Part shown: in pieces, positions 1-64,000 of the stretch | How positions within the stretch are numbered: the stretch's first letter is position 1 | Layout: the number at the start of each line of letters is the position of its first letter | DNA from: Thermoanaerobaculia bacterium | Lineage (GTDB): Bacteria > Acidobacteriota > Thermoanaerobaculia > Multivoradales > J023 | NCBI GenBank assembly: GCA_030431255.1 | Contig: JAUIJL010000007.1 | Span: forward strand, 248,001-312,000 | Direction of reading: 5' to 3' | Length of the DNA stretch: 64,000 nt | Translations under genes and position numbers: made by a program | Notes under the pieces: generated by a model | Seen by the model: only the letters and a program-made list of their open reading frames with translations | Database searches by the model: none | What the model was told of the DNA's origin: nothing

Positions 1-2976
1 ATCCTTCTTGAACCACTTGTCGAAGCCGTCGAAGAGCTTCAGGAAGACCAGGCGGGCGGAGTAGCCGTCGCCCGGGCCGGCGACGGGCACGCCGACCTCG
101 AAGTTGAGGATGGTTTCCCACGGGCCCATGATGGTGCCTTCGAGACCGATGCCGGCCAGCAGCTCGTTGTCGAGGCCGGTGGCTTCGTCGGTGGCCCAGG
201 CGACGTCGCCGTCGATTTCCACTTGCAGCAGGTCGGAGACGCCGACGCCGTAGGTGAGGCTGAGGGCGTTGACTTCTTCGGCGCGCACTAGGCCGCTTGG
301 GTAGCCGGCGACGCTGGCGGAGCTGAACAGGCCGAAGTCGTATTTGCTGAAGCGGTCGAGGTCCTCACCGCTCAGGTGCTCGAGCTCGACGCCGAATTTG
401 GTGAAATTCGGCAGCCACCAGGTTTTGCCCAGGGAAACAGCCCATCGCAGGTAGTCTTCTTGCTCGGGATCGAATTCCGTGTTGTCGGGCAGGCCCCAGA
501 ATTCCCAATCTTGCCGTTGGCTGAGGGTCGCCTCGGCTTTGAAGCGATAGCCGGAACGAGAGTAGGTGAGCTCGGCTCCGTAGCTTTGGATCAGGGTGTC
601 CTCCGGCAGGACGAAATCCTCGGCGGTGTCGTCGGCCCGGCCGTAGCTCACCGACGACAGACCGGCGGTGAAATCGAGCTTGGCGTAGTTGCCGAGCTGA
701 CGGCCGAGGAAGAGGGAGACGGAGCTTTGCTTCTGCTCGATCTCTTCCATCGGCACTTCTTCACCGTCGCGATAGAGCTCGTCGCCGAAGTCGATGAAGA
801 TGCCGTTGACGTTGCCGCCGAAGTCCCATTTGCTCTCGAATAGACGGGGCTGCGCCAGGTTGACGGTGAGGAACGGACCGGCGAACAACACGTTGAGCTG
901 GCCACCGGAATCCCGGAAATCGAGATCGAGGTAGTTCACGCCCGCCAAGGGAATCGGGAACTCTTGGCTTTCGTCGTAGAAAATGCCACCGGCTAGGAAG
1001 AAACGGCTGGTATCGAATTCTTCTTGCACCACCCGCTCACCGGATTCGTCTTTGATCAAATACCGCAGGCCCTCTTCCGTGTCGCGCACCATGGTGGCGT
1101 CGGAATCCATGGCCACTTGACGCTCGGACTCGAAATCGTCGCCGTTGATGCGGATCGCCGACAGCAGGCTTTCCCGCTCCACCTGGATCGCCGCGTTGAG
1201 CAAGGACCACACCTGCTGACCCACAATGCGGGTGGGCAGGAAGTAGCTGTCGGGGCTCCAGGCCGCCGGTTGGCCGTTGGTATCCACGGGATTGAAGTAG
1301 ACGGTTTCGTCGTTCGACAGCACCTCGCCGTCGAGACCCAGCTGCAAGCTGCGGGTTTTCACCCTGGCGTAAATCTCACGATCTACCCACACGGTGCCTT
1401 GGTAGAGGCTCTTACCCGGCTCCGCCGCCACCGCCGGCTCGAAATCGACCACCCAACAATCGTGACCGTCCACCACCTCGGTGCCGCGCAGACGGTAGGT
1501 GTATTCCTTGGTGAAGTTGATGGTGAGGGGCAGAACCGCCGCTTTCTCGGGCTGCAAAATGGGCAGCTCCGGCAGCTTCTTGCCCTTCCATTTCACGCCG
1601 TTGAAGTAGAAATCTTCCCAGGTCCAGTCAAAGCCCTGGCCTTGGCGGAAGAAGAAGTCACCGTCGAAGGACGCTTCCACTCCGCCGGTGCCCGTGCCGA
1701 CCTCGAAACGCAGGTGCAGGATGTTGCGCGCTTGGTAGTGATCGACCTTGCGGGTTTGGGCGTCCTCAAAGGCCTGCAAGCGACGCAAGATCTCTTCCAC
1801 CGGCATCTGACGGGAGTCGTCGACCTGGACCTCTTCCTCCAAACCTTCGAGCTCGGCGGCGGTCATGCGCTCGACTTTGACCACGCTCACGGGCGCCGGT
1901 GATTCCAGGGGCACCAACAGCCCACCGCCCGTGCGCTTCTGACCGAAGACCGAGCCTTCGAAGCCGTCTTTATAGTCGAAAACCCGCGGGCTGCGCAGCT
2001 GGGGATCTTTGAAGAAGAGATTGACCTGAGACGCTTCGGGCTCGGCTTCGGCGATCACCCGCAGGGAGAGATCCTCGCCCTTGACGTAGGTCCAGGCCCG
2101 AGCAGCGCCGGTGGGCACGGTGTAGGGGTCGTAGGACATATCCCCCTGGAATTCCCGGGCCAATAGCTTGAGCGGATTCAGCGCCGCGGCGTCGCGAGTG
2201 AAGCGGAATAGGGTGACGGCGAAGCCTTTTTGCGCCGACTCCGCCGTAAGCGCCAGGCTGCGGCTTTCGTCTTTCGGGAAGGACAGCCGGTCGAGCACGA
2301 TGGGCTTGCCGGGATCGAGCTCGCGGATGGCGCCGATCGCTTCTTTCACTTGGTCGTCGGAGCCGCCGGGCTGGAGGGCGACGCCGTCCACGTAGGCTGC
2401 CACGTTCTCGGCGTAAAACTCTTGGAGGGCGGCGGCGTCCGGCACCAGCGGACCGGCCAACACCCGCGCGTCGGCCTGGGCACCGGTCACCACGACCGCG
2501 GCACGTTTCACCAGATAAGCGAAGTCCTTGGTGGTCGCTTCGCCTTCCGACGGGCGCCAGGTGAGCTGGAAGTGAGCCCGCTCACCGGAATCGAGGGCCA
2601 GGGCCGAGAGCGCCTCGAGCTCGTTTTGCAAGGTGTCGAGATGCTCTTGAATCGGCGCCGGGGAACGGAAAATGGCCAGGGTCCACGGCGTGCCGCCGAC
2701 CCGTCGCACCGCTTCGAACGCTGCGTTGGAGCCGTTGCCGTCGAGCTCCGTGGGCCAGACCACGTAGAGCCGGGCCTCGCCCTCGACCTTCAGGCCGGCG
2801 GCCAGGGCGTCGATGGCGATGCCGGGCTCTTCAACCCAAATACCGGCGCACGGTCGGCACGGCGGACCCGCGGCGCTCGCCATCGTGGCAGAACCGAGCA
2901 GCGAAAGCGCTACACCGAAAACAAGGCCTAAAACGAAGGAAATGCGGGGCCCACGGGGCACGTCGGGGTGATTCAT
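1..2976 (-). CDS. Secreted outer-membrane-type protein, C-terminus outside the window
   Basis: Open for 992 codons to the window edge without a stop, so the 3' end is missing. The ATG is preceded by AGGA about ten bases upstream. Residues 1-36 form a signal peptide (basic start, hydrophobic core, cleavage near ASAA). Residues about 45-260 contain a short Cys-rich segment (CRPC) and alternating strand/helix segments that could be a TIM-barrel-like fold. A later part (about 420-600) resembles the outer-membrane lipoprotein-sorting type, with phrases such as DGHDCWVVDF and VWVDREIYARVKT. The last 250 residues alternate polar and aromatic positions like a beta-barrel. I do not recognise a named family. 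An outer-membrane or periplasmic location is inference. Confidence 0.7.
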   Translation of the reverse strand, partial: MNHPDVPRGPRISFVLGLVFGVALSLLGSATMASAAGPPCRPCAGIWVEEPGIAIDALAAGLKVEGEARLYVVWPTELDGNGSNAAFEAVRRVGGTPWTLAIFRSPAPIQEHLDTLQNELEALSALALDSGERAHFQLTWRPSEGEATTKDFAYLVKRAAVVVTGAQADARVLAGPLVPDAAALQEFYAENVAAYVDGVALQPGGSDDQVKEAIGAIRELDPGKPIVLDRLSFPKDESRSLALTAESAQKGFAVTLFRFTRDAAALNPLKLLAREFQGDMSYDPYTVPTGAARAWTYVKGEDLSLRVIAEAEPEASQVNLFFKDPQLRSPRVFDYKDGFEGSVFGQKRTGGGLLVPLESPAPVSVVKVERMTAAELEGLEEEVQVDDSRQMPVEEILRRLQAFEDAQTRKVDHYQARNILHLRFEVGTGTGGVEASFDGDFFFRQGQGFDWTWEDFYFNGVKWKGKKLPELPILQPEKAAVLPLTINFTKEYTYRLRGTEVVDGHDCWVVDFEPAVAAEPGKSLYQGTVWVDREIYARVKTRSLQLGLDGEVLSNDETVYFNPVDTNGQPAAWSPDSYFLPTRIVGQQVWSLLNAAIQVERESLLSAIRINGDDFESERQVAMDSDATMVRDTEEGLRYLIKDESGERVVQEEFDTSRFFLAGGIFYDESQEFPIPLAGVNYLDLDFRDSGGQLNVLFAGPFLTVNLAQPRLFESKWDFGGNVNGIFIDFGDELYRDGEEVPMEEIEQKQSSVSLFLGRQLGNYAKLDFTAGLSSVSYGRADDTAEDFVLPEDTLIQSYGAELTYSRSGYRFKAEATLSQRQDWEFWGLPDNTEFDPEQEDYLRWAVSLGKTWWLPNFTKFGVELEHLSGEDLDRFSKYDFGLFSSASVAGYPSGLVRAEEVNALSLTYGVGVSDLLQVEIDGDVAWATDEATGLDNELLAGIGLEGTIMGPWETILNFEVGVPVAGPGDGYSARLVFLKLFDGFDKWFKKD

Positions 2977-3197
2977 GGTGAAGGTCCTGTGAAAGCTATG
3001 AAGGAACCTCGAGAGCTACCGGTAGGGCTTCTCAAGTGTTTGGAATTTCGAATAGCGAGAATACTTCGGGTGTCGGTTATCCGAGGCGCTGTCTACTTTT
3101 TCGAACATCTCAGGCAGCACCCCGGAAGTTACAAAAACCAGCGATCGTAAGCCGCCGATCTCCCCCTTTTTTCTTCGCTGCCCGAGCTCAGCGGGAT

Positions 3198-4625
3198 TCA
3201 AGGACCGTCCTTGGACCCGGCGCCTCGGCTGCTGCCGTCCTTATCTAGCAATTCCTTTGCCGGCATCAGACCCGCCGACGCCAGGGCCTCGTGGAGGTAT
3301 CGATATTCGGGGGTCAGCTTTCCACGATGGGTGATGATCGCCCGCAGCACCGCTTTCGGCAGCTCGAGCTCGTCGAACGGCTGCGAGTAGTCCGCCTTGG
3401 CGATGGCGGGCACGAAATCCCGCAGGGATCGGCTGAAGTTGTCGGACGCGTCCCGGGACAGCTCACAGGGCAGGTTGTCCACCGCCAACACGGCGATGCC
3501 GGAACCGATCAAGCCGTCGACAAAAGCGTCGGTTTCAGGGTCGTAGATGTAGGTCGGTTGATCCGGCTGGGTGGGCTTGTAGGTCAGCTCCACCGCCCCG
3601 TCGATATCGCAGGTCACGTCGCCGATCACCCGCAATCGCCTGTGACCGTCGAGCCATTGTTTTTGAACGTCGACTTTGGTGACGAATTTCGGGTAGTCCT
3701 CGGTCCAGAAAATACCGTTCATCAACACCGTCAAATAGGGCAAGTACTCCTGGAATCGGGCCTCGAATCGCTCGGGATGCTGGTGATATTCCGTTTCCAC
3801 GAACGGACGTCCCGCTTCGATCGGACGGGCCAAATGTCGCTTGTCGAAAACCACCTTGAAGATGCGATCCCGCACCTTGCGATCCATCACCGCCGGCAAG
3901 TCTGCGGGCTCGACGATTTCGTGGGGCAGCAGATCGAAGACCTCCTGGGCCCCTTGGCTGACACTGCCGCGGCCGGTGAAACCCACCACCAACGGTCCGT
4001 CGGGCAGGTTGAGGCCCGACGATTTCAAGCTTTGACCCGCTTCGGTGATCACCTGCTCAGCATGGGCGAGGTCTCGATACGTATAGGCCTGCTTGATCTG
4101 GGAGAACGGGTTGGGGACGCCTTCCATCAGCAGCCGCCGTCCGAGCACATAGAGGCTGTCGATCATGCCCGCCTGGCCCGCTTCGAGGCCGAATTTCACC
4201 AAGCGGTGCCCCTGGGCGTCGGTGATGCGCTCGTAATCGATCAGGGTGATGCCCTTGTCCAACAGCGTGCGCAGCAGCGGCATGTTGTAGCGCTGCCCTT
4301 TGATCACATGGGCGAAGAAACAATAGGTCTTGCCGTCGAGCAGCAGGGGAATGGGCACCTCTTTGACCGCGAAAATCACGTCGGCCGCGGAGAGGTCCAT
4401 TTGCACCGTGGCCCCGACCTCACTGAACGTGGTGTCTGGGTAGATGCGATTTTCCGAAGGCTGAACCACGACACCCAATCCGTGGCCGGCCTGCAGCTCG
4501 TCGATATCCGCGGGCACCAGTGGCACCCGCCGTTCCCACACGCTTTTGTCCTCGAGCCGAATGCCGACCATCGCCGGACCCGGGCCTTCGGTGACGGTCT
4601 CGCCCGCCAGCTTTTGATCCACCAC
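3198..4625 (-). CDS. Lysine-ketoglutarate reductase-like protein (AlaDH/PNT N-terminal fold)
   Basis: 475 residues. The N-terminal third matches the alanine-dehydrogenase/transhydrogenase N-domain as found in the lysine-ketoglutarate reductase half of eukaryotic [14 protein letters not shown] near residue 33, then [12 protein letters not shown] and [11 protein letters not shown] second nucleotide-binding region begins at [16 protein letters not shown] (about residue 216). The saccharopine dehydrogenase half is absent, so this is the reductase half alone. In that family the enzyme condenses lysine with 2-oxoglutarate to saccharopine using NADPH. It lies ten bases after the thiolase stop and is almost certainly co-transcribed with it, which suggests amino-acid or acyl-CoA catabolism. 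Actual substrate is unproven. The C-terminal 25 residues are charged and Gly/Ser-rich. Confidence 0.8.
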
Positions 4626-4635
4626 CTGGCAGTCC

Positions 4636-5877
4636 TCAGATCCGTTCGACGATGGTGGCGATGCCCATGCCGCCGCCGATGCAGAGGGTCACCAGGCCGG
4701 TGCTCAGGTCTCGGCGCTCCAGCTCGTCGATCACCGTGCCGATGAGGATCGCGCCGGTGGCTCCCAGGGGATGGCCGAGGGCGATGGCGCCGCCGTTGAC
4801 GTTGACCCGATCGTGATCGATCTTCAAGTTGCGCATGGTTTGCAACGGGATAGCGGCAAAAGCCTCGTTGATCTCCCACAGGTCGATGTCAGAGGCGGCC
4901 ATGCCGGCCTTTTTGAGGGCTTTTTCCGACGCCGGGGTCGGCGCGGTGAGCATGATCAGCGGCTCGGCGCCGGCCGTGGCCACCGCTTTCACCCGCGCCC
5001 GCGGTTTCAGGCCGTGGGCCTTGGCGTAATCGTTGCTCGCCACCAGGATGGCCGCCGCGCCGTCGACGATGCCCGAAGAGTTGCCGGCGGTGTGCACATG
5101 GTGGATGGCGTCGCCGGCCTCAGGGTATTTCTCTAAGGCGATTTGGTCCGAGGTCTTGGAGCCGGGTCCGTCCACGGGGCTGGCGCCCCAGCGCTCGAAG
5201 ACCGGATCGAGCTCGGACAAAGCCTCGAACGTGGTGCCGGCCCGGGGGTGCTCGTCGCGATCCAAGGCGGTTTCGCCGGTGGCGGGGTCGACCACGGAGA
5301 AAAGGCTTTTGTCGAAGAGGCCGTTCTTCTGAGCTTCTTCGGCCCGACGCTGGCTTTCGGCGGCGAAGCGGTCGCAATCCTCGCGGGAGAAACCTTCGAG
5401 GGTGGCGATCAAATCCGCGGAGATGCCTTGGGCCACTTGGTGGATCTTCTCCCGCAAACGCAGGTTGTTGCCGTCAATACCGGCGCCGTCGGACATCATG
5501 GGCACCCGCGACATGCTTTCCACACCGCCGCCTACCACCAGCTCCTGTTGACCGCTCATCACACCCATGGCGGCGAAATTCAAGGCCTGGGCACCGGAGC
5601 CGCAGAAGCGATTCAGGGTCACACCCGTGACCTCCAAGGGCCAGCCGGCAGAGAGCACACTGTTGCGCGCGATGTTGGCGCCCTGCTCGTTGGCCTGGGA
5701 AACACAGCCCAGGACCACGTCTTCCACGTCGCCCACGTTGAAGTCGGTCCGTTTCGCCAATTGCCGGAGGGTTTGGGCCATCAGCTCTTGGGGATGAATA
5801 CCTGAAAGGGCGCCTTTATCTTTTTTACCGCGGCCGCGGGGGGTCCGCACCGCATCAAGAATCCAAGCTTCACGCAT
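4636..5877 (-). CDS. Acetyl-CoA C-acyltransferase (thiolase)
   Basis: 413 residues, normal for thiolases. It cleaves 3-ketoacyl-CoA with CoA, or condenses two acyl-CoAs, in the cytoplasm. The nucleophilic Cys is in [11 protein letters not shown] (about residue 94), the second conserved block is [15 protein letters not shown] near residue 360, and the second catalytic Cys is in LCIGGGMG near the C-terminus. It starts [13 protein letters not shown], as in FadA/PcaF-type thiolases. The ATG has a GGAG about nine bases upstream. It is the first gene of a two-gene unit with the downstream reductase-like gene. Upstream lie a 15-bp tandem repeat and a good promoter match. Which chain length or pathway it serves cannot be read from sequence. 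Confidence 0.92.
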
Positions 5878-5900
5878 GGTTTGTCTCCAAAGGAAAACGA

Positions 5901-5930
5901 GTCGTTCTCGGGGATGTCGTTCTCGGGGAT
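5901..5930. repeat. Perfect 15-bp tandem duplication in the thiolase leader
   Basis: GTCGTTCTCGGGGAT occurs twice head to tail, 24 bases upstream of the thiolase start codon and inside its predicted 5' untranslated region. Confidence 0.85.
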
Positions 5931-5979
5931 TAGGAAGGCGGTCGAGTGGCCTCAGGGGGCTGCGCTTCGCCGCATTGGA

Positions 5980-6008
5980 AACTTACCGCTCGGTCAGCAA
6001 GCTGTCAA
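5980..6008 (-). promoter_or_regulatory. Putative sigma-70 promoter of the thiolase operon with an embedded inverted repeat
   Basis: On the minus strand a perfect -35 TTGACA (6003-6008) is followed after 17 bases by TAAGTT (5980-5985). The spacer contains ACCG-AG-CGGT, a short inverted repeat placed where a TetR-type repressor could block RNA polymerase. The repressor is inference. Confidence 0.5.
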
Positions 6009-6033
6009 CGCAACCTGGCCTGGGAGCGAAGCG

Positions 6034-6561
6034 TCATCCCTCAGGCACCATGGCGTCCGCCACGGCGTGGTCCAGGGTGTTCTTGCTCACCAGCCCCTTG
6101 AACACCGATCGAATCGTCAGATCCGAGTCGAGGATCAAGGTGTAGGGGATCGCCACGCCGCCGAGTCGACGAAAGTAAGCCATGCCGTCCAGCAGAACCG
6201 GGTATTCGATCCGCTGATCCTCAACGAAGGATTTGACCATCTCGGGCCCCGCGTCGTCCAAGGAGATCGACACCACCTTGACCTCACCGCTCTCGTGTAG
6301 ATCTCGCAAGGTGGGAATCTCGCGGATGCACGGCCCACACCACGTGGCCCAAAAATTGATCACCACCGGCCGGCCGTCGCCGCTCAAATCCTCGTGCACG
6401 AAGCGGCCGCCGTCGAGCAAAGGCATGTCGAGCTCGGGCAACGGCTGACCGTGCAACGCACCCACCGGCCCGCTCGGGTTACAGCCGACGACCATCAATG
6501 CAACCGCCACGGCGACGATCCACAGCAGGGCCGCCGCGGCGACCCGAGCGCGCCACGCCAT
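6034..6561 (-). CDS. TlpA/ResA-like thioredoxin-fold lipoprotein
   Basis: 175 residues from the ATG that overlaps the acyl-CoA dehydrogenase stop (TGATG), an arrangement typical of translational coupling. The N-terminus is a membrane-targeting segment ending in a lipobox, MVVGC, so the mature protein is probably lipid-anchored outside the cytoplasmic membrane. The redox site is WATWCGPC about residue 80, with cis-Pro in GVAIPYT about 140. TlpA/ResA proteins reduce disulfides of exported proteins such as apocytochromes. No cytochrome-maturation gene is nearby, so its partner is unknown. A longer in-frame start exists upstream but lies inside the neighbouring gene. Confidence 0.87.
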   Translation of the reverse strand: MAWRARVAAAALLWIVAVAVALMVVGCNPSGPVGALHGQPLPELDMPLLDGGRFVHEDLSGDGRPVVINFWATWCGPCIREIPTLRDLHESGEVKVVSISLDDAGPEMVKSFVEDQRIEYPVLLDGMAYFRRLGGVAIPYTLILDSDLTIRSVFKGLVSKNTLDHAVADAMVPEG

Positions 6562-7787
6562 CAATCGGCACTCCGCAGCTGACGCTTGAGCTCCAATTTG
6601 GCCACCGTCTCCCGATGCACCTCGTCGGGACCGTCCGCCAAGCGCAGGGTGCGGGCCATGGCCCAATGGTAGGCCAAGTGGAAATCCCCCGAGACCCCGG
6701 CGCCACCGTGGGCTTGAATCGCCCGATCGAGCACCCGCAGGGCAACGTTGGGCGCCACCACCTTGATCATGGCGATCTCGCTGCGCGCCACCTTATTGCC
6801 CACCGTATCCATCATGTGGGCCGCTTTGAGGGTCAGCAGACGGGCTTGATCGATCTCCATGCGCGAGTCGGCGATGTCGGCCCGCAGGGTGCCCATGTCC
6901 ATCAGCCGGCTACCGAACGCCACCCGCTCCGAGGCCCGTCGGCACATGGCTTCCAAAGCCCTCTCCGCCACACCGATCAGGCGCATGCAATGGTGAATGC
7001 GACCGGGGCCTAACCGCCCCTGGGCGATCTCGAAACCCCGTCCCTCGCCGAGCAGCATATTCGAGGCCGGCACCCGCACGTGGTCGAATTCGATCTCCGC
7101 GTGGCCGTGGGGAGCGTCGTCGTAGCCGAAGACCGTAAGCATGCGCTCGATATTCACCCCGGGGGCGTCGAGGGGCACCAGGATCATGGAATGGCGCAGA
7201 TGACGGGGACCGTCGGTGGCGTTGACACCGAGGAAGATGGCCACTTTGCAACGACGATCTCCGGCGCCGGAGGTCCACCATTTGCGACCGTTGATCACGT
7301 ATTCGTCACCGTCGCGGGTGATGGTGGATTGGATATTGGTGGCGTCCGACGAGGCGACCTCAGGCTCGGTCATGGCGAAACACGAGCGGATCTCACCGTT
7401 GAGCAGAGGCTTCAGCCAACGCTCCTTCTGCTCGTCCGAGCCGTAGCGCACCAACACCTCCATATTGCCCGTATCCGGCGCCGAGCAATTGAAGATCTCG
7501 GGGGCGAAGATCACCCGGCCCATGATCTCGCACAGGTTCGCATATTCCAGGTTGGTCAGCCCGGCCCCGAGCTCGCTTTCGGGCAAGAAGAGGTTCCACA
7601 GCCCCGCTTCCCGGGCTTTCGCTTTGAGCGGCTCCAACAGAGCCGGCGGCTGCCAGCGATCCTCAGCTTCATCGACCTGACGATGAAACTCCCGCTCGAT
7701 GGGGTACACGTGGGCGTCCATGAATCGCAGCAATCGGTCACGAAGATCCTGGACGCGATCACTGGTCTCGAATATGTCTTGGCTCAT
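6561..7787 (-). CDS. Acyl-CoA dehydrogenase (ACAD10/11-like)
   Basis: 408 residues, full length for the FAD-dependent acyl-CoA dehydrogenase family, which introduces a 2,3 double bond into acyl-CoA and passes electrons to ETF. Family blocks are visible: [15 protein letters not shown] (flavin/substrate contacts, about 137), [10 protein letters not shown], and the C-terminal [13 protein letters not shown] followed by [13 protein letters not shown]. The last motif is characteristic of the ACAD10/ACAD11 branch. An APH-type kinase resembling the other half of ACAD10/11 is encoded about 40 kb away in this window. Here the gene sits between threonine aldolase (13-bp gap) and the TlpA-like gene (coupled). 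Confidence 0.92.
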
Positions 7788-7800
7788 GGCTCAACAATCC

Positions 7801-8826
7801 TTAAAGGTCGGCACGAAGTCGTTGCAGGGCGGCCACGAAGGCATCGATATCGGCCTCGGTGGTGTCGAAGGACGTCATCCAACGCACCTCGTCGGTGGCG
7901 GCATTCCAAACGTAAAAGAAGAACTCTTTTTGCAGGGCCTTACAAAGGCTCGGCTCGAGGCGAGCGAAGACCGCGTTGGCGTGCACCTCTTGGGTGATCT
8001 CCACCCCGGCGTCGGCCATGCGTTCCGCCAATAAGCGGGCCATGGCGTTGGCGTAGGAGGCGTTGGCGAACCACAGGCCATCGTGCAACAAGGCCTCGAA
8101 TTGGGCGGCGATAAAGCGCATTTTCGACGACAGCTGGGCCGCTTGCTTGCGGTAAAACTGGGCCCGTTTCCCCAGCTCCGGCCGGAGAAAGACCACCGCC
8201 TCACCGAACATCAAGCCGTTCTTGGTGCCGCCGAAGGACAGCACATCGACCCCCGTGTCGGTGACCATTTCCTTCAAGGTGCAGCCCTTGGCAGCGGCAG
8301 CGTTGGCGATGCGCGCGCCGTCCATGTGCAGGAACAAATCGTGCCGTCGACAACAGGCAGACAACGCCGAGATCTCCTCCGGGTCATAGACCTGACCCAG
8401 CTCCGTGGCCTGGGTGATCGACACCACCTTGGGTTGGGGATGGTGGCAATCGCCGATCAAACCCACGAAGCGCTCGATATCTTTCACCGTCAGCTTGCCG
8501 TCCGTCGACGGCACCGTCAGCAGCTTGCAGCCGGCGATCCGCTCCGGCGCCCCGCATTCGTCCACATGCAAGTGGGCCATCTCGGTGCAAATCACCGCTT
8601 CGTAGGAATGGGTCAAAGCGGCCATGGCGGTCACATTGGCACCGGTGCCGTTATAAACGAAAAGCACCGGCCCTTCGGTGCCGAAAGCCTGTTGGATCGC
8701 CGTTTGGGCCCGATCCGTCCAAGGATCGTCGCCATAGGCCACCGCGTGGTCGGCATTGGCCGCTTCGAGGGCCCGCCAAATCATCGGATGGGCGCCGGAA
8801 TTATTGTCACTGGCAAAGCTGCGCAT
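7801..8826 (-). CDS. ltaE: Low-specificity threonine aldolase (PLP enzyme)
   Basis: 341 residues from the ATG preceded by GGGAGA. A longer open frame upstream is Arg-rich and does not look like protein. It belongs to the beta-eliminating lyase/aldolase family that splits threonine to glycine and acetaldehyde. Evidence is the start FASDNNSGAHP, the cofactor-holding LHMDGARIANA (about residue 160), and the Schiff-base lysine in SFGGTKNGLMFG (about 195). The glycine produced could feed glycine decarboxylase (gcvP is in this window), but the two are not linked. First gene of the minus-strand run with the acyl-CoA dehydrogenase and TlpA-like genes. Confidence 0.92.
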   Translation of the reverse strand: MRSFASDNNSGAHPMIWRALEAANADHAVAYGDDPWTDRAQTAIQQAFGTEGPVLFVYNGTGANVTAMAALTHSYEAVICTEMAHLHVDECGAPERIAGCKLLTVPSTDGKLTVKDIERFVGLIGDCHHPQPKVVSITQATELGQVYDPEEISALSACCRRHDLFLHMDGARIANAAAAKGCTLKEMVTDTGVDVLSFGGTKNGLMFGEAVVFLRPELGKRAQFYRKQAAQLSSKMRFIAAQFEALLHDGLWFANASYANAMARLLAERMADAGVEITQEVHANAVFARLEPSLCKALQKEFFFYVWNAATDEVRWMTSFDTTEADIDAFVAALQRLRADL

Positions 8827-9014
8827 GAATCTCCCGTGGGTCGTGAGCCGTCGCACCGACATCGTCCGACGGCGGAGCCGGATTCTACCGCCTCCGCCCC
8901 GCCCACGCAGCCGACCCGCCCAATCCCCCGCGGTATTGCGCTCAAAAAGCCGATTGCGCACAAAAAGCCGTCATGGACCTCAACGGCGGGTCGGGATTAG
9001 AATAAGACTCATGC

Positions 9015-9090
9015 GCACCTGTAGCTCAATGGATAGAGCATCTGACTTCGGATCAGAGGGTTGGGGGTTCGAGTCCCTCCGGGTGTGCCA
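9015..9090 (+). tRNA. tRNA-Arg, anticodon UCG
   Basis: 76 bases fold as a cloverleaf: acceptor GCACCTG pairs with CGGGTGT, D-arm begins TAGCTC, anticodon stem TCTGA/TCAGA encloses CTTCGGA with anticodon TCG, T-loop TTCGAGT, and CCA is encoded. A TAGAAT at 8998-9003, with TGGACC 18 bases before it, may be its promoter. Confidence 0.95.
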
Positions 9091-9140
9091 ACCCCTCCCC
9101 CCTTCGACCCCGCTTTCACGCTCAAACTGATCGTTGATTT

Positions 9141-9371
9141 ATGGCCAGCAGCGCGATCAAAGAAATCGAAGCAAAAGCGATGGAGCTTTCCGCCGCGGAT
9201 CGGGCCAACCTCGTAGAAGCGATCCTAAAAAGCCTGGTCCCACCTGAAGACGAGATCCTGAACGCATGGATCCACGAAGCCCGTCGTCGCGATCTCGAGC
9301 TGGGCGACCGTCCGGAGGCCGGCATCCCAGCGGCAGAAGCGATTCAGAGGGCCCGGGCCGCCATCTCTTGA
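9141..9371 (+). CDS. Addiction-module antitoxin-like protein, apparently without a toxin partner
   Basis: 76 residues. The start AIKEIEAKAMELSAADRANL followed by an EAILKSL helix fits the 'putative addiction module component' family, whose members are normally encoded just upstream of a RelE/ParE-type toxin. Here no toxin follows: 111 bp later begins the ECF sigma factor, and the gap holds no RelE-like reading frame. It lies directly downstream of the tRNA-Arg gene. Either a solitary remnant or a regulator acting elsewhere. Confidence 0.7.
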   Translation: MASSAIKEIEAKAMELSAADRANLVEAILKSLVPPEDEILNAWIHEARRRDLELGDRPEAGIPAAEAIQRARAAIS

Positions 9372-9482
9372 CTGCTACAAGATGTCTACACCGTGCCGGT
9401 GCCCTTGGACGTCGCTTGCTCCTCTCTCGTCCCGCGGCCTTACCCTAGCGATCGTGCGCCGACCCCGCGGTGTGGAGACGCC

Positions 9483-10070
9483 ATGACCCAAACCGGTCCG
9501 ACCGACATCACCCGATTGCTCGTCGCTTGGCGCGAAGGTGACGCCAACGCCTTGGAGCAGCTGGCGCCGATGGTTTACGGCGAGCTTCAGCGCTTGGCCC
9601 GTCGCTATTTGCGCGACGAACGACGGTCCTCGTTCCAGGCCACGGAGCTGGTGCACGAGGCTTATTTGCGGTTGGTGGGGGCGGAGGTGGAGTGGACGGA
9701 CCGCGGCCATTTCTATGTGGTGGCCGCGCGTCAGATGCGCCGGATCCTGGTGGACCAAAGCCGCTGGCGCGACGCCAAGAAGCGGGAGCATCTCGGGGAG
9801 ATCACCCTCGATGAGAGCCGCATCCCGGGTGGCCCGTCGGTGGACGTGATCGCTTTGGACGAGGCCCTCGCCGAGCTCGGGCAGGTGGACGAGCGCAAGT
9901 GCCGGGTGATCGAGCTGTCCTATTTCACCGGCCTGACCATTCCCGAGATCTCCGCCGCCCTCGACATCTCCACCGCCACGGTGGAGCGAGATCTGCGCAC
10001 CGCCCGCGCTTGGTTGGCCAAGACCATGAAGCAGCTGGCGGCGTCCCGGTCTTCCACCGGACCTTCCTGA
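9483..10070 (+). CDS. ECF-type sigma factor of the kinase-associated (ECF43-like) kind
   Basis: 195 residues from the ATG after GTGGAGACGCC. An upstream in-frame start lacks a binding site. Region 2 (about residues 10-90) includes ARRYLRDER and ATELVHEAYLRL, and region 4 (about 130-185) has VIELSYFTGLTIPEIS and STATVERDLRTAR as helix-turn-helix. The ATELVHEAYLRL signature is typical of ECF factors found next to Ser/Thr kinases in Acidobacteriota and Planctomycetota. No anti-sigma gene is present. The kinase starting 17 bp downstream is the likely controller, probably by phosphorylation. That link is inference from gene order and family knowledge. Confidence 0.9.
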   Translation: MTQTGPTDITRLLVAWREGDANALEQLAPMVYGELQRLARRYLRDERRSSFQATELVHEAYLRLVGAEVEWTDRGHFYVVAARQMRRILVDQSRWRDAKKREHLGEITLDESRIPGGPSVDVIALDEALAELGQVDERKCRVIELSYFTGLTIPEISAALDISTATVERDLRTARAWLAKTMKQLAASRSSTGPS

Positions 10071-10087
10071 GCGCGGCGAGGCCGACC

Positions 10088-12670
10088 ATGGACGCTCAGC
10101 GTTGGCGACAAATCGAAGCCGCTTTTGAGCAGGCCCTCGCCTTGCCTGCGGAAGCCCGGGACGCCTGGCTTCAAAGCGAGCATGGTGACGATGAGGATCT
10201 GCGCCGGGAGGTCACAGAGATGCTGGCCGCCGACGCCGGCGACTCCATGATCGGCGATTCTCTGCAACGGGCGGTCGAGGAAACGGCCGAGCTCGACGAC
10301 GAGCCCGTGCCCGATCGCATCGGCATCTATCGCGTGCTCGGTGAGATCGGCCGCGGCGGCTTGGCCACGGTGCTGCTGGCCGAGCGGGACGACGAGGCCT
10401 ACCAGCTGCAGGTGGCGATCAAGCTCGTTCGACGGGGGCTCGACACCGCGGACCTGCTGAAACGTCTGCGCCAAGAGCGACAAATCCTCGCCCGCCTCGA
10501 CCACCCCCACATCGCCCGTCTGCTCGATGGCGGCAGCACCGACGACGGTCGCCCCTACGTGGTGATGGAACGGATCGAGGGGGTTCCCATCGATCGCTAC
10601 TGTCGCCGGCATCGGCTGGATCTTCGGGATCGCTTGCGCCTCTTCATCGCGGTCTGCGAGGCGGTGGCTTACGCCCACCGCAACCTGATCATCCACCGGG
10701 ACATCAAACCCGCCAACATCTTGGTCACCGCCGACGGCACCCCCAAGCTGCTCGATTTCGGCATCGCCAAGCTGCTGCGTCCGGATCAGCACGCCCCCCG
10801 CGACGCCGCTCACACCGTGCCCGGCCTGCGCATGCTGACCCCCGAGTACGCCAGCCCGGAGCAGATCCAAGGACGATCCTTGACCACCGCCGCGGACGTT
10901 TATGCGCTGGGGGTGCTGCTCTATGAGCTTTTGGTGGGTGAGCGCCCCCATCGGCTGGACCGAATCGACGCCCAAAGCCTTGAGCAGGTCATCTGCCATA
11001 CCCAGCCCGAGGCACCGAGCCAGAGGGTCCAGCGCCGGAAACACGGACCTCCGGATGGATCCCCCGACGACGACCCGGACACTTCGACCTTTGCTGTTCC
11101 GGCGGCGCGCCTGCGGGGTGATCTCGACACCATCGTGCTCGCCGCCCTGCGCAAAGAGCCGGAGCGCCGCTACCCCTCGGTGGAGCAGCTGACCGAGGAC
11201 ATCGAGCGCTACTTGGACAACCTGCCGATCCGAGCACGGCGGGATTCCACGGCATACCGACTGGGCAAATTCGTCCGTCGTCACCGGGCCGGGGTGGCGA
11301 TCGGGCTGGCGTTGATCACGATCTTGATCGCCGCCACCTTGATCACCGCCCGTCAGGCTCATATCGCCGAGCAACAACGGCGGCGGGCCGAGGCGGAGAG
11401 CGAGCGCAGCGAGCGGGTTTCGGAGCTGTTGGTGAAGATCTTCGAGGTGGCGGACCCCGGCGAGGCCCGAGGCAATACGATCACCGCCCGCGAGGTCCTC
11501 GATCGGGCCGCGGATCAATTGGACGACCTCGAGGATCAGCCGGCGGATCTAGCGGCCATGGCGGAGACCATGGGCAGGGTCTACCGGGGATTGGGTCTGC
11601 TCGAGCCGGCCGGTCGGCTGCTGACGACGTCGTTGGAGCACCGACGCGCCTTGTGGGGTGACGACCACCCGGAGGTGGCCACCAGCCTGGCGCTCTTGGG
11701 GGAGGTGCGCTACGACCAGGGTCGGCTGACGGAAGCCATGGAGCTGGTGAGCGCGGCCCTGGACATGCGTCGACGGCTGCTCGGCGAGCAACATGCCGCG
11801 ACCTTGGCCAGCCTCAACGACCTCGCCGCCTTGAAATTCCATCTCGGAGAGCTGGGGGAGGCCGAGGAGCTGCTGCGGCTCAACCTCGAAACCCGCCGTC
11901 GGCTGCTGGGGGACGAGCACGCCGATGTCGCCAACGCTCGCGATAACCTGGCCACGGTCTTGGTCAAGCTCGGGCGCATCGAAGAAGCGGAAGTCCTCTT
12001 CCGGGAGGCGCTCGACCTGAGGATTCGACTCCACGGCCAGGATCACCCCGATGTCACCAGCACCCTGGGTGATCTCGCGGCGATGCTCCACTCCGCCGGG
12101 CGCTCCGAGGAGGCTGAGCCCCTCTACCGCCAAGTGCTGGCGGACCAAATCCGTGTGCTCGGGGACGATCACATTCGGGTGGCTCTCACCTCCGCCAATC
12201 TGGCGGCCCTGCTGCTCAACCTAGGAAAAGGGCAGGAAGCCGAGCGGCTGCTGATTCGCGCCATCGAGATCCAACGGCTTCGACGGGGTCCGGAGAGCTC
12301 GAATGTCAGCTATCCGATGATGACGCTTGCCGACCTCTACCGTAACGATCAAGAGGACTGGGAACGAGCCGAAAAGCTGTACCGAGAAGCCCTCGGTATC
12401 CGTCGGAAATCCCTGAGCCCCGAGCATCCCGACCTGGCTGCACCGCTCGAAGGCCTAGCACGCCTCGAGCTCGCCCGAGCCCGCACAAGCTCCGACCCGT
12501 TGAGCCGAGAGCAAGCCGCCCAGCGAGCCTTGGAGCTGGCCGAGCAGGCCGCCACGATCCGCGAGTCGGCCTTTGCGGCGGATCACCCGAGCCGCCAGAC
12601 CCTGGAAAGTCTGCTCAAAGCATGTCGCCGGGAGCTCGAAAAGGCGAGCTCCCGGCGACCACAAGGCTAG
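10088..12670 (+). CDS. Membrane Ser/Thr protein kinase with C-terminal TPR array
   Basis: 860 residues. A short N-terminal helical region (MDAQRWRQIEAAFEQAL) is typical of this group. The kinase domain spans about 78-380: glycine loop GRGGLATV, lysine in VAIKLV (about 112), HRDIKPANI with the catalytic Asp about 205, and DFG about 223. One membrane helix lies about 401-419. The outer half is a long series of kinesin-light-chain-like TPRs (about 470-820) with the recurrent pattern ALD-RR-LLG-(D/E)H-ADVA. The usual model is cytoplasmic kinase with TPRs outside or sensing partner proteins. It is co-transcribed with the ECF sigma gene, which is likely its target. Confidence 0.92.
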   Translation: MDAQRWRQIEAAFEQALALPAEARDAWLQSEHGDDEDLRREVTEMLAADAGDSMIGDSLQRAVEETAELDDEPVPDRIGIYRVLGEIGRGGLATVLLAERDDEAYQLQVAIKLVRRGLDTADLLKRLRQERQILARLDHPHIARLLDGGSTDDGRPYVVMERIEGVPIDRYCRRHRLDLRDRLRLFIAVCEAVAYAHRNLIIHRDIKPANILVTADGTPKLLDFGIAKLLRPDQHAPRDAAHTVPGLRMLTPEYASPEQIQGRSLTTAADVYALGVLLYELLVGERPHRLDRIDAQSLEQVICHTQPEAPSQRVQRRKHGPPDGSPDDDPDTSTFAVPAARLRGDLDTIVLAALRKEPERRYPSVEQLTEDIERYLDNLPIRARRDSTAYRLGKFVRRHRAGVAIGLALITILIAATLITARQAHIAEQQRRRAEAESERSERVSELLVKIFEVADPGEARGNTITAREVLDRAADQLDDLEDQPADLAAMAETMGRVYRGLGLLEPAGRLLTTSLEHRRALWGDDHPEVATSLALLGEVRYDQGRLTEAMELVSAALDMRRRLLGEQHAATLASLNDLAALKFHLGELGEAEELLRLNLETRRRLLGDEHADVANARDNLATVLVKLGRIEEAEVLFREALDLRIRLHGQDHPDVTSTLGDLAAMLHSAGRSEEAEPLYRQVLADQIRVLGDDHIRVALTSANLAALLLNLGKGQEAERLLIRAIEIQRLRRGPESSNVSYPMMTLADLYRNDQEDWERAEKLYREALGIRRKSLSPEHPDLAAPLEGLARLELARARTSSDPLSREQAAQRALELAEQAATIRESAFAADHPSRQTLESLLKACRRELEKASSRRPQG

Positions 12671-12676
12671 ATCAGA

Positions 12677-14266
12677 TCAGCGTTGGGATCCGCCGCCCGA
12701 CTCCGTCGACAAGGTATTCAGGTAGGCCCAGGCTTGAGCGAAGGTGAGGCCCTGAAGCCGATCGAGATCCACCCGTTGGAGCTCTTCGCCGATGGCGGCG
12801 GCCAGAGAGCCTCGACCCGTCGAGGAATCGGCGTCGGAGAAGCGAGCTGCCAATTGACGGGCTGCTTCGATCATCTGGCCGTTGACCTTGTGGCGGCCGG
12901 CTCCGTCCAAGAGGTCGAGGAAGCCGGGGGCCATGGTGTGCAGGAAGTCCGCGGACTCCTGGAGCAGGCTGCGATCCCGCGCCATCAGGTAGACCATGCG
13001 CATGGAATGGCTGTAGAAGCGGTCGATGTAGTGCCTGCCGACCCGGGTGGAGTCGAGCAGCTCGTCGCGCACCCGATAGGCCATTTTCAAGACCTCGCCG
13101 TGGCTCAGCTCACTCGACGGTTGGCTCGCCTTCGTGTCGAGGGCGGTCTCCACCGCGCAGGGTCGGCACGCGGCCAAACCGGTGACACCGTGGCTGAGCC
13201 CGAGCGGACCGACCTCGGTGAGATCACCGGTGGTGGGGTTCAGCTTGAAGAGCTTGCGATGACCCGCGACCGAGCTACCCGGGGTTTTGCCGTCGGCCAC
13301 CCACATCCAACCCCCGAGCTGATTCCAATCCATGCCACCGTAACCACCGAGGGAATCGATGACCATCGAAGCGGTGACATCGGCGTTGGTTTCATCGATT
13401 TCATCGAGGTAGACCGCCGGCGAGCCCGCGGTCATGCCGTTGTCGATGCCGAACATGGTGTTGCTGCCGTTGAAGCTCAGGTAGGAATAGTCCGAGCCGT
13501 TGGGATCACCGATCACGGTGGCGGCGCCGGTGCTGGTGTCGATGCGATACAGAAGATCGTCTTGGATACCGTAAAGGGTGCCGTCGTCGCCGAAGGCCAA
13601 ATCTCCTTCGAAAAGATTTCCGATGCCCAACGAACCGACCAAGGTGGCCGCACCGGTGCTCATATTGATCCGGTACAGCGAATTGGTCGCCGGGCTACCA
13701 CCGACCGAAGACACCGCATAGACCCAAGTGTTGGTGGGATCGATGGCGATGCCGATGACATGGCCGAGACCGGTGGGTCGCGGGTTGAAAACCGCGCCGG
13801 TGCCGGCGTTCACATCCCAAAGGGTGGTGGTGAAACCGAGGGTGCTCTCCCAGTCGGTGGCCATCAGGCAGATCTTCGGCTTGTGCACGGGCTCAATGGG
13901 TTTGCAGGCCACGTCGAGCCATTCACCACCGTATTTCTCCGAGCTGAGGTTGCGATTCACGGACATGCCGTCGTCGTAACAATTCAGCTGATAGAACCAA
14001 TAGCTCCCGGTGAGGGGTAGGCAACCGCCCGTGCTCGGCGCCACCGCGCCGCCGCCGATGAAGAAATCGCCGGCGCTATTCGTTTGCACGCAGTACAAAA
14101 CGCCGGAGGTGGACTCGGCGCACACCGTCGAGCCCGGGTCGGCCTTGCCGGCCACACCGGTGGGGCAGGCGACCGCCGCTTGCGCGAAGAGCAGCAGGGA
14201 AAGAAAACAGAGAGATACGGCGAAAAAGGAAGACACGGTCCGGGGGGATATCGAAAGTCGTTTCAC
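12677..14266 (-). CDS. Secreted beta-propeller-like protein of unknown function
   Basis: 529 residues if it starts at the GTG preceded by AGGAG five bases away. An ATG in the same frame lies nine codons further up but lacks a binding site. A signal peptide (about 1-33) ends near AVACP. Residues about 35-130 are Cys-rich. Residues 140-390 contain at least three propeller-blade-like repeats of the form LYRI(D/N)(M/T)STGAATL/VIG, ending with a blade LFKLNPTTGDLTEVG. The C-terminal 140 residues are helical. It faces the kinase gene tail to tail with a 6-bp gap, so each stop lies almost in the other's end. I cannot assign a function. Confidence 0.75.
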   Translation of the reverse strand: MKRLSISPRTVSSFFAVSLCFLSLLLFAQAAVACPTGVAGKADPGSTVCAESTSGVLYCVQTNSAGDFFIGGGAVAPSTGGCLPLTGSYWFYQLNCYDDGMSVNRNLSSEKYGGEWLDVACKPIEPVHKPKICLMATDWESTLGFTTTLWDVNAGTGAVFNPRPTGLGHVIGIAIDPTNTWVYAVSSVGGSPATNSLYRINMSTGAATLVGSLGIGNLFEGDLAFGDDGTLYGIQDDLLYRIDTSTGAATVIGDPNGSDYSYLSFNGSNTMFGIDNGMTAGSPAVYLDEIDETNADVTASMVIDSLGGYGGMDWNQLGGWMWVADGKTPGSSVAGHRKLFKLNPTTGDLTEVGPLGLSHGVTGLAACRPCAVETALDTKASQPSSELSHGEVLKMAYRVRDELLDSTRVGRHYIDRFYSHSMRMVYLMARDRSLLQESADFLHTMAPGFLDLLDGAGRHKVNGQMIEAARQLAARFSDADSSTGRGSLAAAIGEELQRVDLDRLQGLTFAQAWAYLNTLSTESGGGSQR

Positions 14267-14606
14267 AATAACTCCTAGCCAAAAGGGTTCCATCAAAAGC
14301 AGGTTGAAAACATGGGAGACTTTCCGGTGGCTCGAGACCGATCGGCCAGTCCGAATCAGACCGACCCGGCCGAAGACCCGTGGGTCGAAACCGCTTAGAA
14401 AATTCCCGTTCGGCCTGGAGTGCGAAGAAAGCCGGCGGATCCCATCATCGACCGTCAAAAAACCTCTTTTTTTCTCGCGCCGAAACCCGCTGAGCAAAAA
14501 ATCGACGCTTTTTTCAGACCCGTGATGGGATTCGGCAAAAACCTTCGCTCTCAGAGGATGGGAGGCCCCGGCCCCCTTCCGCTATCGGCCTAATAAGGAG
14601 CTCACC
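14267..14606. other. Divergent intergenic region between two secreted-protein genes
   Basis: 340 bases with several A/T homopolymer runs (for example near 14457-14475 and 14497-14515). It must hold the promoters of both flanking genes. I find no convincing -35/-10 pair and no inverted repeat. Confidence 0.4.
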
Positions 14607-15500
14607 ATGTTTTTTCCTTCTCGTCCCAAGTCTTCGACGTCCTACCCCGCACCCTCCCCTTGCTTTCGAGCGCAGATTCGAATCCGGCGACTTCAGCGCT
14701 TAGCCGCCGCGGTGCTGTGGCTCGCCGTCACCGCGGGCTCGGTGCCCGCCCAAACCATGACCGTGGACAGCTTCTCACCCACCAGCGGCGCGGAAGACAT
14801 CCAGGTGCACGTCAGCGGCACCGGCTTCGCCACGGACCCGACCGACCAATGGGCTTTCGTCCACAACCCGTTGGCCGGGCTCGGTGTGATGATCGATCCA
14901 CTGGCCGGCAACGCCACCTCCTGGACCGGCGTGCTGGGACCGGCACCGGACACCTTTACCGGAACCCTGACCGTTTGGAAGGGCATCCGCTGGGAGCTAC
15001 CCTCGGTGGTATTCGCCGGTGAATCGGGCGCCTATCTGGTCAGATGTGCGGACTGGTTTGTGCGCTTGGAAAAAGCCGAGGGTCCGGGAACCTTCACCGT
15101 CACCCAAAGCTCCGGCGGCACCATCGGCTCCATCGATCAGTCGTTTGCCGTAGCCGTCGACTTTTCCTCGTTGACGGATCCCACACGCATCGACCTCAAC
15201 GTGGTGATCGACGGAGGCGGCGATCCCACCGGAGGAGACGGCACCCAGGATCTCGACCGACATCTGAAGCTCCGCAGAAACGGCGGCGATCCGGCCCGCG
15301 CCCTCAAGCTCGCCATCGACAACGTCGAGCTCACGACCGCGACCCCGGAAGCCGTGGCACGGGACGTCGGTGCCATGCTTGCTCAGATCTACGGTCCTTT
15401 CGGTTTGCGCACGAACGTGCAAGGAGCCATGCTCTACATCACCTGGAAAGGTGCTGCTCGGCCCGACCGTGCTTTTGCCGTGCTCCATTGGGAGAGCTGA
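14607..15500 (+). CDS. Secreted protein with an IPT/TIG-like segment, unknown function
   Basis: 297 residues, ATG preceded by AAGGAG. A long basic N-terminus (about 1-30) and hydrophobic helix end near VPAQT, consistent with export. Just after the cleavage site, DSFSPTSGAEDIQVHVSGTGF has the opening pattern of IPT/TIG Ig-like domains. The rest alternates strands, with a Gly/Asp-rich loop at about 200-215 (DGGGDPTGGDG) that could bind calcium. Head-to-head with the propeller protein gene. No catalytic motif is visible. Confidence 0.7.
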   Translation: MFFPSRPKSSTSYPAPSPCFRAQIRIRRLQRLAAAVLWLAVTAGSVPAQTMTVDSFSPTSGAEDIQVHVSGTGFATDPTDQWAFVHNPLAGLGVMIDPLAGNATSWTGVLGPAPDTFTGTLTVWKGIRWELPSVVFAGESGAYLVRCADWFVRLEKAEGPGTFTVTQSSGGTIGSIDQSFAVAVDFSSLTDPTRIDLNVVIDGGGDPTGGDGTQDLDRHLKLRRNGGDPARALKLAIDNVELTTATPEAVARDVGAMLAQIYGPFGLRTNVQGAMLYITWKGAARPDRAFAVLHWES

Positions 15501-15525
15501 GATTCCGGGCTAAACTGTCCGCTCC

Positions 15526-16209
15526 ATGAGCCAGGCCCCAAAGTCTCCCCACCCCCGCCGTTTGTGGATCGAGCTGATGCTCGTCTTCGTCGGATTTCCC
15601 ATTGGCCTATATTTCGTCCGCCAGGAATTCAGCCGTTGGATCATCCCCACACTCTTGGTCACGGCTTTGATTTGCTGGATGCTCTTGGCCAGGGATCCCA
15701 GCTTCGAGCGGCGACGGCTGGGATGGAACGCCGGCGGTCAGGCATGGCGCTCGGTGCTTTGGACATTCCTTCCAGGGGCCGCGGTCATTTCCGCGGCGGT
15801 CGCCCTGTGGCGACCGGACCTCTTGTTCTCGTTTCCCAAACGCGAGCCGTTTTGGTGGATCGTGGTGATGATCGCCTACCCGCTGCTCTCGGTATATCCC
15901 CAAGAGATTCTCTTTCGAACCTTCTTCTTCCACCGCTATCGATCGATCCTGCCCTCCACCCTCGCCCGCATCCTCTTCAGCGCTTTCGTCTTCGGCTTGG
16001 CTCATCTCTTCTTTGCCAATTGGGTGGCACCCACCATGACCGCGGTCGGCGGCTATTTATTCGCGCGGACCTACGCACGCAGCGAGTCGACCCTGCTGGC
16101 GGCAGTAGAGCACGCGTTGTGGGGTGATTTCCTCTTCACCATCGGCTTGGGTTGGTATTTCTGGGGCGGATCCATCCGTTTGATGGCCCAGGCCGCGGGT
16201 GCCGAATGA
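15526..16209 (+). CDS. CPBP-family intramembrane metalloprotease (CAAX/Abi-like)
   Basis: 227 residues with about six to eight hydrophobic segments. Motif 1 is normally EExxxR but reads QEILFR here (about residue 125). Motif 2 is FGLAHLFF (about 152) and motif 3 HALWGDF (about 188). Members are integral-membrane proteases related to Rce1. Bacterial ones include bacteriocin-immunity and signalling proteases. The replaced first Glu may weaken catalysis, but the metal-ligand Glu and both His are kept. Its stop overlaps the next start by four bases (ATGA), so the two are coupled. Confidence 0.85.
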   Translation: MSQAPKSPHPRRLWIELMLVFVGFPIGLYFVRQEFSRWIIPTLLVTALICWMLLARDPSFERRRLGWNAGGQAWRSVLWTFLPGAAVISAAVALWRPDLLFSFPKREPFWWIVVMIAYPLLSVYPQEILFRTFFFHRYRSILPSTLARILFSAFVFGLAHLFFANWVAPTMTAVGGYLFARTYARSESTLLAAVEHALWGDFLFTIGLGWYFWGGSIRLMAQAAGAE

Positions 16210-16760
16210 GCTCGATGAGCCGGCCCGACGTGCTCGACCTCATCCGGCACGACCCTTGGATGATGAAGGCCCTGCGGACCTTGCGGCGGGCCGATCTTCC
16301 GGACTGCTGGATCGTCGCGGGATTCGTCCGTCATAAGGTTTGGGACCATCTCCACGGCAAGGTTCGGCGCACCTTGCCCACGGATTTGGACGTGGTCTTC
16401 TTCGATCCGGATCGCCCGCCGGAGCAGGATCGACGGATCGAAGAGCAGCTCGGCGCGTGGGCCCCTGAATATCCGTGGGAGGTCTACAACCAAGCCCACA
16501 TGCACACCTACAACGGGCACGCTCCCTACACCAGCAGTGTCGACTCCTTCAGCCGCTGGGCTGAAACGGTGTCCACCATCGGCGTCAGCCTCAACGCCGA
16601 CGGCTCCCTCGAGCTGGCCGCTCCCCACGGCATCGACGATCTCGTGCACATGATCATCCGCCCGACCCCCCATGCCGACGCCCGTCGCGACGTCTTTGAG
16701 CAGAGATTGCCCACCAAGGCCTGGCAAGCTCTTTGGCCCAAGGTCCGGGTCGTCCGCTGA
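16206..16760 (+). CDS. Nucleotidyltransferase-like protein (COG3575/DUF925)
   Basis: 184 residues from the ATG overlapping the CPBP stop. The sequence DCWIVAGFVRHKVWDHLHG followed by LPTDLDVVFFD is the signature of this family, related to the nucleotidyltransferase fold, with Asp residues in TDLDVVFFD as probable metal ligands. The C-terminal half includes FSRWAETVSTIGVSL and IDDLVHMIIRPTP, also family blocks. The biological substrate of the family is not known to me. Coupling to a membrane protease is by overlap only. Confidence 0.85.
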   Translation: MSSMSRPDVLDLIRHDPWMMKALRTLRRADLPDCWIVAGFVRHKVWDHLHGKVRRTLPTDLDVVFFDPDRPPEQDRRIEEQLGAWAPEYPWEVYNQAHMHTYNGHAPYTSSVDSFSRWAETVSTIGVSLNADGSLELAAPHGIDDLVHMIIRPTPHADARRDVFEQRLPTKAWQALWPKVRVVR

Positions 16761-16762
16761 GC

Positions 16763-16816
16763 TCAGTGATCCAAATGAGCCCAGTGACTCAAATGAGCCC
16801 AGAGACTCAAATCCGC
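16763..16816. repeat. Three imperfect 18-bp tandem repeats
   Basis: Units of the form CCAGTGACTCAAATGAGC at 16763-16780, 16781-16798 and 16799-16816, just after the nucleotidyltransferase stop and before the PadR promoter. The outer copies diverge at 3-4 positions. Confidence 0.8.
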
Positions 16817-16821
16817 TAAAT

Positions 16822-16886
16822 TTGAAACCTTCATTGTACTCATCAGTATAATGAAGTATCGATCGATACAATACTCGTATCGATCG
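16822..16886 (+). promoter_or_regulatory. Promoter and probable autoregulatory operator of the padR-permease unit
   Basis: TTGAAA (16822-16827) and a perfect TATAAT (16847-16852) are 19 bases apart. Immediately downstream is the perfect palindrome GTATCGATCGATAC (16856-16869), and its half GTATCGATCG recurs at 16877-16886, exactly 21 bp (two helix turns) further. A PadR dimer bound there would cover the transcription start. Confidence 0.65.
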
Positions 16887-16904
16887 CCACGAGAGGTCGA
16901 ATCC

Positions 16905-17249
16905 ATGGCGACGACACCATCGCAAACATCCCAAAAGCTCAAACCCCAGTGGTTTCAGATTCTCCTCGCCCTGGCGGACGGCAAAAAACACGGGCAGGGG
17001 ATCATGGCAGAGGTGCTGGACCAAACTGAGGGCGCCATGCGCCTTTGGCCGACCTCTCTTTACGGCTCGCTCAAAAAGCTCTTGGACAGCGGATTCTTGC
17101 GGGAAAGCCCTTTGCACGACGGGACCGACGGGGATCGACGGCGGTTCTACGAGCTGACGGACGACGGACGAGCGGCGCTGGCAGAAGAAGTCTTGCTGCT
17201 CCAGCGAACTGTGGACACCGCCGTCCGCAAGAAAGTGCTCGAATCATGA
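16905..17249 (+). CDS. PadR-family transcriptional repressor
   Basis: 114 residues. The ATG at 16905, with GAGAGG eight bases upstream, is preferred to an upstream ATG that lies inside the -10 element. The PadR winged helix spans about 12-90: LLALADGKKHGQGIM, SLYGSLKKLLDSGFL as recognition region, and RRRFYELTDDGRAAL as wing. The usual aromatic Tyr of HGYGI is Gln here (HGQGI). PadR proteins next to ADOP permeases are a recognised acidobacterial arrangement. The gene overlaps the permease start by four bases and probably represses its own operon through the operator just upstream. Confidence 0.92.
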   Translation: MATTPSQTSQKLKPQWFQILLALADGKKHGQGIMAEVLDQTEGAMRLWPTSLYGSLKKLLDSGFLRESPLHDGTDGDRRRFYELTDDGRAALAEEVLLLQRTVDTAVRKKVLES

Positions 17250-19942
17250 GCCGCCGCATCGCCCATCGAGCGGCCGGCCGACTCTACGGATGGCTGGCGC
17301 GCCTATGCCCCCAAAACGCCCTGCTCGACACCACGGAGATGGTCGCCGTTTTTAAAGCAGCTCTGGAGCAAGAGCAGATCAAAAAAGGACGGTCCGCCGC
17401 CGTCCGTTTCTGTCTCGGCGCCTATCTCGACACCTTGATTTTTGCCGCGACCGCCTGGACCGACCGGTTCTTCGGCAAGGCTCCACCCGTCCAACCCCAA
17501 CACCGGGAACCCTTCACCATGAAATGGCCTTCTTTCCACGGCGCCTTCCGTTTCGGCTTTCGTTCCTTGTCCAGCACGCCGACGGTCACCGGCATCGCTG
17601 TCCTGACCGTCGCCCTCGCGGTAGGTTTGACCGCAGTCACCCTGAGCCTGGTTTACGGCACCACCTTGCGCCCCCTTCCTTTTCCGGGCGGCGAGCGCAT
17701 CCAATCGGTAGAGCTGTCGACGGTCGAGGACGGTCGCCGTGTGGAATTCGAAGCCCTCGAGCTGCGGGATTTTCGTGAGCGTCAAACGTCCTTCGAAAGC
17801 CTTGAAGGGGTGTTTCAACGCCGGGTCACCTTGCAGACCGACGATTTCGCCCAAAGCTTCAACGCCGGAGTGGTCACCGCCGGCGCCCTCGATCACCTGG
17901 GCGTCGCTCCCCTTTTCGGCCGGACTTTCCAAAGCGGTGAAGACTTCACCCGCGCCATCGAGCACGTGGTGCTGGGCTTCGAAGTCTGGCAACGCCACCT
18001 GGGGGCCCGAAGGGACATCCTGGGACACATCGTTCGCATCGACGGTCGGGAGCTACAAGTGGTGGGCGTGATGCCCGAAGGCTTTCGTTTTCCGGCCAGA
18101 GAAGATCTGTGGATTCCCATGGACTTCGACCTGCCCATGGAGGATCGAGGCAGCGGACGCAGCTTTCAGGTTTTCGGCCGACTCAAAGCCCATGTCACCC
18201 CGCAGAACGCGCAGCAGGAAGCCGCCTTGATCGCCGCGGGCATCGCCGAGCAGAACCCGGCCTTCCACCGTCCCATGACCGCCGAGGTCCGGCCCTTCAT
18301 TCAGAGCCGACTACCGGCGGGCCTGGATCCACTGCTGAGAATCCTGCCGGCGGCGGTCCTGGGCATCTTACTCATCGCGGCGGCCAATTTGATCAACCTC
18401 TTGTTGGGCCGAGCGGTGCTGCGCTCCCACGACACCACCATTCGATCGGCGCTCGGGGCCGGCAAAGCGGAGATCGGCGCCCTCTTCGTGGCCGAGTCCT
18501 TGCTCGTTTCCCTCGCGGGAGCGGCGGTCGGGGGCGGCTTAGCGATCCTGGGCGTGGCTCGACTGCAACAGGTCGCCGGTCAGTTTGCGCTCCCCTATTG
18601 GGCGGAAATCCGCCTCGATCCACCGGTTTGGGCGGCCACCGCCCTCGGTGCCGTGCTCTTCGCTCTCACGGTGGGCATCTCAGCGTCGTCACCCGCCTTG
18701 TCGCGCGGCTCCGTTCAACATCTGGGTCGCGACATGAGCCACCGCCGCGCCGGACGGATCGGCCGCGCGCTGGTCACTGCCCAAATCGCGATCTCCTGCG
18801 CCCTCTTGGTGGGTGCCGGGCTGTTGATCAAGAGCCTGGCACACGCCCGCTCGGTCGATCTCGGCTTCCAGCCGGATCGAGTGATGACCGCGGAGATCCG
18901 CCTGCCGAAGCTGGAATACCCCAACGCCGACAGCCGTTCGAGCTTCTTCGTCGATTTCTTGGATCAAGCGAGCTCCCTGCCGGGCATCACCGGAGCGGCG
19001 TGGGTGAGAAGCGCTCCCGGCACCGGCCCGACTTTCTCTTGGCCCTTCCACGTCGAAGGCACCGAGCCCCAACCCAACGCCCCCACCGCCGACGGCGTGC
19101 CGGTGAGCCACGGCTACTTCGACGTGCTCGGTATTCCGATGCTGCAAGGAAGAGACTTCTTGCCCGACGAGAGCCGAGCGAGCCAGACCCCCGCGGTCAT
19201 CGTCAACCGGACCCTCGCCGAGCGCCACTTCGAAGGCTCTCCCGTCGGCCGTCGATTGAAGCTCAGCCAAGATCCGGAAGAGCCGTGGCTGAGCATCGTC
19301 GGCGTGGTGGAAGACTCGTATATCGGCACGTCCTCGGGCGGCATCGGCCTATCGACCTCGAAGCGGGAGCAAATCTTCGTCTCGTGGGGCATCGCCCCCT
19401 ACTCCCGGGCGACCCTGCTGCTCGGCTCGGCAGTCGGCCAACCCACCCAAGCCACGCCCCAGGCCAGGGAGCTCTTGGCTTCTCTCGCCCCTGGGGTTTC
19501 CCTGGACAACGTCAACCACCTACACCGCGTGATCGACGAATCCACCTGGGCGTTCGGCCTCTTCGGCAGCTTGTTCGGAATCTTCGGCGGCGTCGCACTG
19601 ATCCTGTCGATCATCGGGCTCTACGGCGTCTCCGCCTTCGTGCTCAGCCGCAGAATCCAAGAAATGGGAGTCCGACTCGCCCTGGGCGCCACCCGCGCCG
19701 ATCTACGGCAGCTCATGCTCGGCTCCGCGGCCCGCAGCCTGGCCATCGGCATCGGCGCGGGGTGGATCCTCGGCTACCTCCTGGCCGGCTCCGTACAAGC
19801 CCTGCTCTTCGGTGTCGGCACCCTGGACTGGGCGGTCTACGGCCTCATCGCCACCACCCTGGCGATCACCGGGATTTCAGCCGCATTGATCTCCACCGGA
19901 AGGATCGGTCGAATCGCCCCGGCGGATGTCTTGAGGGGCTGA
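17246..19942 (+). CDS. ADOP-type FtsX/MacB-like permease with N-terminal extension
   Basis: 898 residues. About 95 N-terminal residues form the helical extension found in PadR-linked members, then MKWPSFHGAFRFGFRSL and a first membrane helix, an extracytoplasmic MacB-like domain (about 125-350), three helices in the middle, a second periplasmic domain, and three C-terminal helices (LFGIFGGVALILSIIGLYGVSAFVLSRR). This is the duplicated FtsX fold of 'acidobacterial duplicated orphan permease' proteins, which lack an adjacent ATPase. No ATPase gene is nearby. Substrate unknown. Translationally coupled to the PadR gene, hence probably induced by its ligand. Confidence 0.92.
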   Translation: MSRRIAHRAAGRLYGWLARLCPQNALLDTTEMVAVFKAALEQEQIKKGRSAAVRFCLGAYLDTLIFAATAWTDRFFGKAPPVQPQHREPFTMKWPSFHGAFRFGFRSLSSTPTVTGIAVLTVALAVGLTAVTLSLVYGTTLRPLPFPGGERIQSVELSTVEDGRRVEFEALELRDFRERQTSFESLEGVFQRRVTLQTDDFAQSFNAGVVTAGALDHLGVAPLFGRTFQSGEDFTRAIEHVVLGFEVWQRHLGARRDILGHIVRIDGRELQVVGVMPEGFRFPAREDLWIPMDFDLPMEDRGSGRSFQVFGRLKAHVTPQNAQQEAALIAAGIAEQNPAFHRPMTAEVRPFIQSRLPAGLDPLLRILPAAVLGILLIAAANLINLLLGRAVLRSHDTTIRSALGAGKAEIGALFVAESLLVSLAGAAVGGGLAILGVARLQQVAGQFALPYWAEIRLDPPVWAATALGAVLFALTVGISASSPALSRGSVQHLGRDMSHRRAGRIGRALVTAQIAISCALLVGAGLLIKSLAHARSVDLGFQPDRVMTAEIRLPKLEYPNADSRSSFFVDFLDQASSLPGITGAAWVRSAPGTGPTFSWPFHVEGTEPQPNAPTADGVPVSHGYFDVLGIPMLQGRDFLPDESRASQTPAVIVNRTLAERHFEGSPVGRRLKLSQDPEEPWLSIVGVVEDSYIGTSSGGIGLSTSKREQIFVSWGIAPYSRATLLLGSAVGQPTQATPQARELLASLAPGVSLDNVNHLHRVIDESTWAFGLFGSLFGIFGGVALILSIIGLYGVSAFVLSRRIQEMGVRLALGATRADLRQLMLGSAARSLAIGIGAGWILGYLLAGSVQALLFGVGTLDWAVYGLIATTLAITGISAALISTGRIGRIAPADVLRG

Positions 19943-19959
19943 GGACCTGAGGGGCTGAA

Positions 19960-19986
19960 GGGCTGGGGGGCTGGGGGGCTGGGGGG
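19960..19986. repeat. G-rich microrepeat able to form a G-quadruplex
   Basis: Three runs of six G separated by CT, preceded by a GGG, lie in the 59-bp gap between convergent genes. Decayed GGGGCTG copies extend back to about 19934, into the last codons of the permease. Confidence 0.8.
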
Positions 19987-20001
19987 ACGTTGAGATATGG
20001 C

Positions 20002-21132
20002 TCACTCGCGAAGCGTGGCCCCATAACCCCGCTGCTCCGCGGCGTCGGCAATGCCGACGGCAAATCGCTCGTGGGCCACCGCGTTGAGGTGATCGTCCCA
20101 CCCCAACCCGAATTTCGAAGCGGTTTCGGGCCAGCTTCGGGCTTCCGGCAACAATGCCAGCAGCTCGACCACGGGAACGTCGTGCTCCACACCGAGTTCT
20201 TGAAAAAGCCGACGATAGTTCAGTCGTCCGGCAAAGGGCGCCATGACCACGGGGATGTCGCGCTCGTTGAGGGTCGAGAGCATGGCACCCAGCGGAACGT
20301 AAAGGGTCTTCTCAAGCCTCGGATCCACCTCCGCCTCCGGGACCTTCGGCAACGGCGCCATCCAATGCTCCCGCGGGTCCTCTTTGCCCTGCCTCATCTC
20401 CTGCGCTTCTCGCTGCAAACGGTACCTTTCCCGCGTCAGCTGCAAGTAGAGCAAGAGACGGCTTTCCGTCAACCACCACGGCGGCGGCTCCACGTTCGAT
20501 TCCACCAGATCGATAGATTTATCGAGCAGGCGAGAATCCTCATTGGAGAGATCTCCGTCCACATGAAGGTAGCCCGCTTCGTCCACCTTCATCGCCGGCT
20601 CGTTGTCGTTGACACAGGGAACGATCACCACCATATCAGGCTCAAAACCCAACGCGATCCGATCCAACACCGCCTTCTGTTGAAAGCTGTTGTACCCGGC
20701 AACACCAAACCCCAACACCTCCACCGGAACCCCATAGCGCCGGGTCAGCTCCCGAGCCAACACCTCACCCACCGAGTCCTCGAACGGAACCCCGAATCCG
20801 AACGCATGGGAATCACCGAGCAAAGCCACCCGCCAATGCCCCGGCGTTTTCTTCTCAGACCACTCAGGACCCCGAAAACCGAGCCGATTGATGCTCAGAG
20901 GCACCCCATATCCAATACCCTCGAAACCGGGCTCATAGGTGTAGTGAAGCCCCGGAATATCGGAAGTCCGATAAAAGCTCGCAATCGGCCAGAACGTATG
21001 CTCCGGCACCAAAACACGGGCCAGCACCTCACCCAGCCCAGCCGTGATCAACACCACCAAGACACCGGTCATGCACACAAAGATCCAACGTCGTGTGGCG
21101 GAGATCGAGGGATGGGATCCAGCGGCGGTCAT
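20002..21132 (-). CDS. Membrane-anchored SGNH/GDSL-type hydrolase
   Basis: 376 residues with one N-terminal membrane helix (about 15-40), the rest probably outside. SGNH blocks are visible: the catalytic Ser in LLGDSHAFGFG (about 105), Gly in GFGVAGYNS (about 141), Asn in VPCVNDNEP (about 173), and Asp/His in WDDHLNAVAHERFA near 350. Family members are esterases or acyl-transferases acting on sugars, lipids or polysaccharides. Convergent with the ADOP permease across the G-rich repeat. No neighbouring polysaccharide genes indicate its substrate. Confidence 0.87.
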   Translation of the reverse strand: MTAAGSHPSISATRRWIFVCMTGVLVVLITAGLGEVLARVLVPEHTFWPIASFYRTSDIPGLHYTYEPGFEGIGYGVPLSINRLGFRGPEWSEKKTPGHWRVALLGDSHAFGFGVPFEDSVGEVLARELTRRYGVPVEVLGFGVAGYNSFQQKAVLDRIALGFEPDMVVIVPCVNDNEPAMKVDEAGYLHVDGDLSNEDSRLLDKSIDLVESNVEPPPWWLTESRLLLYLQLTRERYRLQREAQEMRQGKEDPREHWMAPLPKVPEAEVDPRLEKTLYVPLGAMLSTLNERDIPVVMAPFAGRLNYRRLFQELGVEHDVPVVELLALLPEARSWPETASKFGLGWDDHLNAVAHERFAVGIADAAEQRGYGATLRE

Positions 21133-21499
21133 GGGGCTCTTCGATGTAAAAGGAGTGAGGCGGATTTGGAACCCGCCGAGTATAGCTGCCGAGTCGAGAC
21201 TCAGGTGACCGACAGGTCCACGCGGGAAGAGGTCGACTTGCGGAGTCTGACGATTGCTCTACAAGGAGAAGGCATTGAAGGTAACGACCCATGTGAGCGC
21301 GCGGGAACCACCGGCATGATGGTCCCCACTGGCTAATTGCAGCATGGAGCTCTGGACGCGTGGCTTGCCGAGCGCGTGCGCAAGTCGACCAGCGATCACG
21401 CGAAGGGTTGATTGCTATTTGATTGCTGGCACGCGAAAAGGGCACCTCATGAGAAGCGCCCTTTGCTATCGTAAAGCCTTGTGGCTGAACATTTTGTAG
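21133..21499. other. Host intergenic region left of the integrated element
   Basis: 367 bases between the SGNH hydrolase start and the displaced tRNA fragment. The right part holds the tRNA terminator listed separately. I see no reading frame, RNA gene or repeat in the rest. Confidence 0.4.
21436..21461 (-). terminator. Rho-independent terminator, originally of tRNA-Arg(ACG)
   Basis: On the minus strand a nine-pair stem (two G-U pairs) with loop TCAT is followed by TTTT. It lies about 40 bases beyond the displaced tRNA 3' end, where the host tRNA gene would have terminated before integration. Confidence 0.75.
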
Positions 21500-21549
21500 A
21501 TGGTGCACCCGTAGGGATTCGAACCCCAAACCTTCTGATCCGTAGTCAG
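21500..21549. repeat. Left attachment site: displaced 3' part of tRNA-Arg
   Basis: Perfect 50-base match to 30044-30093. It covers CCA, the T-arm, the variable loop and the anticodon arm, and homology stops after GTCAG. Minus-strand sense. Confidence 0.92.
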
Positions 21550-21716
21550 GTACACATCCAGGCCCCCATTTACGATTTGTTCACACATGCAGCCATAACC
21601 TCTTTGTTTTCAGCTTTCATGATAGAGTCGACCTCGAAGCAAGAACCACAAGAGTGCATAGATTTCGATCTGATGTGGTTACTTGATGGTTACTTCTGAA
21701 CTGCCTGGAGGTCGCG

Positions 21717-22892
21717 ATGAGGCTCACCAAAACTGCCGCTGATGCAGCCACTTTTGCTGGTGGAACGGACTATCGTTGGGATGACGCTCTGCCGTGTTTT
21801 GGGTTGCGGATCTATCCAAGCGGGCGGAAGGCGTTCGTTGTCAGTTATCGGTACCAGCGGCGTAAGAAAATCAAGGTTCTGGGTCGTTACGGCGTGCTGA
21901 CAGTCGACCAAGCTCGGCGGCGTGCGAGGGAAGTGCTGGCCGAAGTGACTTTGGGGCACGAGCCATCAACCTCCCGGAACGAGGCATCAGATGCTCTACC
22001 GACTTTTGCCGACTTGGCAGAGCGCTACCTTCGAGATCATGCGATCCCGAAGAAGAAACCCAAGAGCGCTGCTGAAGACAAGCGCATGCTGGAAGCCACC
22101 ATCCTCCCTGCGTTCGGCACCATTGCAGCGGAAGCCTTGAGTCGTGACGACATCTCTCGCTTGCACAGCTCGCTCGGTGCCACGCCCTACAAAGCGAATA
22201 GGGTGCTCGCGCTGCTACGGAAAGCCTGTAACCTGGCAGAAGCTTGGGGCTGGAGACCAGACGGTTCGAACCCTTGTCGCCATGTACAGCCCTTCAAGGA
22301 GAAAAGCCGCGAGCGGTTTCTCTCCGCCGAAGAGCTTGGTCGGCTAGGCGTGGTTTTGAATGAGGCAGAGGAGAGTGAAGTGGAGTCGCCGGTGGCGCTT
22401 GCTGCGATTCGGTTGCTGCTGCTCACGGGTTGTCGGAAGTCTGAGATTTTGAGTCTCCGCTGGGAAGAGGTCGATCTGGAACGACAGGTTCTGTTCCTTC
22501 CTGATTCCAAAACTGGTGCCAAGGTGGTGCCACTCGGAAGAGCGGCCGTCGATGTTCTTGAGCACCAGAGAATCGTGCAAGGCAACCCGTACGTCTTCCC
22601 AGGCAGAGGAGGAAAGGGGCATTTAATCGGTCTTCAGAAGATCTGGGAGCGAATCCGGGAATCAGCGGAGCTTCCCGACGTGCGCCTGCATGACTTGCGG
22701 CATTCCTTTGCCAGCGCAGGAGCTGGCGTTGGTATGGGACTCCCCATTATCGGAAAGATCCTCGGTCACGCTGATCCCGGGACGACTGCTCGCTATGCTC
22801 ACTTGGCGACGGATCCGTTGGTGCAGGCGGCTGATCAGATCTCGAAGAAGCTGGCAGCCGGCTTGGGAGAGATTCCGTCTCCTCTCGAATAG
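21717..22892 (+). CDS. int: Tyrosine recombinase (phage/island integrase)
   Basis: 391 residues, ATG preceded by GGAGG six bases upstream. The N-terminal domain (about 1-85, FGLRIYPSGRKAFVVSYRY) is of the DUF4102 type found in tRNA-targeting P4-like integrases. A core-binding domain covers about 95-185. The catalytic domain follows, with Arg in LTGCRKSEIL (about 245), HDLRHSFAS (about 325), LGHADPGTTARYAH (His and Tyr, about 350-362). All five standard catalytic positions appear present, so it is probably active. Located 168 bp inside the left att site, pointing into the element, as expected for the enzyme that recombines the 50-bp tRNA core. Confidence 0.95.
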   Translation: MRLTKTAADAATFAGGTDYRWDDALPCFGLRIYPSGRKAFVVSYRYQRRKKIKVLGRYGVLTVDQARRRAREVLAEVTLGHEPSTSRNEASDALPTFADLAERYLRDHAIPKKKPKSAAEDKRMLEATILPAFGTIAAEALSRDDISRLHSSLGATPYKANRVLALLRKACNLAEAWGWRPDGSNPCRHVQPFKEKSRERFLSAEELGRLGVVLNEAEESEVESPVALAAIRLLLLTGCRKSEILSLRWEEVDLERQVLFLPDSKTGAKVVPLGRAAVDVLEHQRIVQGNPYVFPGRGGKGHLIGLQKIWERIRESAELPDVRLHDLRHSFASAGAGVGMGLPIIGKILGHADPGTTARYAHLATDPLVQAADQISKKLAAGLGEIPSPLE

Positions 22893-23768
22893 TGCCTATG
22901 CTCACTTCGGGAGATGGTGAGTGGCGAATCCAATTGCCGTCGAGCAGCCAGGACCAGGTGAACCTGGGTATTTTGTTTCTATGCAGGCTTGCCGAAGGAC
23001 ACACTCTTACAATGAGTGTCCTTCAAGATTTTGTCCGCTTTCCGAGGTGCTTTTCGTCGGCTGCCTGGCATTCTGTGGGGTCGAGGGGCGAAGCCCCTGC
23101 AAGAGCGATTGGGCTTCGAGCTTTGCTCGGCTGCCCAATTGCAATCTTGCCCCTGCCCTAAGCTGTGCTTCCAAGGTGGGGTCACCGCTCACCTCTGCGG
23201 CAGCTTTGCTGCCCACTGCGGAAAAGCCCGGGGATGTTGGTCAGCCGTGGGAGGCTCGGCAATCATCGTCAAAGATGGACATCTTCGTCGTCGACTTTGG
23301 CGACGTCTCTGCGGAACCTTTGCTGCCTGAAACGCAAGCAAAAGATTAGACCGCAGGAAGGTCAACACAAGACCGAGCACCCTCTCTTCTTGAGAGTTGA
23401 TACTGGACACTCATCTCAATAGTAGGGTAGCTTTACCAATTAAGCAGTCTCGAACGCTCTGATGATATTCTACTAAATCGCGCAATATGCGCATAACTAG
23501 AACCTTGCATATTGACTGCCAGAAAATTCTGTAAAATAGCTCTGTCATGTACAGGCGGAGGAGAATTCGATTTGACGAGCATTGAATATTTACTTGATTC
23601 AAGAAAGATGATATAATTTAATAGATTTCAATTCGATTTCTGCTGCCAAAACCCTTCTCTCTCGACGGCATAAGGCAAAGATTAAGCAGTCATAGAAAGG
23701 CAGCTGCTCAAGAATGCCAAAAAAGCAATGATGGCAACCTACCGCCCCATGAGAGGCACGTTGCCTCG
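22893..23768. other. Long non-coding stretch with a series of hairpins, then AT-rich DNA
   Basis: No convincing gene. Strong stem-loops: 22994-23024 (11-pair stem with a 2-base bulge, ending near AAGATTTT, a possible integrase terminator), 23084-23098 (AGGGGC/GCCCCT), 23108-23139 (ATTGGGC/GCCCAAT enclosing GAGC-TTT-GCTC), 23199-23213 (GGCAGC-TTT-GCTGCC) and 23289-23305 (CGTCG/CGACG around ACTTTGG). The last three share TTT in the loop. From about 23400 to 23700 the DNA is AT-rich and carries the likely cassette promoter. Confidence 0.5.
23589..23617 (+). promoter_or_regulatory. Candidate promoter of the DUF4407 cassette
   Basis: A perfect TATAAT (23612-23617) with a weak TTTACT 17 bases upstream, in AT-rich DNA ahead of the first cassette gene. 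The interrupted palindrome TTGA-T-TCAA lies in the spacer and may bind a regulator. Confidence 0.4.
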
Positions 23769-24017
23769 TTGCAGCAGAGGAGTCAACTTTCTGTAGTTGA
23801 ACTCTATGGCACAGGATTAAGGCGGCTAGGACAACTCATAGATCGAAACCGAAGAGAGATCACCTCAATTGAAAATAAGCTAGCCGAACTCATCGGAGAT
23901 GATGAACGACCACTAGATGAGATTCAGAAAGACTGGCAAGCAAAACTCGTTGCTGAGACAAAGAGACGTCAGAAGATTGCTGCTAAGAAGGCGGCCCAGG
24001 AGTTTACTGAGAATTAG
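23769..24017 (+). CDS. Small charged helical protein, first gene of the DUF4407 cassette
   Basis: About 82 residues, start uncertain: the only standard codon in frame near the beginning is a TTG with GAGAGG twelve bases upstream. Residues 12-80 are predicted helical and strongly charged (LGQLIDRNRREITSIENKL, then a Lys/Ala-rich end KRRQKIAAKKAAQEF), so a coiled coil is likely. No signal peptide or membrane segment. A 22-codon open frame (23728-23796) overlaps its start and could couple translation. It is 27 bp from the next gene in the same direction. I do not recognise the family. Confidence 0.5.
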   Translation: MQQRSQLSVVELYGTGLRRLGQLIDRNRREITSIENKLAELIGDDERPLDEIQKDWQAKLVAETKRRQKIAAKKAAQEFTEN

Positions 24018-24044
24018 CACATACAGAAAAAGAGAGGTACTGAA

Positions 24045-24614
24045 ATGACCGAGCTAGACCACTACGAAGAGCATTTCCCTGCGGTCCAAGACAGTAATGA
24101 AATTGCCGAATTTCTGAAAAAGCACCATCATGAAGTGAGCAAAAAAGTCAGCAAGCTCGCTCTTGCCAGAGAGAACCAATCTCTCCTCAGACGGCTCTTC
24201 CCCACGGATCTCGACAAGGTTTTTGCAGATGCAAAGGTACAGGCTGCAACTACAGAGTTGTCGTTTCGCCATGCCGCGCTTGAACTCAGCGCAAAATCTA
24301 AGATGGAAGCGGTGGAGGAGCAATGCCAGGTTATGGTCAGGATGGTCAAGTCTCACCATCGAGCCGAATTCGCAAAATTCGTTACTGAGGCGTATTTGAG
24401 GCTCAGTGAAGACGTCGACCAGAAAACCAAAAGGCACCTCGAAGGTTCACGCAAGAGATACGAGACCTACGAGGAGTTCAAAGACCTCCCTGTTGGCGCC
24501 ACATACATGAAGCACATCACAGCAGCCGATGATAAATTTTTTCGATGGCTCGAGAAATTGCTTGAGAACTTTCGCTCGATTGCAGATGAGAAGGTTCGGC
24601 AATACCGTTTATAG
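24045..24614 (+). CDS. Helical cytoplasmic protein of unknown family, second gene of the DUF4407 cassette
   Basis: 189 residues, ATG with GAGAGG eight bases upstream. Almost entirely helical and charged, no hydrophobic segment, no Cys-metal cluster. Notable segments are the His-rich FLKKHHHEVSKKVSKL near the N-terminus and FFRWLEKLLENFRSIADEKV at the C-terminus, which could be amphipathic. No enzyme motif is visible. Its position between a small coiled-coil gene and a membrane coiled-coil gene suggests the three products interact, perhaps as a membrane-bound complex. That is inference. Confidence 0.65.
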   Translation: MTELDHYEEHFPAVQDSNEIAEFLKKHHHEVSKKVSKLALARENQSLLRRLFPTDLDKVFADAKVQAATTELSFRHAALELSAKSKMEAVEEQCQVMVRMVKSHHRAEFAKFVTEAYLRLSEDVDQKTKRHLEGSRKRYETYEEFKDLPVGATYMKHITAADDKFFRWLEKLLENFRSIADEKVRQYRL

Positions 24615-24706
24615 CAGATTGTGGAACTGGCATGCGATTGAGAGGTGAAATTTACATGGGTTTACCGCTAGCCTAGCCCACACGCCTACCGACGAAAATA
24701 CGAATC

Positions 24707-24745
24707 ATGAAGAGCCGACAAGAGGGGGGGGGGCATTCGCAATGA
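24707..24745 (+). promoter_or_regulatory. Poly-G tract inside a 12-codon mini-ORF overlapping the DUF4407 start
   Basis: A run of ten G (24724-24733) lies 8 bases before the DUF4407 ATG and supplies its ribosome-binding site. The same G run is inside a mini-ORF (ATG 24707, product MKSRQEGGGHSQ) whose TGA overlaps the gene's ATG as ATGA. With ten G the mini-ORF stops there. With eleven or eight G it would read in frame into the gene. Confidence 0.6.
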
Positions 24746-26451
24746 AAGATTTTTTTATATTCTGTTCAGGGGCGTCTCGCGACGTTCTGGAGCTGTGCTC
24801 GTCAGCCGAAAGATCGAAGCAAGTCATGGTCGGAGTGACCATTCTGTTTACCGGCATATTTGCTGCGATTTCATGCTTTTATGCATTGTACAAGGTTTTT
24901 TTGGGCGAAGCCTATGCCGTGCCATTATCGATAGCATTCGGTTTTCTATGGGGCGTCTTCGTCTTCAACCTGGACCGTTTTCTAGTCTCTACTGTTCGCA
25001 AAGAGGGCTCCTTCATCAAGGATTTTCGCAATGTTTCGCCGCGTATCCTCTTGGCGATAGTAATCGCCCTTGTGATAGCAACTCCTTTGAAGATCAGAAT
25101 CTTCGAAGATCGGCTTGAGCGGCAAATTCATGAGATGAGGAAAGTCGAATCTGAGCGAGACAAAGAATTCTATGAGAGTAATTCTTCTTTGAGTACCTGG
25201 AGAGAAGAGCGATCCAAGCTGGATTCGCAGCTTGCCGCAGTCTATGACAAGAAGACCTCCAACCCAGAAAATGCTGACCTTGAGTTTCAGCGTCAGCTTT
25301 ACAAGGACTGTACTGAAGAAGTTGATCGCCTTGAAGAAGAGAAAAGAAAAAACATCCCTCTGGTGAATGCCGAGCTGGAGAAAGTTCAGACTGCTATCAA
25401 CCAGGAGGTAGAGTCCCGACAGAAGGCACGTGATGATGAGGAGGCTGCTAGTGCCGAGCTTCAGGACGTACGACGTAGGATCGACATCTATCTGGAGACA
25501 GAAGCCACCCTTCAACGGGAAATCGCCCCGAATACAATCGAAATCTCTTCGCGAGTACCATCTATTCCTACTGGACTAAGAAATGAGAGGATCGCTGCAC
25601 AAGAGAGAATCAACCAGGTCCAGGCTCTTCAGCGGGAACTCTCGGCAAGAATCAATAAGCTCGTCTTCGACCGTAAGAATATTCAATTACGTAAGACCGA
25701 GCTGGCAGGGGCTCCCGGCCGAAAACGACAGGAGTGTCAAGAAGTACAGCAGGAAATTACACGGATCAGCCAGCAAATAGAAATTGCTCACAATGAGTGG
25801 CAGCAAGAAATCGAAGAACAAATAGCAGTCAATACCGATCGAATGAATGCCGCGCAGGAGAAAGTTGACGCTGGCATCAAGGAAGGTGCCAAGGCAATTG
25901 ATATCTCATATAGCGGAAATTTTCTGACACAGCTGGAAGCTCTCGGGAAGCTCGTGGAAAAACCCTTTACGATGTTTTGGTGGATCCATTGGATGATATC
26001 AATTCTTTTTATATTGGTGGAGACAGCACCTATATTGGTAAAACTCCTCACTCCCCGAAGCGCCTACGATTCGATTGCCGACAAGGTTGATGCAGAAAGC
26101 GAGATTGCCGGGATACAGTTCGCGGTAAATCACCGAAAAATTAAGGTTGCTCAACTTTTGAAGGATCGAATGGCAGAAGTACGTACCGCAAACGAATTAC
26201 TCTTTGATGAATATCAAAAACGGCTCCTGCACTTTGGGGACCTGATGGCGGATAATCTTGACAGTTTCAATAAGCTTGCACTGAAACTATCGAAACTGGA
26301 ACGAGGACCAGCAGTCTTAGAGTTGCTTCATGAGCTTTACGACAAGGTTACTGAGGATGCCTTGCGGGGATTCGACAAGAGAAGCAGAGAAATCGTGGCA
26401 GAAGAGGGAGAGCTCTTGGATGCTGTTGAAAGGAAACACCATCGCGGCTAG
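24742..26451 (+). CDS. DUF4407-family membrane protein with long coiled coil
   Basis: 569 residues. The opening FFIFCSGASRDVLELC, the phrase GFLWGVFVFNLDRF and four hydrophobic helices (about 28-50, 58-80, 98-118, 408-433) fit DUF4407 (PF14362), of unknown function. Between helices 3 and 4 is a long coiled-coil region (about 120-405) rich in Glu/Arg/Gln, and a 130-residue charged helical tail follows helix 4. The even number of helices puts both ends on the same side. Its length and topology resemble membrane stators or tethered sensors, but no such homology is visible. Last gene of the cassette; translation may depend on the preceding poly-G tract. Codon use is less GC-rich than host genes. 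Confidence 0.82.
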   Translation: MKDFFIFCSGASRDVLELCSSAERSKQVMVGVTILFTGIFAAISCFYALYKVFLGEAYAVPLSIAFGFLWGVFVFNLDRFLVSTVRKEGSFIKDFRNVSPRILLAIVIALVIATPLKIRIFEDRLERQIHEMRKVESERDKEFYESNSSLSTWREERSKLDSQLAAVYDKKTSNPENADLEFQRQLYKDCTEEVDRLEEEKRKNIPLVNAELEKVQTAINQEVESRQKARDDEEAASAELQDVRRRIDIYLETEATLQREIAPNTIEISSRVPSIPTGLRNERIAAQERINQVQALQRELSARINKLVFDRKNIQLRKTELAGAPGRKRQECQEVQQEITRISQQIEIAHNEWQQEIEEQIAVNTDRMNAAQEKVDAGIKEGAKAIDISYSGNFLTQLEALGKLVEKPFTMFWWIHWMISILFILVETAPILVKLLTPRSAYDSIADKVDAESEIAGIQFAVNHRKIKVAQLLKDRMAEVRTANELLFDEYQKRLLHFGDLMADNLDSFNKLALKLSKLERGPAVLELLHELYDKVTEDALRGFDKRSREIVAEEGELLDAVERKHHRG

Positions 26452-26745
26452 CCCCTTGATCAAAATAGAGGTTTTGTGTTCTTGTACTAAGTTCGCCTAG
26501 CATCCCACTCTCTCAACATCACCCTAAGAAACGGGCGAGACCTGCCTCCGATGATTCGACCGTGGAGAACGTACTCATCCGCCCTGAGAATGTCGCCAAC
26601 GGAGCCCCCCGGCATCCCAACCTCATCACCGATTCCTCGACATCTCCTGAGTCCCGCGGCAGGATGAATTTCGTCTTCGGACACCTTCACCCTTCTTCGA
26701 TTTTTCCCAAGGAGATCATCTCCTCGCCCTCTTCTCTTTTCCTTC

Positions 26746-26889
26746 ATGGCGATCAGCATTTCCCAAGCTCGCGAAATCCTTGGCTCCGATGCGGAAGCGC
26801 TGTCCGACGAAGAGATCCACAAGATCCTGGAGGGTCTCTACCTGCTCGCCAACGATCTGCTTGATGGATCAAGGGATGAAAATCTATAG
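26746..26889 (+). CDS. 47-residue protein upstream of the serine recombinase
   Basis: Short frame starting MAISISQAREILG and ending 26 bp before the recombinase start. The composition is protein-like: two predicted helices, SQAREILGSDAEALS and DEEIHKILEGLYLLANDLLD, with a helix-turn-helix look. Small proteins of this sort accompany some large serine recombinases and may act as directionality or accessory factors. No good ribosome-binding site is visible, so the start is not certain. Confidence 0.5.
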   Translation: MAISISQAREILGSDAEALSDEEIHKILEGLYLLANDLLDGSRDENL

Positions 26890-26914
26890 TCGTGGTGCTT
26901 TTATCCCCCTTTCC

Positions 26915-28516
26915 ATGACCAGCCCCTTAAAACCAGCCGTCATCTATTGCCGTGTCTCCAGCGAGAAACAAGCCACCGAGGGAAATGGCCTCACCAGCCA
27001 GGAATCCAGTTGCCGCCACTACGCCGTTGACCACGGTTACGATGTCCTCAAAGTCTTTACCGACGACTACACCGGCGGCGGTGATTTCTGGAAGCGGCCC
27101 GGCATCACCGCCCTGCTTGAGTTTCTCGATGGACAGAATGAAGAAATTGCCGTCATCTTCGATGATCTCAAGCGTTTTGCCCGCGACACCATGTTCCATC
27201 TCCAGCTGCGTCAGGAGCTGACCTCACGCAATGCCGTTCCTCGCTGCCCCAACTTCCGATTCGAAGAGACCCCAGAAGGACATTTTGTAGAAACGATCAT
27301 CGCCGCCACTGCTGAGCTGGAGCGCAAGCAGAACCGGCGACAAGTGATCAGTCGCATGAAGGCGCGTTTTGAAGCTGGGTATTGGGTGTTCGCGCCGCCA
27401 CTGGGCTATTGCTATACCCGCCAGAATGGCGAAAAACGTCTCGTGCCGGAATATCCAAACGCCACCATCGCTAAAGAAGCCCTCGAAGGATTTGCATCAG
27501 GCAAACTTCCAGACAAAGCCAGTGTCGCCAGATTCTTCGAGGCAAAGCAATGCTATAGCCGCTGGTCGAGAGGAAAGACCCTCGTCCTGCAAAAAGTCGA
27601 GCGCTTCCTCCGCAACGAAATCTACAGTGGGTGGTGTACATCCAAACGCTGGGGGCTCAAAGTGCGCGGAATCCATGAGCCCCTGATCTCTGAAGAAACC
27701 CACCGCCGAATCCGAGATCGGCTGAAAACACGTCGCCCCTTCCGAATGCGACGCGATGCTCGCAAAGAGTTCCCCTTGCGCAACGATGTCCATTGCTCCC
27801 AATGCCAAAAATCACTGACCGGATACTGGGCACAGGGTCGCAGCAAAAAATACCCCTACTACAGCTGCCAAACGCCCCGCTGCGTCAATATTCGAACCGA
27901 GAAAATGGAAGCCATCTTCGTTGACCACCTCTCCAAAGCGACACCAACACCAGAAGCGTTGAAGCTTTTCCGCGCCGCGCTCTTAGACGTCTCCAAAGAT
28001 CGAGAGCTGCTCCGCCGCAATGAACAAGAACAGCGTCGGCAACGCCTCGCAAAGATCGAAAAAGAAACCACCGGCTTCTTGGAAGCCCTGGCACGCGCAC
28101 CCACTCCAGCAGTCAGCGAAGTCTACGAAGCGCGCATCGAAAAACTCCAACTTGAAAAAGCAGAGCTTCTAGACCTTCCCGACCGAGACCCCGCGTCGGA
28201 AATTGAACCAGTCTTGGAGAAGGGGCTTGAAGTGCTCAAGAATCCAGCCCAGTACTGGCTTTCGGGCGATTTGCGTGCGCGGAAACTGACCCAAAAACTC
28301 GTATTTGAAGGGGCTATTCCGTTCGATCCTAAGAAAGCCTATCGAACCGCCAGATTCTCGCTTCTGTACAGGCTTCTTAGGGGGCCTGAAGGTGGTTCAG
28401 GACGTTTGGTGGACAGAATCCACAGGAACTTGAACCCGGTAGCCGAAGAGTTCCTACGCTGGGGAGAAATTCTAGAAAACTACTTTCGGCTGGATGCCGG
28501 GGAGTCCTCAGGCTGA
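26915..28516 (+). CDS. Large serine recombinase
   Basis: 533 residues from the Met just before the catalytic domain. The resolvase domain (about 8-150) begins AVIYCRVSSEKQ, with the nucleophilic Ser about residue 15. DDLKRFARD contributes the active-site Arg region, and IAATAELERKQNRRQV is the end of that domain. The 'recombinase' domain (about 165-265) and a zinc ribbon (CSQCQKSL...YYSCQTPRC, about 295-335) follow, then a coiled coil (about 360-430). It is intact. Elements normally need only one integrase, so this enzyme may belong to a second, nested element or have moved in as cargo. No att repeats specific to it are visible. Confidence 0.92.
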   Translation: MTSPLKPAVIYCRVSSEKQATEGNGLTSQESSCRHYAVDHGYDVLKVFTDDYTGGGDFWKRPGITALLEFLDGQNEEIAVIFDDLKRFARDTMFHLQLRQELTSRNAVPRCPNFRFEETPEGHFVETIIAATAELERKQNRRQVISRMKARFEAGYWVFAPPLGYCYTRQNGEKRLVPEYPNATIAKEALEGFASGKLPDKASVARFFEAKQCYSRWSRGKTLVLQKVERFLRNEIYSGWCTSKRWGLKVRGIHEPLISEETHRRIRDRLKTRRPFRMRRDARKEFPLRNDVHCSQCQKSLTGYWAQGRSKKYPYYSCQTPRCVNIRTEKMEAIFVDHLSKATPTPEALKLFRAALLDVSKDRELLRRNEQEQRRQRLAKIEKETTGFLEALARAPTPAVSEVYEARIEKLQLEKAELLDLPDRDPASEIEPVLEKGLEVLKNPAQYWLSGDLRARKLTQKLVFEGAIPFDPKKAYRTARFSLLYRLLRGPEGGSGRLVDRIHRNLNPVAEEFLRWGEILENYFRLDAGESSG

Positions 28517-28971
28517 CCTCCTTCGATGGTTCGGCTGAGTCAGCTCACCCCTCAGCTCTTTCGCAGCACAACAGGACATTGTGCAAGGAGTTCCTCGCCA
28601 AGCCCTTCCTTCCGGTCGGGCAAGGCAGAAACTTTGCACGAATGCACTTTTGTGCTTTGCGCTCCTGTCCATCAGCACGGTTGAAGGAAGACAGACCAAC
28701 CTCCTCCCCAACCACCAGCCAGCTTGCTCAGCCTGAGAAATTTGTATGGAGAGTTGTATTTCAGTGGTCGCTGAGGTGTTTTTCGCATTGATGCGAACAG
28801 CCCACTAAGTGCTATGTAATCAGTATCTTACATTCTCGAAAGATGTCCAGTGAGGTGATCCGGTTAGGGTATCCAACAACCGGATAGGGCAAACGGGTAG
28901 CGCTGCACCAAATCATCCTTTCTCTTCGGTCCAATCTGGGCGAATCAGCAAGGAGAGGAAAAAGCGCTGGC
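28517..28971. other. Stretch without a recognisable gene inside the element
   Basis: 455 bases after the serine recombinase. Short open frames exist on both strands, but none has protein-like composition or a binding site. No strong hairpin with a T-tract was found. Confidence 0.4.
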
Positions 28972-29412
28972 TTAGGGGTGAGCAGGCCACGGCGTTTCAT
29001 CCAACCACTGCCGATGAGCAGGATTCTGAGACCAGTAGTGCCGCGTCTCAGGGTGCAGCTCCGAAGCTGGAAGCACCCCCTCCGCTCGTCGGCGAATGAC
29101 CATCAGAATTTTTTGTAGAGCTTGCTGAGTCGGAATCCACGTTTCCGGGTGAGGCTGCCATGCCTGATGCCAGAGCACGCGGATATGTGCCCCGGAAGCC
29201 GGATCAACTCCACGCTCCAGGTCAACCGCCTCGAACCACTCCAGCACGTCGATCAACTGGGACCGTTCCACAGAACGAAGGTGCTGAACTACAGGGCGCG
29301 GATAGGGAGCTGGTGAAGCCTGCCAAAACTCCATGCGCCGTTGCAGGACGTGAGCAGGTTCCACTTGTGGAAACCAGACTTGAGAATCGCCACCGTTATC
29401 GAGTCGATCCAT
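28972..29412 (-). CDS. Hypothetical protein, last of three small minus-strand ORFs in the element
   Basis: 146 residues, unusually rich in Trp, Pro and His (QPHPETWIPT, HYWSQNPAHRQW), soluble, without motifs I know. A segment resembling helix-strand domains lies at about 50-110 (LIDVLEWFEAVDLERGVDPASGAHIRVLWHQ is its core region, positions 53-83). The ATG overlaps the end of the preceding gene by 17 bases in another frame, suggesting coupling. Function unknown. Confidence 0.45.
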   Translation of the reverse strand: MDRLDNGGDSQVWFPQVEPAHVLQRRMEFWQASPAPYPRPVVQHLRSVERSQLIDVLEWFEAVDLERGVDPASGAHIRVLWHQAWQPHPETWIPTQQALQKILMVIRRRAEGVLPASELHPETRHYWSQNPAHRQWLDETPWPAHP

Positions 29413-29626
29413 GGGAAGGGAAAAAATACGAATGGGAATGATGCTCTGCTCCTCGCCGGAATTCCTCCTCCATACTGAGCACGAAGTCGAGTGCCAGACC
29501 GTTCACGTCGTTGACTCCGGTCTCCAGATCAGAGTCAAGGATCTTTTCGAAAACAACTTTTTGCAGCCGCGTCAGCAGCTCGCGTTCAATTTCTGCCGGA
29601 GTGACGAAGAGATCGCAAGGAGACAT
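29396..29626 (-). CDS. Small hypothetical protein in the element, middle ORF of three
   Basis: 76 residues, acidic and helical: TPAEIERELLTRLQKVVFEK, then LDFVLSMEEEFRRGAEHH. No membrane segment or known motif. Overlaps the following 146-residue ORF by 17 bases and lies 18 bp after the 58-residue ORF. No clear ribosome-binding site, so translation may be coupled. Confidence 0.4.
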   Translation of the reverse strand: MSPCDLFVTPAEIERELLTRLQKVVFEKILDSDLETGVNDVNGLALDFVLSMEEEFRRGAEHHSHSYFFPSHGSTR

Positions 29627-29644
29627 TCAAGGTCGGGAAAAAGG

Positions 29645-29821
29645 TCATCCCACACAGTACGATCGGTTCGGAAGCCCGGTCAAGTCGATTTCAAGGGGTA
29701 GAAAACCTACCCTCGCCAAAAGCACCACCAGGAGCAACAATCCTGCGCTTGACTGGGTGGGGATTTTGGTGGGTTGCAGCAGTCTCCTCGCATCACGCCA
29801 GAAGCGTCGCAAGGTCCCCAT
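29645..29821 (-). CDS. 58-residue protein with one membrane helix, first of three minus-strand ORFs
   Basis: Starts MGTLRRFWRDARRLL, basic, followed by one hydrophobic helix (about residues 27-41, GLLLLVVLLARVGF) and a short tail. The positive-inside rule puts the N-terminus in the cytoplasm. Weak binding site. Small single-helix proteins of this shape can be toxins or immunity proteins, but nothing specific supports either. Confidence 0.35.
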   Translation of the reverse strand: MGTLRRFWRDARRLLQPTKIPTQSSAGLLLLVVLLARVGFLPLEIDLTGLPNRSYCVG

Positions 29822-29978
29822 CACTCGTCAGGTGTCTGGCGGTCAAGTTCGTAGCGGCGAACATGAGCATCAGGTCGCTTTCAGGTCCCTGGGAGTGATG
29901 GAGAGTGGAGCCTGATCCGAAGCGATGGTCCGATCGCTGGGCCAGGGGCGCTGGTTACTCTGTGGTTACTCAACGCAG

Positions 29979-30002
29979 AAAAGACACTTCCGAAGAAGTG
30001 CC
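29979..30002 (-). terminator. Element-supplied terminator of tRNA-Arg(ACG)
   Basis: Minus-strand hairpin GGCACTTC-TTCG-GAAGTGTC (eight pairs, stable UUCG-type loop) followed by TTTT, 42 bases after the tRNA 3' end. It replaces the host terminator left at 21436-21461. Confidence 0.78.
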
Positions 30003-30043
30003 TTTGAATATCTGCAAAGCCTTGCGGCTAAAGCTTTTAAGGA

Positions 30044-30093
30044 ATGGTGCACCCGTAGGGATTCGAACCCCAAACCTTCTGATCCGTAGTCAG
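30044..30093. repeat. Right attachment site within the intact tRNA gene
   Basis: Perfect 50-base counterpart of 21500-21549. Identity ends at GTCAG, in the anticodon stem, so the crossover lies between there and the CCA end. Confidence 0.92.
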
Positions 30094-30121
30094 ATGCTCT
30101 ATCCAGTTGAGCTACGGGTGC
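30045..30121 (-). tRNA. tRNA-Arg, anticodon ACG, integration target
   Basis: 77 bases: acceptor GCACCCG/CGGGTGC, D-arm TAGCTCAACTGGATAGAGC, anticodon stem TCTGA/TCAGA with loop CTACGGA (anticodon ACG), T-loop TTCGAAT, encoded CCA. The 5' third is host DNA and the 3' part is shared with the element's att core. Confidence 0.95.
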
Positions 30122-30150
30122 GTCCTCGGCATCGCTGCCGCGGAGGCGGG

Positions 30151-30179
30151 ATTGTAGACGATCGGTTTCGGCGCTGCAA
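30151..30179 (-). promoter_or_regulatory. Promoter of tRNA-Arg(ACG)
   Basis: TTGCAG (30174-30179) and TACAAT (30151-30156) with a 17-base spacer, 29 bases upstream of the tRNA 5' end on the host side, so the gene keeps its native promoter after integration. Confidence 0.7.
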
Positions 30180-30230
30180 GCCTGTGGCGGAATTTTTTTG
30201 CCACGGGTGCTTTCGGCGCTGAATCGAGGC

Positions 30231-31049
30231 CTATTCGATGAGGCCGTCCAGGGGTGAGGACGCGGTGGCGTAGAGTTTTTTCGGGATTCGGCCGGCGTGG
30301 GCGGCGAGCCAGCCGGCTTCGACGGCTTGTTTCATGGCGTAGGCCATGCGGATGGGGTCGGCGGCACCGGCGACCCCGGTGTTCATGAGCACGCCGTCGG
30401 CTCCCAGCTCCATGGCGATGGCGGCGTCGGAGGCGGTGCCGACGCCGGCGTCGATGATTACGGGCACGTTGGATTGCTCGATGATGATCTGCAGGTTGGC
30501 GCGGTTGCGGATGCCCATGCCGGAGCCGATGGGCGCGCCCAGGGGCATGACCGCGGGCACGCCGAGGTCTTCGAGCTTTTTGCAGGTGATGGGATCGTCG
30601 CTGGTGTAGGGCAGCACCACGAATCCTTCGTCGATCAGGATTTTGGTGGCTTTGAGCAGCTCGACGTTGTCGGGGAAGAGGGTTTTGGGATCCCCGAGCA
30701 CCTCGAGCTTGACCCAATTCCAGCCCCCCAGCTCGCGGCCGAGGCGGGCGGTGCGCACGGCGTCGTCGGCGTTGTAGCAGCCGGCGGTGTTGGGCAGGAA
30801 GAGGTATTTCTTCGGGTCGATGTGATGGATGAAGGCGTTGGGGTCCGGATCGTTGAGGTCGACGCGGCGCAGGGCCACGGTGACCATTTCCGTGCCGGAC
30901 ACCTCGAAGCTGTGGACCATGGTGTCGGCGTCGGTATATTTGCCCGTGCCGAGGATCAGCCGGGAATGGAAGGTTCGATCGGCGAGAGTCAGCGGCTCGA
31001 CAGTAGTGTGAGAGACCGTGTGAGACGCGTTGTCGGTAGCGGTGGTCAT
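30231..31049 (-). CDS. thiG: Thiazole synthase
   Basis: 272 residues from the ATG at MTTATDN. An upstream in-frame GTG would add 17 His-rich residues. ThiG joins deoxyxylulose phosphate, dehydroglycine and ThiS-thiocarboxylate to make the thiazole of thiamine. Typical blocks: [10 protein letters not shown], the Schiff-base lysine in VKLEVLGD (about 110), [14 protein letters not shown], and [11 protein letters not shown] with LMNTGVAGA (phosphate binding). No thiS, thiH/thiO or thiE is adjacent, so the pathway must be completed elsewhere. The leader contains two copies of GGTTCCGTGGCAAT (31055-31083) and no TPP riboswitch. Confidence 0.95.
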
Positions 31050-31163
31050 GGAATGGGTTCCGTGGCAATAGGTTCCGTGGCAATGGGTCGGCGAGTCCAC
31101 GGGCTGCGCGCCCGCGGGGTGTGGCTCGATTCTAATGCTATTCGTTCGCGGTCGAGCCGTGGA

Positions 31164-32414
31164 TCAGCTCATGTGCATGCCGGTCATCGGCCGATGCTCG
31201 GCCATGTCCTCGTCTTCGAGCCCTTCCAGACGTCCGGCATACCACTCCGTTCCGGGGAAAGCGGTGATGCCGTGGGCGATGACGGACATCAACACCGTGG
31301 CCACCACGGTGGAGAAGATCAGCTCTTCTTCCGCCAGCTGCGAGGTGCTCACCACCAAGAGGCCGAAGAGGATGGAAGCAATGCCCCGGGGCCCGAACCA
31401 ACCGATGAAGAGCACGGTTTCCTTGCGCACCCCGGCGCCGATCAAGCTTAGGGCCACCGGCACCAGCCGAACCAAGGTCAGGCTGAGCAAGCCGTAGACC
31501 CACGGCTGCCATCCCAGATGCGCCAGCTCAGGCACCATGGTCGCGCCGAAGACCAAGAACACCAACAGGGTGAGCAGCTGCCCTTCGGCCTCGGCGAATT
31601 CATAGAGACCGTGACGCAAGGATTCGGGCATGGTGTTGCCGAGGGCCAGGCCGGCGACGAAGGCGGCGATGAATCCGTTGCCGTGCACGAGCTCCGCGCC
31701 GGCAAAGGCCAATAGGGCCAGGCCGAGGGAGGAGAGGTGCTGGAAGGTTTCGTTCATCCAGCCCCGACGATCCGCGGTGATGATGATCTTGGCGCCGAAA
31801 TAGCCCACCAGCACACCCACCAGCGGCCCCAGGGTCACCTGCAGGGCGGCGAAGCGAAGCCAATATTCCGTGCCACCCAGGCCGGGCAGCGCCGACGAGC
31901 AGGTGGAAAGGAATACCAGCACTAAGGGCAGGGCGATGCCGTCGTTGAGACCGCTTTCCACGTTCAAGGTCTGGCGAATGCGAATCGGAACCTTCGGGCT
32001 CGACACCACGGCCTGGCCGAGGGCGGCGTCGGTGGGCGCGAGCACCGCCGCCAACAGGGCTGCCTCCCAGAAGGTGAATTCGGGGAAGAGACCCGTGGCC
32101 ACCAGGGCGCCGAGGCCGATGGTCAAAGGCAGACCGATCAGCAGCAGACGGACGGGCAAGGCGTGAAATTTTCGCAACGAAGCGAGGCGGATTCGCGACG
32201 CGTCGGTGAAGAGCACCAACACCAAGGTGATCTCCGCCAGGCTGTGGATGGTTTGCTCAGGAACTTCCAGGTGAGTGCCCCCCAACCACGCGACGAAGAA
32301 TCCTACGGCGACGAAGAAGATCGGTGGAGTGAGAATGGAGCTCTCGGCCCGGCGCGACAGCACGCCGAAGACGAGAATACAGAGGGCGACGAGGACCAGG
32401 ACGGGGGTTTCCAT
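31164..32414 (-). CDS. Na+/H+ antiporter of the CPA1 (NhaP-like) family
   Basis: 416 residues from the ATG with GGAG nine bases upstream (a TTG eight codons earlier is less likely). About twelve membrane helices. Ion-binding motifs of CPA1 are visible: APTDAALGQAV in helix 5 and ESGLNDGIALP in helix 6 (Asn-Asp pair). FGPRGIASILFGLL near the end is the conserved GPRG segment. It would exchange Na+ or K+ for protons across the inner membrane. The C-terminal tail is short, without a TrkA or nucleotide-binding domain. Confidence 0.92.
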   Translation of the reverse strand: METPVLVLVALCILVFGVLSRRAESSILTPPIFFVAVGFFVAWLGGTHLEVPEQTIHSLAEITLVLVLFTDASRIRLASLRKFHALPVRLLLIGLPLTIGLGALVATGLFPEFTFWEAALLAAVLAPTDAALGQAVVSSPKVPIRIRQTLNVESGLNDGIALPLVLVFLSTCSSALPGLGGTEYWLRFAALQVTLGPLVGVLVGYFGAKIIITADRRGWMNETFQHLSSLGLALLAFAGAELVHGNGFIAAFVAGLALGNTMPESLRHGLYEFAEAEGQLLTLLVFLVFGATMVPELAHLGWQPWVYGLLSLTLVRLVPVALSLIGAGVRKETVLFIGWFGPRGIASILFGLLVVSTSQLAEEELIFSTVVATVLMSVIAHGITAFPGTEWYAGRLEGLEDEDMAEHRPMTGMHMS

Positions 32415-32509
32415 CGATTGGGCTCCAGCGATCGGCAAAAGGATTGAGCAGGCTGACTCTATCCTCTTTGGTGATCGCCACCGCCCCTGGGTTACACGCG
32501 GCCGGCTCC

Positions 32510-34072
32510 CTACGAGCCTGAAGCTTCGTCTTGGGGATCCACCGGGACAGGCTCCGACGCCTCCGCCTCCGCGTCAGACGCTTCCGGCTCTCGTGATTCG
32601 GGCTCCGTCGCTTCCGGCTCCGCTGACTCCGGCTCCGGTGCTTCGGGCTCCGCAACCTCGACCGCAGGACGAGACGGCGTGGCCGTGGGTTGCGACTCGA
32701 CGCTCGCCAGCGCATCTTGGACCCGCTCCCGCTCATAGCTCGACTCGATGCGATCGCGGAATCGCGTGAAGGAGAGGTCGTCGGCCATCGCGGCGCCGTG
32801 GTGTTCGATCAAGGACACCAAGAGCGCGGCGGCTTGGAAGTCGCTCTCGATCTCTGCCGCATCGAGGAGATCCGACACCTGCGACGGATCCATGGTCGCA
32901 CCCAGGGCCTCGGCGGCAGTGGCCAACGCGTGATCCGATTCGACCCCTTCCAGCAGCTCGAAGATTTCCGGCTCAAAGGTCTGCCCCGGTTGGGCTTGGG
33001 AAGCCACGGCCATCAACAGCTGGGACAGCTCGTGATCGGACTCGATCTGCTTGGCGACGGCATAGAGCGCCCGGCGATTCTCGGTGGCCGCTTGGGGTCG
33101 CAAAAAGGCGCCGATCGCCCGGTGCAGGGAGTAATCGGACTCGATGGAGCGCAGGAGGTCCATGAGGCTCGCCGGCAGCTCGAGCTCCGGTGCGTGCAGC
33201 TCGGCGACCCGTGTCATCAATTGCAAGCTCTCGTGATCGGACTCGATGTGCCGTGCCACCTCGAGCAAGGCGTCGAGGGTCGAGGTCGAAGGCTGCTGAG
33301 CTGCATAGAGCGAATCGATGATCGACTCCAAGAGTCGACGCAAGTGGTAGTCGCTCTCGAGCTCGCTCGCCGCAGCCACGAAGCTCTCGAGCACACCGGC
33401 GTCTTCCAAACGGCTCCCGGGCACGTTCTCGAGCAATTGCGCCAAGTGGTAGTCGGAATCCATCTGCTGCTGGGCTCGGCTCAGGATCCGGCTCAGATCT
33501 TCGGAAGACAGCTCGGAGGAGCCTTCCGTCAGCTCGAGAAGCTTGCCGAGATAGGTCGCGGTCACCGCATCGCTGGAGATGAAGGACACCTCCTCCAACA
33601 CACCGTCCACCCCGGATTTAGCGAGAATCTCTTGGACCCGCCGCTCGGCGTCGATGCCCGTGCTGCGGAAGATCCTCAGCAGCACGCCCGCCAGCCATTG
33701 CTCCGCTTCGGCATCGAAGTCCCGCCCTTGACCGTCGACTCGATAAACGTAGTCGGGGGAGCCGTCGGATTTCGGGGTGACCACCAAGCGATGTTTGACG
33801 CCGTCGAGCCGTTCCTCAATCCTCAGTCTGGCTCCCGCCTCCAACCGGGCCACTCGACGATCGCCCTCGAATTCCACCTTGCCCCGACTTTTGACTGTCA
33901 AGCGGTCCCGCCCGTCTCGCATGGAGATGGAATAGCTGCCGTCCTCACTGTGGGATTCTAGCCGCCACCCGGGGTGTCCCGATTGGAAGGCCTCCACGGC
34001 GAGCACGAAGACGGCAGCGATGCCGAGTCCGATCATGATTTGGTGGACGGTGCTCAAATGCTGTCTTTTCAT
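32510..34072 (-). CDS. Membrane-anchored protein with eight ESD-type helical repeats
   Basis: 520 residues from the ATG at MKRQHLS, with AGGA upstream. One N-terminal membrane helix (about 10-32). A strand-rich domain (about 40-120) contains DGSYSISMRDGRDRL. From about 200 to 440 at least eight repeats of roughly 35-45 residues each contain (D/E)S(D/S)(Y/H/F)-x-L-x-x-L(L/M), such as MDSDYHLAQLL, ESDYHLRRLL, ESDHELSQLL. Similar ISSDYEL-type repeats occur in kinase and BlaR1-like proteins of related bacteria. The last 70 residues are Pro/Glu repeats (EPEAPEPES...). Function unknown; location periplasmic by inference. Confidence 0.75.
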   Translation of the reverse strand: MKRQHLSTVHQIMIGLGIAAVFVLAVEAFQSGHPGWRLESHSEDGSYSISMRDGRDRLTVKSRGKVEFEGDRRVARLEAGARLRIEERLDGVKHRLVVTPKSDGSPDYVYRVDGQGRDFDAEAEQWLAGVLLRIFRSTGIDAERRVQEILAKSGVDGVLEEVSFISSDAVTATYLGKLLELTEGSSELSSEDLSRILSRAQQQMDSDYHLAQLLENVPGSRLEDAGVLESFVAAASELESDYHLRRLLESIIDSLYAAQQPSTSTLDALLEVARHIESDHESLQLMTRVAELHAPELELPASLMDLLRSIESDYSLHRAIGAFLRPQAATENRRALYAVAKQIESDHELSQLLMAVASQAQPGQTFEPEIFELLEGVESDHALATAAEALGATMDPSQVSDLLDAAEIESDFQAAALLVSLIEHHGAAMADDLSFTRFRDRIESSYERERVQDALASVESQPTATPSRPAVEVAEPEAPEPESAEPEATEPESREPEASDAEAEASEPVPVDPQDEASGS

Positions 34073-34187
34073 GCGGGAGATCCTCTGCCTGCGAGTGCAA
34101 TAGGATGAGTGGAACGAGGACGGGCGCGACATCGCCCCTAATGCTTCTGTCTGAGCTGGCAAACGGAAATATCCCGAAAAAAGTTCC

Positions 34188-34553
34188 ATGACTCCAAAAA
34201 ATTCGGCATCGGAGCGTTCGCAAAGCGACTCCACGAGACGTCTCAGCGAGAATTATTTGCGGATTTACGAGGTGGTTCGACGCGTTCCCGAGGGACGGGT
34301 GGCGACTTACGGGCAGGTCGCGGCGATCGCGGGTCTCCCGGGGCATGCCCGCCAAGTGGGTTACGCCCTGCACGCTTCCCGGCCGGAGGACGATCTGCCC
34401 TGGCAGCGCATCGTCAACGCCAAGGGCGAGGTGAGCCCCCGCAGCGAGCCCGGATACGAAGGTTTGCAGCGGGCCATGCTGGAGGCCGAAGGGGTGATCT
34501 TCAATACCGCCGGACGGATCGACCTCAAACGATTTCGCTGGCAAGAAGCCTAG
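34188..34553 (+). CDS. Alkyltransferase-like (ATL) DNA-repair protein
   Basis: 121 residues in the O6-alkylguanine-DNA alkyltransferase fold. The helix VATYGQVAAIAGLPGHARQVGYAL matches the DNA-binding region, but the active-site PCHR is replaced by PWQR (about residue 84), the Trp-for-Cys change of ATL proteins. ATLs bind O6-alkylguanine and hand it to nucleotide-excision repair, without dealkylating it. GVIFNTAGRIDL near the end is the usual C-terminal block. Overlaps the upstream untranslated region of the minus-strand repeat-protein gene, so the two promoters are back to back. Confidence 0.88.
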   Translation: MTPKNSASERSQSDSTRRLSENYLRIYEVVRRVPEGRVATYGQVAAIAGLPGHARQVGYALHASRPEDDLPWQRIVNAKGEVSPRSEPGYEGLQRAMLEAEGVIFNTAGRIDLKRFRWQEA

Positions 34554-34752
34554 TCCCGTCTCCATCTGCTGCGCCCCACGTACCCATGTTATAATCGCAA
34601 AGTTTCTATGGCTGATGAGCAGGGTCACCGCGACAGCTCACCTCGAGCAGGCTCATCGAAAGCGGGATGGTCGCTCGCCACCCAGCCGAGGCCCCACATC
34701 ATTGAATCAGCTACCTAGACCTCTCATCTGACCTATCTATTTTGGAGGCTCC

Positions 34753-37527
34753 ATGCGCCATCGCATTTCTTATCTCTCTGAAGCTTCACACCACATGATT
34801 CGCTTTTCGGGCGCATTCTCATGGGGCGTCGCTCTCCTGCTGCTGCTTGCCGCCCAAGCTCAGGCCACCCAATTCGTGCGCGTCAGCGATCAGGATTTGG
34901 CCGACGGCAGCGCGGCCATCCTAGAAGTCGAGCTGCTCGACGCCCAACCGGCCATCGGCTCCGGCTTCCCCGCCACCGACGTCTCCATGAGCGTCCGGCG
35001 GGTGATCAAGGGCAATCCCACCCTCAGCCACGTCACCGTGCGCCTGCCCGGAGGCTTTGATCCCATTTCAGGATTGGACATGTATTTCCATGGCGTCCCG
35101 GAGCTTCGACGGAACGCCCGGGCGCTGATCTTCCTGAGCGCCAATCCAGCCGAGACCTCGGGCAAAGCCGGGGCGTCGGCCCATCGCCTGCACCACCTTT
35201 TCCAGGGTTTCTTCCATGTCGCGGATACCGTCGACGGCCAAACCGTCGCCTACCGCGTTTTCGCCGATGCCCAGGAAATCGTGCTCTCGGGTCGCAAGAC
35301 CCTGGCACCGGAAGGCCCCCGTGATCTGGAGCGATTCACCGCTTGGCTCGAGACCCGCGCCCGGGGTGGCAAGGGAGTCGCCGATTACCACACGGAGCTC
35401 ACCGTGGCGGACCTCGGCCCGCAGCAGCAAAAATTCACCCTCCTGGTGCGCCAGGGTTTCAATCCCCGTTGGCGAGATTTCCACGGCGGCAACCCGGACA
35501 ACCCGGGTCGCTCCGTTCGCTTCTTCACGTTCAACGGCAACCAAGCCGGTATTCCGGGCGGCGGCCATTCCGAGTTTCAACAGGCGATCAATGCTTGGGT
35601 CTCGGACGGCGGCAGCGACATCCGCTACGTCTATGGCGGCCGGACCAATTCCCAGGGCGCGCTGAGCTTCTTTGACGACATCAACGCCATCACCTGGGAC
35701 GACCCGGGCAATGTCTTCGACGAGGCCTTCAATTGCGCCACCGGCGGCACCATCGCGGGCGCCTCTTCTTGGACCAGCCCCAATGCCCCGGATCGACACC
35801 ACACCTTCAACGGCCGCACCTTCACCACTATTTACGGGGCGGACATCGTCACCAACAAAGGCATTTCCTGTTGGATCGGCACCAATCGACGCGCCCAGGA
35901 GGTCTTTGCCCACGAGCTCGGCCATACCCTCGGAGTCGGTCATTCCTGCACGTTGGACAACAACTCTTGCGCCAGCACCGTGCTCAACCAGGCGATCATG
36001 CGCGCCCAAGCCCACGGCGACAATCGTGGAGCGGCGCTCAACTCCGACGACCGGGCAGCGGTCCGATTCCTCTACACCAACAACATCCAACCACCGCCGG
36101 CGCCCACCAACATGACCGCCACGGCCGTCAATGAAGGTCAGGTCAGGCTCACCTGGAACGCCTCGGGCAACGTCAACAGTTTCGTCATCGAGCGGCGGGT
36201 GAACGGCGGCAGCTTCTCGCAGCTCACCACCGTCGGCGGCTCGCAGCGGGCCTACAACGACAACACCGTGAGGTCCGGCACCACCTATGGGTACAAAACC
36301 AGGGCGGTCAACTCGGCCGGGTCCTCGGACCAGGATTCCAATATCGCCAACGTCACGACACCCGGGTCGACCCCGCCGACCGGAGTGACCGTGCAAGCCT
36401 TGACCGCGACCTCGGCCATGGTGACCTGGACCGACAACTCGACGGGTGAAACCGGTTTCGAAATCGATGCTGACGGCTTCGGCGCGTTCTTCCCCGCTTC
36501 CCGCCCCGGAGCTAACGCCACCTCAGCCATTGTGACCGGGCTCAACCCGAGCACGACCTATACCTTCCGGATTCGATCCGTGGGCTCCCCCGAAGGGAGC
36601 TCGTCCTATACGCAAAGCAATCAGATCACGACCCCTGCGGGCACGCCGGTGCCTTGTGTGGCCAACGGCAACACCCAATGCCTGCGGAACGATCGATTCA
36701 AGGTGCAGGTGGCCTGGCGCAACTTCGAAGACGCCACGGGAACGGCCAGTGTGGTGGAGGTCGGGTCGGAGAGCTCCGGCTTATTCTGGTTCTTCGATGA
36801 AAACAATTGGGAAATGTTGGTCAAAGTGCTCGACGGCTGTGTGCTCACCGACCACTTCTGGGTATTTGCCGCCGCCACCACCAATCTCGAATACCACTTG
36901 CAGGTGATCGACACGGAAACCGGACGGGGATCGGTTTATGAAAATCCCCTCGGCACCTCGTCCGCGGCGATCACCGACACCGAAGCCCTCTCCTGCGCCG
37001 AGGGTTTGACCAACGCCGATTCCGGCGACCTGGAGCCGGCGGTGATTCGCTACCGACAAACCACAGATTTCATGGCCACGGAATCCGAATCGGGGCTCAG
37101 CGACCTCAGCTCAGCCATCGATACCTCGGTGTTGTCCGAAGGTCTGGTGCGGGGTGATCAAAAAGCGGATTGCACCGCCGACAATGCATCTCTTTGCCTG
37201 ACCAATAATCGTTTCAAAGCGGAGGTCACCTGGCGGGACTTTTCCAACAACGAGGGCTCGGCCTCGGTGGTAGACCTGCCGGTAGTGGCCGACGATTCAG
37301 GTCTCTTCTGGTTCTTCCAATCCGACAATTGGGAGATGTTGGTCAAGGTGCTGAACGGTTGCGGTATCAACAACCATTTTTGGGTGTTCTCTGCCGCCAC
37401 CACCAACGTGCAATACACCTTGAAAATAACCGATACGGAAAACGGGCAATTCCGGCTATTCACCAATCCACTCGGTAGCTCGTCACCGGCGATTACGGAT
37501 GTGGAGGCGTTTGCGACCTGCCCGTAG
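34753..37527 (+). CDS. Secreted zincin metalloprotease-like protein with FN3 and twin C-terminal domains
   Basis: 924 residues, ATG preceded by GGAGG. A signal peptide ends about residue 39 (AQAT). The matrixin-like zincin domain (about 225-450) contains HELGHTLGVGH (three Zn-binding His and Glu, about 389). Two FN3 domains follow (about 453-545 and 548-635). Two homologous domains close the protein (about 640-745 and 810-924), each with C-LRNDRFKV-type starts, a GLFWFF segment, N-WEMLVKVL(D/N)GC and HFWVF(A/S)AATTN. This twin domain is common, to my knowledge, in secreted proteins of Acidobacteriota. A TATAAT at 34590-34595 may be its -10 element. Confidence 0.88.
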   Translation: MRHRISYLSEASHHMIRFSGAFSWGVALLLLLAAQAQATQFVRVSDQDLADGSAAILEVELLDAQPAIGSGFPATDVSMSVRRVIKGNPTLSHVTVRLPGGFDPISGLDMYFHGVPELRRNARALIFLSANPAETSGKAGASAHRLHHLFQGFFHVADTVDGQTVAYRVFADAQEIVLSGRKTLAPEGPRDLERFTAWLETRARGGKGVADYHTELTVADLGPQQQKFTLLVRQGFNPRWRDFHGGNPDNPGRSVRFFTFNGNQAGIPGGGHSEFQQAINAWVSDGGSDIRYVYGGRTNSQGALSFFDDINAITWDDPGNVFDEAFNCATGGTIAGASSWTSPNAPDRHHTFNGRTFTTIYGADIVTNKGISCWIGTNRRAQEVFAHELGHTLGVGHSCTLDNNSCASTVLNQAIMRAQAHGDNRGAALNSDDRAAVRFLYTNNIQPPPAPTNMTATAVNEGQVRLTWNASGNVNSFVIERRVNGGSFSQLTTVGGSQRAYNDNTVRSGTTYGYKTRAVNSAGSSDQDSNIANVTTPGSTPPTGVTVQALTATSAMVTWTDNSTGETGFEIDADGFGAFFPASRPGANATSAIVTGLNPSTTYTFRIRSVGSPEGSSSYTQSNQITTPAGTPVPCVANGNTQCLRNDRFKVQVAWRNFEDATGTASVVEVGSESSGLFWFFDENNWEMLVKVLDGCVLTDHFWVFAAATTNLEYHLQVIDTETGRGSVYENPLGTSSAAITDTEALSCAEGLTNADSGDLEPAVIRYRQTTDFMATESESGLSDLSSAIDTSVLSEGLVRGDQKADCTADNASLCLTNNRFKAEVTWRDFSNNEGSASVVDLPVVADDSGLFWFFQSDNWEMLVKVLNGCGINNHFWVFSAATTNVQYTLKITDTENGQFRLFTNPLGSSSPAITDVEAFATCP

Positions 37528-37931
37528 ACCAACGGCAGGAGAAGGATGGCTGGAAAACAAAAGGAGGCGAAAAGAGCTTCGCGCCCTTCCCTGGCCCGGA
37601 GCATGCTCCGGGCAGGGGCAGAGTCCTCGGGCAATCCTTGGAGGTGGCGTTCGACCGGGCTGCGCCGCACCGTTCTCGGGCCGATAGAGCCCGATCAGAT
37701 CGGGAATCGGCACACGAGCTCGATGAAACGTCTGACGAAAGCCGGCGAAGTGCCGAGCGAGGGAAAAGGAGATCCCTTATACTTCCGTAGTCGACTCCAT
37801 CGTCTTGCCCTCGGACCCAACGATCATAGGCGCCCAGCCGTGATCTAATGGGTTTGGCTCGAAAAATGCTATGAATGGATTCGCGGTGAATCGGTAAAAC
37901 CGGCGACCCATTCTATGTTGATACACATGTC
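37528..37931. other. Intergenic region with a 20-bp perfect palindrome
   Basis: No gene seen. GCCCGGAGCATGCTCCGGGC at 37594-37613 is perfectly self-complementary, and after one unpaired G the arms continue CCCT/AGGG. No T-tract follows, so a simple terminator is unlikely. The right end (37915-37942) carries the direct repeats described next. Confidence 0.6.
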
Positions 37932-37942
37932 ATGTTGATACA
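37915..37942 (+). promoter_or_regulatory. Direct repeats at the start of the HTH-TPR gene
   Basis: ATGTTGATACA occurs at 37915-37925 and 37932-37942, spaced 17 bases. The second copy contains the chosen start codon. A possible autoregulatory site. Confidence 0.45.
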
Positions 37943-39239
37943 AACGTCCCCACCTTCGGACATCCTGCACGACCGCCTGCTGGCGGCGCTCGATCAATTG
38001 ATCAAGCAGCGTTACGGCAACTTCAAACGCGCTGAGGAATCCACCGGGGTTCGTACCATCACCTTGCGGCAGTGGCGTCGGGGAAGCCGCAGACCGAGCC
38101 TGCTCAGAATCCTTCAAACTGTTGAGCAGCTTCAGTTTACGTTCATCGATGTGGTGCGGGAAGCGAGTCTTTATCCCGAGCTCTACCGAGAGCCGAGCTT
38201 GCAGCTGGCGGCCGTCCTTCCCCGCCAAGAGCCGCACGACTCGGTGCTGGCCGAGGTGCTCTCACGACCTTCGTGGCGTCAGCCCGGTCTCAACGCATGG
38301 TGTGAGATTCCGACGTCTTTCGACCGTCTGGAATCTCTCCTCGGTGAGGATCCAAGGGTCGCCAAGGTGGAGTTTTTGGAATATTTAACCCGGGCCGCCG
38401 ACGAAGAAAACCGAGTCGCGGCTCTCTGTTTATGGGCGATGTGGCTCAATTCACAGGGTGCCAATATCGACGCCGGTCTGGCGATTCGGGCCGCCCTCGA
38501 ACGCATCTCACCTTCTTGCCCACTGCACTTTCTCCTCTTGAGCGTGTCGGCCTCCGTGGCCAAGAACCTTCGTTCCTACAGCCTGGGCCGCGCCCATGCC
38601 GAACGATCCATACTCGGCTTTTTACGCGCCGGCGATACCGACAATGCTGCCCGGGGGCTTCTGACCCTGGGCATTATTCTTTGGGCCGTCCAAGACTACG
38701 AAGAGTCGGAACGGGCGTATCGCGACGCCCTGAGACTGAGCCCGGGATCCAAGCTGGCCTCGATGTGCCGCTTCAACTTGATCTACAACTATTTGGCCAC
38801 GGGTCGCAACGACCTGGCCCTACAAGCCGTTGAGAGTGAGCGCGACAGCTTGGCGACTATCCCGGACGCCTATTTGCTCAAAGCTAGGTGGCTCGCGGCC
38901 AAGGTATTGATGGGGTCCGACCGCCGCGAAGCCGCTTTGGGTGAGCTGAAGGCCGCGTTGCTCTCGGAGCGGGTGCTCGACGAGAACCCTCAAGTGGTTT
39001 TTCAGATGTTCTTCGACCTCGCGATCCTGCTGGTGGATGCGGAGCGTGGCCACGAGCTTCCTTTCTACCAACGGCATCTCATGCCTCTGCTCGCACGGGG
39101 TGACGATTCCGAGGACTCCATCGCCATTTCCCGAGCTTTCTTGAAAACGATCCGCACCGGCAATGTGAGCGGAGAGCTGGTTCGGGATTTTGCTCAGCGT
39201 TATGAGGACGCATGTGAGCGCCGATCCACGAAACGTTGA
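37932..39239 (+). CDS. Helix-turn-helix regulator with a TPR-like C-terminal array
   Basis: 435 residues. The N-terminal 75 residues contain an XRE-like helix-turn-helix (FKRAEESTGVRTITLRQWRRGSRRPSL). From about 140 onward the protein is a helical array with TPR features (ALCLWAMWLNSQG, RGLLTLGIILWAVQDYEESERAYRDAL, FNLIYNYLATGRNDLALQAVE). Such proteins act as regulators with a peptide- or protein-binding repeat domain. No signal or membrane segment. The start lacks a clear binding site and overlaps a direct repeat, so it may be regulated at initiation, or begin slightly elsewhere. Confidence 0.75.
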   Translation: MLIQTSPPSDILHDRLLAALDQLIKQRYGNFKRAEESTGVRTITLRQWRRGSRRPSLLRILQTVEQLQFTFIDVVREASLYPELYREPSLQLAAVLPRQEPHDSVLAEVLSRPSWRQPGLNAWCEIPTSFDRLESLLGEDPRVAKVEFLEYLTRAADEENRVAALCLWAMWLNSQGANIDAGLAIRAALERISPSCPLHFLLLSVSASVAKNLRSYSLGRAHAERSILGFLRAGDTDNAARGLLTLGIILWAVQDYEESERAYRDALRLSPGSKLASMCRFNLIYNYLATGRNDLALQAVESERDSLATIPDAYLLKARWLAAKVLMGSDRREAALGELKAALLSERVLDENPQVVFQMFFDLAILLVDAERGHELPFYQRHLMPLLARGDDSEDSIAISRAFLKTIRTGNVSGELVRDFAQRYEDACERRSTKR

Positions 39240-39295
39240 GCATCGACACCGGCCACGCCTGAGCCATGGAAGCTCCCGCGGCACCGTAGATCCTC

Positions 39296-39323
39296 TACAA
39301 AGAATCTTCTACAAAGAATCTTC
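39296..39323. repeat. Perfect 14-bp tandem duplication
   Basis: TACAAAGAATCTTC twice in a row in the gap after the HTH-TPR gene. Confidence 0.85.
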
Positions 39324-39380
39324 TACGAGGCACGACAAGCACTGCACACATAAAAACAGCACACATTAAAGCAGACACAG

Positions 39381-39409
39381 AAAAGAGGCAGCTCTCTGTG
39401 GGCTGCCTC
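39381..39409 (-). terminator. Rho-independent terminator of the small secreted-protein gene
   Basis: Minus-strand hairpin GAGGCAGC/GCTGCCTC (eight pairs, nine-base loop) followed by TTTT, 23 bases after the stop codon. Confidence 0.8.
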
Positions 39410-39431
39410 GATGTCGATGCCTAGGAATATT

Positions 39432-39803
39432 TCACCCGTTGGGGTCAATTTGTGGATATCCGGCTTCGGAGGTGGGTATGTCGAGGGTTGGATCCTCCTG
39501 GGCCGCTGCCCGAGGATCCGATCCGCCCACCGGCACTCGGGCTGCGGATTCGGAGCTGTGCGACGCTTCGATATCCACCTCCCGAGACACCCAATGTCCC
39601 GTCAGGAGCTCCAAGCCGCCGACCACCGCGTCCGACATTTGATCCCAAAGGTAGACCACCAGGCTTTCGACCCCCGGGCCTTCGACCCCCGGATTCGGGG
39701 TCTGTCGTGTCACCTCCCGGCCGCCGGCCGCTTCCACAGCCGTGGTCGAAAGAACGAGCACCAGGGCCATCCACAGGGCATGGGTCGAGACTTCTTTACG
39801 CAT
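39432..39803 (-). CDS. Small exported protein of unknown function
   Basis: 123 residues from the Met with GAGG six bases upstream (another ATG four codons earlier has none). A signal peptide (about 1-25) ends at VEAAG. The mature part is short, Pro/Gly/Glu-rich and probably flexible, with one helical stretch (VESLVVYLWDQMSDAVVGGLELL is its core, positions 47-69). The PNPGVEGPGVES segment is encoded by a small internal DNA repeat. Has its own terminator. No family recognised. Confidence 0.65.
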   Translation of the reverse strand: MRKEVSTHALWMALVLVLSTTAVEAAGGREVTRQTPNPGVEGPGVESLVVYLWDQMSDAVVGGLELLTGHWVSREVDIEASHSSESAARVPVGGSDPRAAAQEDPTLDIPTSEAGYPQIDPNG

Positions 39804-40095
39804 GTCGTACCTCATATGGGCATGGCAAAGCCACCGGCTCCATTGCCGGTACCCACCATCTCCCAGGTCCGACTATCGCACCCCATAAGAGCTTTTTCCC
39901 ATGGAAAAAGCCTGCCCGAAGGCTCCGTCGACAGCCTCGCGCAGCGCGCTGAGCCGCGCTCCGGGGCAGCTCCGAAATACGAAGCCGAAATGCAGTATGA
40001 TTCGGCTGACCTGCTACCCCCTAGCGGCCGCCGACCCAGCACGACGCCGCAGTGCGGCACGCTCCCCCACTACCGACCCTTTTCGGAGCCTTCCG

Positions 40096-43023
40096 ATGAC
40101 CGATAGCGTTCGCTCGAAAGACCTGCCGGCGGCTGCGCCGCCGCTGCTCGATCCCACCGACACCTTTGCCCATCGTCACCTCGGCCCCGACGCCGCCGAG
40201 GTCGAAAAGATGCTCGGCACCCTCGGCCTCGACAGCTTGGATGCCTTGATCGAGCAGACCATTCCCGCCTCGATTCGAATGCAAGCCCCCCTTTCCCTGG
40301 AGTCCCTCGACGGCAGGGCCCTGGGCGAAAGCGAGCTGTTGGCGCGATTGAAGCAGATGGTGTCTAAGAACCAGCTGACCAAACCGCTGATCGGCACCGG
40401 TTATTACGGTTGCTTGGTCCCCGGTGTCATCCAACGCAACATTCTGGAAAACCCTGGTTGGTACACCCAATATACCCCGTACCAGGCTGAGATCTCCCAG
40501 GGTCGGCTGGAGGCCTTGCTCAACTTTCAGACCATGGTCGCCGACTTGACCGGCCTGCCGGTGGCCAACGCTTCCTTGCTCGATGAAGCCACCGCTGCGG
40601 CCGAGGCCATGGGCATGGCTCATACGATTCATCGCGGCAAACGCTCCGCCTTCTTCGCTTCCGAGGATTGCCACCCACAGACCCTCGCTTTGCTCCAAAC
40701 GCGCGCCGACGGGCTCGACTTCGACCTTCGAATCGGCCGGATCGACGAGCTCGACCTGGCGGATCCGGAGCTCTTCGGCGTGCTGCTGCAATATCCGACC
40801 ACCGACGGCCGGGTAGAGGATTACAGCTCGTGGGTCTCCCGGGCTCGCGAGCATAAAGTCGTGGTCTGCTTGGCCACCGATCTCCTGGCACTGACGCTTC
40901 TGCGTTCCCCGGGCGAGATCGGCGCCGACATCGCCGTGGGCTCGGCCCAGCGCTTCGGCGTCCCCCTCGGTTTCGGTGGGCCCCACGCCGCGTTTCTCGC
41001 CACCCGCGACGACTACAAGCGCCAAATCCCGGGACGGATCATCGGCTTGTCCAAGGACGTGCACGGCAACGAGGCCTTGCGCATGGCCATGCAAACCCGC
41101 GAGCAACACATCCGCCGCGAGAAGGCGACTTCCAACATCTGCACCGCCCAAGTGCTGTTGGCGATCATGGCCGGCATGTACGCCGTCTATCACGGCCCCG
41201 AAGGCTTGCGACGCATCGCTCGCCGGGTGCGTGCTCTCACCTGCACCCTGGCCGAGGGGCTGCAACGCCGAGGGCACCGGGTCGAGCCCGGCGTCCGTTT
41301 CGACACCCTGGTGGTGGAGATCGACGGTCAGAACGCCGACCAAGCGGTTAAAACCGCCGCAGACGCCGGCTACGACGTTCGCCGGTGGGACGACCGGCGC
41401 ATCGCTCTCTCCATGGACGAGTCCGTGGTCGCCGGCGACATTGCTCGGCTGCTGAGCGCTTTCGGCGAGCCGACCGACGAGGTCGCGGTGGGCGAGCTGG
41501 CGGGCTGCCTCGATTTGGACCTTCCGGAGCCCCACGCCCGGACCTCGGACTTCCTCACCCACCCGGTGTTTTCGAGCTATCACACCGAGCACGAAATGCT
41601 GCGTTATTTGCACCGCCTGGAAAATCGGGATCTTTCCCTCACCACCTCCATGATCCCCCTCGGCTCGTGCACCATGAAGCTCAACGCCACCTCCGAGATG
41701 GTGCCCGTGACTTGGCCTGAAATCGGCGGCATCCACCCGTTCGCCCCACCCGAGCGCTTCGCGGGTTACCGGGAGCTGTTCCGGACCCTGGAGAGCTGGC
41801 TGGCGTCGATCACCGGTTTCGATGCCGTCTCCTTGCAGCCCAACGCCGGTGCCCAAGGGGAATACGCCGGCTTGATGGTGATTCGAGAATTCCACCGCCA
41901 CCGCGGCGAAACCGCGCGCAACGTGTGCTTGATTCCCGTGTCGGCCCACGGCACCAACCCGGCGTCGGCGGTGATGGCGGGCATGAAGGTGGTGACCGTC
42001 AAATGCGACGACAACGGCAATGTGGACGTCGAGGATCTGCGCGCCAAGGCCGAGAAGCATTCGGAGCACTTGGCGGCCCTGATGGTTACCTACCCCTCGA
42101 CCCACGGTGTGTTCGAAGCCGCCATTCGCGAAATTTGCCGAATCGTGCACGACCACGGCGGACGGGTCTATTTGGACGGCGCCAATATGAACGCCCAGGT
42201 CGGCCTTTGCCGCCCCGGCGACTACGGCGGCGACGTCTGCCACCTGAACCTGCACAAAACCTTCTGCATCCCCCACGGCGGCGGCGGCCCCGGCATGGGG
42301 CCGATCGGCTGCACGGCCGAGCTGGCGCCGTTCCTTCCCGGCCACCCCTTGGTCGCTGGAGTCGGCGGTGAGTCCGCCATGGGCCCGGTGTCGGCGGCAC
42401 CGTGGGGCAGCGCTTCGATCCTGCCCATTTCTTGGGTCTACATTGCGCTCATGGGGGCCGAGGGTCTGACCCGGGCCTCCCAGGTGGCGATCCTCAACGC
42501 CAACTACATGGCGAAACGCTTGGAGGATCATTACCCCGTGCTCTACCTCGGCGAGCAAGGGCGCTGCGCCCACGAGTTCATCCTCGATCTCCGTCCGTTC
42601 AAGAAGAGCGCGGGCATCGAGGCCGAGGATGTGGCGAAACGCTTGATGGATTACGGCTTCCACGCGCCCACCATGTCCTTCCCCGTGGCCGGCACCTTGA
42701 TGATCGAGCCCACGGAGTCGGAATCACCCGCCGAGCTCGACCGCTTTTGTGACGCCATGATCGCCATTCGTGAAGAGATCCGTGCGATCGAAAACGGCGA
42801 CCTGGATCGAGAGGACAATCCGCTCCGCCACGCGCCTCACACCTCGGCCGTGGTCACCGCCGACGAGTGGAGCCACGGCTATAGTCGCAGGCAAGCGGCC
42901 TTTCCCGCCCCCTGGGTCCGGGATCACAAATTCTGGCCGTCGGTGGGCAGAATCGACAATGCCTGGGGGGATCGTCATCTCATTTGTACCTGCCCACCGT
43001 TGGAAGCTTACGAGGAGGATTGA
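40096..43023 (+). CDS. gcvP: Glycine dehydrogenase (decarboxylating), P-protein
   Basis: 975 residues, the single-chain form. GGAG lies eight bases before the ATG. The PLP enzyme decarboxylates glycine and passes the aminomethyl group to lipoyl-GcvH. Diagnostic parts: FAHRHLGPD at the N-terminus, [21 protein letters not shown] (about 100-120), the C-terminal catalytic half with [14 protein letters not shown], and the Schiff-base lysine in [18 protein letters not shown] (about 722). gcvT and gcvH are not in the window. The upstream frame to 39901 lacks protein character and was excluded. Confidence 0.96.
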
Positions 43024-43077
43024 GCCTCGTGGCCCGCGGGTGTCCGAGGCTCGCGGGATCGACAGCTCGTTCGAACG

Positions 43078-46000
43078 ATGATTGCCGGCGTCAGACGACT
43101 GCTGATTCTTGGGATTTCGGTCGGCGCGACCGCCTGGTACGGGATCTCCGCCCGGGCGGAGGTGCCGTCACCCGAAGCCTTGGCGGACGCCGGGATTCCG
43201 CTTATCCGAAGCTTCTCCGCGCAGGAGATCGGCGCCACCCAGGCGGTCGACATCGCTCAAGGTCCGCGGGGCTTGCTCTACTTTTCGGATTACAACCGCG
43301 GGCTTCTCGAATATGACGGCGAGCAGTGGCGCCAATACGAGCTGCCGGATTATGCGGTGGCGATCGAGAACGATTCCGAGGGTCGCATTTGGGTCGGCGG
43401 CCCCGATGAGCTCGGGTTCATGGCTCCGGACGAGAAGGGCCACCTCGAATACAACTCTCTGGTGGACCGGCTGCCCGAGGCCCAGAGAAGCTTCAGCAGC
43501 GTATGGCCCGTGCTCACCACGTCTCGGGGTGTGTTCTTCATGGCCCGAGAATTCCTATTTCGCTTCCACGACGGCGAGATCACCGCTTGGCCGGGCACGG
43601 CAGACGAGATCTTCTACCGCGGTTACGAAATCGACGGTCGGCTCTTCTTCGCCCAGCTCGGGGTCGGGCTGTTGGAGCTGGTTGACGACGAGCTGAAACG
43701 GGTCAGCGGGGATCTTCTGAACGGTGCCGAAGAAATCAACGCCATGTTCGCCCGCGGTGACGGCACCAGCTGGGTCATCACCCGAATCCACGGAGTTTTC
43801 ATCTTCGACGGCCGGCAGCTCCAACCGACCGTCACCCCCGCTTCCGGCTGGCTGATCGAGCAACAGGTACAGCATGCATGCCGTCTACCCCGAGGCCGAT
43901 TCGCCGTCGCCAGCCGTCGGGGGGGAATCGCGATTCTCGATCCCGACCTCCGGATTCTCAATGTGCTCGATGAATCCACCGGTTTGTCGGCGGAGGGGGT
44001 CAGCTATGTCAGAACCGACAATCAAGACAACCTCTGGGCCACCACGGACCGCGGAGTCGACCGGATTGTGCTCGACGCCTCAGTGGTGCTATTCGGGCCG
44101 GACTCCGGCCTCAAAGGCCCGGTTCATACCGCCATTCGGCATCGTGACCGCCTGCTGGTCGGAACCGATTTCGGCCTCTACGTCGGCGACTTCGACACCC
44201 CCACTGGCACCCTCTTCTCGGCGATTCCAGATCTGCCATCTGCGGTTTGGGCCCTGATCTCCGACGACAAAACAGTGCTGGCCGCGACCACAGACGGCGT
44301 CTTCGAGGTTCGCTTGAGCTCCAGCGACGGAATTGGGCTCAGCGTGGTCCGGCGCTTGACCTACGACGCCAGCCAGCTGATCTTTCAACCCGAGCACCAC
44401 AAAGACGAGATTCTGGTGGCCCTGGAGAACGGCCTCGGCAGGATTCACCGTCGGCAAACCGACGACGGTCGATCCGGCTGGATTTGGGCCGGCCGGATCG
44501 TCTCCTCCGGTCAAGAAATGCGAGCCTTCATCGAAGGTGACGACGGCGAGATCTTGGCATGGGATCCCGGCCACGACGAGCTTCAAATCCTCCAATTCCC
44601 CAAGGGCTTTGAGGAAGCTCCGGAGATCCGAAGATTCCCATTCGAATACGGCCCACCGAGCCGAATCGGAGGACAGATCGTCGCATATACCGGCGAAGCC
44701 TACGTGCGCTATCTCGGGCTCGACACCACGGATTGGATCGACGGATTCCCTTTCGGACCGGTGCCGGAAATGGCCCCCTACAACGATCATTTCTTGGTGC
44801 TGGAGGACTCCACCGAGCGCCGCTGGGCTTACGGCTCCCACGGGCTCGGCCTCGCTCGCCCCTCCGATGACGGCTCGATCCGCTTTCAACCCATCGCCGC
44901 CAAACCGATCGACGGCTTCGTCAACCTCTTCGAAGATCCGTTGTTGGAAGGCACGTTCTGGATCGGCACCGCCGACGGCCTCTATCGCTGGAGCGACCAG
45001 GCAGAAACCGCCGACCGGCCCGTCACCACGGCCTTGATCCGGCGGGTGAGCCTGTTACAGCAGGATCGAGTGCTCTACAGCGGCGGCGGACGTCTAGACG
45101 CCCTGCCCATCCTGCCCTTCGAAAACAACAGTTTGCGTTTCGAGTTCGCGGCACCTATCTACGACCAACAGCAACCGCTGCAATACCAAGTGCGCCTGGA
45201 GGGCTTCGACCAGGAATGGACGCCCTGGAGCGAGGAATTCTTCAAGGAATACACCAATCTCCGGGAGGGCTCCTATTCGTTTCGAGCTCGTGCATTGGAT
45301 TCTTGGGGCAAGGTCAGCAACGAGGGGGTCTTTGGATTTCAAATCCTGCCCCCGTGGTACCGAACCCCGGGCAGCTATGCCGGCGCATTCGTGCTCGCCG
45401 TCGGCCTGCTCTTCCTCGGCCTGCGTTGGCGATCGGGCAGTGAGCGGCGAGAGCGCCGACGCCTGGAAACGTTGATCGCCGAGCGTACCGAGGAGCTGGA
45501 GGACGGCAAACGACAGGTGGAGCTCCAGGCCTCGGCGTTGGAGCAGGCCAATCGCCAGCTGGCGGAGGAGAACGAGCACCGACGGGTTCTCGAAGCGGAG
45601 CGGGAGAAGCTGCAGGCCCGCATGGAGCAATCCCAAAAATTGGAGAGTCTGGGCCTGGTGGCCGGTGGAGTGGCCCATGACTTCAACAATATTCTGATGG
45701 CCATCCTGGGCAACGCCGACTTAGCGCTCGAAGACGCGTCCATGGACCCCACCGCCTTGCGCAGCCGTTTACAGGAGATCCGCCGCGCGTCCCACCGAGC
45801 GGCTGAGCTGTGTCGCCACATGCTCGCCTACGCGGGCAAGGGGCCGATCAAAAAGGAAGAGATCAACCTCACCACCATCAGCCTGGAGTGCTTGGAGATG
45901 GTCCGGGCCGGCGTGTCGGCCAATGTCGGCTTCGAGCTCGATATGTTGGAGCATCCCCCGGCGGTCTTGGCGGACGGCACCCAGCTGCGCCAAGTGGTGA

Positions 46001-46785
46001 TGAATGTGATTCTCAACGCGGTAGAGGCCCTCGATCCCCAACAGGTGGAATCGGGCTCGGGACGGATTCGGGTCACGACCAGCTCCAAACATCTCGATCC
46101 ATCGTTCTTCCAAGAAACGTTGCTCGCCGACCCGCTTCCCGGTGGCCCCTACGCGCTCCTGGCCATCGAGGACAACGGCTCCGGCATGGACGAAGCCACC
46201 CTGAAGAAGATTTTCGACCCCTTCTTCACCACCAAATTCACCGGCCGCGGGCTGGGCCTGGCCGCCACCCTAGGCATTGTCCGCAGCCATGACGGAGCGA
46301 TTAAAGCCACCAGCAAACCGGGGCGGGGCACCACCCTCGAGATCTACCTACCGGCCCTCGACCACGGAGCCGACCAGGATCGGCAAAGCGGCACCGAAGA
46401 AATCCGCAGCTGGCGCGAAACCGGAACCGTCTTGGTGGTGGACGACGAGGAGATTGTCCGCGAGGTGGTGTCGGTGATGTTGCGCAATACAGGTTTCGAC
46501 GTGTTGGCGGCCTCGAGCGGCGATCAAGCTTTGGAGATCTTCGCCGAGCAGCACGAGCAGATCACGGCGGTGATTATGGACTTGACCATGCCCGGCACCG
46601 ACGGCCAAACCACTTTCGAGCGCATGCGAGACATTCAACCCGAGGTGAAGGTGGTGCTGTCGACCGGATACGCAGGCGACGACATTGTGGAAAGGTATTT
46701 GGAGGAAGGTTTTGCCGGATTCCTGCACAAGCCGTATCGCGCCAGCGCGCTCCGGGAGACCTTGAAACAAATTCTCGAGGAATAG
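43078..46785 (+). CDS. Hybrid two-component sensor kinase with periplasmic propeller
   Basis: 1235 residues. Signal sequence (about 1-27), then a periplasmic region with two-component-propeller repeats (about 45-650; for example IWVGGPDELGF, LWATTDRGVDRI, FWIGTADGLYRW), a Y_Y_Y domain (about 680-765), one membrane helix (about 765-785), a coiled coil, HisKA with phospho-acceptor His in GGVAHDFNNIL (about 866), HATPase (NVILNAVEAL, DNGSGM, GRGLGLAAT) and a C-terminal receiver (VLVVDDEE, phospho-Asp in IMDLTMPG). The GGVAHDFNN form and fused receiver are typical of hybrid kinases. The layout resembles HTCS-type polysaccharide sensors but ends in a receiver, not an AraC domain, so output needs another protein. 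54 bp after gcvP. Confidence 0.93.
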   Translation: MIAGVRRLLILGISVGATAWYGISARAEVPSPEALADAGIPLIRSFSAQEIGATQAVDIAQGPRGLLYFSDYNRGLLEYDGEQWRQYELPDYAVAIENDSEGRIWVGGPDELGFMAPDEKGHLEYNSLVDRLPEAQRSFSSVWPVLTTSRGVFFMAREFLFRFHDGEITAWPGTADEIFYRGYEIDGRLFFAQLGVGLLELVDDELKRVSGDLLNGAEEINAMFARGDGTSWVITRIHGVFIFDGRQLQPTVTPASGWLIEQQVQHACRLPRGRFAVASRRGGIAILDPDLRILNVLDESTGLSAEGVSYVRTDNQDNLWATTDRGVDRIVLDASVVLFGPDSGLKGPVHTAIRHRDRLLVGTDFGLYVGDFDTPTGTLFSAIPDLPSAVWALISDDKTVLAATTDGVFEVRLSSSDGIGLSVVRRLTYDASQLIFQPEHHKDEILVALENGLGRIHRRQTDDGRSGWIWAGRIVSSGQEMRAFIEGDDGEILAWDPGHDELQILQFPKGFEEAPEIRRFPFEYGPPSRIGGQIVAYTGEAYVRYLGLDTTDWIDGFPFGPVPEMAPYNDHFLVLEDSTERRWAYGSHGLGLARPSDDGSIRFQPIAAKPIDGFVNLFEDPLLEGTFWIGTADGLYRWSDQAETADRPVTTALIRRVSLLQQDRVLYSGGGRLDALPILPFENNSLRFEFAAPIYDQQQPLQYQVRLEGFDQEWTPWSEEFFKEYTNLREGSYSFRARALDSWGKVSNEGVFGFQILPPWYRTPGSYAGAFVLAVGLLFLGLRWRSGSERRERRRLETLIAERTEELEDGKRQVELQASALEQANRQLAEENEHRRVLEAEREKLQARMEQSQKLESLGLVAGGVAHDFNNILMAILGNADLALEDASMDPTALRSRLQEIRRASHRAAELCRHMLAYAGKGPIKKEEINLTTISLECLEMVRAGVSANVGFELDMLEHPPAVLADGTQLRQVVMNVILNAVEALDPQQVESGSGRIRVTTSSKHLDPSFFQETLLADPLPGGPYALLAIEDNGSGMDEATLKKIFDPFFTTKFTGRGLGLAATLGIVRSHDGAIKATSKPGRGTTLEIYLPALDHGADQDRQSGTEEIRSWRETGTVLVVDDEEIVREVVSVMLRNTGFDVLAASSGDQALEIFAEQHEQITAVIMDLTMPGTDGQTTFERMRDIQPEVKVVLSTGYAGDDIVERYLEEGFAGFLHKPYRASALRETLKQILEE

Positions 46786-46901
46786 ATGAGACCGAGATTC
46801 GCCGGATTCTGCCCTATCTATCGCTCGATCGAATCGTCGATCGACATCACCACCGAGCTTGAGATCGTGCTGATCGAGGGCCGGTAAAAGAGGAGAGATG
46901 C

Positions 46902-47972
46902 ATGACTGAGTGGTTGGACCGCTCCAGCCCGACCCGCGAGGGCGAGGAGCTCGACTTGCAGGCGCTGGAGCCGCAGATCCACGAGCATTTGCCCCAGACC
47001 CGCGGCAACCGTCTCGAAGTGGAGCAATTTCCCAGCGGCTTCTCCAACCTCACGTACTTGCTGCGCTGTGGCGACACCGAGATGGTGCTCCGGCGCCCGC
47101 CGTTCGGCAACCGCGTCAAATCCGCCCATGACATGAGCCGCGAGTTCCGAGTGCTCTCGGCTTTGCAAGGGGTCTACCCCTTGGCGCCGAAGCCGTATTT
47201 TCATTGCGACGACGAATCGGTTCTGGGAGCCCCTTTTTACGTCATGGAAAGGCGTCGGGGCATCATTCTTCGGCGGACCCTGCCGAAAGGCCTCGGCTTG
47301 GGCCCGGTGATCGCGGGCAAGCTCTCGGAACGCTTCATCGAGAGCTTGGCCGAGTTGCATATGTTGGACTACCGAGCCGCCGACTTGGAAAGCCTGGGTA
47401 AACCCGAGGGTTATGTGGAGCGTCAGGTGACCGGCTGGATTCAACGCTACACCAAAGCCCAAACCGACAATTGGCCCGAATTCGAGCAGACCGGGGCCTG
47501 GCTGTTGGACAACCAGCCCCAGTCGTCCGATGCCGGCTTGATCCACAACGACTACAAATACGACAACGTCTTGCTCGACCCCAACGACCTGACGCGTTTG
47601 GTCGGGGTGTTGGATTGGGAAATGTGCACGGTCGGCGACCCTCTGATGGATCTCGGCACGAGCTTGGCCTATTGGGTCCAAGCCGACGATCCACCGGCGT
47701 TCATCGGCGCCGCTTTCGGCCCCACGGCCATCCCCGGCAGCTGGACCCGACAACGCTTGGCAGAGCACTATGCCGCGCGCACCGGCGCGGACACCTCCAA
47801 TCTGGTGTTCTACATGTGCTTCGGCTACTACAAGCTCGGCGTCATCGTGCAACAGATCTACTATCGATATTTCAAAGGACACACCCAAGACCCTCGCTTC
47901 GCTCAGCTGAATCAGATGGTGGGCCTGCTGGGCAAGATCGCTGCCCATACCCTGAGCCGTGGCACCCTCTGA
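46902..47972 (+). CDS. APH-type phosphotransferase (ACAD10/11 kinase-half family)
   Basis: 356 residues, aminoglycoside-phosphotransferase fold. Catalytic loop LIHNDYKYDNVLLD (about 218-231) and metal-binding DWEMCTVGDPLMDLG (about 244) are intact. The N-lobe segment FPSGFSNLTYLLRCG and VLRRPPFG are typical of the family paired or fused with acyl-CoA dehydrogenases in ACAD10/ACAD11, where 4-hydroxyacyl-CoAs are phosphorylated before processing. A matching acyl-CoA dehydrogenase lies at 6.6-7.8 kb in this window, not adjacent. Joint action is inference. Confidence 0.9.
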   Translation: MTEWLDRSSPTREGEELDLQALEPQIHEHLPQTRGNRLEVEQFPSGFSNLTYLLRCGDTEMVLRRPPFGNRVKSAHDMSREFRVLSALQGVYPLAPKPYFHCDDESVLGAPFYVMERRRGIILRRTLPKGLGLGPVIAGKLSERFIESLAELHMLDYRAADLESLGKPEGYVERQVTGWIQRYTKAQTDNWPEFEQTGAWLLDNQPQSSDAGLIHNDYKYDNVLLDPNDLTRLVGVLDWEMCTVGDPLMDLGTSLAYWVQADDPPAFIGAAFGPTAIPGSWTRQRLAEHYAARTGADTSNLVFYMCFGYYKLGVIVQQIYYRYFKGHTQDPRFAQLNQMVGLLGKIAAHTLSRGTL

Positions 47973-48023
47973 TCCGCCGCCGAACGTTTAGAGCTGAAAC
48001 TTTGAAGTGAGCCCCCCACTTCC

Positions 48024-48767
48024 ATGAAGAAATTCCTTCGGCGCTTGGTAGAGATCTTTGTCCTGCCGCCGGCGGGCCCACTTTGGCTCGCCCTGGCGGG
48101 AGCACTGACCCTGAAGACCCGCTGGCGAAAAGCGGGTCGATGGATGATCGGCATCGCCCTGGTCTCCCTCTACCTGCTCTCCACCCAAGTGGTCCAAACC
48201 GCCATCGTCGCCACCGTGGACCATCACCCGCCTCTGCCCCACGACGGTAAAGGCTGGGAGCCCGCCGACGCCATCGTGGTGCTCGGCGCCGGGGTCCAAT
48301 GGGGCAGCCGCGAGTGGGATGGCGACGCCCCGAGCTCCATGGCCGTCGCCCGCCTGCGCTACGCCGCCGAGGTCCACCGCCAAACTCAGCTCCCGGTTCT
48401 GGTCACGGGTTATACCGGTGACGGCATGAAAGTGGTGATGGAACGCGACTTCGGCATTCCGGTGGAATGGATCGAGGACCGCAGCTACGACACCATTCAG
48501 AACGCTGAGAAAACGGCCCACATCCTGCGCAAGGAAAAGATCCAGCGCGTCTATTTGGTGACCCATTTCTGGCACATGCCCCGGTCCGTCCTGGCGTTCC
48601 AGGCCGTCGGCATCGAGGTGGTGCCCGCGCCCATGGGTTTCGTCGGCCACCGACCGGGTGAGAGCCTGCTCGACCGTTGGCGTCCTCGGGCGGGTCCGCT
48701 CTTCGTCGCCAATTTGGTTTTTCACGAGTGGATCGGCCTAGCCTGGTATTGGTGGCGCTACACCTGA
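48024..48767 (+). CDS. YdcF/SanA-family (DUF218) membrane protein
   Basis: 247 residues with two N-terminal membrane helices (about 10-30 and 40-60) and a DUF218 domain (about 82-235). Family blocks: DAIVVLGAGVQ, then a conserved Asp-rich loop, VLVTGYTGDG, EDRSYDTIQNAEKTA and VYLVTHFWHMPRSVLAF. Related proteins (ElyC, SanA) affect envelope integrity, and the exact reaction is unsettled. 51 bp after the kinase gene in the same direction, possibly one transcript. Confidence 0.9.
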   Translation: MKKFLRRLVEIFVLPPAGPLWLALAGALTLKTRWRKAGRWMIGIALVSLYLLSTQVVQTAIVATVDHHPPLPHDGKGWEPADAIVVLGAGVQWGSREWDGDAPSSMAVARLRYAAEVHRQTQLPVLVTGYTGDGMKVVMERDFGIPVEWIEDRSYDTIQNAEKTAHILRKEKIQRVYLVTHFWHMPRSVLAFQAVGIEVVPAPMGFVGHRPGESLLDRWRPRAGPLFVANLVFHEWIGLAWYWWRYT

Positions 48768-48945
48768 TCACCGCCCCTGTGCTCAGCTCTCGGGACAACG
48801 ATTCACGCCGTCTTCAAGCCGTCTTCATCCAAGATTGAGCAAATAGCGGGTCCAATGCCGGTCACGGCCCCGCCCGAGGTCGATCCGACCCGCAGCCCGA
48901 AATCCACCGGCCCATTCCGCAGCCAAGAACCAGGAGAGCCACGCC

Positions 48946-49563
48946 ATGACTCAGATCTTTCGTCCTCTTCCCATGATCCTCGCCGCCCTCGTCCTGCTCG
49001 CCCTACCCACCGTCGGCTCGGCCGGGGACTACGTGCACCCCTACGACTTCCCCCAACACGACAAAGCCCCCGACATCTTCTATGCCGGTATCGAAATCCC
49101 CGCCGGGGGCTTCACCAAATATGAGATCGACAGCGACACCGGTCACATCATGGTGGACCGCTTCGTGCGCATGCCCGTCGCCTACCCCGCCAACTATGGC
49201 TTCGTCACCCAAACCATGGGCGGCGACGGCGACCCCCTCGACGTCTTGGTCATCACCCGCGCCCCCCTGCACCCCGGCGTGCTGATCAAAGTACGACCGA
49301 TCGCCGTGCTCAAAACCATCGACGGCGGCGAGGTCGACGACAAAATCGTCGCCGTGCCGGCGACCAAGCTCGATCCCACCTACGAAAAAATCAAAGACAT
49401 CGGCGACCTCCCGGATCAAGATCGCGAGCGCATCGAGTCGTTCTTCCGGGTCTACAAACAAATGAAAAGCGACAAGGTGATCGAGATCAAATCCTGGGGC
49501 GACCTGGCCGAGGCCAAAAAGATGCTGCAAGCAGCCTTCGACGCCTACAAGAAGGACAAGTAG
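48946..49563 (+). CDS. ppa: Inorganic pyrophosphatase with an export signal
   Basis: 205 residues. AGGAGAG precedes the ATG. Family I soluble pyrophosphatase: KYEIDSDTG, VAYPANYGFV and the metal-binding GDGDPLDVLVI (about 98-108) are intact, as is DIGDLPDQ. It hydrolyses PPi to two phosphates with Mg2+. Unusually, residues 1-26 (MTQIFRPLPMILAALVLLAL...VGSAG) are a signal peptide, so the enzyme should work outside the cytoplasm, where PPi supply is unclear. Followed by a strong terminator. Confidence 0.93.
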   Translation: MTQIFRPLPMILAALVLLALPTVGSAGDYVHPYDFPQHDKAPDIFYAGIEIPAGGFTKYEIDSDTGHIMVDRFVRMPVAYPANYGFVTQTMGGDGDPLDVLVITRAPLHPGVLIKVRPIAVLKTIDGGEVDDKIVAVPATKLDPTYEKIKDIGDLPDQDRERIESFFRVYKQMKSDKVIEIKSWGDLAEAKKMLQAAFDAYKKDK

Positions 49564-49659
49564 GTGCTGAGCTAGATCTCACAATTGCAGAACCCCCTCA
49601 GTCTCCCTGGGGTAGCTCCGCTACCCCTCCCTGGCTTTAGGCAAACTGCCTCGAATTAC

Positions 49660-49693
49660 GGCCATGCTGATCCTCGGATCGCATGGCCTTTTT
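49660..49693 (+). terminator. Strong Rho-independent terminator after the pyrophosphatase gene
   Basis: GGCCATGC/GCATGGCC stem extended by an inner GATCC-TC-GGATC, followed by TTTTT. Another hairpin without a T-tract, GGGGTAGC-TCC-GCTACCCC, lies just upstream at 49609-49627. Confidence 0.88.
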
Positions 49694-49703
49694 CTTTTGC
49701 CCA

Positions 49704-50182
49704 GCCGGCAACTTCCTCTCCGAGCACAAGTACTACCCGTTCGGCGAAGGAGCCACCCGCCCGGCTCAGAACGACCTGCCGCTCAAATTCACGGGCCACG
49801 AACGGGACTTCTACGCGGATGGAGCTAGCGACGACCTGGACTACATGCACGCCCGCTTCTGTGATCCCCGGGTGGGGCGGTTCTTGTCGGTGGATCCGGT
49901 CTTGGGGTCGCCTCCTACGCCGCAAAACTGGGATCGAAATAGCTATGTCAGAGGAAATCCAATGGTCTTGATCGACCCTTCTGGGAAAAAGTCGAGTTTG
50001 CAGATCAAGAGAGCAAACGCGTTTTTGAAGACTACGTTTCAGAGCTCGACTCCGAATCGATCGACTACCAGAACGTGAAGACCTTCAAGGAATCAGACAA
50101 TGAACCTCCAAAGCGCTCTTCTCTTGTTCTCGTTCTTTCTTGCAACTCTTGGCTGCTCAACTCACCAGGTCAAACCTGGTGA
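49704..50182 (+). pseudogene. Remnant of an Rhs/YD-repeat protein (3' end only)
   Basis: From AGNFLSEHKYYPFG through the Rhs core signature (KFTGHERDFY, LDYMHARFCDPRVGRFLSVDP, NRNSYVRGNP-like, LIDPSGK) the frame is intact, but the huge 5' part is missing and the piece begins inside a terminator. After LIDPSGKK the frame leaves protein-like sequence. The -1 frame at GGGAAAAAG (49983-49991) continues with VEFADQESKRVFEDYVSEL..., stopping at 50180. This is what the variable C-terminal (toxin or effector) part of an Rhs protein would look like. A one-base loss in the A-run is the simplest explanation. Confidence 0.75.
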
Positions 50183-50390
50183 TCTAAATCTAGATGGATT
50201 CGATCTGAGTGAGCTGGAAGCGAGAGAAGACTTTGTTGCGATGCTTTCCGAACTAATAGAAGGACAGGCAACCTGCATGTTCTCAGATGAATTGCTGGCA
50301 CGGATAACAACCGGTTCATCTGAACAGCATCGACAATGGAAACCGGAAGCGAAACCGACATCGCGTCGCCACAAATCACCAACGATCACG
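50100..50390 (+). pseudogene. 3'-truncated lipoprotein gene after the Rhs remnant
   Basis: Starts MNLQSALLLFSFF with lipobox LATLGC, then an acidic region (LNLDGFDLSELEAREDFVAMLSEL). After about residue 95 the frame runs antisense into the next gene and is no longer protein-like, so the true 3' end has been lost at about 50390. A lipoprotein directly after an Rhs tip could have been its immunity protein. That role is inference. Confidence 0.5.
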
Positions 50391-51833
50391 CTACTCCCCA
50401 GGTATCAGCTCCAAAGCCAGGAGACGGTCCTTGCCGCGCACGTAGAGCAGACCGTGGGACAGGATCGGGCCGTTCCAAGCCGGGAAGGCGAGGAGCGGTT
50501 GGTCGGCTTCGCCCGTGGGGGTCCACTGGGTCACGGCTTGGTAGGAGCTCGGATCGGCTTTCACCAGCATCATTTCGCCGTATTCCCCCAACACCACGAA
50601 ATGGCCGTCGGCGTGGAGCAGGGTGGTGCGCCCCCCGCGCTTTTTCCACAGCACGGAGCCGTCTTTCAGACGGACGGCTCGCAGCTCTCCGTTGCTGGTG
50701 CTTTGTCCGCTACAGCCGTAGAGCACGCCGTCGAGATGGATCGGCGTGGCCCAATGGCTTTCGATGCTTTTCTTGCGACGCTCGTCTTGCCAGATGACTT
50801 CAGGCTGGTCGTCGGTGATTCGTAAGAGAACGCCTCCGGGGCCGTAGGACTCGGTGATGAAGACCCGATCGTCGATCACTACCGGGGTGGCCGCGTTGAC
50901 GCTTTCGAGCTTTTTCGCCCGCCAGGGAAAGGAGAACCTCTCTTTGCCGCCGGCGGGCTCGAATCCCACCAGACCGCCGCGAGTGAAGGCGAATGCCCAA
51001 TCTTGCCCGTGGATCTCGGCGACTCGAATCGACGCGTAGCTCGCCAGCTCGTCCGCCAGCCGGTAGCGCTCCTCGCCGGTAAATTTGTCGAAGGCGACGA
51101 TGCCGGTGCCGTTGGGTTGGGCCGCCCCGGATTGAATGCCGGGGCTGTCCGCCGGGCTGCCTCCGATTTGGGCGATCAGGAGATCACCGTAGATCACGGG
51201 CGTGGAGCCCACCCCGAAGAAATTCTGCTGCACCCCATAGGTTTTTTGGGTGTCCAGCTCCCAGCACAGCTCACCATCGACCACCCGATGGCAGCGCAAC
51301 CGACCTTCCGGTCCGAAGGCGTAGACCCGCGCTCCGTCCACCACTGGAGACGTCCGGGGACCGCCGCTGTAGTTGTACATATCTTCGTAATCGGTGGGAT
51401 AGGTCCGGCTCCAAAGCTCGGCACCGATCTCGCTGCTCAGGGCGCGCAAACGGATCGTGTTGCCCAGACGGTCGAACATGAAGAGCCGGCCCAGGGAGGT
51501 GGTGGGCGCTGAATAGCCCTCTCCCAGCTCGATCTGCCAAACGATGGGCAGGCCGCTCGACCAATCCGTGCGGATGCCGGTTTCCGACGATTTACCGTCC
51601 TGGGTCGGGCCCAGAAAGCGCGGCCAATCCTCACCGGTTTTACGATTCCGAAGGTCTGGAACCTGCTCAGTGGGTCTATCCGATGATCCAGGCGACACGG
51701 TCTTGCCGGCTACCGCTTCGCCTTCGGCATCTGGAGCCTGAGCCCCGCCGGCAGCGTCCGATACCCGAGATCCACAGGCAAGCTGGCTGGTGAGGGCCAC
51801 CCACAGCACGACGAGCGCTATTTTGGACTTCAT
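50391..51833 (-). CDS. Lipoprotein with PQQ-like beta-propeller
   Basis: 480 residues. Signal ends in a lipobox, SQLACGS (Cys about 20). A Ser/Asp-rich linker (about 22-65) precedes an eight-blade-type propeller built of PQQ/Trp-docking repeats, for example DWPRFLGPTQDGKS, LRALSSEIGAELWSRTY, RCHRVVDGELCWEL, LRAVRLKDGSVLWKKRG. Proteins of this kind hang in the periplasm as scaffolds or as PQQ enzymes. No catalytic dehydrogenase motif is visible, so a binding role is more likely. Its 3' end marks the edge of the Rhs scar. Confidence 0.87.
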   Translation of the reverse strand: MKSKIALVVLWVALTSQLACGSRVSDAAGGAQAPDAEGEAVAGKTVSPGSSDRPTEQVPDLRNRKTGEDWPRFLGPTQDGKSSETGIRTDWSSGLPIVWQIELGEGYSAPTTSLGRLFMFDRLGNTIRLRALSSEIGAELWSRTYPTDYEDMYNYSGGPRTSPVVDGARVYAFGPEGRLRCHRVVDGELCWELDTQKTYGVQQNFFGVGSTPVIYGDLLIAQIGGSPADSPGIQSGAAQPNGTGIVAFDKFTGEERYRLADELASYASIRVAEIHGQDWAFAFTRGGLVGFEPAGGKERFSFPWRAKKLESVNAATPVVIDDRVFITESYGPGGVLLRITDDQPEVIWQDERRKKSIESHWATPIHLDGVLYGCSGQSTSNGELRAVRLKDGSVLWKKRGGRTTLLHADGHFVVLGEYGEMMLVKADPSSYQAVTQWTPTGEADQPLLAFPAWNGPILSHGLLYVRGKDRLLALELIPGE

Positions 51834-51973
51834 GGAAAGATTCTAAGGCTAGGCTGACCTCGATCCAAACCTTTTGACCTTCCCAGCGTTCTAAGGGTGG
51901 AACACCCGTCTACGGACAATTCCGTCCGACCAGCTTCATGTTTTCAGCTCCCTAAGCTCCCGGAGATCCGCTC

Positions 51974-54394
51974 ATGATCGACTTCCAAGATTTACGATAC
52001 GGCTTTCGCCAGCTCCTGAAACGCCCTGGATTCACCGCCATCACCATTTTGACCCTGGCCTTGGGCATTGGGGCGAATACGGCAATTTTCAGCGTGGTCA
52101 AGGGGGTGCTCTTCGAAACCGCTCCCTTCGACCAGGCAGAAAACCTGGTGTGGATGGGTGAGCATTCTGAGCAGATCCCGAATATGTCCGTGGCGTATCC
52201 CAATTTCTTGGATTGGAGGGAATCGGCGGAATCCCTCCAAAGCTTCGCCGCCCACCGCTACCAAACCTTCAACCTCACCGGCTTGGAGCGTCCGGAGCAG
52301 GTCCTGGCGGTTTATGCCTCGGCGACTCTCTTTCCCGACATCCTCCGGATGCCGCCCGCCATCGGCCGAACCTTCTCCCAGGAAGAGGATCAACCAGGTC
52401 AGGGTGCGGTGGTGGTGGTCTCCCACTCCTTTTGGCAACAACGGCTCGGCGGCGACCAAAGCGCCATCGGCAAAAGCATTTCCCTCGACGGCGATCCCTA
52501 CGAGGTGATCGGCGTTATGCCGGCAGGGTTCGTTTATCCCCTGTTCACCAACCGCGTGCAGATGTGGCTGCCTATCGGCCACATCGCCGACAAACCGTGG
52601 ATGAATAGTCGCGGCAACCATCCGGGCATTTACGTCACCGCCCGCTTGAGCGAAGGCTCGACGTTCGACCAGGCCGAAGACGAAATGAAAGCGCTGGCGG
52701 CGAGCTTGGCCGAAAGCTACCCCGAGACCAACACCGGCAACAGCGTCGCCATGCAGCCCCTGCGCGAGTCGATCGTGCAATACATGAAACCGGCCGTGTT
52801 GGTGTTGTCCGGTGCGGTGTTTTTGGTGCTGTTGATCGCCTGCGTCAATGTCGCCAACTTACTGCTGGTTCGCGGCAGCTCACGGGCCCAAGAAATCGCC
52901 GTCCGCAGCGCCCTCGGCGCGGGTCATTGGCGGGTGGCCCGGCAGCTTCTCACCGAGAGTGTGCTGTTGTCCTTCCTCGGCGGATTGGCGGGCATTCTCG
53001 TCGCCTTCGGCTGCCTGCACATGTTGCTGACCTACATCGATACCGACGCCATGCCGGTGACCGGCAGCATTGAGCTCGACGCCGGCGCCTTGGCATTTAC
53101 CGTCATCCTTTCGATCGTCACCGGCCTGCTCTTTGGAGCGGCACCCGCCGTCCAGGCAGTGCGTCGCGACCAGGTGGTCTCGCTGAAGGAAGGGTCGAAG
53201 GGCTCCGAGGGGGGCGGCCGCAGCCGCCTGCGCAGCGTTTTGGTGGCGGCGCAAATCGCTTTCGCCCTGGTGCTGGTCGCGGGCTCTTTGCTCTTCCTTC
53301 AAAGCTTCTCCAACCTCATCCAAGCCGATCCCGGCTTCGACCCGGAAAAGGTGCAGGTCTTCGATATTTCCCTCTCCGAGGCCGAAATGCCCGAAGAGGA
53401 GGAGCAAACCGCATTCCTGGAAGCCTTCCTGACCAAAATCCGTGCCTTGCCCCAGGTGGAAATGGCTTCGACCACCATGCCCCTTTTGGGCGGGTGGCAA
53501 TCGACGGTCCGCATTGAGGGCCAACCGGAGCCGGAGCGGGGCAAAGCCGTCAGTGTCGACATCACGCGGGTGGGAACCGACTACTTCCAGGTCATGGGCG
53601 TCGATTTGCAAAAAGGCCGGGTCTTCGACGAGAAGGATCGAGCCGACGGCCTGCGGGTGGCCATGGTCGATCGCACCTTCGTCGACACGCTACTGGCGGG
53701 AACGGATCCGCTAGGTCAGCGGATCCGAATCGGCGGCGGTGACGACGCGCCGTGGCTGGAGATCGTGGGCGTGGTGGACCACGTGAAGAACTATGGCGTG
53801 GCCGAGGATTCACGCACCGAGGTCTATCTACCTGCGGCCCAAGACCCCTACGGTCGAGCGACTTTCGTGATCAAGAGCCGGATCGAGGATACCGCCGCGT
53901 TGATGGCTTCGGTGGAGGACGAGCTGAGCCGACTCTCCGCCACCCAACCGTTGGCCAACCCGCGACGGCTCGAAGACGTCGTGGGCGACTCCATGCTCGC
54001 GGATCGGGTGCTGGCGAGCCTGCTGTCGATCTTCGGCGCTTTGGCCATGTTGCTGGCATCCCTCGGCATCTACGGCGTGATGGCCTTCCACGTCAGTGAG
54101 CGCCGCCAGGAGATCGGTATTCGCATGGCCCTCGGGGCCAGCACCTCCCAAGTCCTGCGGTGGATCGGCTTTCAGGGCTTGCGGTTGGTGGCCACGGGCG
54201 TGATGGTCGGTATGGTAGGCGTCTTCTGGGGTGCACCTCTGCTCGGCGCCCAGCTCTTCGGCGTCGAGCCCAGGGATCCGCTGACCCTCACCGTATTGCC
54301 GTTGCTGCTCATGGCCGCCGCGGTGTTGGCCTGCATCGGACCCCTGAGCCGGGCCGGACGCGTCGAGCCGATCGTTGCCCTGCGTCACGAATAG
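51974..54394 (+). CDS. ADOP-type FtsX/MacB-like permease without N-terminal extension
   Basis: 806 residues. Two copies of the FtsX unit: first helix at [19 protein letters not shown], periplasmic MacB-like domain (about 50-260) with [11 protein letters not shown], three helices (about 270-400), second periplasmic domain and three C-terminal helices ([30 protein letters not shown]). It starts directly at the permease part ([14 protein letters not shown]), unlike the PadR-linked paralogue in this window. No ATPase or regulator is next to it. Substrate unknown. Confidence 0.92.
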
Positions 54395-54406
54395 AGAGAG
54401 GGCCTG

Positions 54407-54535
54407 CGTAGGGGCGATCTTGTATCCGTAGGGACGAATCTTGTATCCGTAGGGGCGAATCTTGTATTCGTCCAGCATCCGTAGGGGCGAATCTTGTATT
54501 CGCCCAGTCAGATAGGGCGATCACAGGATCGCCTC
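54407..54535. repeat. Cluster of small palindromic repeats
   Basis: Four copies of CGTAGGGGCGAATCTTGTAT (first and second with one change each) start at 54407, 54427, 54448 and 54480. The last has a perfect hairpin (GGGCGAAT/ATTCGCCC). A related palindrome, GGCGATC-ACAG-GATCGCC, follows at 54516-54533. This is REP-like intergenic DNA after the permease stop. Confidence 0.85.
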
Positions 54536-54672
54536 GACGGTCGAAACCCCGCCAGGCACTGGTGCCGGACGGAAAAAATGGATCTAATGGAAAAAATGTG
54601 AGGACTTCTGGTCCATTAGCACGCATTGGGTAATAGGGGGACGCATGCTCAGCCCCCAAAGGGAGAAGCCCA

Positions 54673-56340
54673 ATGCACGTCATCATTCTCGGTTCCGGCA
54701 TTTCCGGCTCGATCCTCGCTTGCATCTTGCGAGCGAGAGGTCTTCAGGTGACCTTGCTCGAAAAGCACCAGCACCCCCGATTCGCCATCGGGGAATCTAC
54801 CGTGCCCCAAACTTCCACCATGCTCAGGATTTTGGCTCTGAAGCACGGGGTGCCCGAGCTCGAGGACCTCGCCTCTTTTTCCCGCTGGAGCCGGATCAGC
54901 CGGAGCTCCGGGGTCAAGCGCAATTTCGGCTACGTCTACCATGAGACGGACCGGCCCGCGAGATTGGACAACGCCCTGCAAAGCGTGATTCCCGATCTTC
55001 CCCACGGCCCGGAATGCCATTGGTTCCGGCAGGACGTCGACCAGCACCTTTACCACTTAGCCTTGCGTTACGGGGCACGAGCCTTCAATCGAGCCCAGGT
55101 GGAATCGGTGGACATCGACGATCGAGGGGTGACGATTCAAACCCAATGCGGCCGCGAGATCCATGGGGACTATGTGGTCGACTGTGCGGGTTTCCACTCA
55201 CCTTTGGCGCGCCTCTTCGGCTTGCGGCACGCGGTGCCCCAAACCGAGACCCACAGCCGCACCATCTTCAACCACTTCTTGAACGTCCGCCCCTTCGACC
55301 ACGTGCTCAGCTCCCAGGGCACCTTGCCTCGCCTGTGGTTTCAAGGCACGGTGCATCACCTTTTCGACGGCGGCTGGTTTTGGGTGATTCCCTTCAACAA
55401 CGCCCCGTCGTCGAGCAATCCCCTGTGCAGCGTCGGCCTTTGCCTCGACAATCGAGTGCACCCCGCCGGCGACCTGGATCCCGAGCAGGAATTCAACGCC
55501 TTCGTCGAACGCTTCCCATCGGTTCGTGAGCATCTCCAAGGCGCCGTACCCACCCGAGATTGGGTCTCTGTGCCGCGCATGCAATACACGTCCAGAACCT
55601 TGGTGGGAGATCGCTTCTGCCTGGTGGGCTCCTCGGCGTCATTCCTGGATCCGCTCTTTTCCAGGGGTCTTTCCAACACCATGGAAACCTTGGATTTGGT
55701 GGCGGATCATCTGGTGCGGGCCACTGAGAAGGGCGCAGGGCCCGAAACCGTCACCGCCGAGGCCTTTGCGCCGGTGGAGAGCTTTCAGCAGCAGGCTTTG
55801 CAGCTCAACGATCGACTGATCGAGCTGACCTACCGCAGCTTCCGGAGCTTTCCTCTTTGGAACGCCGTGTTTCGGCTTTGGCTGGTGGGCGCCACCCTCG
55901 GCGTGATCCGGTTGAGCCGCCACGTCAATCGATTCCAGGAAAGCAGCGACAAGACCTTTCTCGATGTGATGGCCCCCGACTTGCCGAGCCCCGGCTGGAT
56001 TTGCCCGGATTTGGTGGAGTATCGGCAGCTTTTCGAAGACTGCCGACGATGGATCCTCCAGGCTCACGACGGTGAGATCCCCGACCAGGAGGCCTTCTCC
56101 CAGGTCTTGCAACGGGTCGAAGCCTCCGGGCTGGCTCCCGACGCCTTTGATCTCGCCGACCCCGATCTCCGCTGCCCCACGGACTACGGCCTGGGGACCT
56201 TCCTGAGGGTTATCCGCTGGGGCAAGAAACGCGCTCCCCAATGCGTGCGGGAGCGCTACTTCGACTTCGGTCCCGCCGCCTTCTTGCGGGCGGCAGTGGC
56301 CAATCGAGGAGTGGGCAAAGCCCTGCGAGTGCAGATCTGA
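54673..56340 (+). CDS. Flavin-dependent halogenase-like oxidoreductase
   Basis: 555 residues. FAD-binding GSGISGSILA at the N-terminus, GESTVPQ (about 40), and the halogenase signature WxWxIP as WFWVIP (about 235-240), which distinguishes halogenases from monooxygenases. The C-terminal flavin block reads FLDPLFSRGLS where tryptophan halogenases have EPLEST, a pattern closer to phenol- or pyrrole-type halogenases and their relatives. The C-terminal 200 residues are a helical extension. Family members chlorinate or brominate aromatic substrates using FADH2, O2 and halide. No flavin reductase is adjacent. Converges with a tandem pair of ATP-grasp genes, one base between stops. Activity unproven. 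Confidence 0.8.
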   Translation: MHVIILGSGISGSILACILRARGLQVTLLEKHQHPRFAIGESTVPQTSTMLRILALKHGVPELEDLASFSRWSRISRSSGVKRNFGYVYHETDRPARLDNALQSVIPDLPHGPECHWFRQDVDQHLYHLALRYGARAFNRAQVESVDIDDRGVTIQTQCGREIHGDYVVDCAGFHSPLARLFGLRHAVPQTETHSRTIFNHFLNVRPFDHVLSSQGTLPRLWFQGTVHHLFDGGWFWVIPFNNAPSSSNPLCSVGLCLDNRVHPAGDLDPEQEFNAFVERFPSVREHLQGAVPTRDWVSVPRMQYTSRTLVGDRFCLVGSSASFLDPLFSRGLSNTMETLDLVADHLVRATEKGAGPETVTAEAFAPVESFQQQALQLNDRLIELTYRSFRSFPLWNAVFRLWLVGATLGVIRLSRHVNRFQESSDKTFLDVMAPDLPSPGWICPDLVEYRQLFEDCRRWILQAHDGEIPDQEAFSQVLQRVEASGLAPDAFDLADPDLRCPTDYGLGTFLRVIRWGKKRAPQCVRERYFDFGPAAFLRAAVANRGVGKALRVQI

Positions 56341-56341
56341 G

Positions 56342-57562
56342 CTAGGACGCGTAGAGCTTCAGGTCGGTGCCGACCTTGTCCGCCATGTCCATGGTCGCCT
56401 GGAGGTCCGGATGCCGCAGCAGCACATAACCGTCGGACACCAGGGTTTGCTTCCAATTGCGGCGGTGGGCGCCGATCGGCAGCAGGTCCACGGAGGTGAT
56501 CGAAGGTCCGATCTCCGACATCAGCCGCTTCATGCCTTCGATGCGGCGGATGCGCCCCTGGCCGAGCGCGCGTTTGAAGATGATCGCCGAGTTGTATTTG
56601 CGCTGGATATTTTGGCTGAAGCGATCCCACACTACCGCCTCCCCCCAACCGCGGAAGACGTCGATATCGCAGGCATAATTCATCAGCTCCACGGACCTCG
56701 CCCCGGGCGGACGGGCGCCGATCTCACCGAAAACCGCTTCACCGTCGTCTTTGAGGAACCATTCCATGTGGGTGAAGCCGGCCTCGTAACCCAAAGCCTC
56801 GAGCACCTTGAAGCCCATCTCGATGCCGCCCTGGATGCGCGGCTCATCGACGTTGCGCAGACTCAGGGTCTGGGGGCTGATCCACTCTTCCGTGCGCGCG
56901 ATCAACGGCCTCGGGCGGTACCAAGAGACGTTGTAGTAGTGCACGTTGCCACCTGAGCAGATGGTGTCGAAGGTGAACTCCTCACCCTCGATGAATTCCT
57001 CCACGCTCAGCTCCCGCACGTGGCGGGTGAGCAGGATCACCCTTTCCAGCTCCTGCTCGTCGTCGACCCGATAGGTGTCCGCCGAGCCCGCACCGGCGAT
57101 CGGTTTGATGCACACGGGATAGCCGATCTCCTCGACCGCCTGTCGCACCTCGTCGTCGCGGGTGGCGCTGCGGTGGCGCGGGGTGCGAATGCCCGCCGCG
57201 TCCAACACTTTCTTCATCGCTTCTTTGTCGCGGAAGGGGGTCGTTTGGTCGACCGTCATGCCCGGCAGGCCGAGGGCCTCGCGGATTTCCGCCGCCAGGA
57301 TCATGCCCGGCTCCCACACGCATTCGACCTGATCGATGCGGATTCGGCGGGCGTACTCTTTAACCGACTCGATCACCCCGGCGGTGTCGAAGAGGTTGCG
57401 GACGCGGATGTAGTCCACCAACGATTGTCGGGCGATATCCGGAAGCGCGGGCACGGGCTGATCCCCGAGGCCGATCACCTGGGCGCCGACCTCCGCGAGG
57501 CCGCGGGCGAACATCGGCATTTCCGCGGGAAAGCCTGGGGAGAAGAAAAGAACTCGAGTCAT
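56342..57562 (-). CDS. ATP-grasp ligase, second gene of a tandem pair
   Basis: 406 residues. Pre-ATP-grasp domain (about 1-110, RVLFFSPGFPAEMPMFARGL), then the grasp domain: RDKEAMKKVLDAAGI, ATP-lysine in YPVCIKPIAGAGS (about 153), EEFIEGEEFTFDTI, and metal-binding FGEIGARPPGARS (about 278-290). The GARPPG variant of ExNxRxGG is typical of amino-acid and peptide ligases of the BacD type and of carboxylases. Such enzymes join a carboxylate to an amine through an acyl phosphate. It ends one base before the halogenase-like gene's stop. Same length as, and clearly homologous to, its neighbour, so the two arose by duplication. Confidence 0.85.
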   Translation of the reverse strand: MTRVLFFSPGFPAEMPMFARGLAEVGAQVIGLGDQPVPALPDIARQSLVDYIRVRNLFDTAGVIESVKEYARRIRIDQVECVWEPGMILAAEIREALGLPGMTVDQTTPFRDKEAMKKVLDAAGIRTPRHRSATRDDEVRQAVEEIGYPVCIKPIAGAGSADTYRVDDEQELERVILLTRHVRELSVEEFIEGEEFTFDTICSGGNVHYYNVSWYRPRPLIARTEEWISPQTLSLRNVDEPRIQGGIEMGFKVLEALGYEAGFTHMEWFLKDDGEAVFGEIGARPPGARSVELMNYACDIDVFRGWGEAVVWDRFSQNIQRKYNSAIIFKRALGQGRIRRIEGMKRLMSEIGPSITSVDLLPIGAHRRNWKQTLVSDGYVLLRHPDLQATMDMADKVGTDLKLYAS

Positions 57563-57589
57563 ATTGGATTCTCCGAGGGGTCGAGGGCC

Positions 57590-58810
57590 TCAGCCCATCT
57601 CGACGCGGATCAAGGAAATAAGTCGATTCAAGGCTTTTTTAACCACCGCGGTTTCCGGATGCCGGATCACCACGAATCCCTCACCTTCGTAGGAGCTGGA
57701 TTTGAGCTGGCCGAGGCGCGGTAGGTTCGTCTCCACCACCAGATGACCGATTTCTTCGTTCGCTTGGGCGAGGCCACGCACCTTTTGCACGCGACCGTCT
57801 CCTTGGCCGCGCAGAAAAGCGGCGCCTGCGGCATATTTTCGGCTCGGATTCGGGAAGCTGGAGTCGATGGCCACTTGGGCCCAGGCACGGTAGAAGCTGA
57901 AGTCGTGGGCATAGGACATCAGGCGCGAGATCTGCGCGCCGCCGGGACGGGCACCGACCTCGGAAATGGCGATCGAGCCGTCCGGCCGACGGAACCATTC
58001 CATGTGGTAAACCCCCGTGCGCAGTCCCAAGGCACGCACGGAATCCGCCGACGACGCCCGGATATCGTCGTAATGGGGATGGTCGATCTCCCGCGGTAGC
58101 AGCACGCACCATTGGATCCAAGGATTTTGGATCGCGTCCAAGGGAGTCGGCAGGTAGTGGGTGAGGCTGTGCCATACTTGTTTGCCGTCCACCAGCACGC
58201 CGTCGAAGGAGAATTCGTCCCCCTGCATGAACTCTTCCGCCAGCAACGGCCGCTGCGGGTGAGGCGGATTCTGGGCCAACAGCTCCGACAGCTCGCGATC
58301 GTCGTGGACTTGGAAGGTGCCTTTGGCGCCGGCCCCGGCCAGGGGTTTGACCACGATCGGATAACCGACCTGCTTCACGAACGATTGAGCGTCCTCGGCG
58401 GTGGTCAAGCGCCGGTGACGGGCGCACGGCAGGCCCGCCTTGTGCAGCACGTCCTTCATCGTCGCCTTGTCGCGGAAGTTGGTCGCGACTTGGGCGTCGA
58501 TGCCTTCAATGCCCAGCTTCTCCCGCACCACGGCAAGAGGCACCTGGAGCTGCTCCAGGGTACCGAGCAATCGATGGACACCCCCGGAGCGCTCAGCGAC
58601 GGCCGCCACCGCCTCGGCCAGATGGGCCGGATCCAAGGCATTTTCGACTTGAATGTGAGCCGCCAGATGACGGCGCAAGCTGTCCGGAAACTTCGCCGGG
58701 GCATCCTGGCTGATCAACACCGTCCGGGTTCCCGGGTGCTGGGCAGCCGCCTCGGCAAAACGGAGGGTGATTTCGAACGCAAAGGGGGCAACGAAAACTA
58801 CGGTACGCAT
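57590..58810 (-). CDS. ATP-grasp ligase, first gene of a tandem pair
   Basis: 406 residues from the ATG after GGAGAG. A longer frame upstream overlaps the divergent promoter region and was not used. Pre-grasp domain (about 1-105), RDKATMKDVLHKAGL, YPIVVKPLAGAGAKGTF (ATP-binding Lys), EEFMQGDEFSFDGV and SEVGARPGGAQIS as metal site. It shares these blocks and the final (F/Y)V(V/L)(I/L)RHP motif with the downstream paralogue 27 bp away. Together with that gene and the halogenase-like gene it may form a biosynthetic unit. Divergent from glgC, with 186 bp between starts. Confidence 0.85.
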   Translation of the reverse strand: MRTVVFVAPFAFEITLRFAEAAAQHPGTRTVLISQDAPAKFPDSLRRHLAAHIQVENALDPAHLAEAVAAVAERSGGVHRLLGTLEQLQVPLAVVREKLGIEGIDAQVATNFRDKATMKDVLHKAGLPCARHRRLTTAEDAQSFVKQVGYPIVVKPLAGAGAKGTFQVHDDRELSELLAQNPPHPQRPLLAEEFMQGDEFSFDGVLVDGKQVWHSLTHYLPTPLDAIQNPWIQWCVLLPREIDHPHYDDIRASSADSVRALGLRTGVYHMEWFRRPDGSIAISEVGARPGGAQISRLMSYAHDFSFYRAWAQVAIDSSFPNPSRKYAAGAAFLRGQGDGRVQKVRGLAQANEEIGHLVVETNLPRLGQLKSSSYEGEGFVVIRHPETAVVKKALNRLISLIRVEMG

Positions 58811-58996
58811 GGGCTCTCCACGGATAGCTGGAACGAGGGGGAGCTTATCGCGATCCGCACCCGGTTTTGGTGAAAAATCGAGGCGCCGTGAGGGGAAAGG
58901 CGACACGGATGGGTGGCCGAGGATCCCCATCCTCTATAAACTGCGCTTCCACTGATACCGCAAACCACGTAAGACCTACGGATCGACGAGGCACCC

Positions 58997-60262
58997 GTGA
59001 AAAACGTCGTCACCGCCATTCTCGGAGGCGGCCAGGGCACCCGGCTCTGGCCACTCACCCAACATCGCGCCAAACCCGCCGTGCCGGTGGCGGGCAAATT
59101 TCGGCTCATCGACGTGCCGATCTCCAACAGTCTGCACGCCGGCATCGACCAGATTTTCGTGCTGACCCAATTCAACAGCGCCAGCTTGCACCGTCACATC
59201 TCGCAGACCTACCGCTTCGACATGTTTTCGAGCGGTTTCGTCAATATCCTGGCGGCGGAGCAGAATCTATCCCACCGGGATTGGTTCCAAGGCACCGCGG
59301 ACGCGGTGCGCAAAACCCTCGATCGTTTGACCTACGAGGATCCCACCGACGTCTTAATTTTGTCGGGAGACCAGCTCTATGCCATGCGCATGATCGACTT
59401 CGTGGGTCATCATCGCGAGCGCGGTGCGGATCTCACCATCGCGGTGAAACCGGTGCCCCGATCCCAAGCCTCGGGGCTCGGCATCATGCGCATCGACAGC
59501 GAGGGTCAAATCGTCGAATTCGTGGAAAAACCCAAGGATCCGGAAGTCCTCGACCGCCTCACCCTCGACGCCGAGACCATCTCGAAGCTCGGGCTCGATG
59601 CCGAGCCGGGAACTTTGCTCGCCAGCATGGGTATTTACGTCTACCACGCCGACGTGTTGGAGCAACACCTGAGCTCGGACCCGTCGGCCACGGACTTCGG
59701 CCGCGAGATCATCCCGGCGGCGATCGGCAAGAACAAGGTTCAGGCCTACCTCTACAACGGCTACTGGCGGGACATCGGTACCATCCCGGCTTTTCACGAG
59801 GCCAACATCGAGCTCACCAAACCGGATCCGCCCCTCAACCTCTACCATCGCGATCATCCGATCTACACCCACGCCCGTTTCCTGCCCGGAGTCAAGATCC
59901 AGAATTGTCGGGTCGAGCAATCGGTGATGTGTGAAGGCAGCGTGCTCCAGGGCTCGGAGATCTCCAACTCGGTGATCGGCATCCGGTCCATGGTCCGCCA
60001 GGGCACGGTGATCGACAACTCGATCATCATGGGCACGAGCTGGGGACAATTCACCAACGCCGAGGACGACGTTCAAATCGGCATCGGCAAGAATTGTGAG
60101 ATTCGACGGGCCATCATCGACAGCGGCGCTCGCATCGGTGACGGCTCTAAGCTGACCAACGAGGCGGGTGTCGAAGAGGCGGACGGGGATTTCTACTGCA
60201 TCCGCGGCGGGGTGATCGTCGTGCCGTCCATGGCGGTGGTGCCCCCGGGAACGGTTATCTGA
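58997..60262 (+). CDS. glgC: Glucose-1-phosphate adenylyltransferase
   Basis: 421 residues. It makes ADP-glucose from ATP and glucose 1-phosphate, the committed step of bacterial glycogen synthesis. GGGQGTRLWPLTQHRAKPAVP holds the nucleotide-binding loop, GTADAVRK and LSGDQLYAM form the catalytic region, EFVEKP with FGREIIPAAI the sugar-phosphate site, and a left-handed beta-helix covers about 290-410. The allosteric N-terminal RAKPAV arginine is kept. 278 bp before glgA in the same direction. Confidence 0.95.
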   Translation: MKNVVTAILGGGQGTRLWPLTQHRAKPAVPVAGKFRLIDVPISNSLHAGIDQIFVLTQFNSASLHRHISQTYRFDMFSSGFVNILAAEQNLSHRDWFQGTADAVRKTLDRLTYEDPTDVLILSGDQLYAMRMIDFVGHHRERGADLTIAVKPVPRSQASGLGIMRIDSEGQIVEFVEKPKDPEVLDRLTLDAETISKLGLDAEPGTLLASMGIYVYHADVLEQHLSSDPSATDFGREIIPAAIGKNKVQAYLYNGYWRDIGTIPAFHEANIELTKPDPPLNLYHRDHPIYTHARFLPGVKIQNCRVEQSVMCEGSVLQGSEISNSVIGIRSMVRQGTVIDNSIIMGTSWGQFTNAEDDVQIGIGKNCEIRRAIIDSGARIGDGSKLTNEAGVEEADGDFYCIRGGVIVVPSMAVVPPGTVI

Positions 60263-60540
60263 GGCTCCGTCCAGAAATGCTTTCTCGGTGGAGCGGCGCG
60301 GCGCCCTGCGCGCGTCGCTACGAGCTCGCGCCACCACTGAATTTTCCGTTACAAGTTGCTGATGTGGAGGATCTTATGCCGATTCAGCGGATGAATCGCT
60401 CAGACAAGCTTCGCTGCCGTGCTCGGCGCGCGCCGCGCCTTCCAGATCCTCGAAACCGCCAAAACTGGACGGAACCTATCTAGGCGCTTCCGAGCCCGGA
60501 CAGGAACCAAGACGAGAAACATCATCGGAGTCGATCGCCC

Positions 60541-62181
60541 ATGGACCCATTGAATATCTGCTTTGTCGCTTCCGAGGTCGTGCCCTTCGCCAAAACCGGC
60601 GGTTTGGCGGACGTCGCCAGTGCCCTGCCGGCCGCCCTCGGTCGACGCGGTCACGACGTGCGGGTTTTCATGCCTCTCTACTCGACGATCGACTTTTCTC
60701 AGCACCATCCCGTGCCGGTGGATTTTCTCCACCACGTGCCCGTGGACTTGGGCGGCCAGATCTTTCATTTCTCGGTATTTACCTGCAAATTGCCGGGCTC
60801 CCAAGGTCCCGACCCGGGGGCTCCTCAGGCCTCCCCGGCTGAATCCGAAGCCAAGGCCGCGGATCCCGCGCCCAAAAAGAAGATCCGCAAAGGCAAGAAG
60901 GGCTCGACATCCAAGGCTACCGAGGCGCCCGCACCGACAACGCCCGACGGCGACTCAGCCGACTCAGCGGCCGACGACGGCGTCGACGTCTACTTCATCG
61001 GCTGTCCACCCCTCTTCGATCGGGAATCGATCTACACCGGCCAATGGGACGATCACCTGCGTTTCGCCATGCTCTCCCAGGCGGCGCTCAAGTGCTGCCA
61101 GCACATGGGCTGGGCGCCGGACATCGTGCACTGCAACGATTGGCACACCGCGCTGATCCCCCTCTACCTGAAGACCCTCTTCGCTTGGGATCAGAATATT
61201 TTCGGTCGCGCCCATTCCGTGCTGACGATTCACAATCTGGCCTATTCCGGCAGCTTTCCCGCCGATGTGGTGGGCAATTTGGGCCTCGCCAACTTCAGCC
61301 ATTTGCTGCATCAAGACCACCTCTCCCAGGGAGCGGTCAGCCTATTGGAGACCGGCATCCTGCACGCGGATGTGGTGACCACGGTGTCTCGAACCTACGC
61401 TCGGGAAATCCAAACCCCGACCTACGGCCACGGCATGGACGAGCTCCTCCGGCGGCGCTCCGAATCGGTGGTCGGCATCGTCAACGGTGTCGACTACGGC
61501 GTGTGGAATCCGGCGGTCGACCCTCATATCCCACGCCAGTACGGCCCCGAGGATATGACCGAAGGCAAAGCCGAATGCCGCGCCCAGCTTTTGGCGCAAA
61601 CCGGCTTGCCCGACGACCCGTCGGCGCCGGTGCTCGGCATCGTGTCGCGATTGACGGCCCAGAAGGGCTTCGAAATCACCCACGAGGCCTTGACTCAAGC
61701 CTTGCGCTATCTCAACGTCCGTCTGGTGGTCTTGGGCAGCGGCGAGTCGTCCCTCGAAGAGCACTTCCATTGGCTGCAACGGACCTTCCCCCGCAAAGTG
61801 TGCTTCTATCGCGGATTCAGCAATCCCTTGGCCCATATGATCGAGGCCGGGGCCGACATCTTCATCATGCCGTCCCGCTTCGAGCCCTGCGGCCTCAATC
61901 AGATGTACAGCTTGAAATACGGCACCATTCCCCTGGTACGGCGCACCGGCGGTCTGGCGGATACCGTCGAGCTCTTCGATCCGGAAACCGGCCGGGGCAA
62001 CGGCGTTATTTTCGACCACTACGACAGCACCGCTTTCAGCTGGGGCCTCAAGACCGCCCTGAGCATCTGGCAAGACCCACGCCTCCGCCGGCAAATCCGC
62101 GCCAACGCCATGGCCGCGGATTGGTCGTGGCACCGACAGAGCGCCCAATACGAGTCTCTGTATCGCGCGGTGATCCGCTAG
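60541..62181 (+). CDS. glgA: Glycogen synthase with a low-complexity insertion
   Basis: 546 residues, about 70 longer than usual. It transfers glucose from ADP-glucose to the growing alpha-1,4-glucan (GT5 family). KTGGLADVASALP (about 15-27) binds ADP-glucose, HCNDWHTALIPLYLK is the next conserved block, and the C-terminal half has SRLTAQKGFE and PSRFEPCGLNQMYSLKYGTIP. Between about residues 88 and 150 there is a Lys-, Ala-, Pro- and Ser-rich stretch (KKKIRKGKKGSTSKATEAP...) not found in standard GlgA, sitting in the N-terminal Rossmann domain. It would form a flexible surface loop. Confidence 0.94.
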   Translation: MDPLNICFVASEVVPFAKTGGLADVASALPAALGRRGHDVRVFMPLYSTIDFSQHHPVPVDFLHHVPVDLGGQIFHFSVFTCKLPGSQGPDPGAPQASPAESEAKAADPAPKKKIRKGKKGSTSKATEAPAPTTPDGDSADSAADDGVDVYFIGCPPLFDRESIYTGQWDDHLRFAMLSQAALKCCQHMGWAPDIVHCNDWHTALIPLYLKTLFAWDQNIFGRAHSVLTIHNLAYSGSFPADVVGNLGLANFSHLLHQDHLSQGAVSLLETGILHADVVTTVSRTYAREIQTPTYGHGMDELLRRRSESVVGIVNGVDYGVWNPAVDPHIPRQYGPEDMTEGKAECRAQLLAQTGLPDDPSAPVLGIVSRLTAQKGFEITHEALTQALRYLNVRLVVLGSGESSLEEHFHWLQRTFPRKVCFYRGFSNPLAHMIEAGADIFIMPSRFEPCGLNQMYSLKYGTIPLVRRTGGLADTVELFDPETGRGNGVIFDHYDSTAFSWGLKTALSIWQDPRLRRQIRANAMAADWSWHRQSAQYESLYRAVIR

Positions 62182-62759
62182 CCCGGCCCCGCCCGAGCCG
62201 AAACATCAAATCTCAGCTGTTGGGCTCGAGATCGAATCCCCATGCGCCGTCGAGGCCCGACTCGAGCTCGGTGCCCCATGAGCCGTCCTTCGACGCCTTC
62301 GGCACCTCGTCGTGGGTTTGAGCCGGTGTACCGCTACGTGTCTCGGTGAGTCTCGATGTTGGCCGTATTTCTTCGGAATGGAGCATGAATAGGCAGAGAC
62401 TCTGACATCGCGGCGGGACCGGCTCAATGTTTCTGAAGTGTCCTAAGTATCTACTATTGGCAGCTCCAATCTCATCTTAGAAAGATTAAATACATTTTTG
62501 AGCGAGATTCAGTAGCTTATTGCTCACCCATACATGCAATGCCGCTTCTCCGGCCATATTTGCGTCACATACAGAGTGAACTTCGTCAGAAATCATCGAT
62601 TCTGTGCCGACACGTCCAAACGGAAAAAATGAGAATATCTCCAAGCAAGAAGATCCCGAAAAGGTTTGTCGTCGTCGGCTCGGATCGCGGCGCGTTGTCG
62701 GCTCGGGATTCGGGTCAAAGCAAGGTTTGGTCAGCCGAACCGCAACAGGACGCACCCCC
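62182..62759. other. Intergenic region between glgA and the winged-helix regulator
   Basis: 578 bases. The first 205 carry the small minus-strand ORF listed separately. The part from about 62440 to 62600 is AT-richer than the surroundings and probably holds the regulator's promoter. No clear -35/-10 pair was found. Confidence 0.4.
62213..62386 (-). CDS. 57-residue ORF with two 12-residue tandem repeats at its C-terminus
   Basis: Starts MLHSEEIRPT, with a polar N-terminal part (about 33 residues, Thr/Glu/Arg-rich), and ends with the repeats KDGSWGTELESG and LDGAWGFDLEPN plus Ser. The underlying DNA repeats with a 36-bp period, with changes at several codons. The layout, a leader plus repeated Trp/acidic core, resembles precursors of ribosomally made modified peptides. 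There is no convincing ribosome-binding site. The ORF is short, so chance is possible. Confidence 0.35.
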   Translation of the reverse strand: MLHSEEIRPTSRLTETRSGTPAQTHDEVPKASKDGSWGTELESGLDGAWGFDLEPNS

Positions 62760-63707
62760 ATGCATGGAGATCCATCGTTCGGCGGAGAGCCGGCGGACCC
62801 TTCGAATTTCCCGCACACCGGAAGGGCGGCGAAATTCGGCGATTTCGAGCTGGACTTCGGAAGCCGAGAGCTGCGTCGAGACGGCCGGGCCGTCGCCATT
62901 CCTCCGCAGCCGCTCTTTCTCTTGATGCTGCTGGTGTCCCGTGCCGGTCATGTCGTCGATCGCAACACCATCCAGGACTGTTTGTGGGGAGAGCACCCCC
63001 CTTCCGACGTCGACCGTAGCCTGAACCACGTCATCCGAAAATTGCGGGCCATCCTCCGTGACGACGCCCGCGATGCCGCCATGATCCGCACGGTCCACCG
63101 TCGTGGTTATCGGTTCGTGCATCCTGTCGAGTGGCTGACGAAAACCGAGCGGGCACGCCTGGAAGGCCCTGCTCAATCCTTCTTCTCCGCTTCCTCCGCC
63201 CCCCTCCCCAGTCGGTCTCAACCCGGTGTGGACATGGCCTTTTTTTGCCGTCCAGCTTCAGATGGGCAGCAAGAGCCGGTTTTGGAGCTGACCCTCGCGA
63301 ATCTGAGCGAAAGCGCCGACGATTCGGCGTGGCCGCCCTTGGCCGAGGGGGCCCGGGAGGAGCTGGCGACCCTCTTGGTCGGCCTTTCCTCCACCTTGGG
63401 GCTGAGGGTAGTCGACGGTCCCGGCGAGGCTGGATCCTCGGGCTCCGAAGCCATCTCGAACGCAAGCTGTCTCCGCCTCGAGCTCCGGGGCTCCATCCGC
63501 CGCGTGGCCCAGCGGGCCCGTTGCCATCTACGCCTCATCTCGGTCCGTGATCGGGTCTTGGTCGCCGCGGTGGTCTTCGAGCTGGAGGTCACCAGCGTGT
63601 TCCCCCTGCAACGTCGAATTGCCGAGCTGGCGGTGGATCGTCTGATCCGGCCGATGCACGGGATCACCACAGAGTCGAATTCGGTGCTCGAGAGCCGCAA
63701 GGCGTAG
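62760..63707 (+). CDS. CadC/OmpR-type winged-helix regulator
   Basis: 315 residues from the ATG with AGGA nine bases upstream. An earlier in-frame ATG gives an unlikely Arg-rich extension. The DNA-binding domain (about 24-120) shows FGDFELDFGSRELRRDGR, PPQPLFLLMLLVSRAGHVV, and DRSLNHVIRKLRAIL with RTVHRRGYRFV as recognition helix and wing. After a Ser-rich linker, a domain (about 160-305) with LRLELRGSIRRVAQRARCHLRLI and LQRRIAELAVDRLI resembles the FlgO/TolB-N-like domain often fused to such regulators. No membrane helix, so probably cytoplasmic. No acceptor receiver domain. Target unknown; nearest genes are glgA and the small ORF. Confidence 0.85.
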   Translation: MHGDPSFGGEPADPSNFPHTGRAAKFGDFELDFGSRELRRDGRAVAIPPQPLFLLMLLVSRAGHVVDRNTIQDCLWGEHPPSDVDRSLNHVIRKLRAILRDDARDAAMIRTVHRRGYRFVHPVEWLTKTERARLEGPAQSFFSASSAPLPSRSQPGVDMAFFCRPASDGQQEPVLELTLANLSESADDSAWPPLAEGAREELATLLVGLSSTLGLRVVDGPGEAGSSGSEAISNASCLRLELRGSIRRVAQRARCHLRLISVRDRVLVAAVVFELEVTSVFPLQRRIAELAVDRLIRPMHGITTESNSVLESRKA

Positions 63708-64000
63708 GACGCCACCCATCCGTCGACCGATATCGGCGTTACATACCGGCGTTACATGCCGGCCGCTTGTGGGAGAGATCTCCTTTAAGTAAAGATTTCT
63801 GATTCCGGCGCCGAGGCGACGCTTCGAAAGAGAGCAACTCTTTCTGTATGGCGAAAATATTTCTAAACGGATCGCCTCGGCGCACACTGAAGATCTGCGG
63901 CTACCAGCTGGAATCTTCTGAAATCCGTGTATCGCTTGCTCCTAGTGCAACTTAGCAGAGCTCCGAAAACTGATCGACACGGGTTTTCTAGAAGCTCTCT

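What the first reader, a model, noticed from the sequence alone, without database searches (positions are those of the whole stretch)
23769..26451. Three-gene DUF4407 cassette as candidate undescribed defence or competition system
A small coiled-coil protein, a 189-residue soluble helical protein and a four-helix DUF4407 protein with a roughly 285-residue coiled coil form one directional unit in the cargo slot of an island that otherwise carries only recombinases and small ORFs. Cargo in that position is often defence-related. A membrane protein with a long coiled coil plus soluble helical partners could be a membrane-acting sensor/effector. None of the three has an enzyme motif.
Basis: inference. 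Interest (0 to 1): 0.72.

Follow-up and report, generated by a model that had tools for sequence, protein, structure and literature searches.

The report
Mobile two-gene membrane coiled-coil module
A small mobile island carries a rare pair of genes, a membrane protein with a very long coiled coil and a helical partner, that recurs in distant relatives and looks like a membrane sensor module; a role in phage defence is plausible but untested.

Summary
The DUF4407 gene (24742-26451) and the 189-residue gene before it (24045-24614) are real and form a conserved pair. The 82-residue ORF at 23769 is not supported. The island is a tRNA-Arg integrated element with exact 50-bp ends.

The partner's profile matched 3 of 396 genomes of a sample of the phylum, each time directly upstream of a DUF4407 gene, at 20-29% identity to the window's copy, and 0 of 296 Bacteroidota. 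The pair is old, rare and sporadic. In genome G132 it rides a second tRNA element, with an SMC-type ATPase resembling Lamassu LmuB, a methyltransferase and a toxin-antitoxin-like pair.

DUF4407 itself is broader: chromosomal single genes in Bacteroidota, single genes in Lak megaphages, kinase fusions on two Rhodococcus plasmids, a short form in a retron/McrBC island. The kinase fusions put the C-terminus in the cytoplasm, so the coiled coil should face outward.

Best reading: a membrane sensor with a cytoplasmic partner, probably a conflict or defence module (0.4). Envelope-stress signalling is the main rival. No function is shown by experiment.

The parts
21500..21549 (.). left end of the island: 50-bp exact copy of the 3' part of tRNA-Arg
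   Evidence: direct repeat, 100% identical to 30044-30093
21717..22892 (+). tyrosine integrase, 391 aa
   Evidence: PF00589 9.3e-25, PF13356 6.4e-14
23589..23617 (+). possible sigma-70-type promoter, extended -10, upstream of the unit
   Evidence: 10 of 12 matches, TTTACT-17-TATAAT; but 5 sites were found in the region where shuffles give 4.2
23769..24017 (+).
   Evidence: length expected by chance; no homologue in the two other pair-bearing genomes
24045..24614 (+). partner gene, 189-aa soluble, predicted all-helical protein without an assigned family
   Evidence: homologues directly upstream of DUF4407 in G132 and G302; no family match above a cut-off
24724..24733 (+). G10 tract, 8 nt before the DUF4407 start codon
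   Evidence: only homopolymer run of 8 nt or more in the 64-kb window
24742..26451 (+). DUF4407 membrane protein, 569 aa: three helices, about 297 residues mostly predicted helical, a fourth helix, 133-residue tail
   Evidence: PF14362 2.7e-65; hydropathy; AlphaFold2 model
26780..28516 (+). large serine recombinase
   Evidence: PF00239 9.9e-24, PF07508, PF13408
30044..30093 (.). right end of the island, inside tRNA-Arg
   Evidence: direct repeat
30045..30121 (-). tRNA-Arg (acg), the integration site
   Evidence: ARAGORN, Rfam RF00005 68 bits

Best explanation
A rare, horizontally moving two-gene module. The DUF4407 protein sits in the inner membrane by four helices, N- and C-terminus inside, and sends an extended helical coiled coil of about 297 residues outward into the periplasm. 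The 189-aa helical protein is cytoplasmic and binds the 133-residue inner tail. A disturbance outside or at the membrane (most likely phage adsorption, DNA entry or another invading element) would be felt by the coil and passed to the partner, which then harms or arrests the cell or blocks the invader. SHOWN: the pair, its adjacency, its mobile setting, the four-helix layout, the kinase fusions. INFERRED: the outward coil (from the fusions and the charge of the loops), the partner's binding, the trigger, and that the purpose is defence.
For: Partner and DUF4407 are adjacent in 3 of 3 partner-bearing genomes of 396 sampled, at 20-29% partner identity. Sporadic: 1 of 148 genomes of the class, 1 of 119 in G132's order, 1 of 15 in G302's. 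Two of the three pairs lie in tRNA-integrated elements: the window and G132 (46-bp repeats at 91%, tRNA-Met, integrase PF00589 8.3e-33). The G132 element also carries an SMC-type ATPase (PADLOC mad3 5.6e-11, LmuB 2.1e-10), a type II methyltransferase (3.6e-47) and a Gp49/HTH_37 pair. A divergent short DUF4407 in Bacteroidota (L090) lies among a retron-type reverse transcriptase, McrBC-like genes, a WYL regulator and an OLD/AriA-type ATPase; another (L092) lies beside an Mrr-type nuclease and a Fic gene. DUF4407 is fused to a C-terminal Ser/Thr kinase domain on two Rhodococcus plasmids.
Against: No PADLOC model matches the partner or DUF4407 convincingly in the window (best E 0.0097, an SMC-like coiled-coil model) or in G132. 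The window island carries no other defence gene that I recognised. Most DUF4407 genes seen are chromosomal single genes without the partner. Only three pairs are known here, one split over two contig ends. No fold match; the partner's model is poor (pLDDT 49).
Confidence: 0.4

Rival explanations
1. Envelope-stress or cell-wall signalling module that happens to travel on mobile elements: DUF4407 senses envelope state and the partner relays it; no link to phages.
For: Chromosomal DUF4407 follows BlaI-like and M56-like genes in 6 of 16 Bacteroidota loci read (Penicillinase_R 5.5e-29 and Peptidase_M56 1e-13 for L113). The Rhodococcus fusions lie with PP2C, FHA and FtsW/RodA genes. An OmpA-family gene lies near one divergent DUF4407 (L093).
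Against: Those genes lack the partner. The paired form is sporadic and in two of three cases lies in a tRNA-integrated element, one with defence-type genes.
Confidence: 0.3
2. A function for the element itself: superinfection or entry exclusion, or help in its own transfer.
For: The window island is 8.5 kb with two recombinases and little else. The contig that carries the other half of the G302 DUF4407 has a TrwB/HerA-like ATPase. DUF4407 is carried alone by Lak megaphages (15 phage records) and by three large viral contigs.
Against: No transfer gene was recognised in the window island. The phage copies lack the partner.
Confidence: 0.15
3. Three-gene cassette, with the 82-aa coiled-coil ORF as a true member.
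For: Same strand, 27 bp before the partner; G132 has a small ORF of its own directly after DUF4407.
Against: ORF length is at chance level, no homologue at the other two pairs, rare start codon.
Confidence: 0.07
4. Selfish or decaying cargo without a present function.
For: Rare, sporadic and divergent.
Against: Both reading frames are intact at about 20-29% identity in distant genomes, and adjacency has been kept.
Confidence: 0.08

Closest known systems
DUF4407 (Pfam PF14362), function unknown
   Same: The 569-aa protein is a clear member.
   Different: Its coil segment is about twice as long as in the chromosomal Bacteroidota form (297 against 148 residues in L113), and it comes with a dedicated upstream partner gene that those lack.
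DUF4407-Ser/Thr kinase fusions of Rhodococcus plasmids (L033, L109)
   Same: DUF4407 joined to a cytoplasmic output.
   Different: The output is a kinase domain of the same protein, with NYN, PP2C, FHA and FtsW/RodA genes around, instead of a separate helical protein.
Zorya (ZorA/ZorB)
   Same: Membrane complex with a long helical extension and a defence setting (abstract of PMC11890865).
   Different: ZorA's tail is cytoplasmic and belongs to a MotAB-like motor with a peptidoglycan-binding ZorB; here no MotA/ExbB or OmpA family matches the window proteins and the coil is inferred to be outside.
Kiwa (KwaA/KwaB)
   Same: Recalled, not read: a small membrane protein with a cytoplasmic partner.
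   Different: No Kwa model was listed for the window or G132 pair in PADLOC.

Membership tests
PF14362 DUF4407 | Pfam model over its gathering score | tested here: met
   221.1 bits against 31.3
tRNA-integrated genomic island | direct repeats, one in the 3' part of a tRNA gene, with an integrase gene between them | tested here: met
   50-bp exact repeats, tRNA-Arg, PF00589 integrase
tRNA-integrated genomic island | empty site in a close relative | not tested
any PADLOC 2.0.0 defence system | match of the pair to a defence model | tested here: not met
   window pair: only weak JetC coiled-coil matches, E 0.0097 and 0.12; G132 pair: E 0.03 at best
candidate defence module by location | neighbourhood with known defence genes | tested here: inconclusive
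   met in G132; not seen in the window island; G302 on short contigs
candidate defence module by function | reduced phage plating | not testable with these tools
   needs an experiment
Zorya | MotA/ExbB-type membrane subunit and peptidoglycan-binding partner | tested here: not met
   no such Pfam family at E up to 1 in the window proteins; the partner has no hydrophobic helix
Kiwa | KwaA and KwaB | tested here: not met
   no Kwa model among PADLOC matches at E up to 1

The most novel reading that the evidence does not exclude
DUF4407 is a general outward-facing 'antenna' of bacterial conflict and stress systems: a four-helix anchor with a coiled-coil arm of variable length that can span much of the periplasm, plugged into different inner outputs (a 189-aa helical partner here, a Ser/Thr kinase, a transglutaminase-like domain, other small upstream partners). 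The window's pair is the long-arm, two-gene defence version, its expression perhaps switched by a G10 tract.
Probability: 0.2. Interest if true: 0.8.

Novelty: new variant of a known kind. Interest (0 to 1): 0.5.

Why it matters
DUF4407 is widespread yet has no known function; the three papers found that name it only list it. A partner gene kept next to it across very distant genomes gives the first clear handle for a test of one form of it, and the kinase fusions suggest what kind of protein it is. If the pair blocks phages, it would be a membrane-based system unlike the ones tested for here.

Tried and rejected
Homology of the window partner to the small proteins that lie directly upstream of short DUF4407 genes in L088-L091: profile comparison gave probability 0.1 and E 0.44, so the likeness is of layout only. 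Solved relatives by sequence: only chance-like matches. Fold search of the DUF4407 model: none of 34 Foldseek matches at E 0.001 or better; VIA-align best Z 9.8, in the range its own notes call common for helical models. Partner structure: pLDDT 49, not used further. Plasmids: no match for window DUF4407 or partner. Viral contigs: none with window DUF4407 alone or the partner profile. PHROGs: nothing for the window proteins. Rfam: only the tRNA in 21000-31000. A small RNA or terminator in the island: counts at shuffle level. Distant four-helix, coiled-coil relatives of DUF4407 in G152, G329, G124 and in the host's contig C35 score 28-38 bits and barely match a profile of the close form; G152 and G329 pass Pfam's cut-off, so the partner accompanies 3 of the 5 genomes over the cut-off, namely the three with E of 2.4e-25 or better. 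I had no sign that these two were in the set, whose list of empty genomes is cut. One search scored only up to 7 candidates per genome, so its counts are lower bounds. One search had no positive control in its set, as the tool itself warned. The host's name was not established. Papers: DUF4407 was found in 3 papers (passages only), PF14362 in 1; none of 29 papers with two of Lak phage, Prevotella and DUF4407 was shown to hold DUF4407 among the 10 listed; a broad six-term search found nothing. For Zorya I saw the abstract and outline; for Kiwa only a search listing.

Full report
Observation. The window carries an 8.5-kb island between exact 50-bp repeats (21500-21549 and 30044-30093); the right copy is the 3' part of tRNA-Arg(acg). 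A tyrosine integrase follows the left end, and a large serine recombinase follows DUF4407. GC falls to about 0.48 in the middle, against 0.58-0.67 away from the island. The DUF4407 protein and the 189-aa protein are real; the 82-aa ORF is not supported.

The pair is conserved. In a sample of 297 genomes of the phylum, PF14362 exceeded its cut-off in 5. In the three with strong matches (G000, G132, G302; E 2.4e-25 or better) a 189-190-aa ORF lies directly upstream. These ORFs are homologous: BLASTP E 2e-11 between window and G132, and the G132 protein finds the other two at 3.6e-7 and 1.4e-5 in whole-genome searches. Identity to the window's partner is 20% and 29%. A profile of the three then matched 3 of 396 genomes, the same three, 1 of 119 in G132's order, 1 of 15 in G302's order and 1 of 148 in the window's class; each single hit is a genome already known. 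The other two genomes over the cut-off (G152, G329; 37.9 and 36.9 bits) hold remote four-helix relatives and showed no partner in what I could see. The G302 gene is split over two contig ends (C476 and C145); that these are one gene is my inference.

DUF4407 without the partner is common. In 296 Bacteroidota genomes (the phylum of G434, the genome of a locus titled Pararcticibacter; the phylum name is recalled) 92 exceed the cut-off and none matches the partner profile (no positive control in that set). None of 17 DUF4407 loci from Bacteroidota, phages, viral contigs and a plasmid has a partner ORF by profile at E up to 1, and none of 12 whole genomes or records behind such loci has one at E 0.001 (best 0.11). 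In 6 of 16 strongly matching Bacteroidota loci the gene follows a BlaI-like and an M56-like gene (Pfam run for L113 only).

Mobile and defence settings. In G132 the pair lies in another tRNA element: 46-bp repeats at 91% identity, tRNA-Met, integrase. Its other cargo includes an SMC-type ATPase (PADLOC mad3 5.6e-11, LmuB 2.1e-10), a neighbour with only weak matches (PDC-M19A 1.9e-4, LmuC 0.005), a type II methyltransferase (3.6e-47), and a Gp49/HTH_37 pair that looks like a toxin-antitoxin pair. I call this Lamassu-like only tentatively. The contig with the second half of the G302 DUF4407 also holds a TrwB/HerA-like ATPase. Divergent Bacteroidota DUF4407 genes show similar company: L090 with a retron-type reverse transcriptase (PADLOC 6.8e-95, RVT_1 1.4e-24), McrBC-like genes, WYL and an OLD/AriA-type ATPase (best NsnB 2.8e-39); L092 with an Mrr-type nuclease and Fic; L089 with WYL and a serine recombinase. 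These were chosen because they are divergent, not at random, so they give no enrichment figure. In 4 of 4 short forms (L088-L091) an ORF of 189-252 aa lies 2-27 bp upstream, but it is not detectably related to the window's partner.

Anatomy. Hydropathy gives four helices in 5 of 8 DUF4407 proteins examined; L098 and the L034 phage copy show three over the threshold, and L092 five. Two Rhodococcus plasmid proteins carry a protein kinase domain after the fourth helix. Since such kinases work on cytoplasmic ATP, the C-terminus should be inside; with four helices the N-terminus is inside too, and the segment between helices 3 and 4 is outside. The short loop between helices 2 and 3 in the window protein has 6 K+R and 3 D+E, as expected for an inner loop. 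The outward segment of 297 residues is predicted as long helices with a break near 259-276. If it folds back on itself, each arm of about 130 residues would be near 195 angstrom, comparable with the width of a periplasm (my arithmetic and recalled width); the L113 form has 148 residues there. The partner has no hydrophobic helix and is predicted all-helical with poor confidence.

Mechanism, in steps. (1) DUF4407 anchors in the inner membrane with an outward helical arm: inferred from fusions and charge. (2) The arm feels a change outside: inferred. (3) The inner tail and the partner pass it on: inferred from gene pairing. (4) The outcome limits an invader: inferred from mobile setting and neighbours. 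I put 0.4 on the whole, 0.3 on envelope-stress signalling without phage defence, 0.15 on exclusion or another service to the element.

Novelty. No paper found by name describes a function for DUF4407; only open-licence papers were searchable. The pair matches no PADLOC system. I file it as a new variant of a known kind: a membrane-protein-plus-partner accessory module in mobile islands, not a member of Zorya or Kiwa.

Noticed in passing
window 24724-24733: A G10 tract ends 8 nt before the DUF4407 start codon; it is the only homopolymer run of 8 nt or more in the window. An upstream ATG at 24707 is out of frame and its 12-codon ORF ends overlapping the start; a change of tract length could alter expression. 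Shuffles by 1-kb blocks give 0.77 G or C runs of 10 or more per window, so the count alone is not unusual.
   Followed up: partly
L028, L029, L034-L036: Prevotella Lak megaphages (15 phage records) and three viral contigs of 158-673 kb encode a DUF4407 protein without the partner.
   Followed up: partly
L033 5890-8376; L109 8121-10535: DUF4407 fused to a Ser/Thr kinase domain on Rhodococcus plasmids, in a conserved gene order NYN, DUF4407, PP2C, FHA, FtsW/RodA; in L109 next to a DNA cytosine methyltransferase and an HNH-family gene.
   Followed up: partly
L098 7157-8725: DUF4407 fused to a transglutaminase-like domain (residues 396-468, 1.3e-8).
   Followed up: no
L086 5279-9744; L087 5324-9482: Two Bacteroidota genomes share an operon with two DUF4407 genes in tandem followed by a 575-637-aa gene, with a DnaJ domain in L087.
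   Followed up: no
L111, L113, L114, L118, L120, L122, L102: DUF4407 directly downstream of BlaI-like and M56/BlaR1-like genes in flavobacterium-like loci.
   Followed up: partly
L090 3000-16000: Dense defence-type cluster: retron-type reverse transcriptase, McrBC-like genes, WYL, OLD/AriA-type ATPase and a short DUF4407 with its own upstream ORF.
   Followed up: partly
G000 contig C35 695327-696019 (L003): The host holds a second, remote DUF4407-like protein with three helices, a long spacer and a fourth helix, below Pfam's cut-off (28.5 bits).
   Followed up: no
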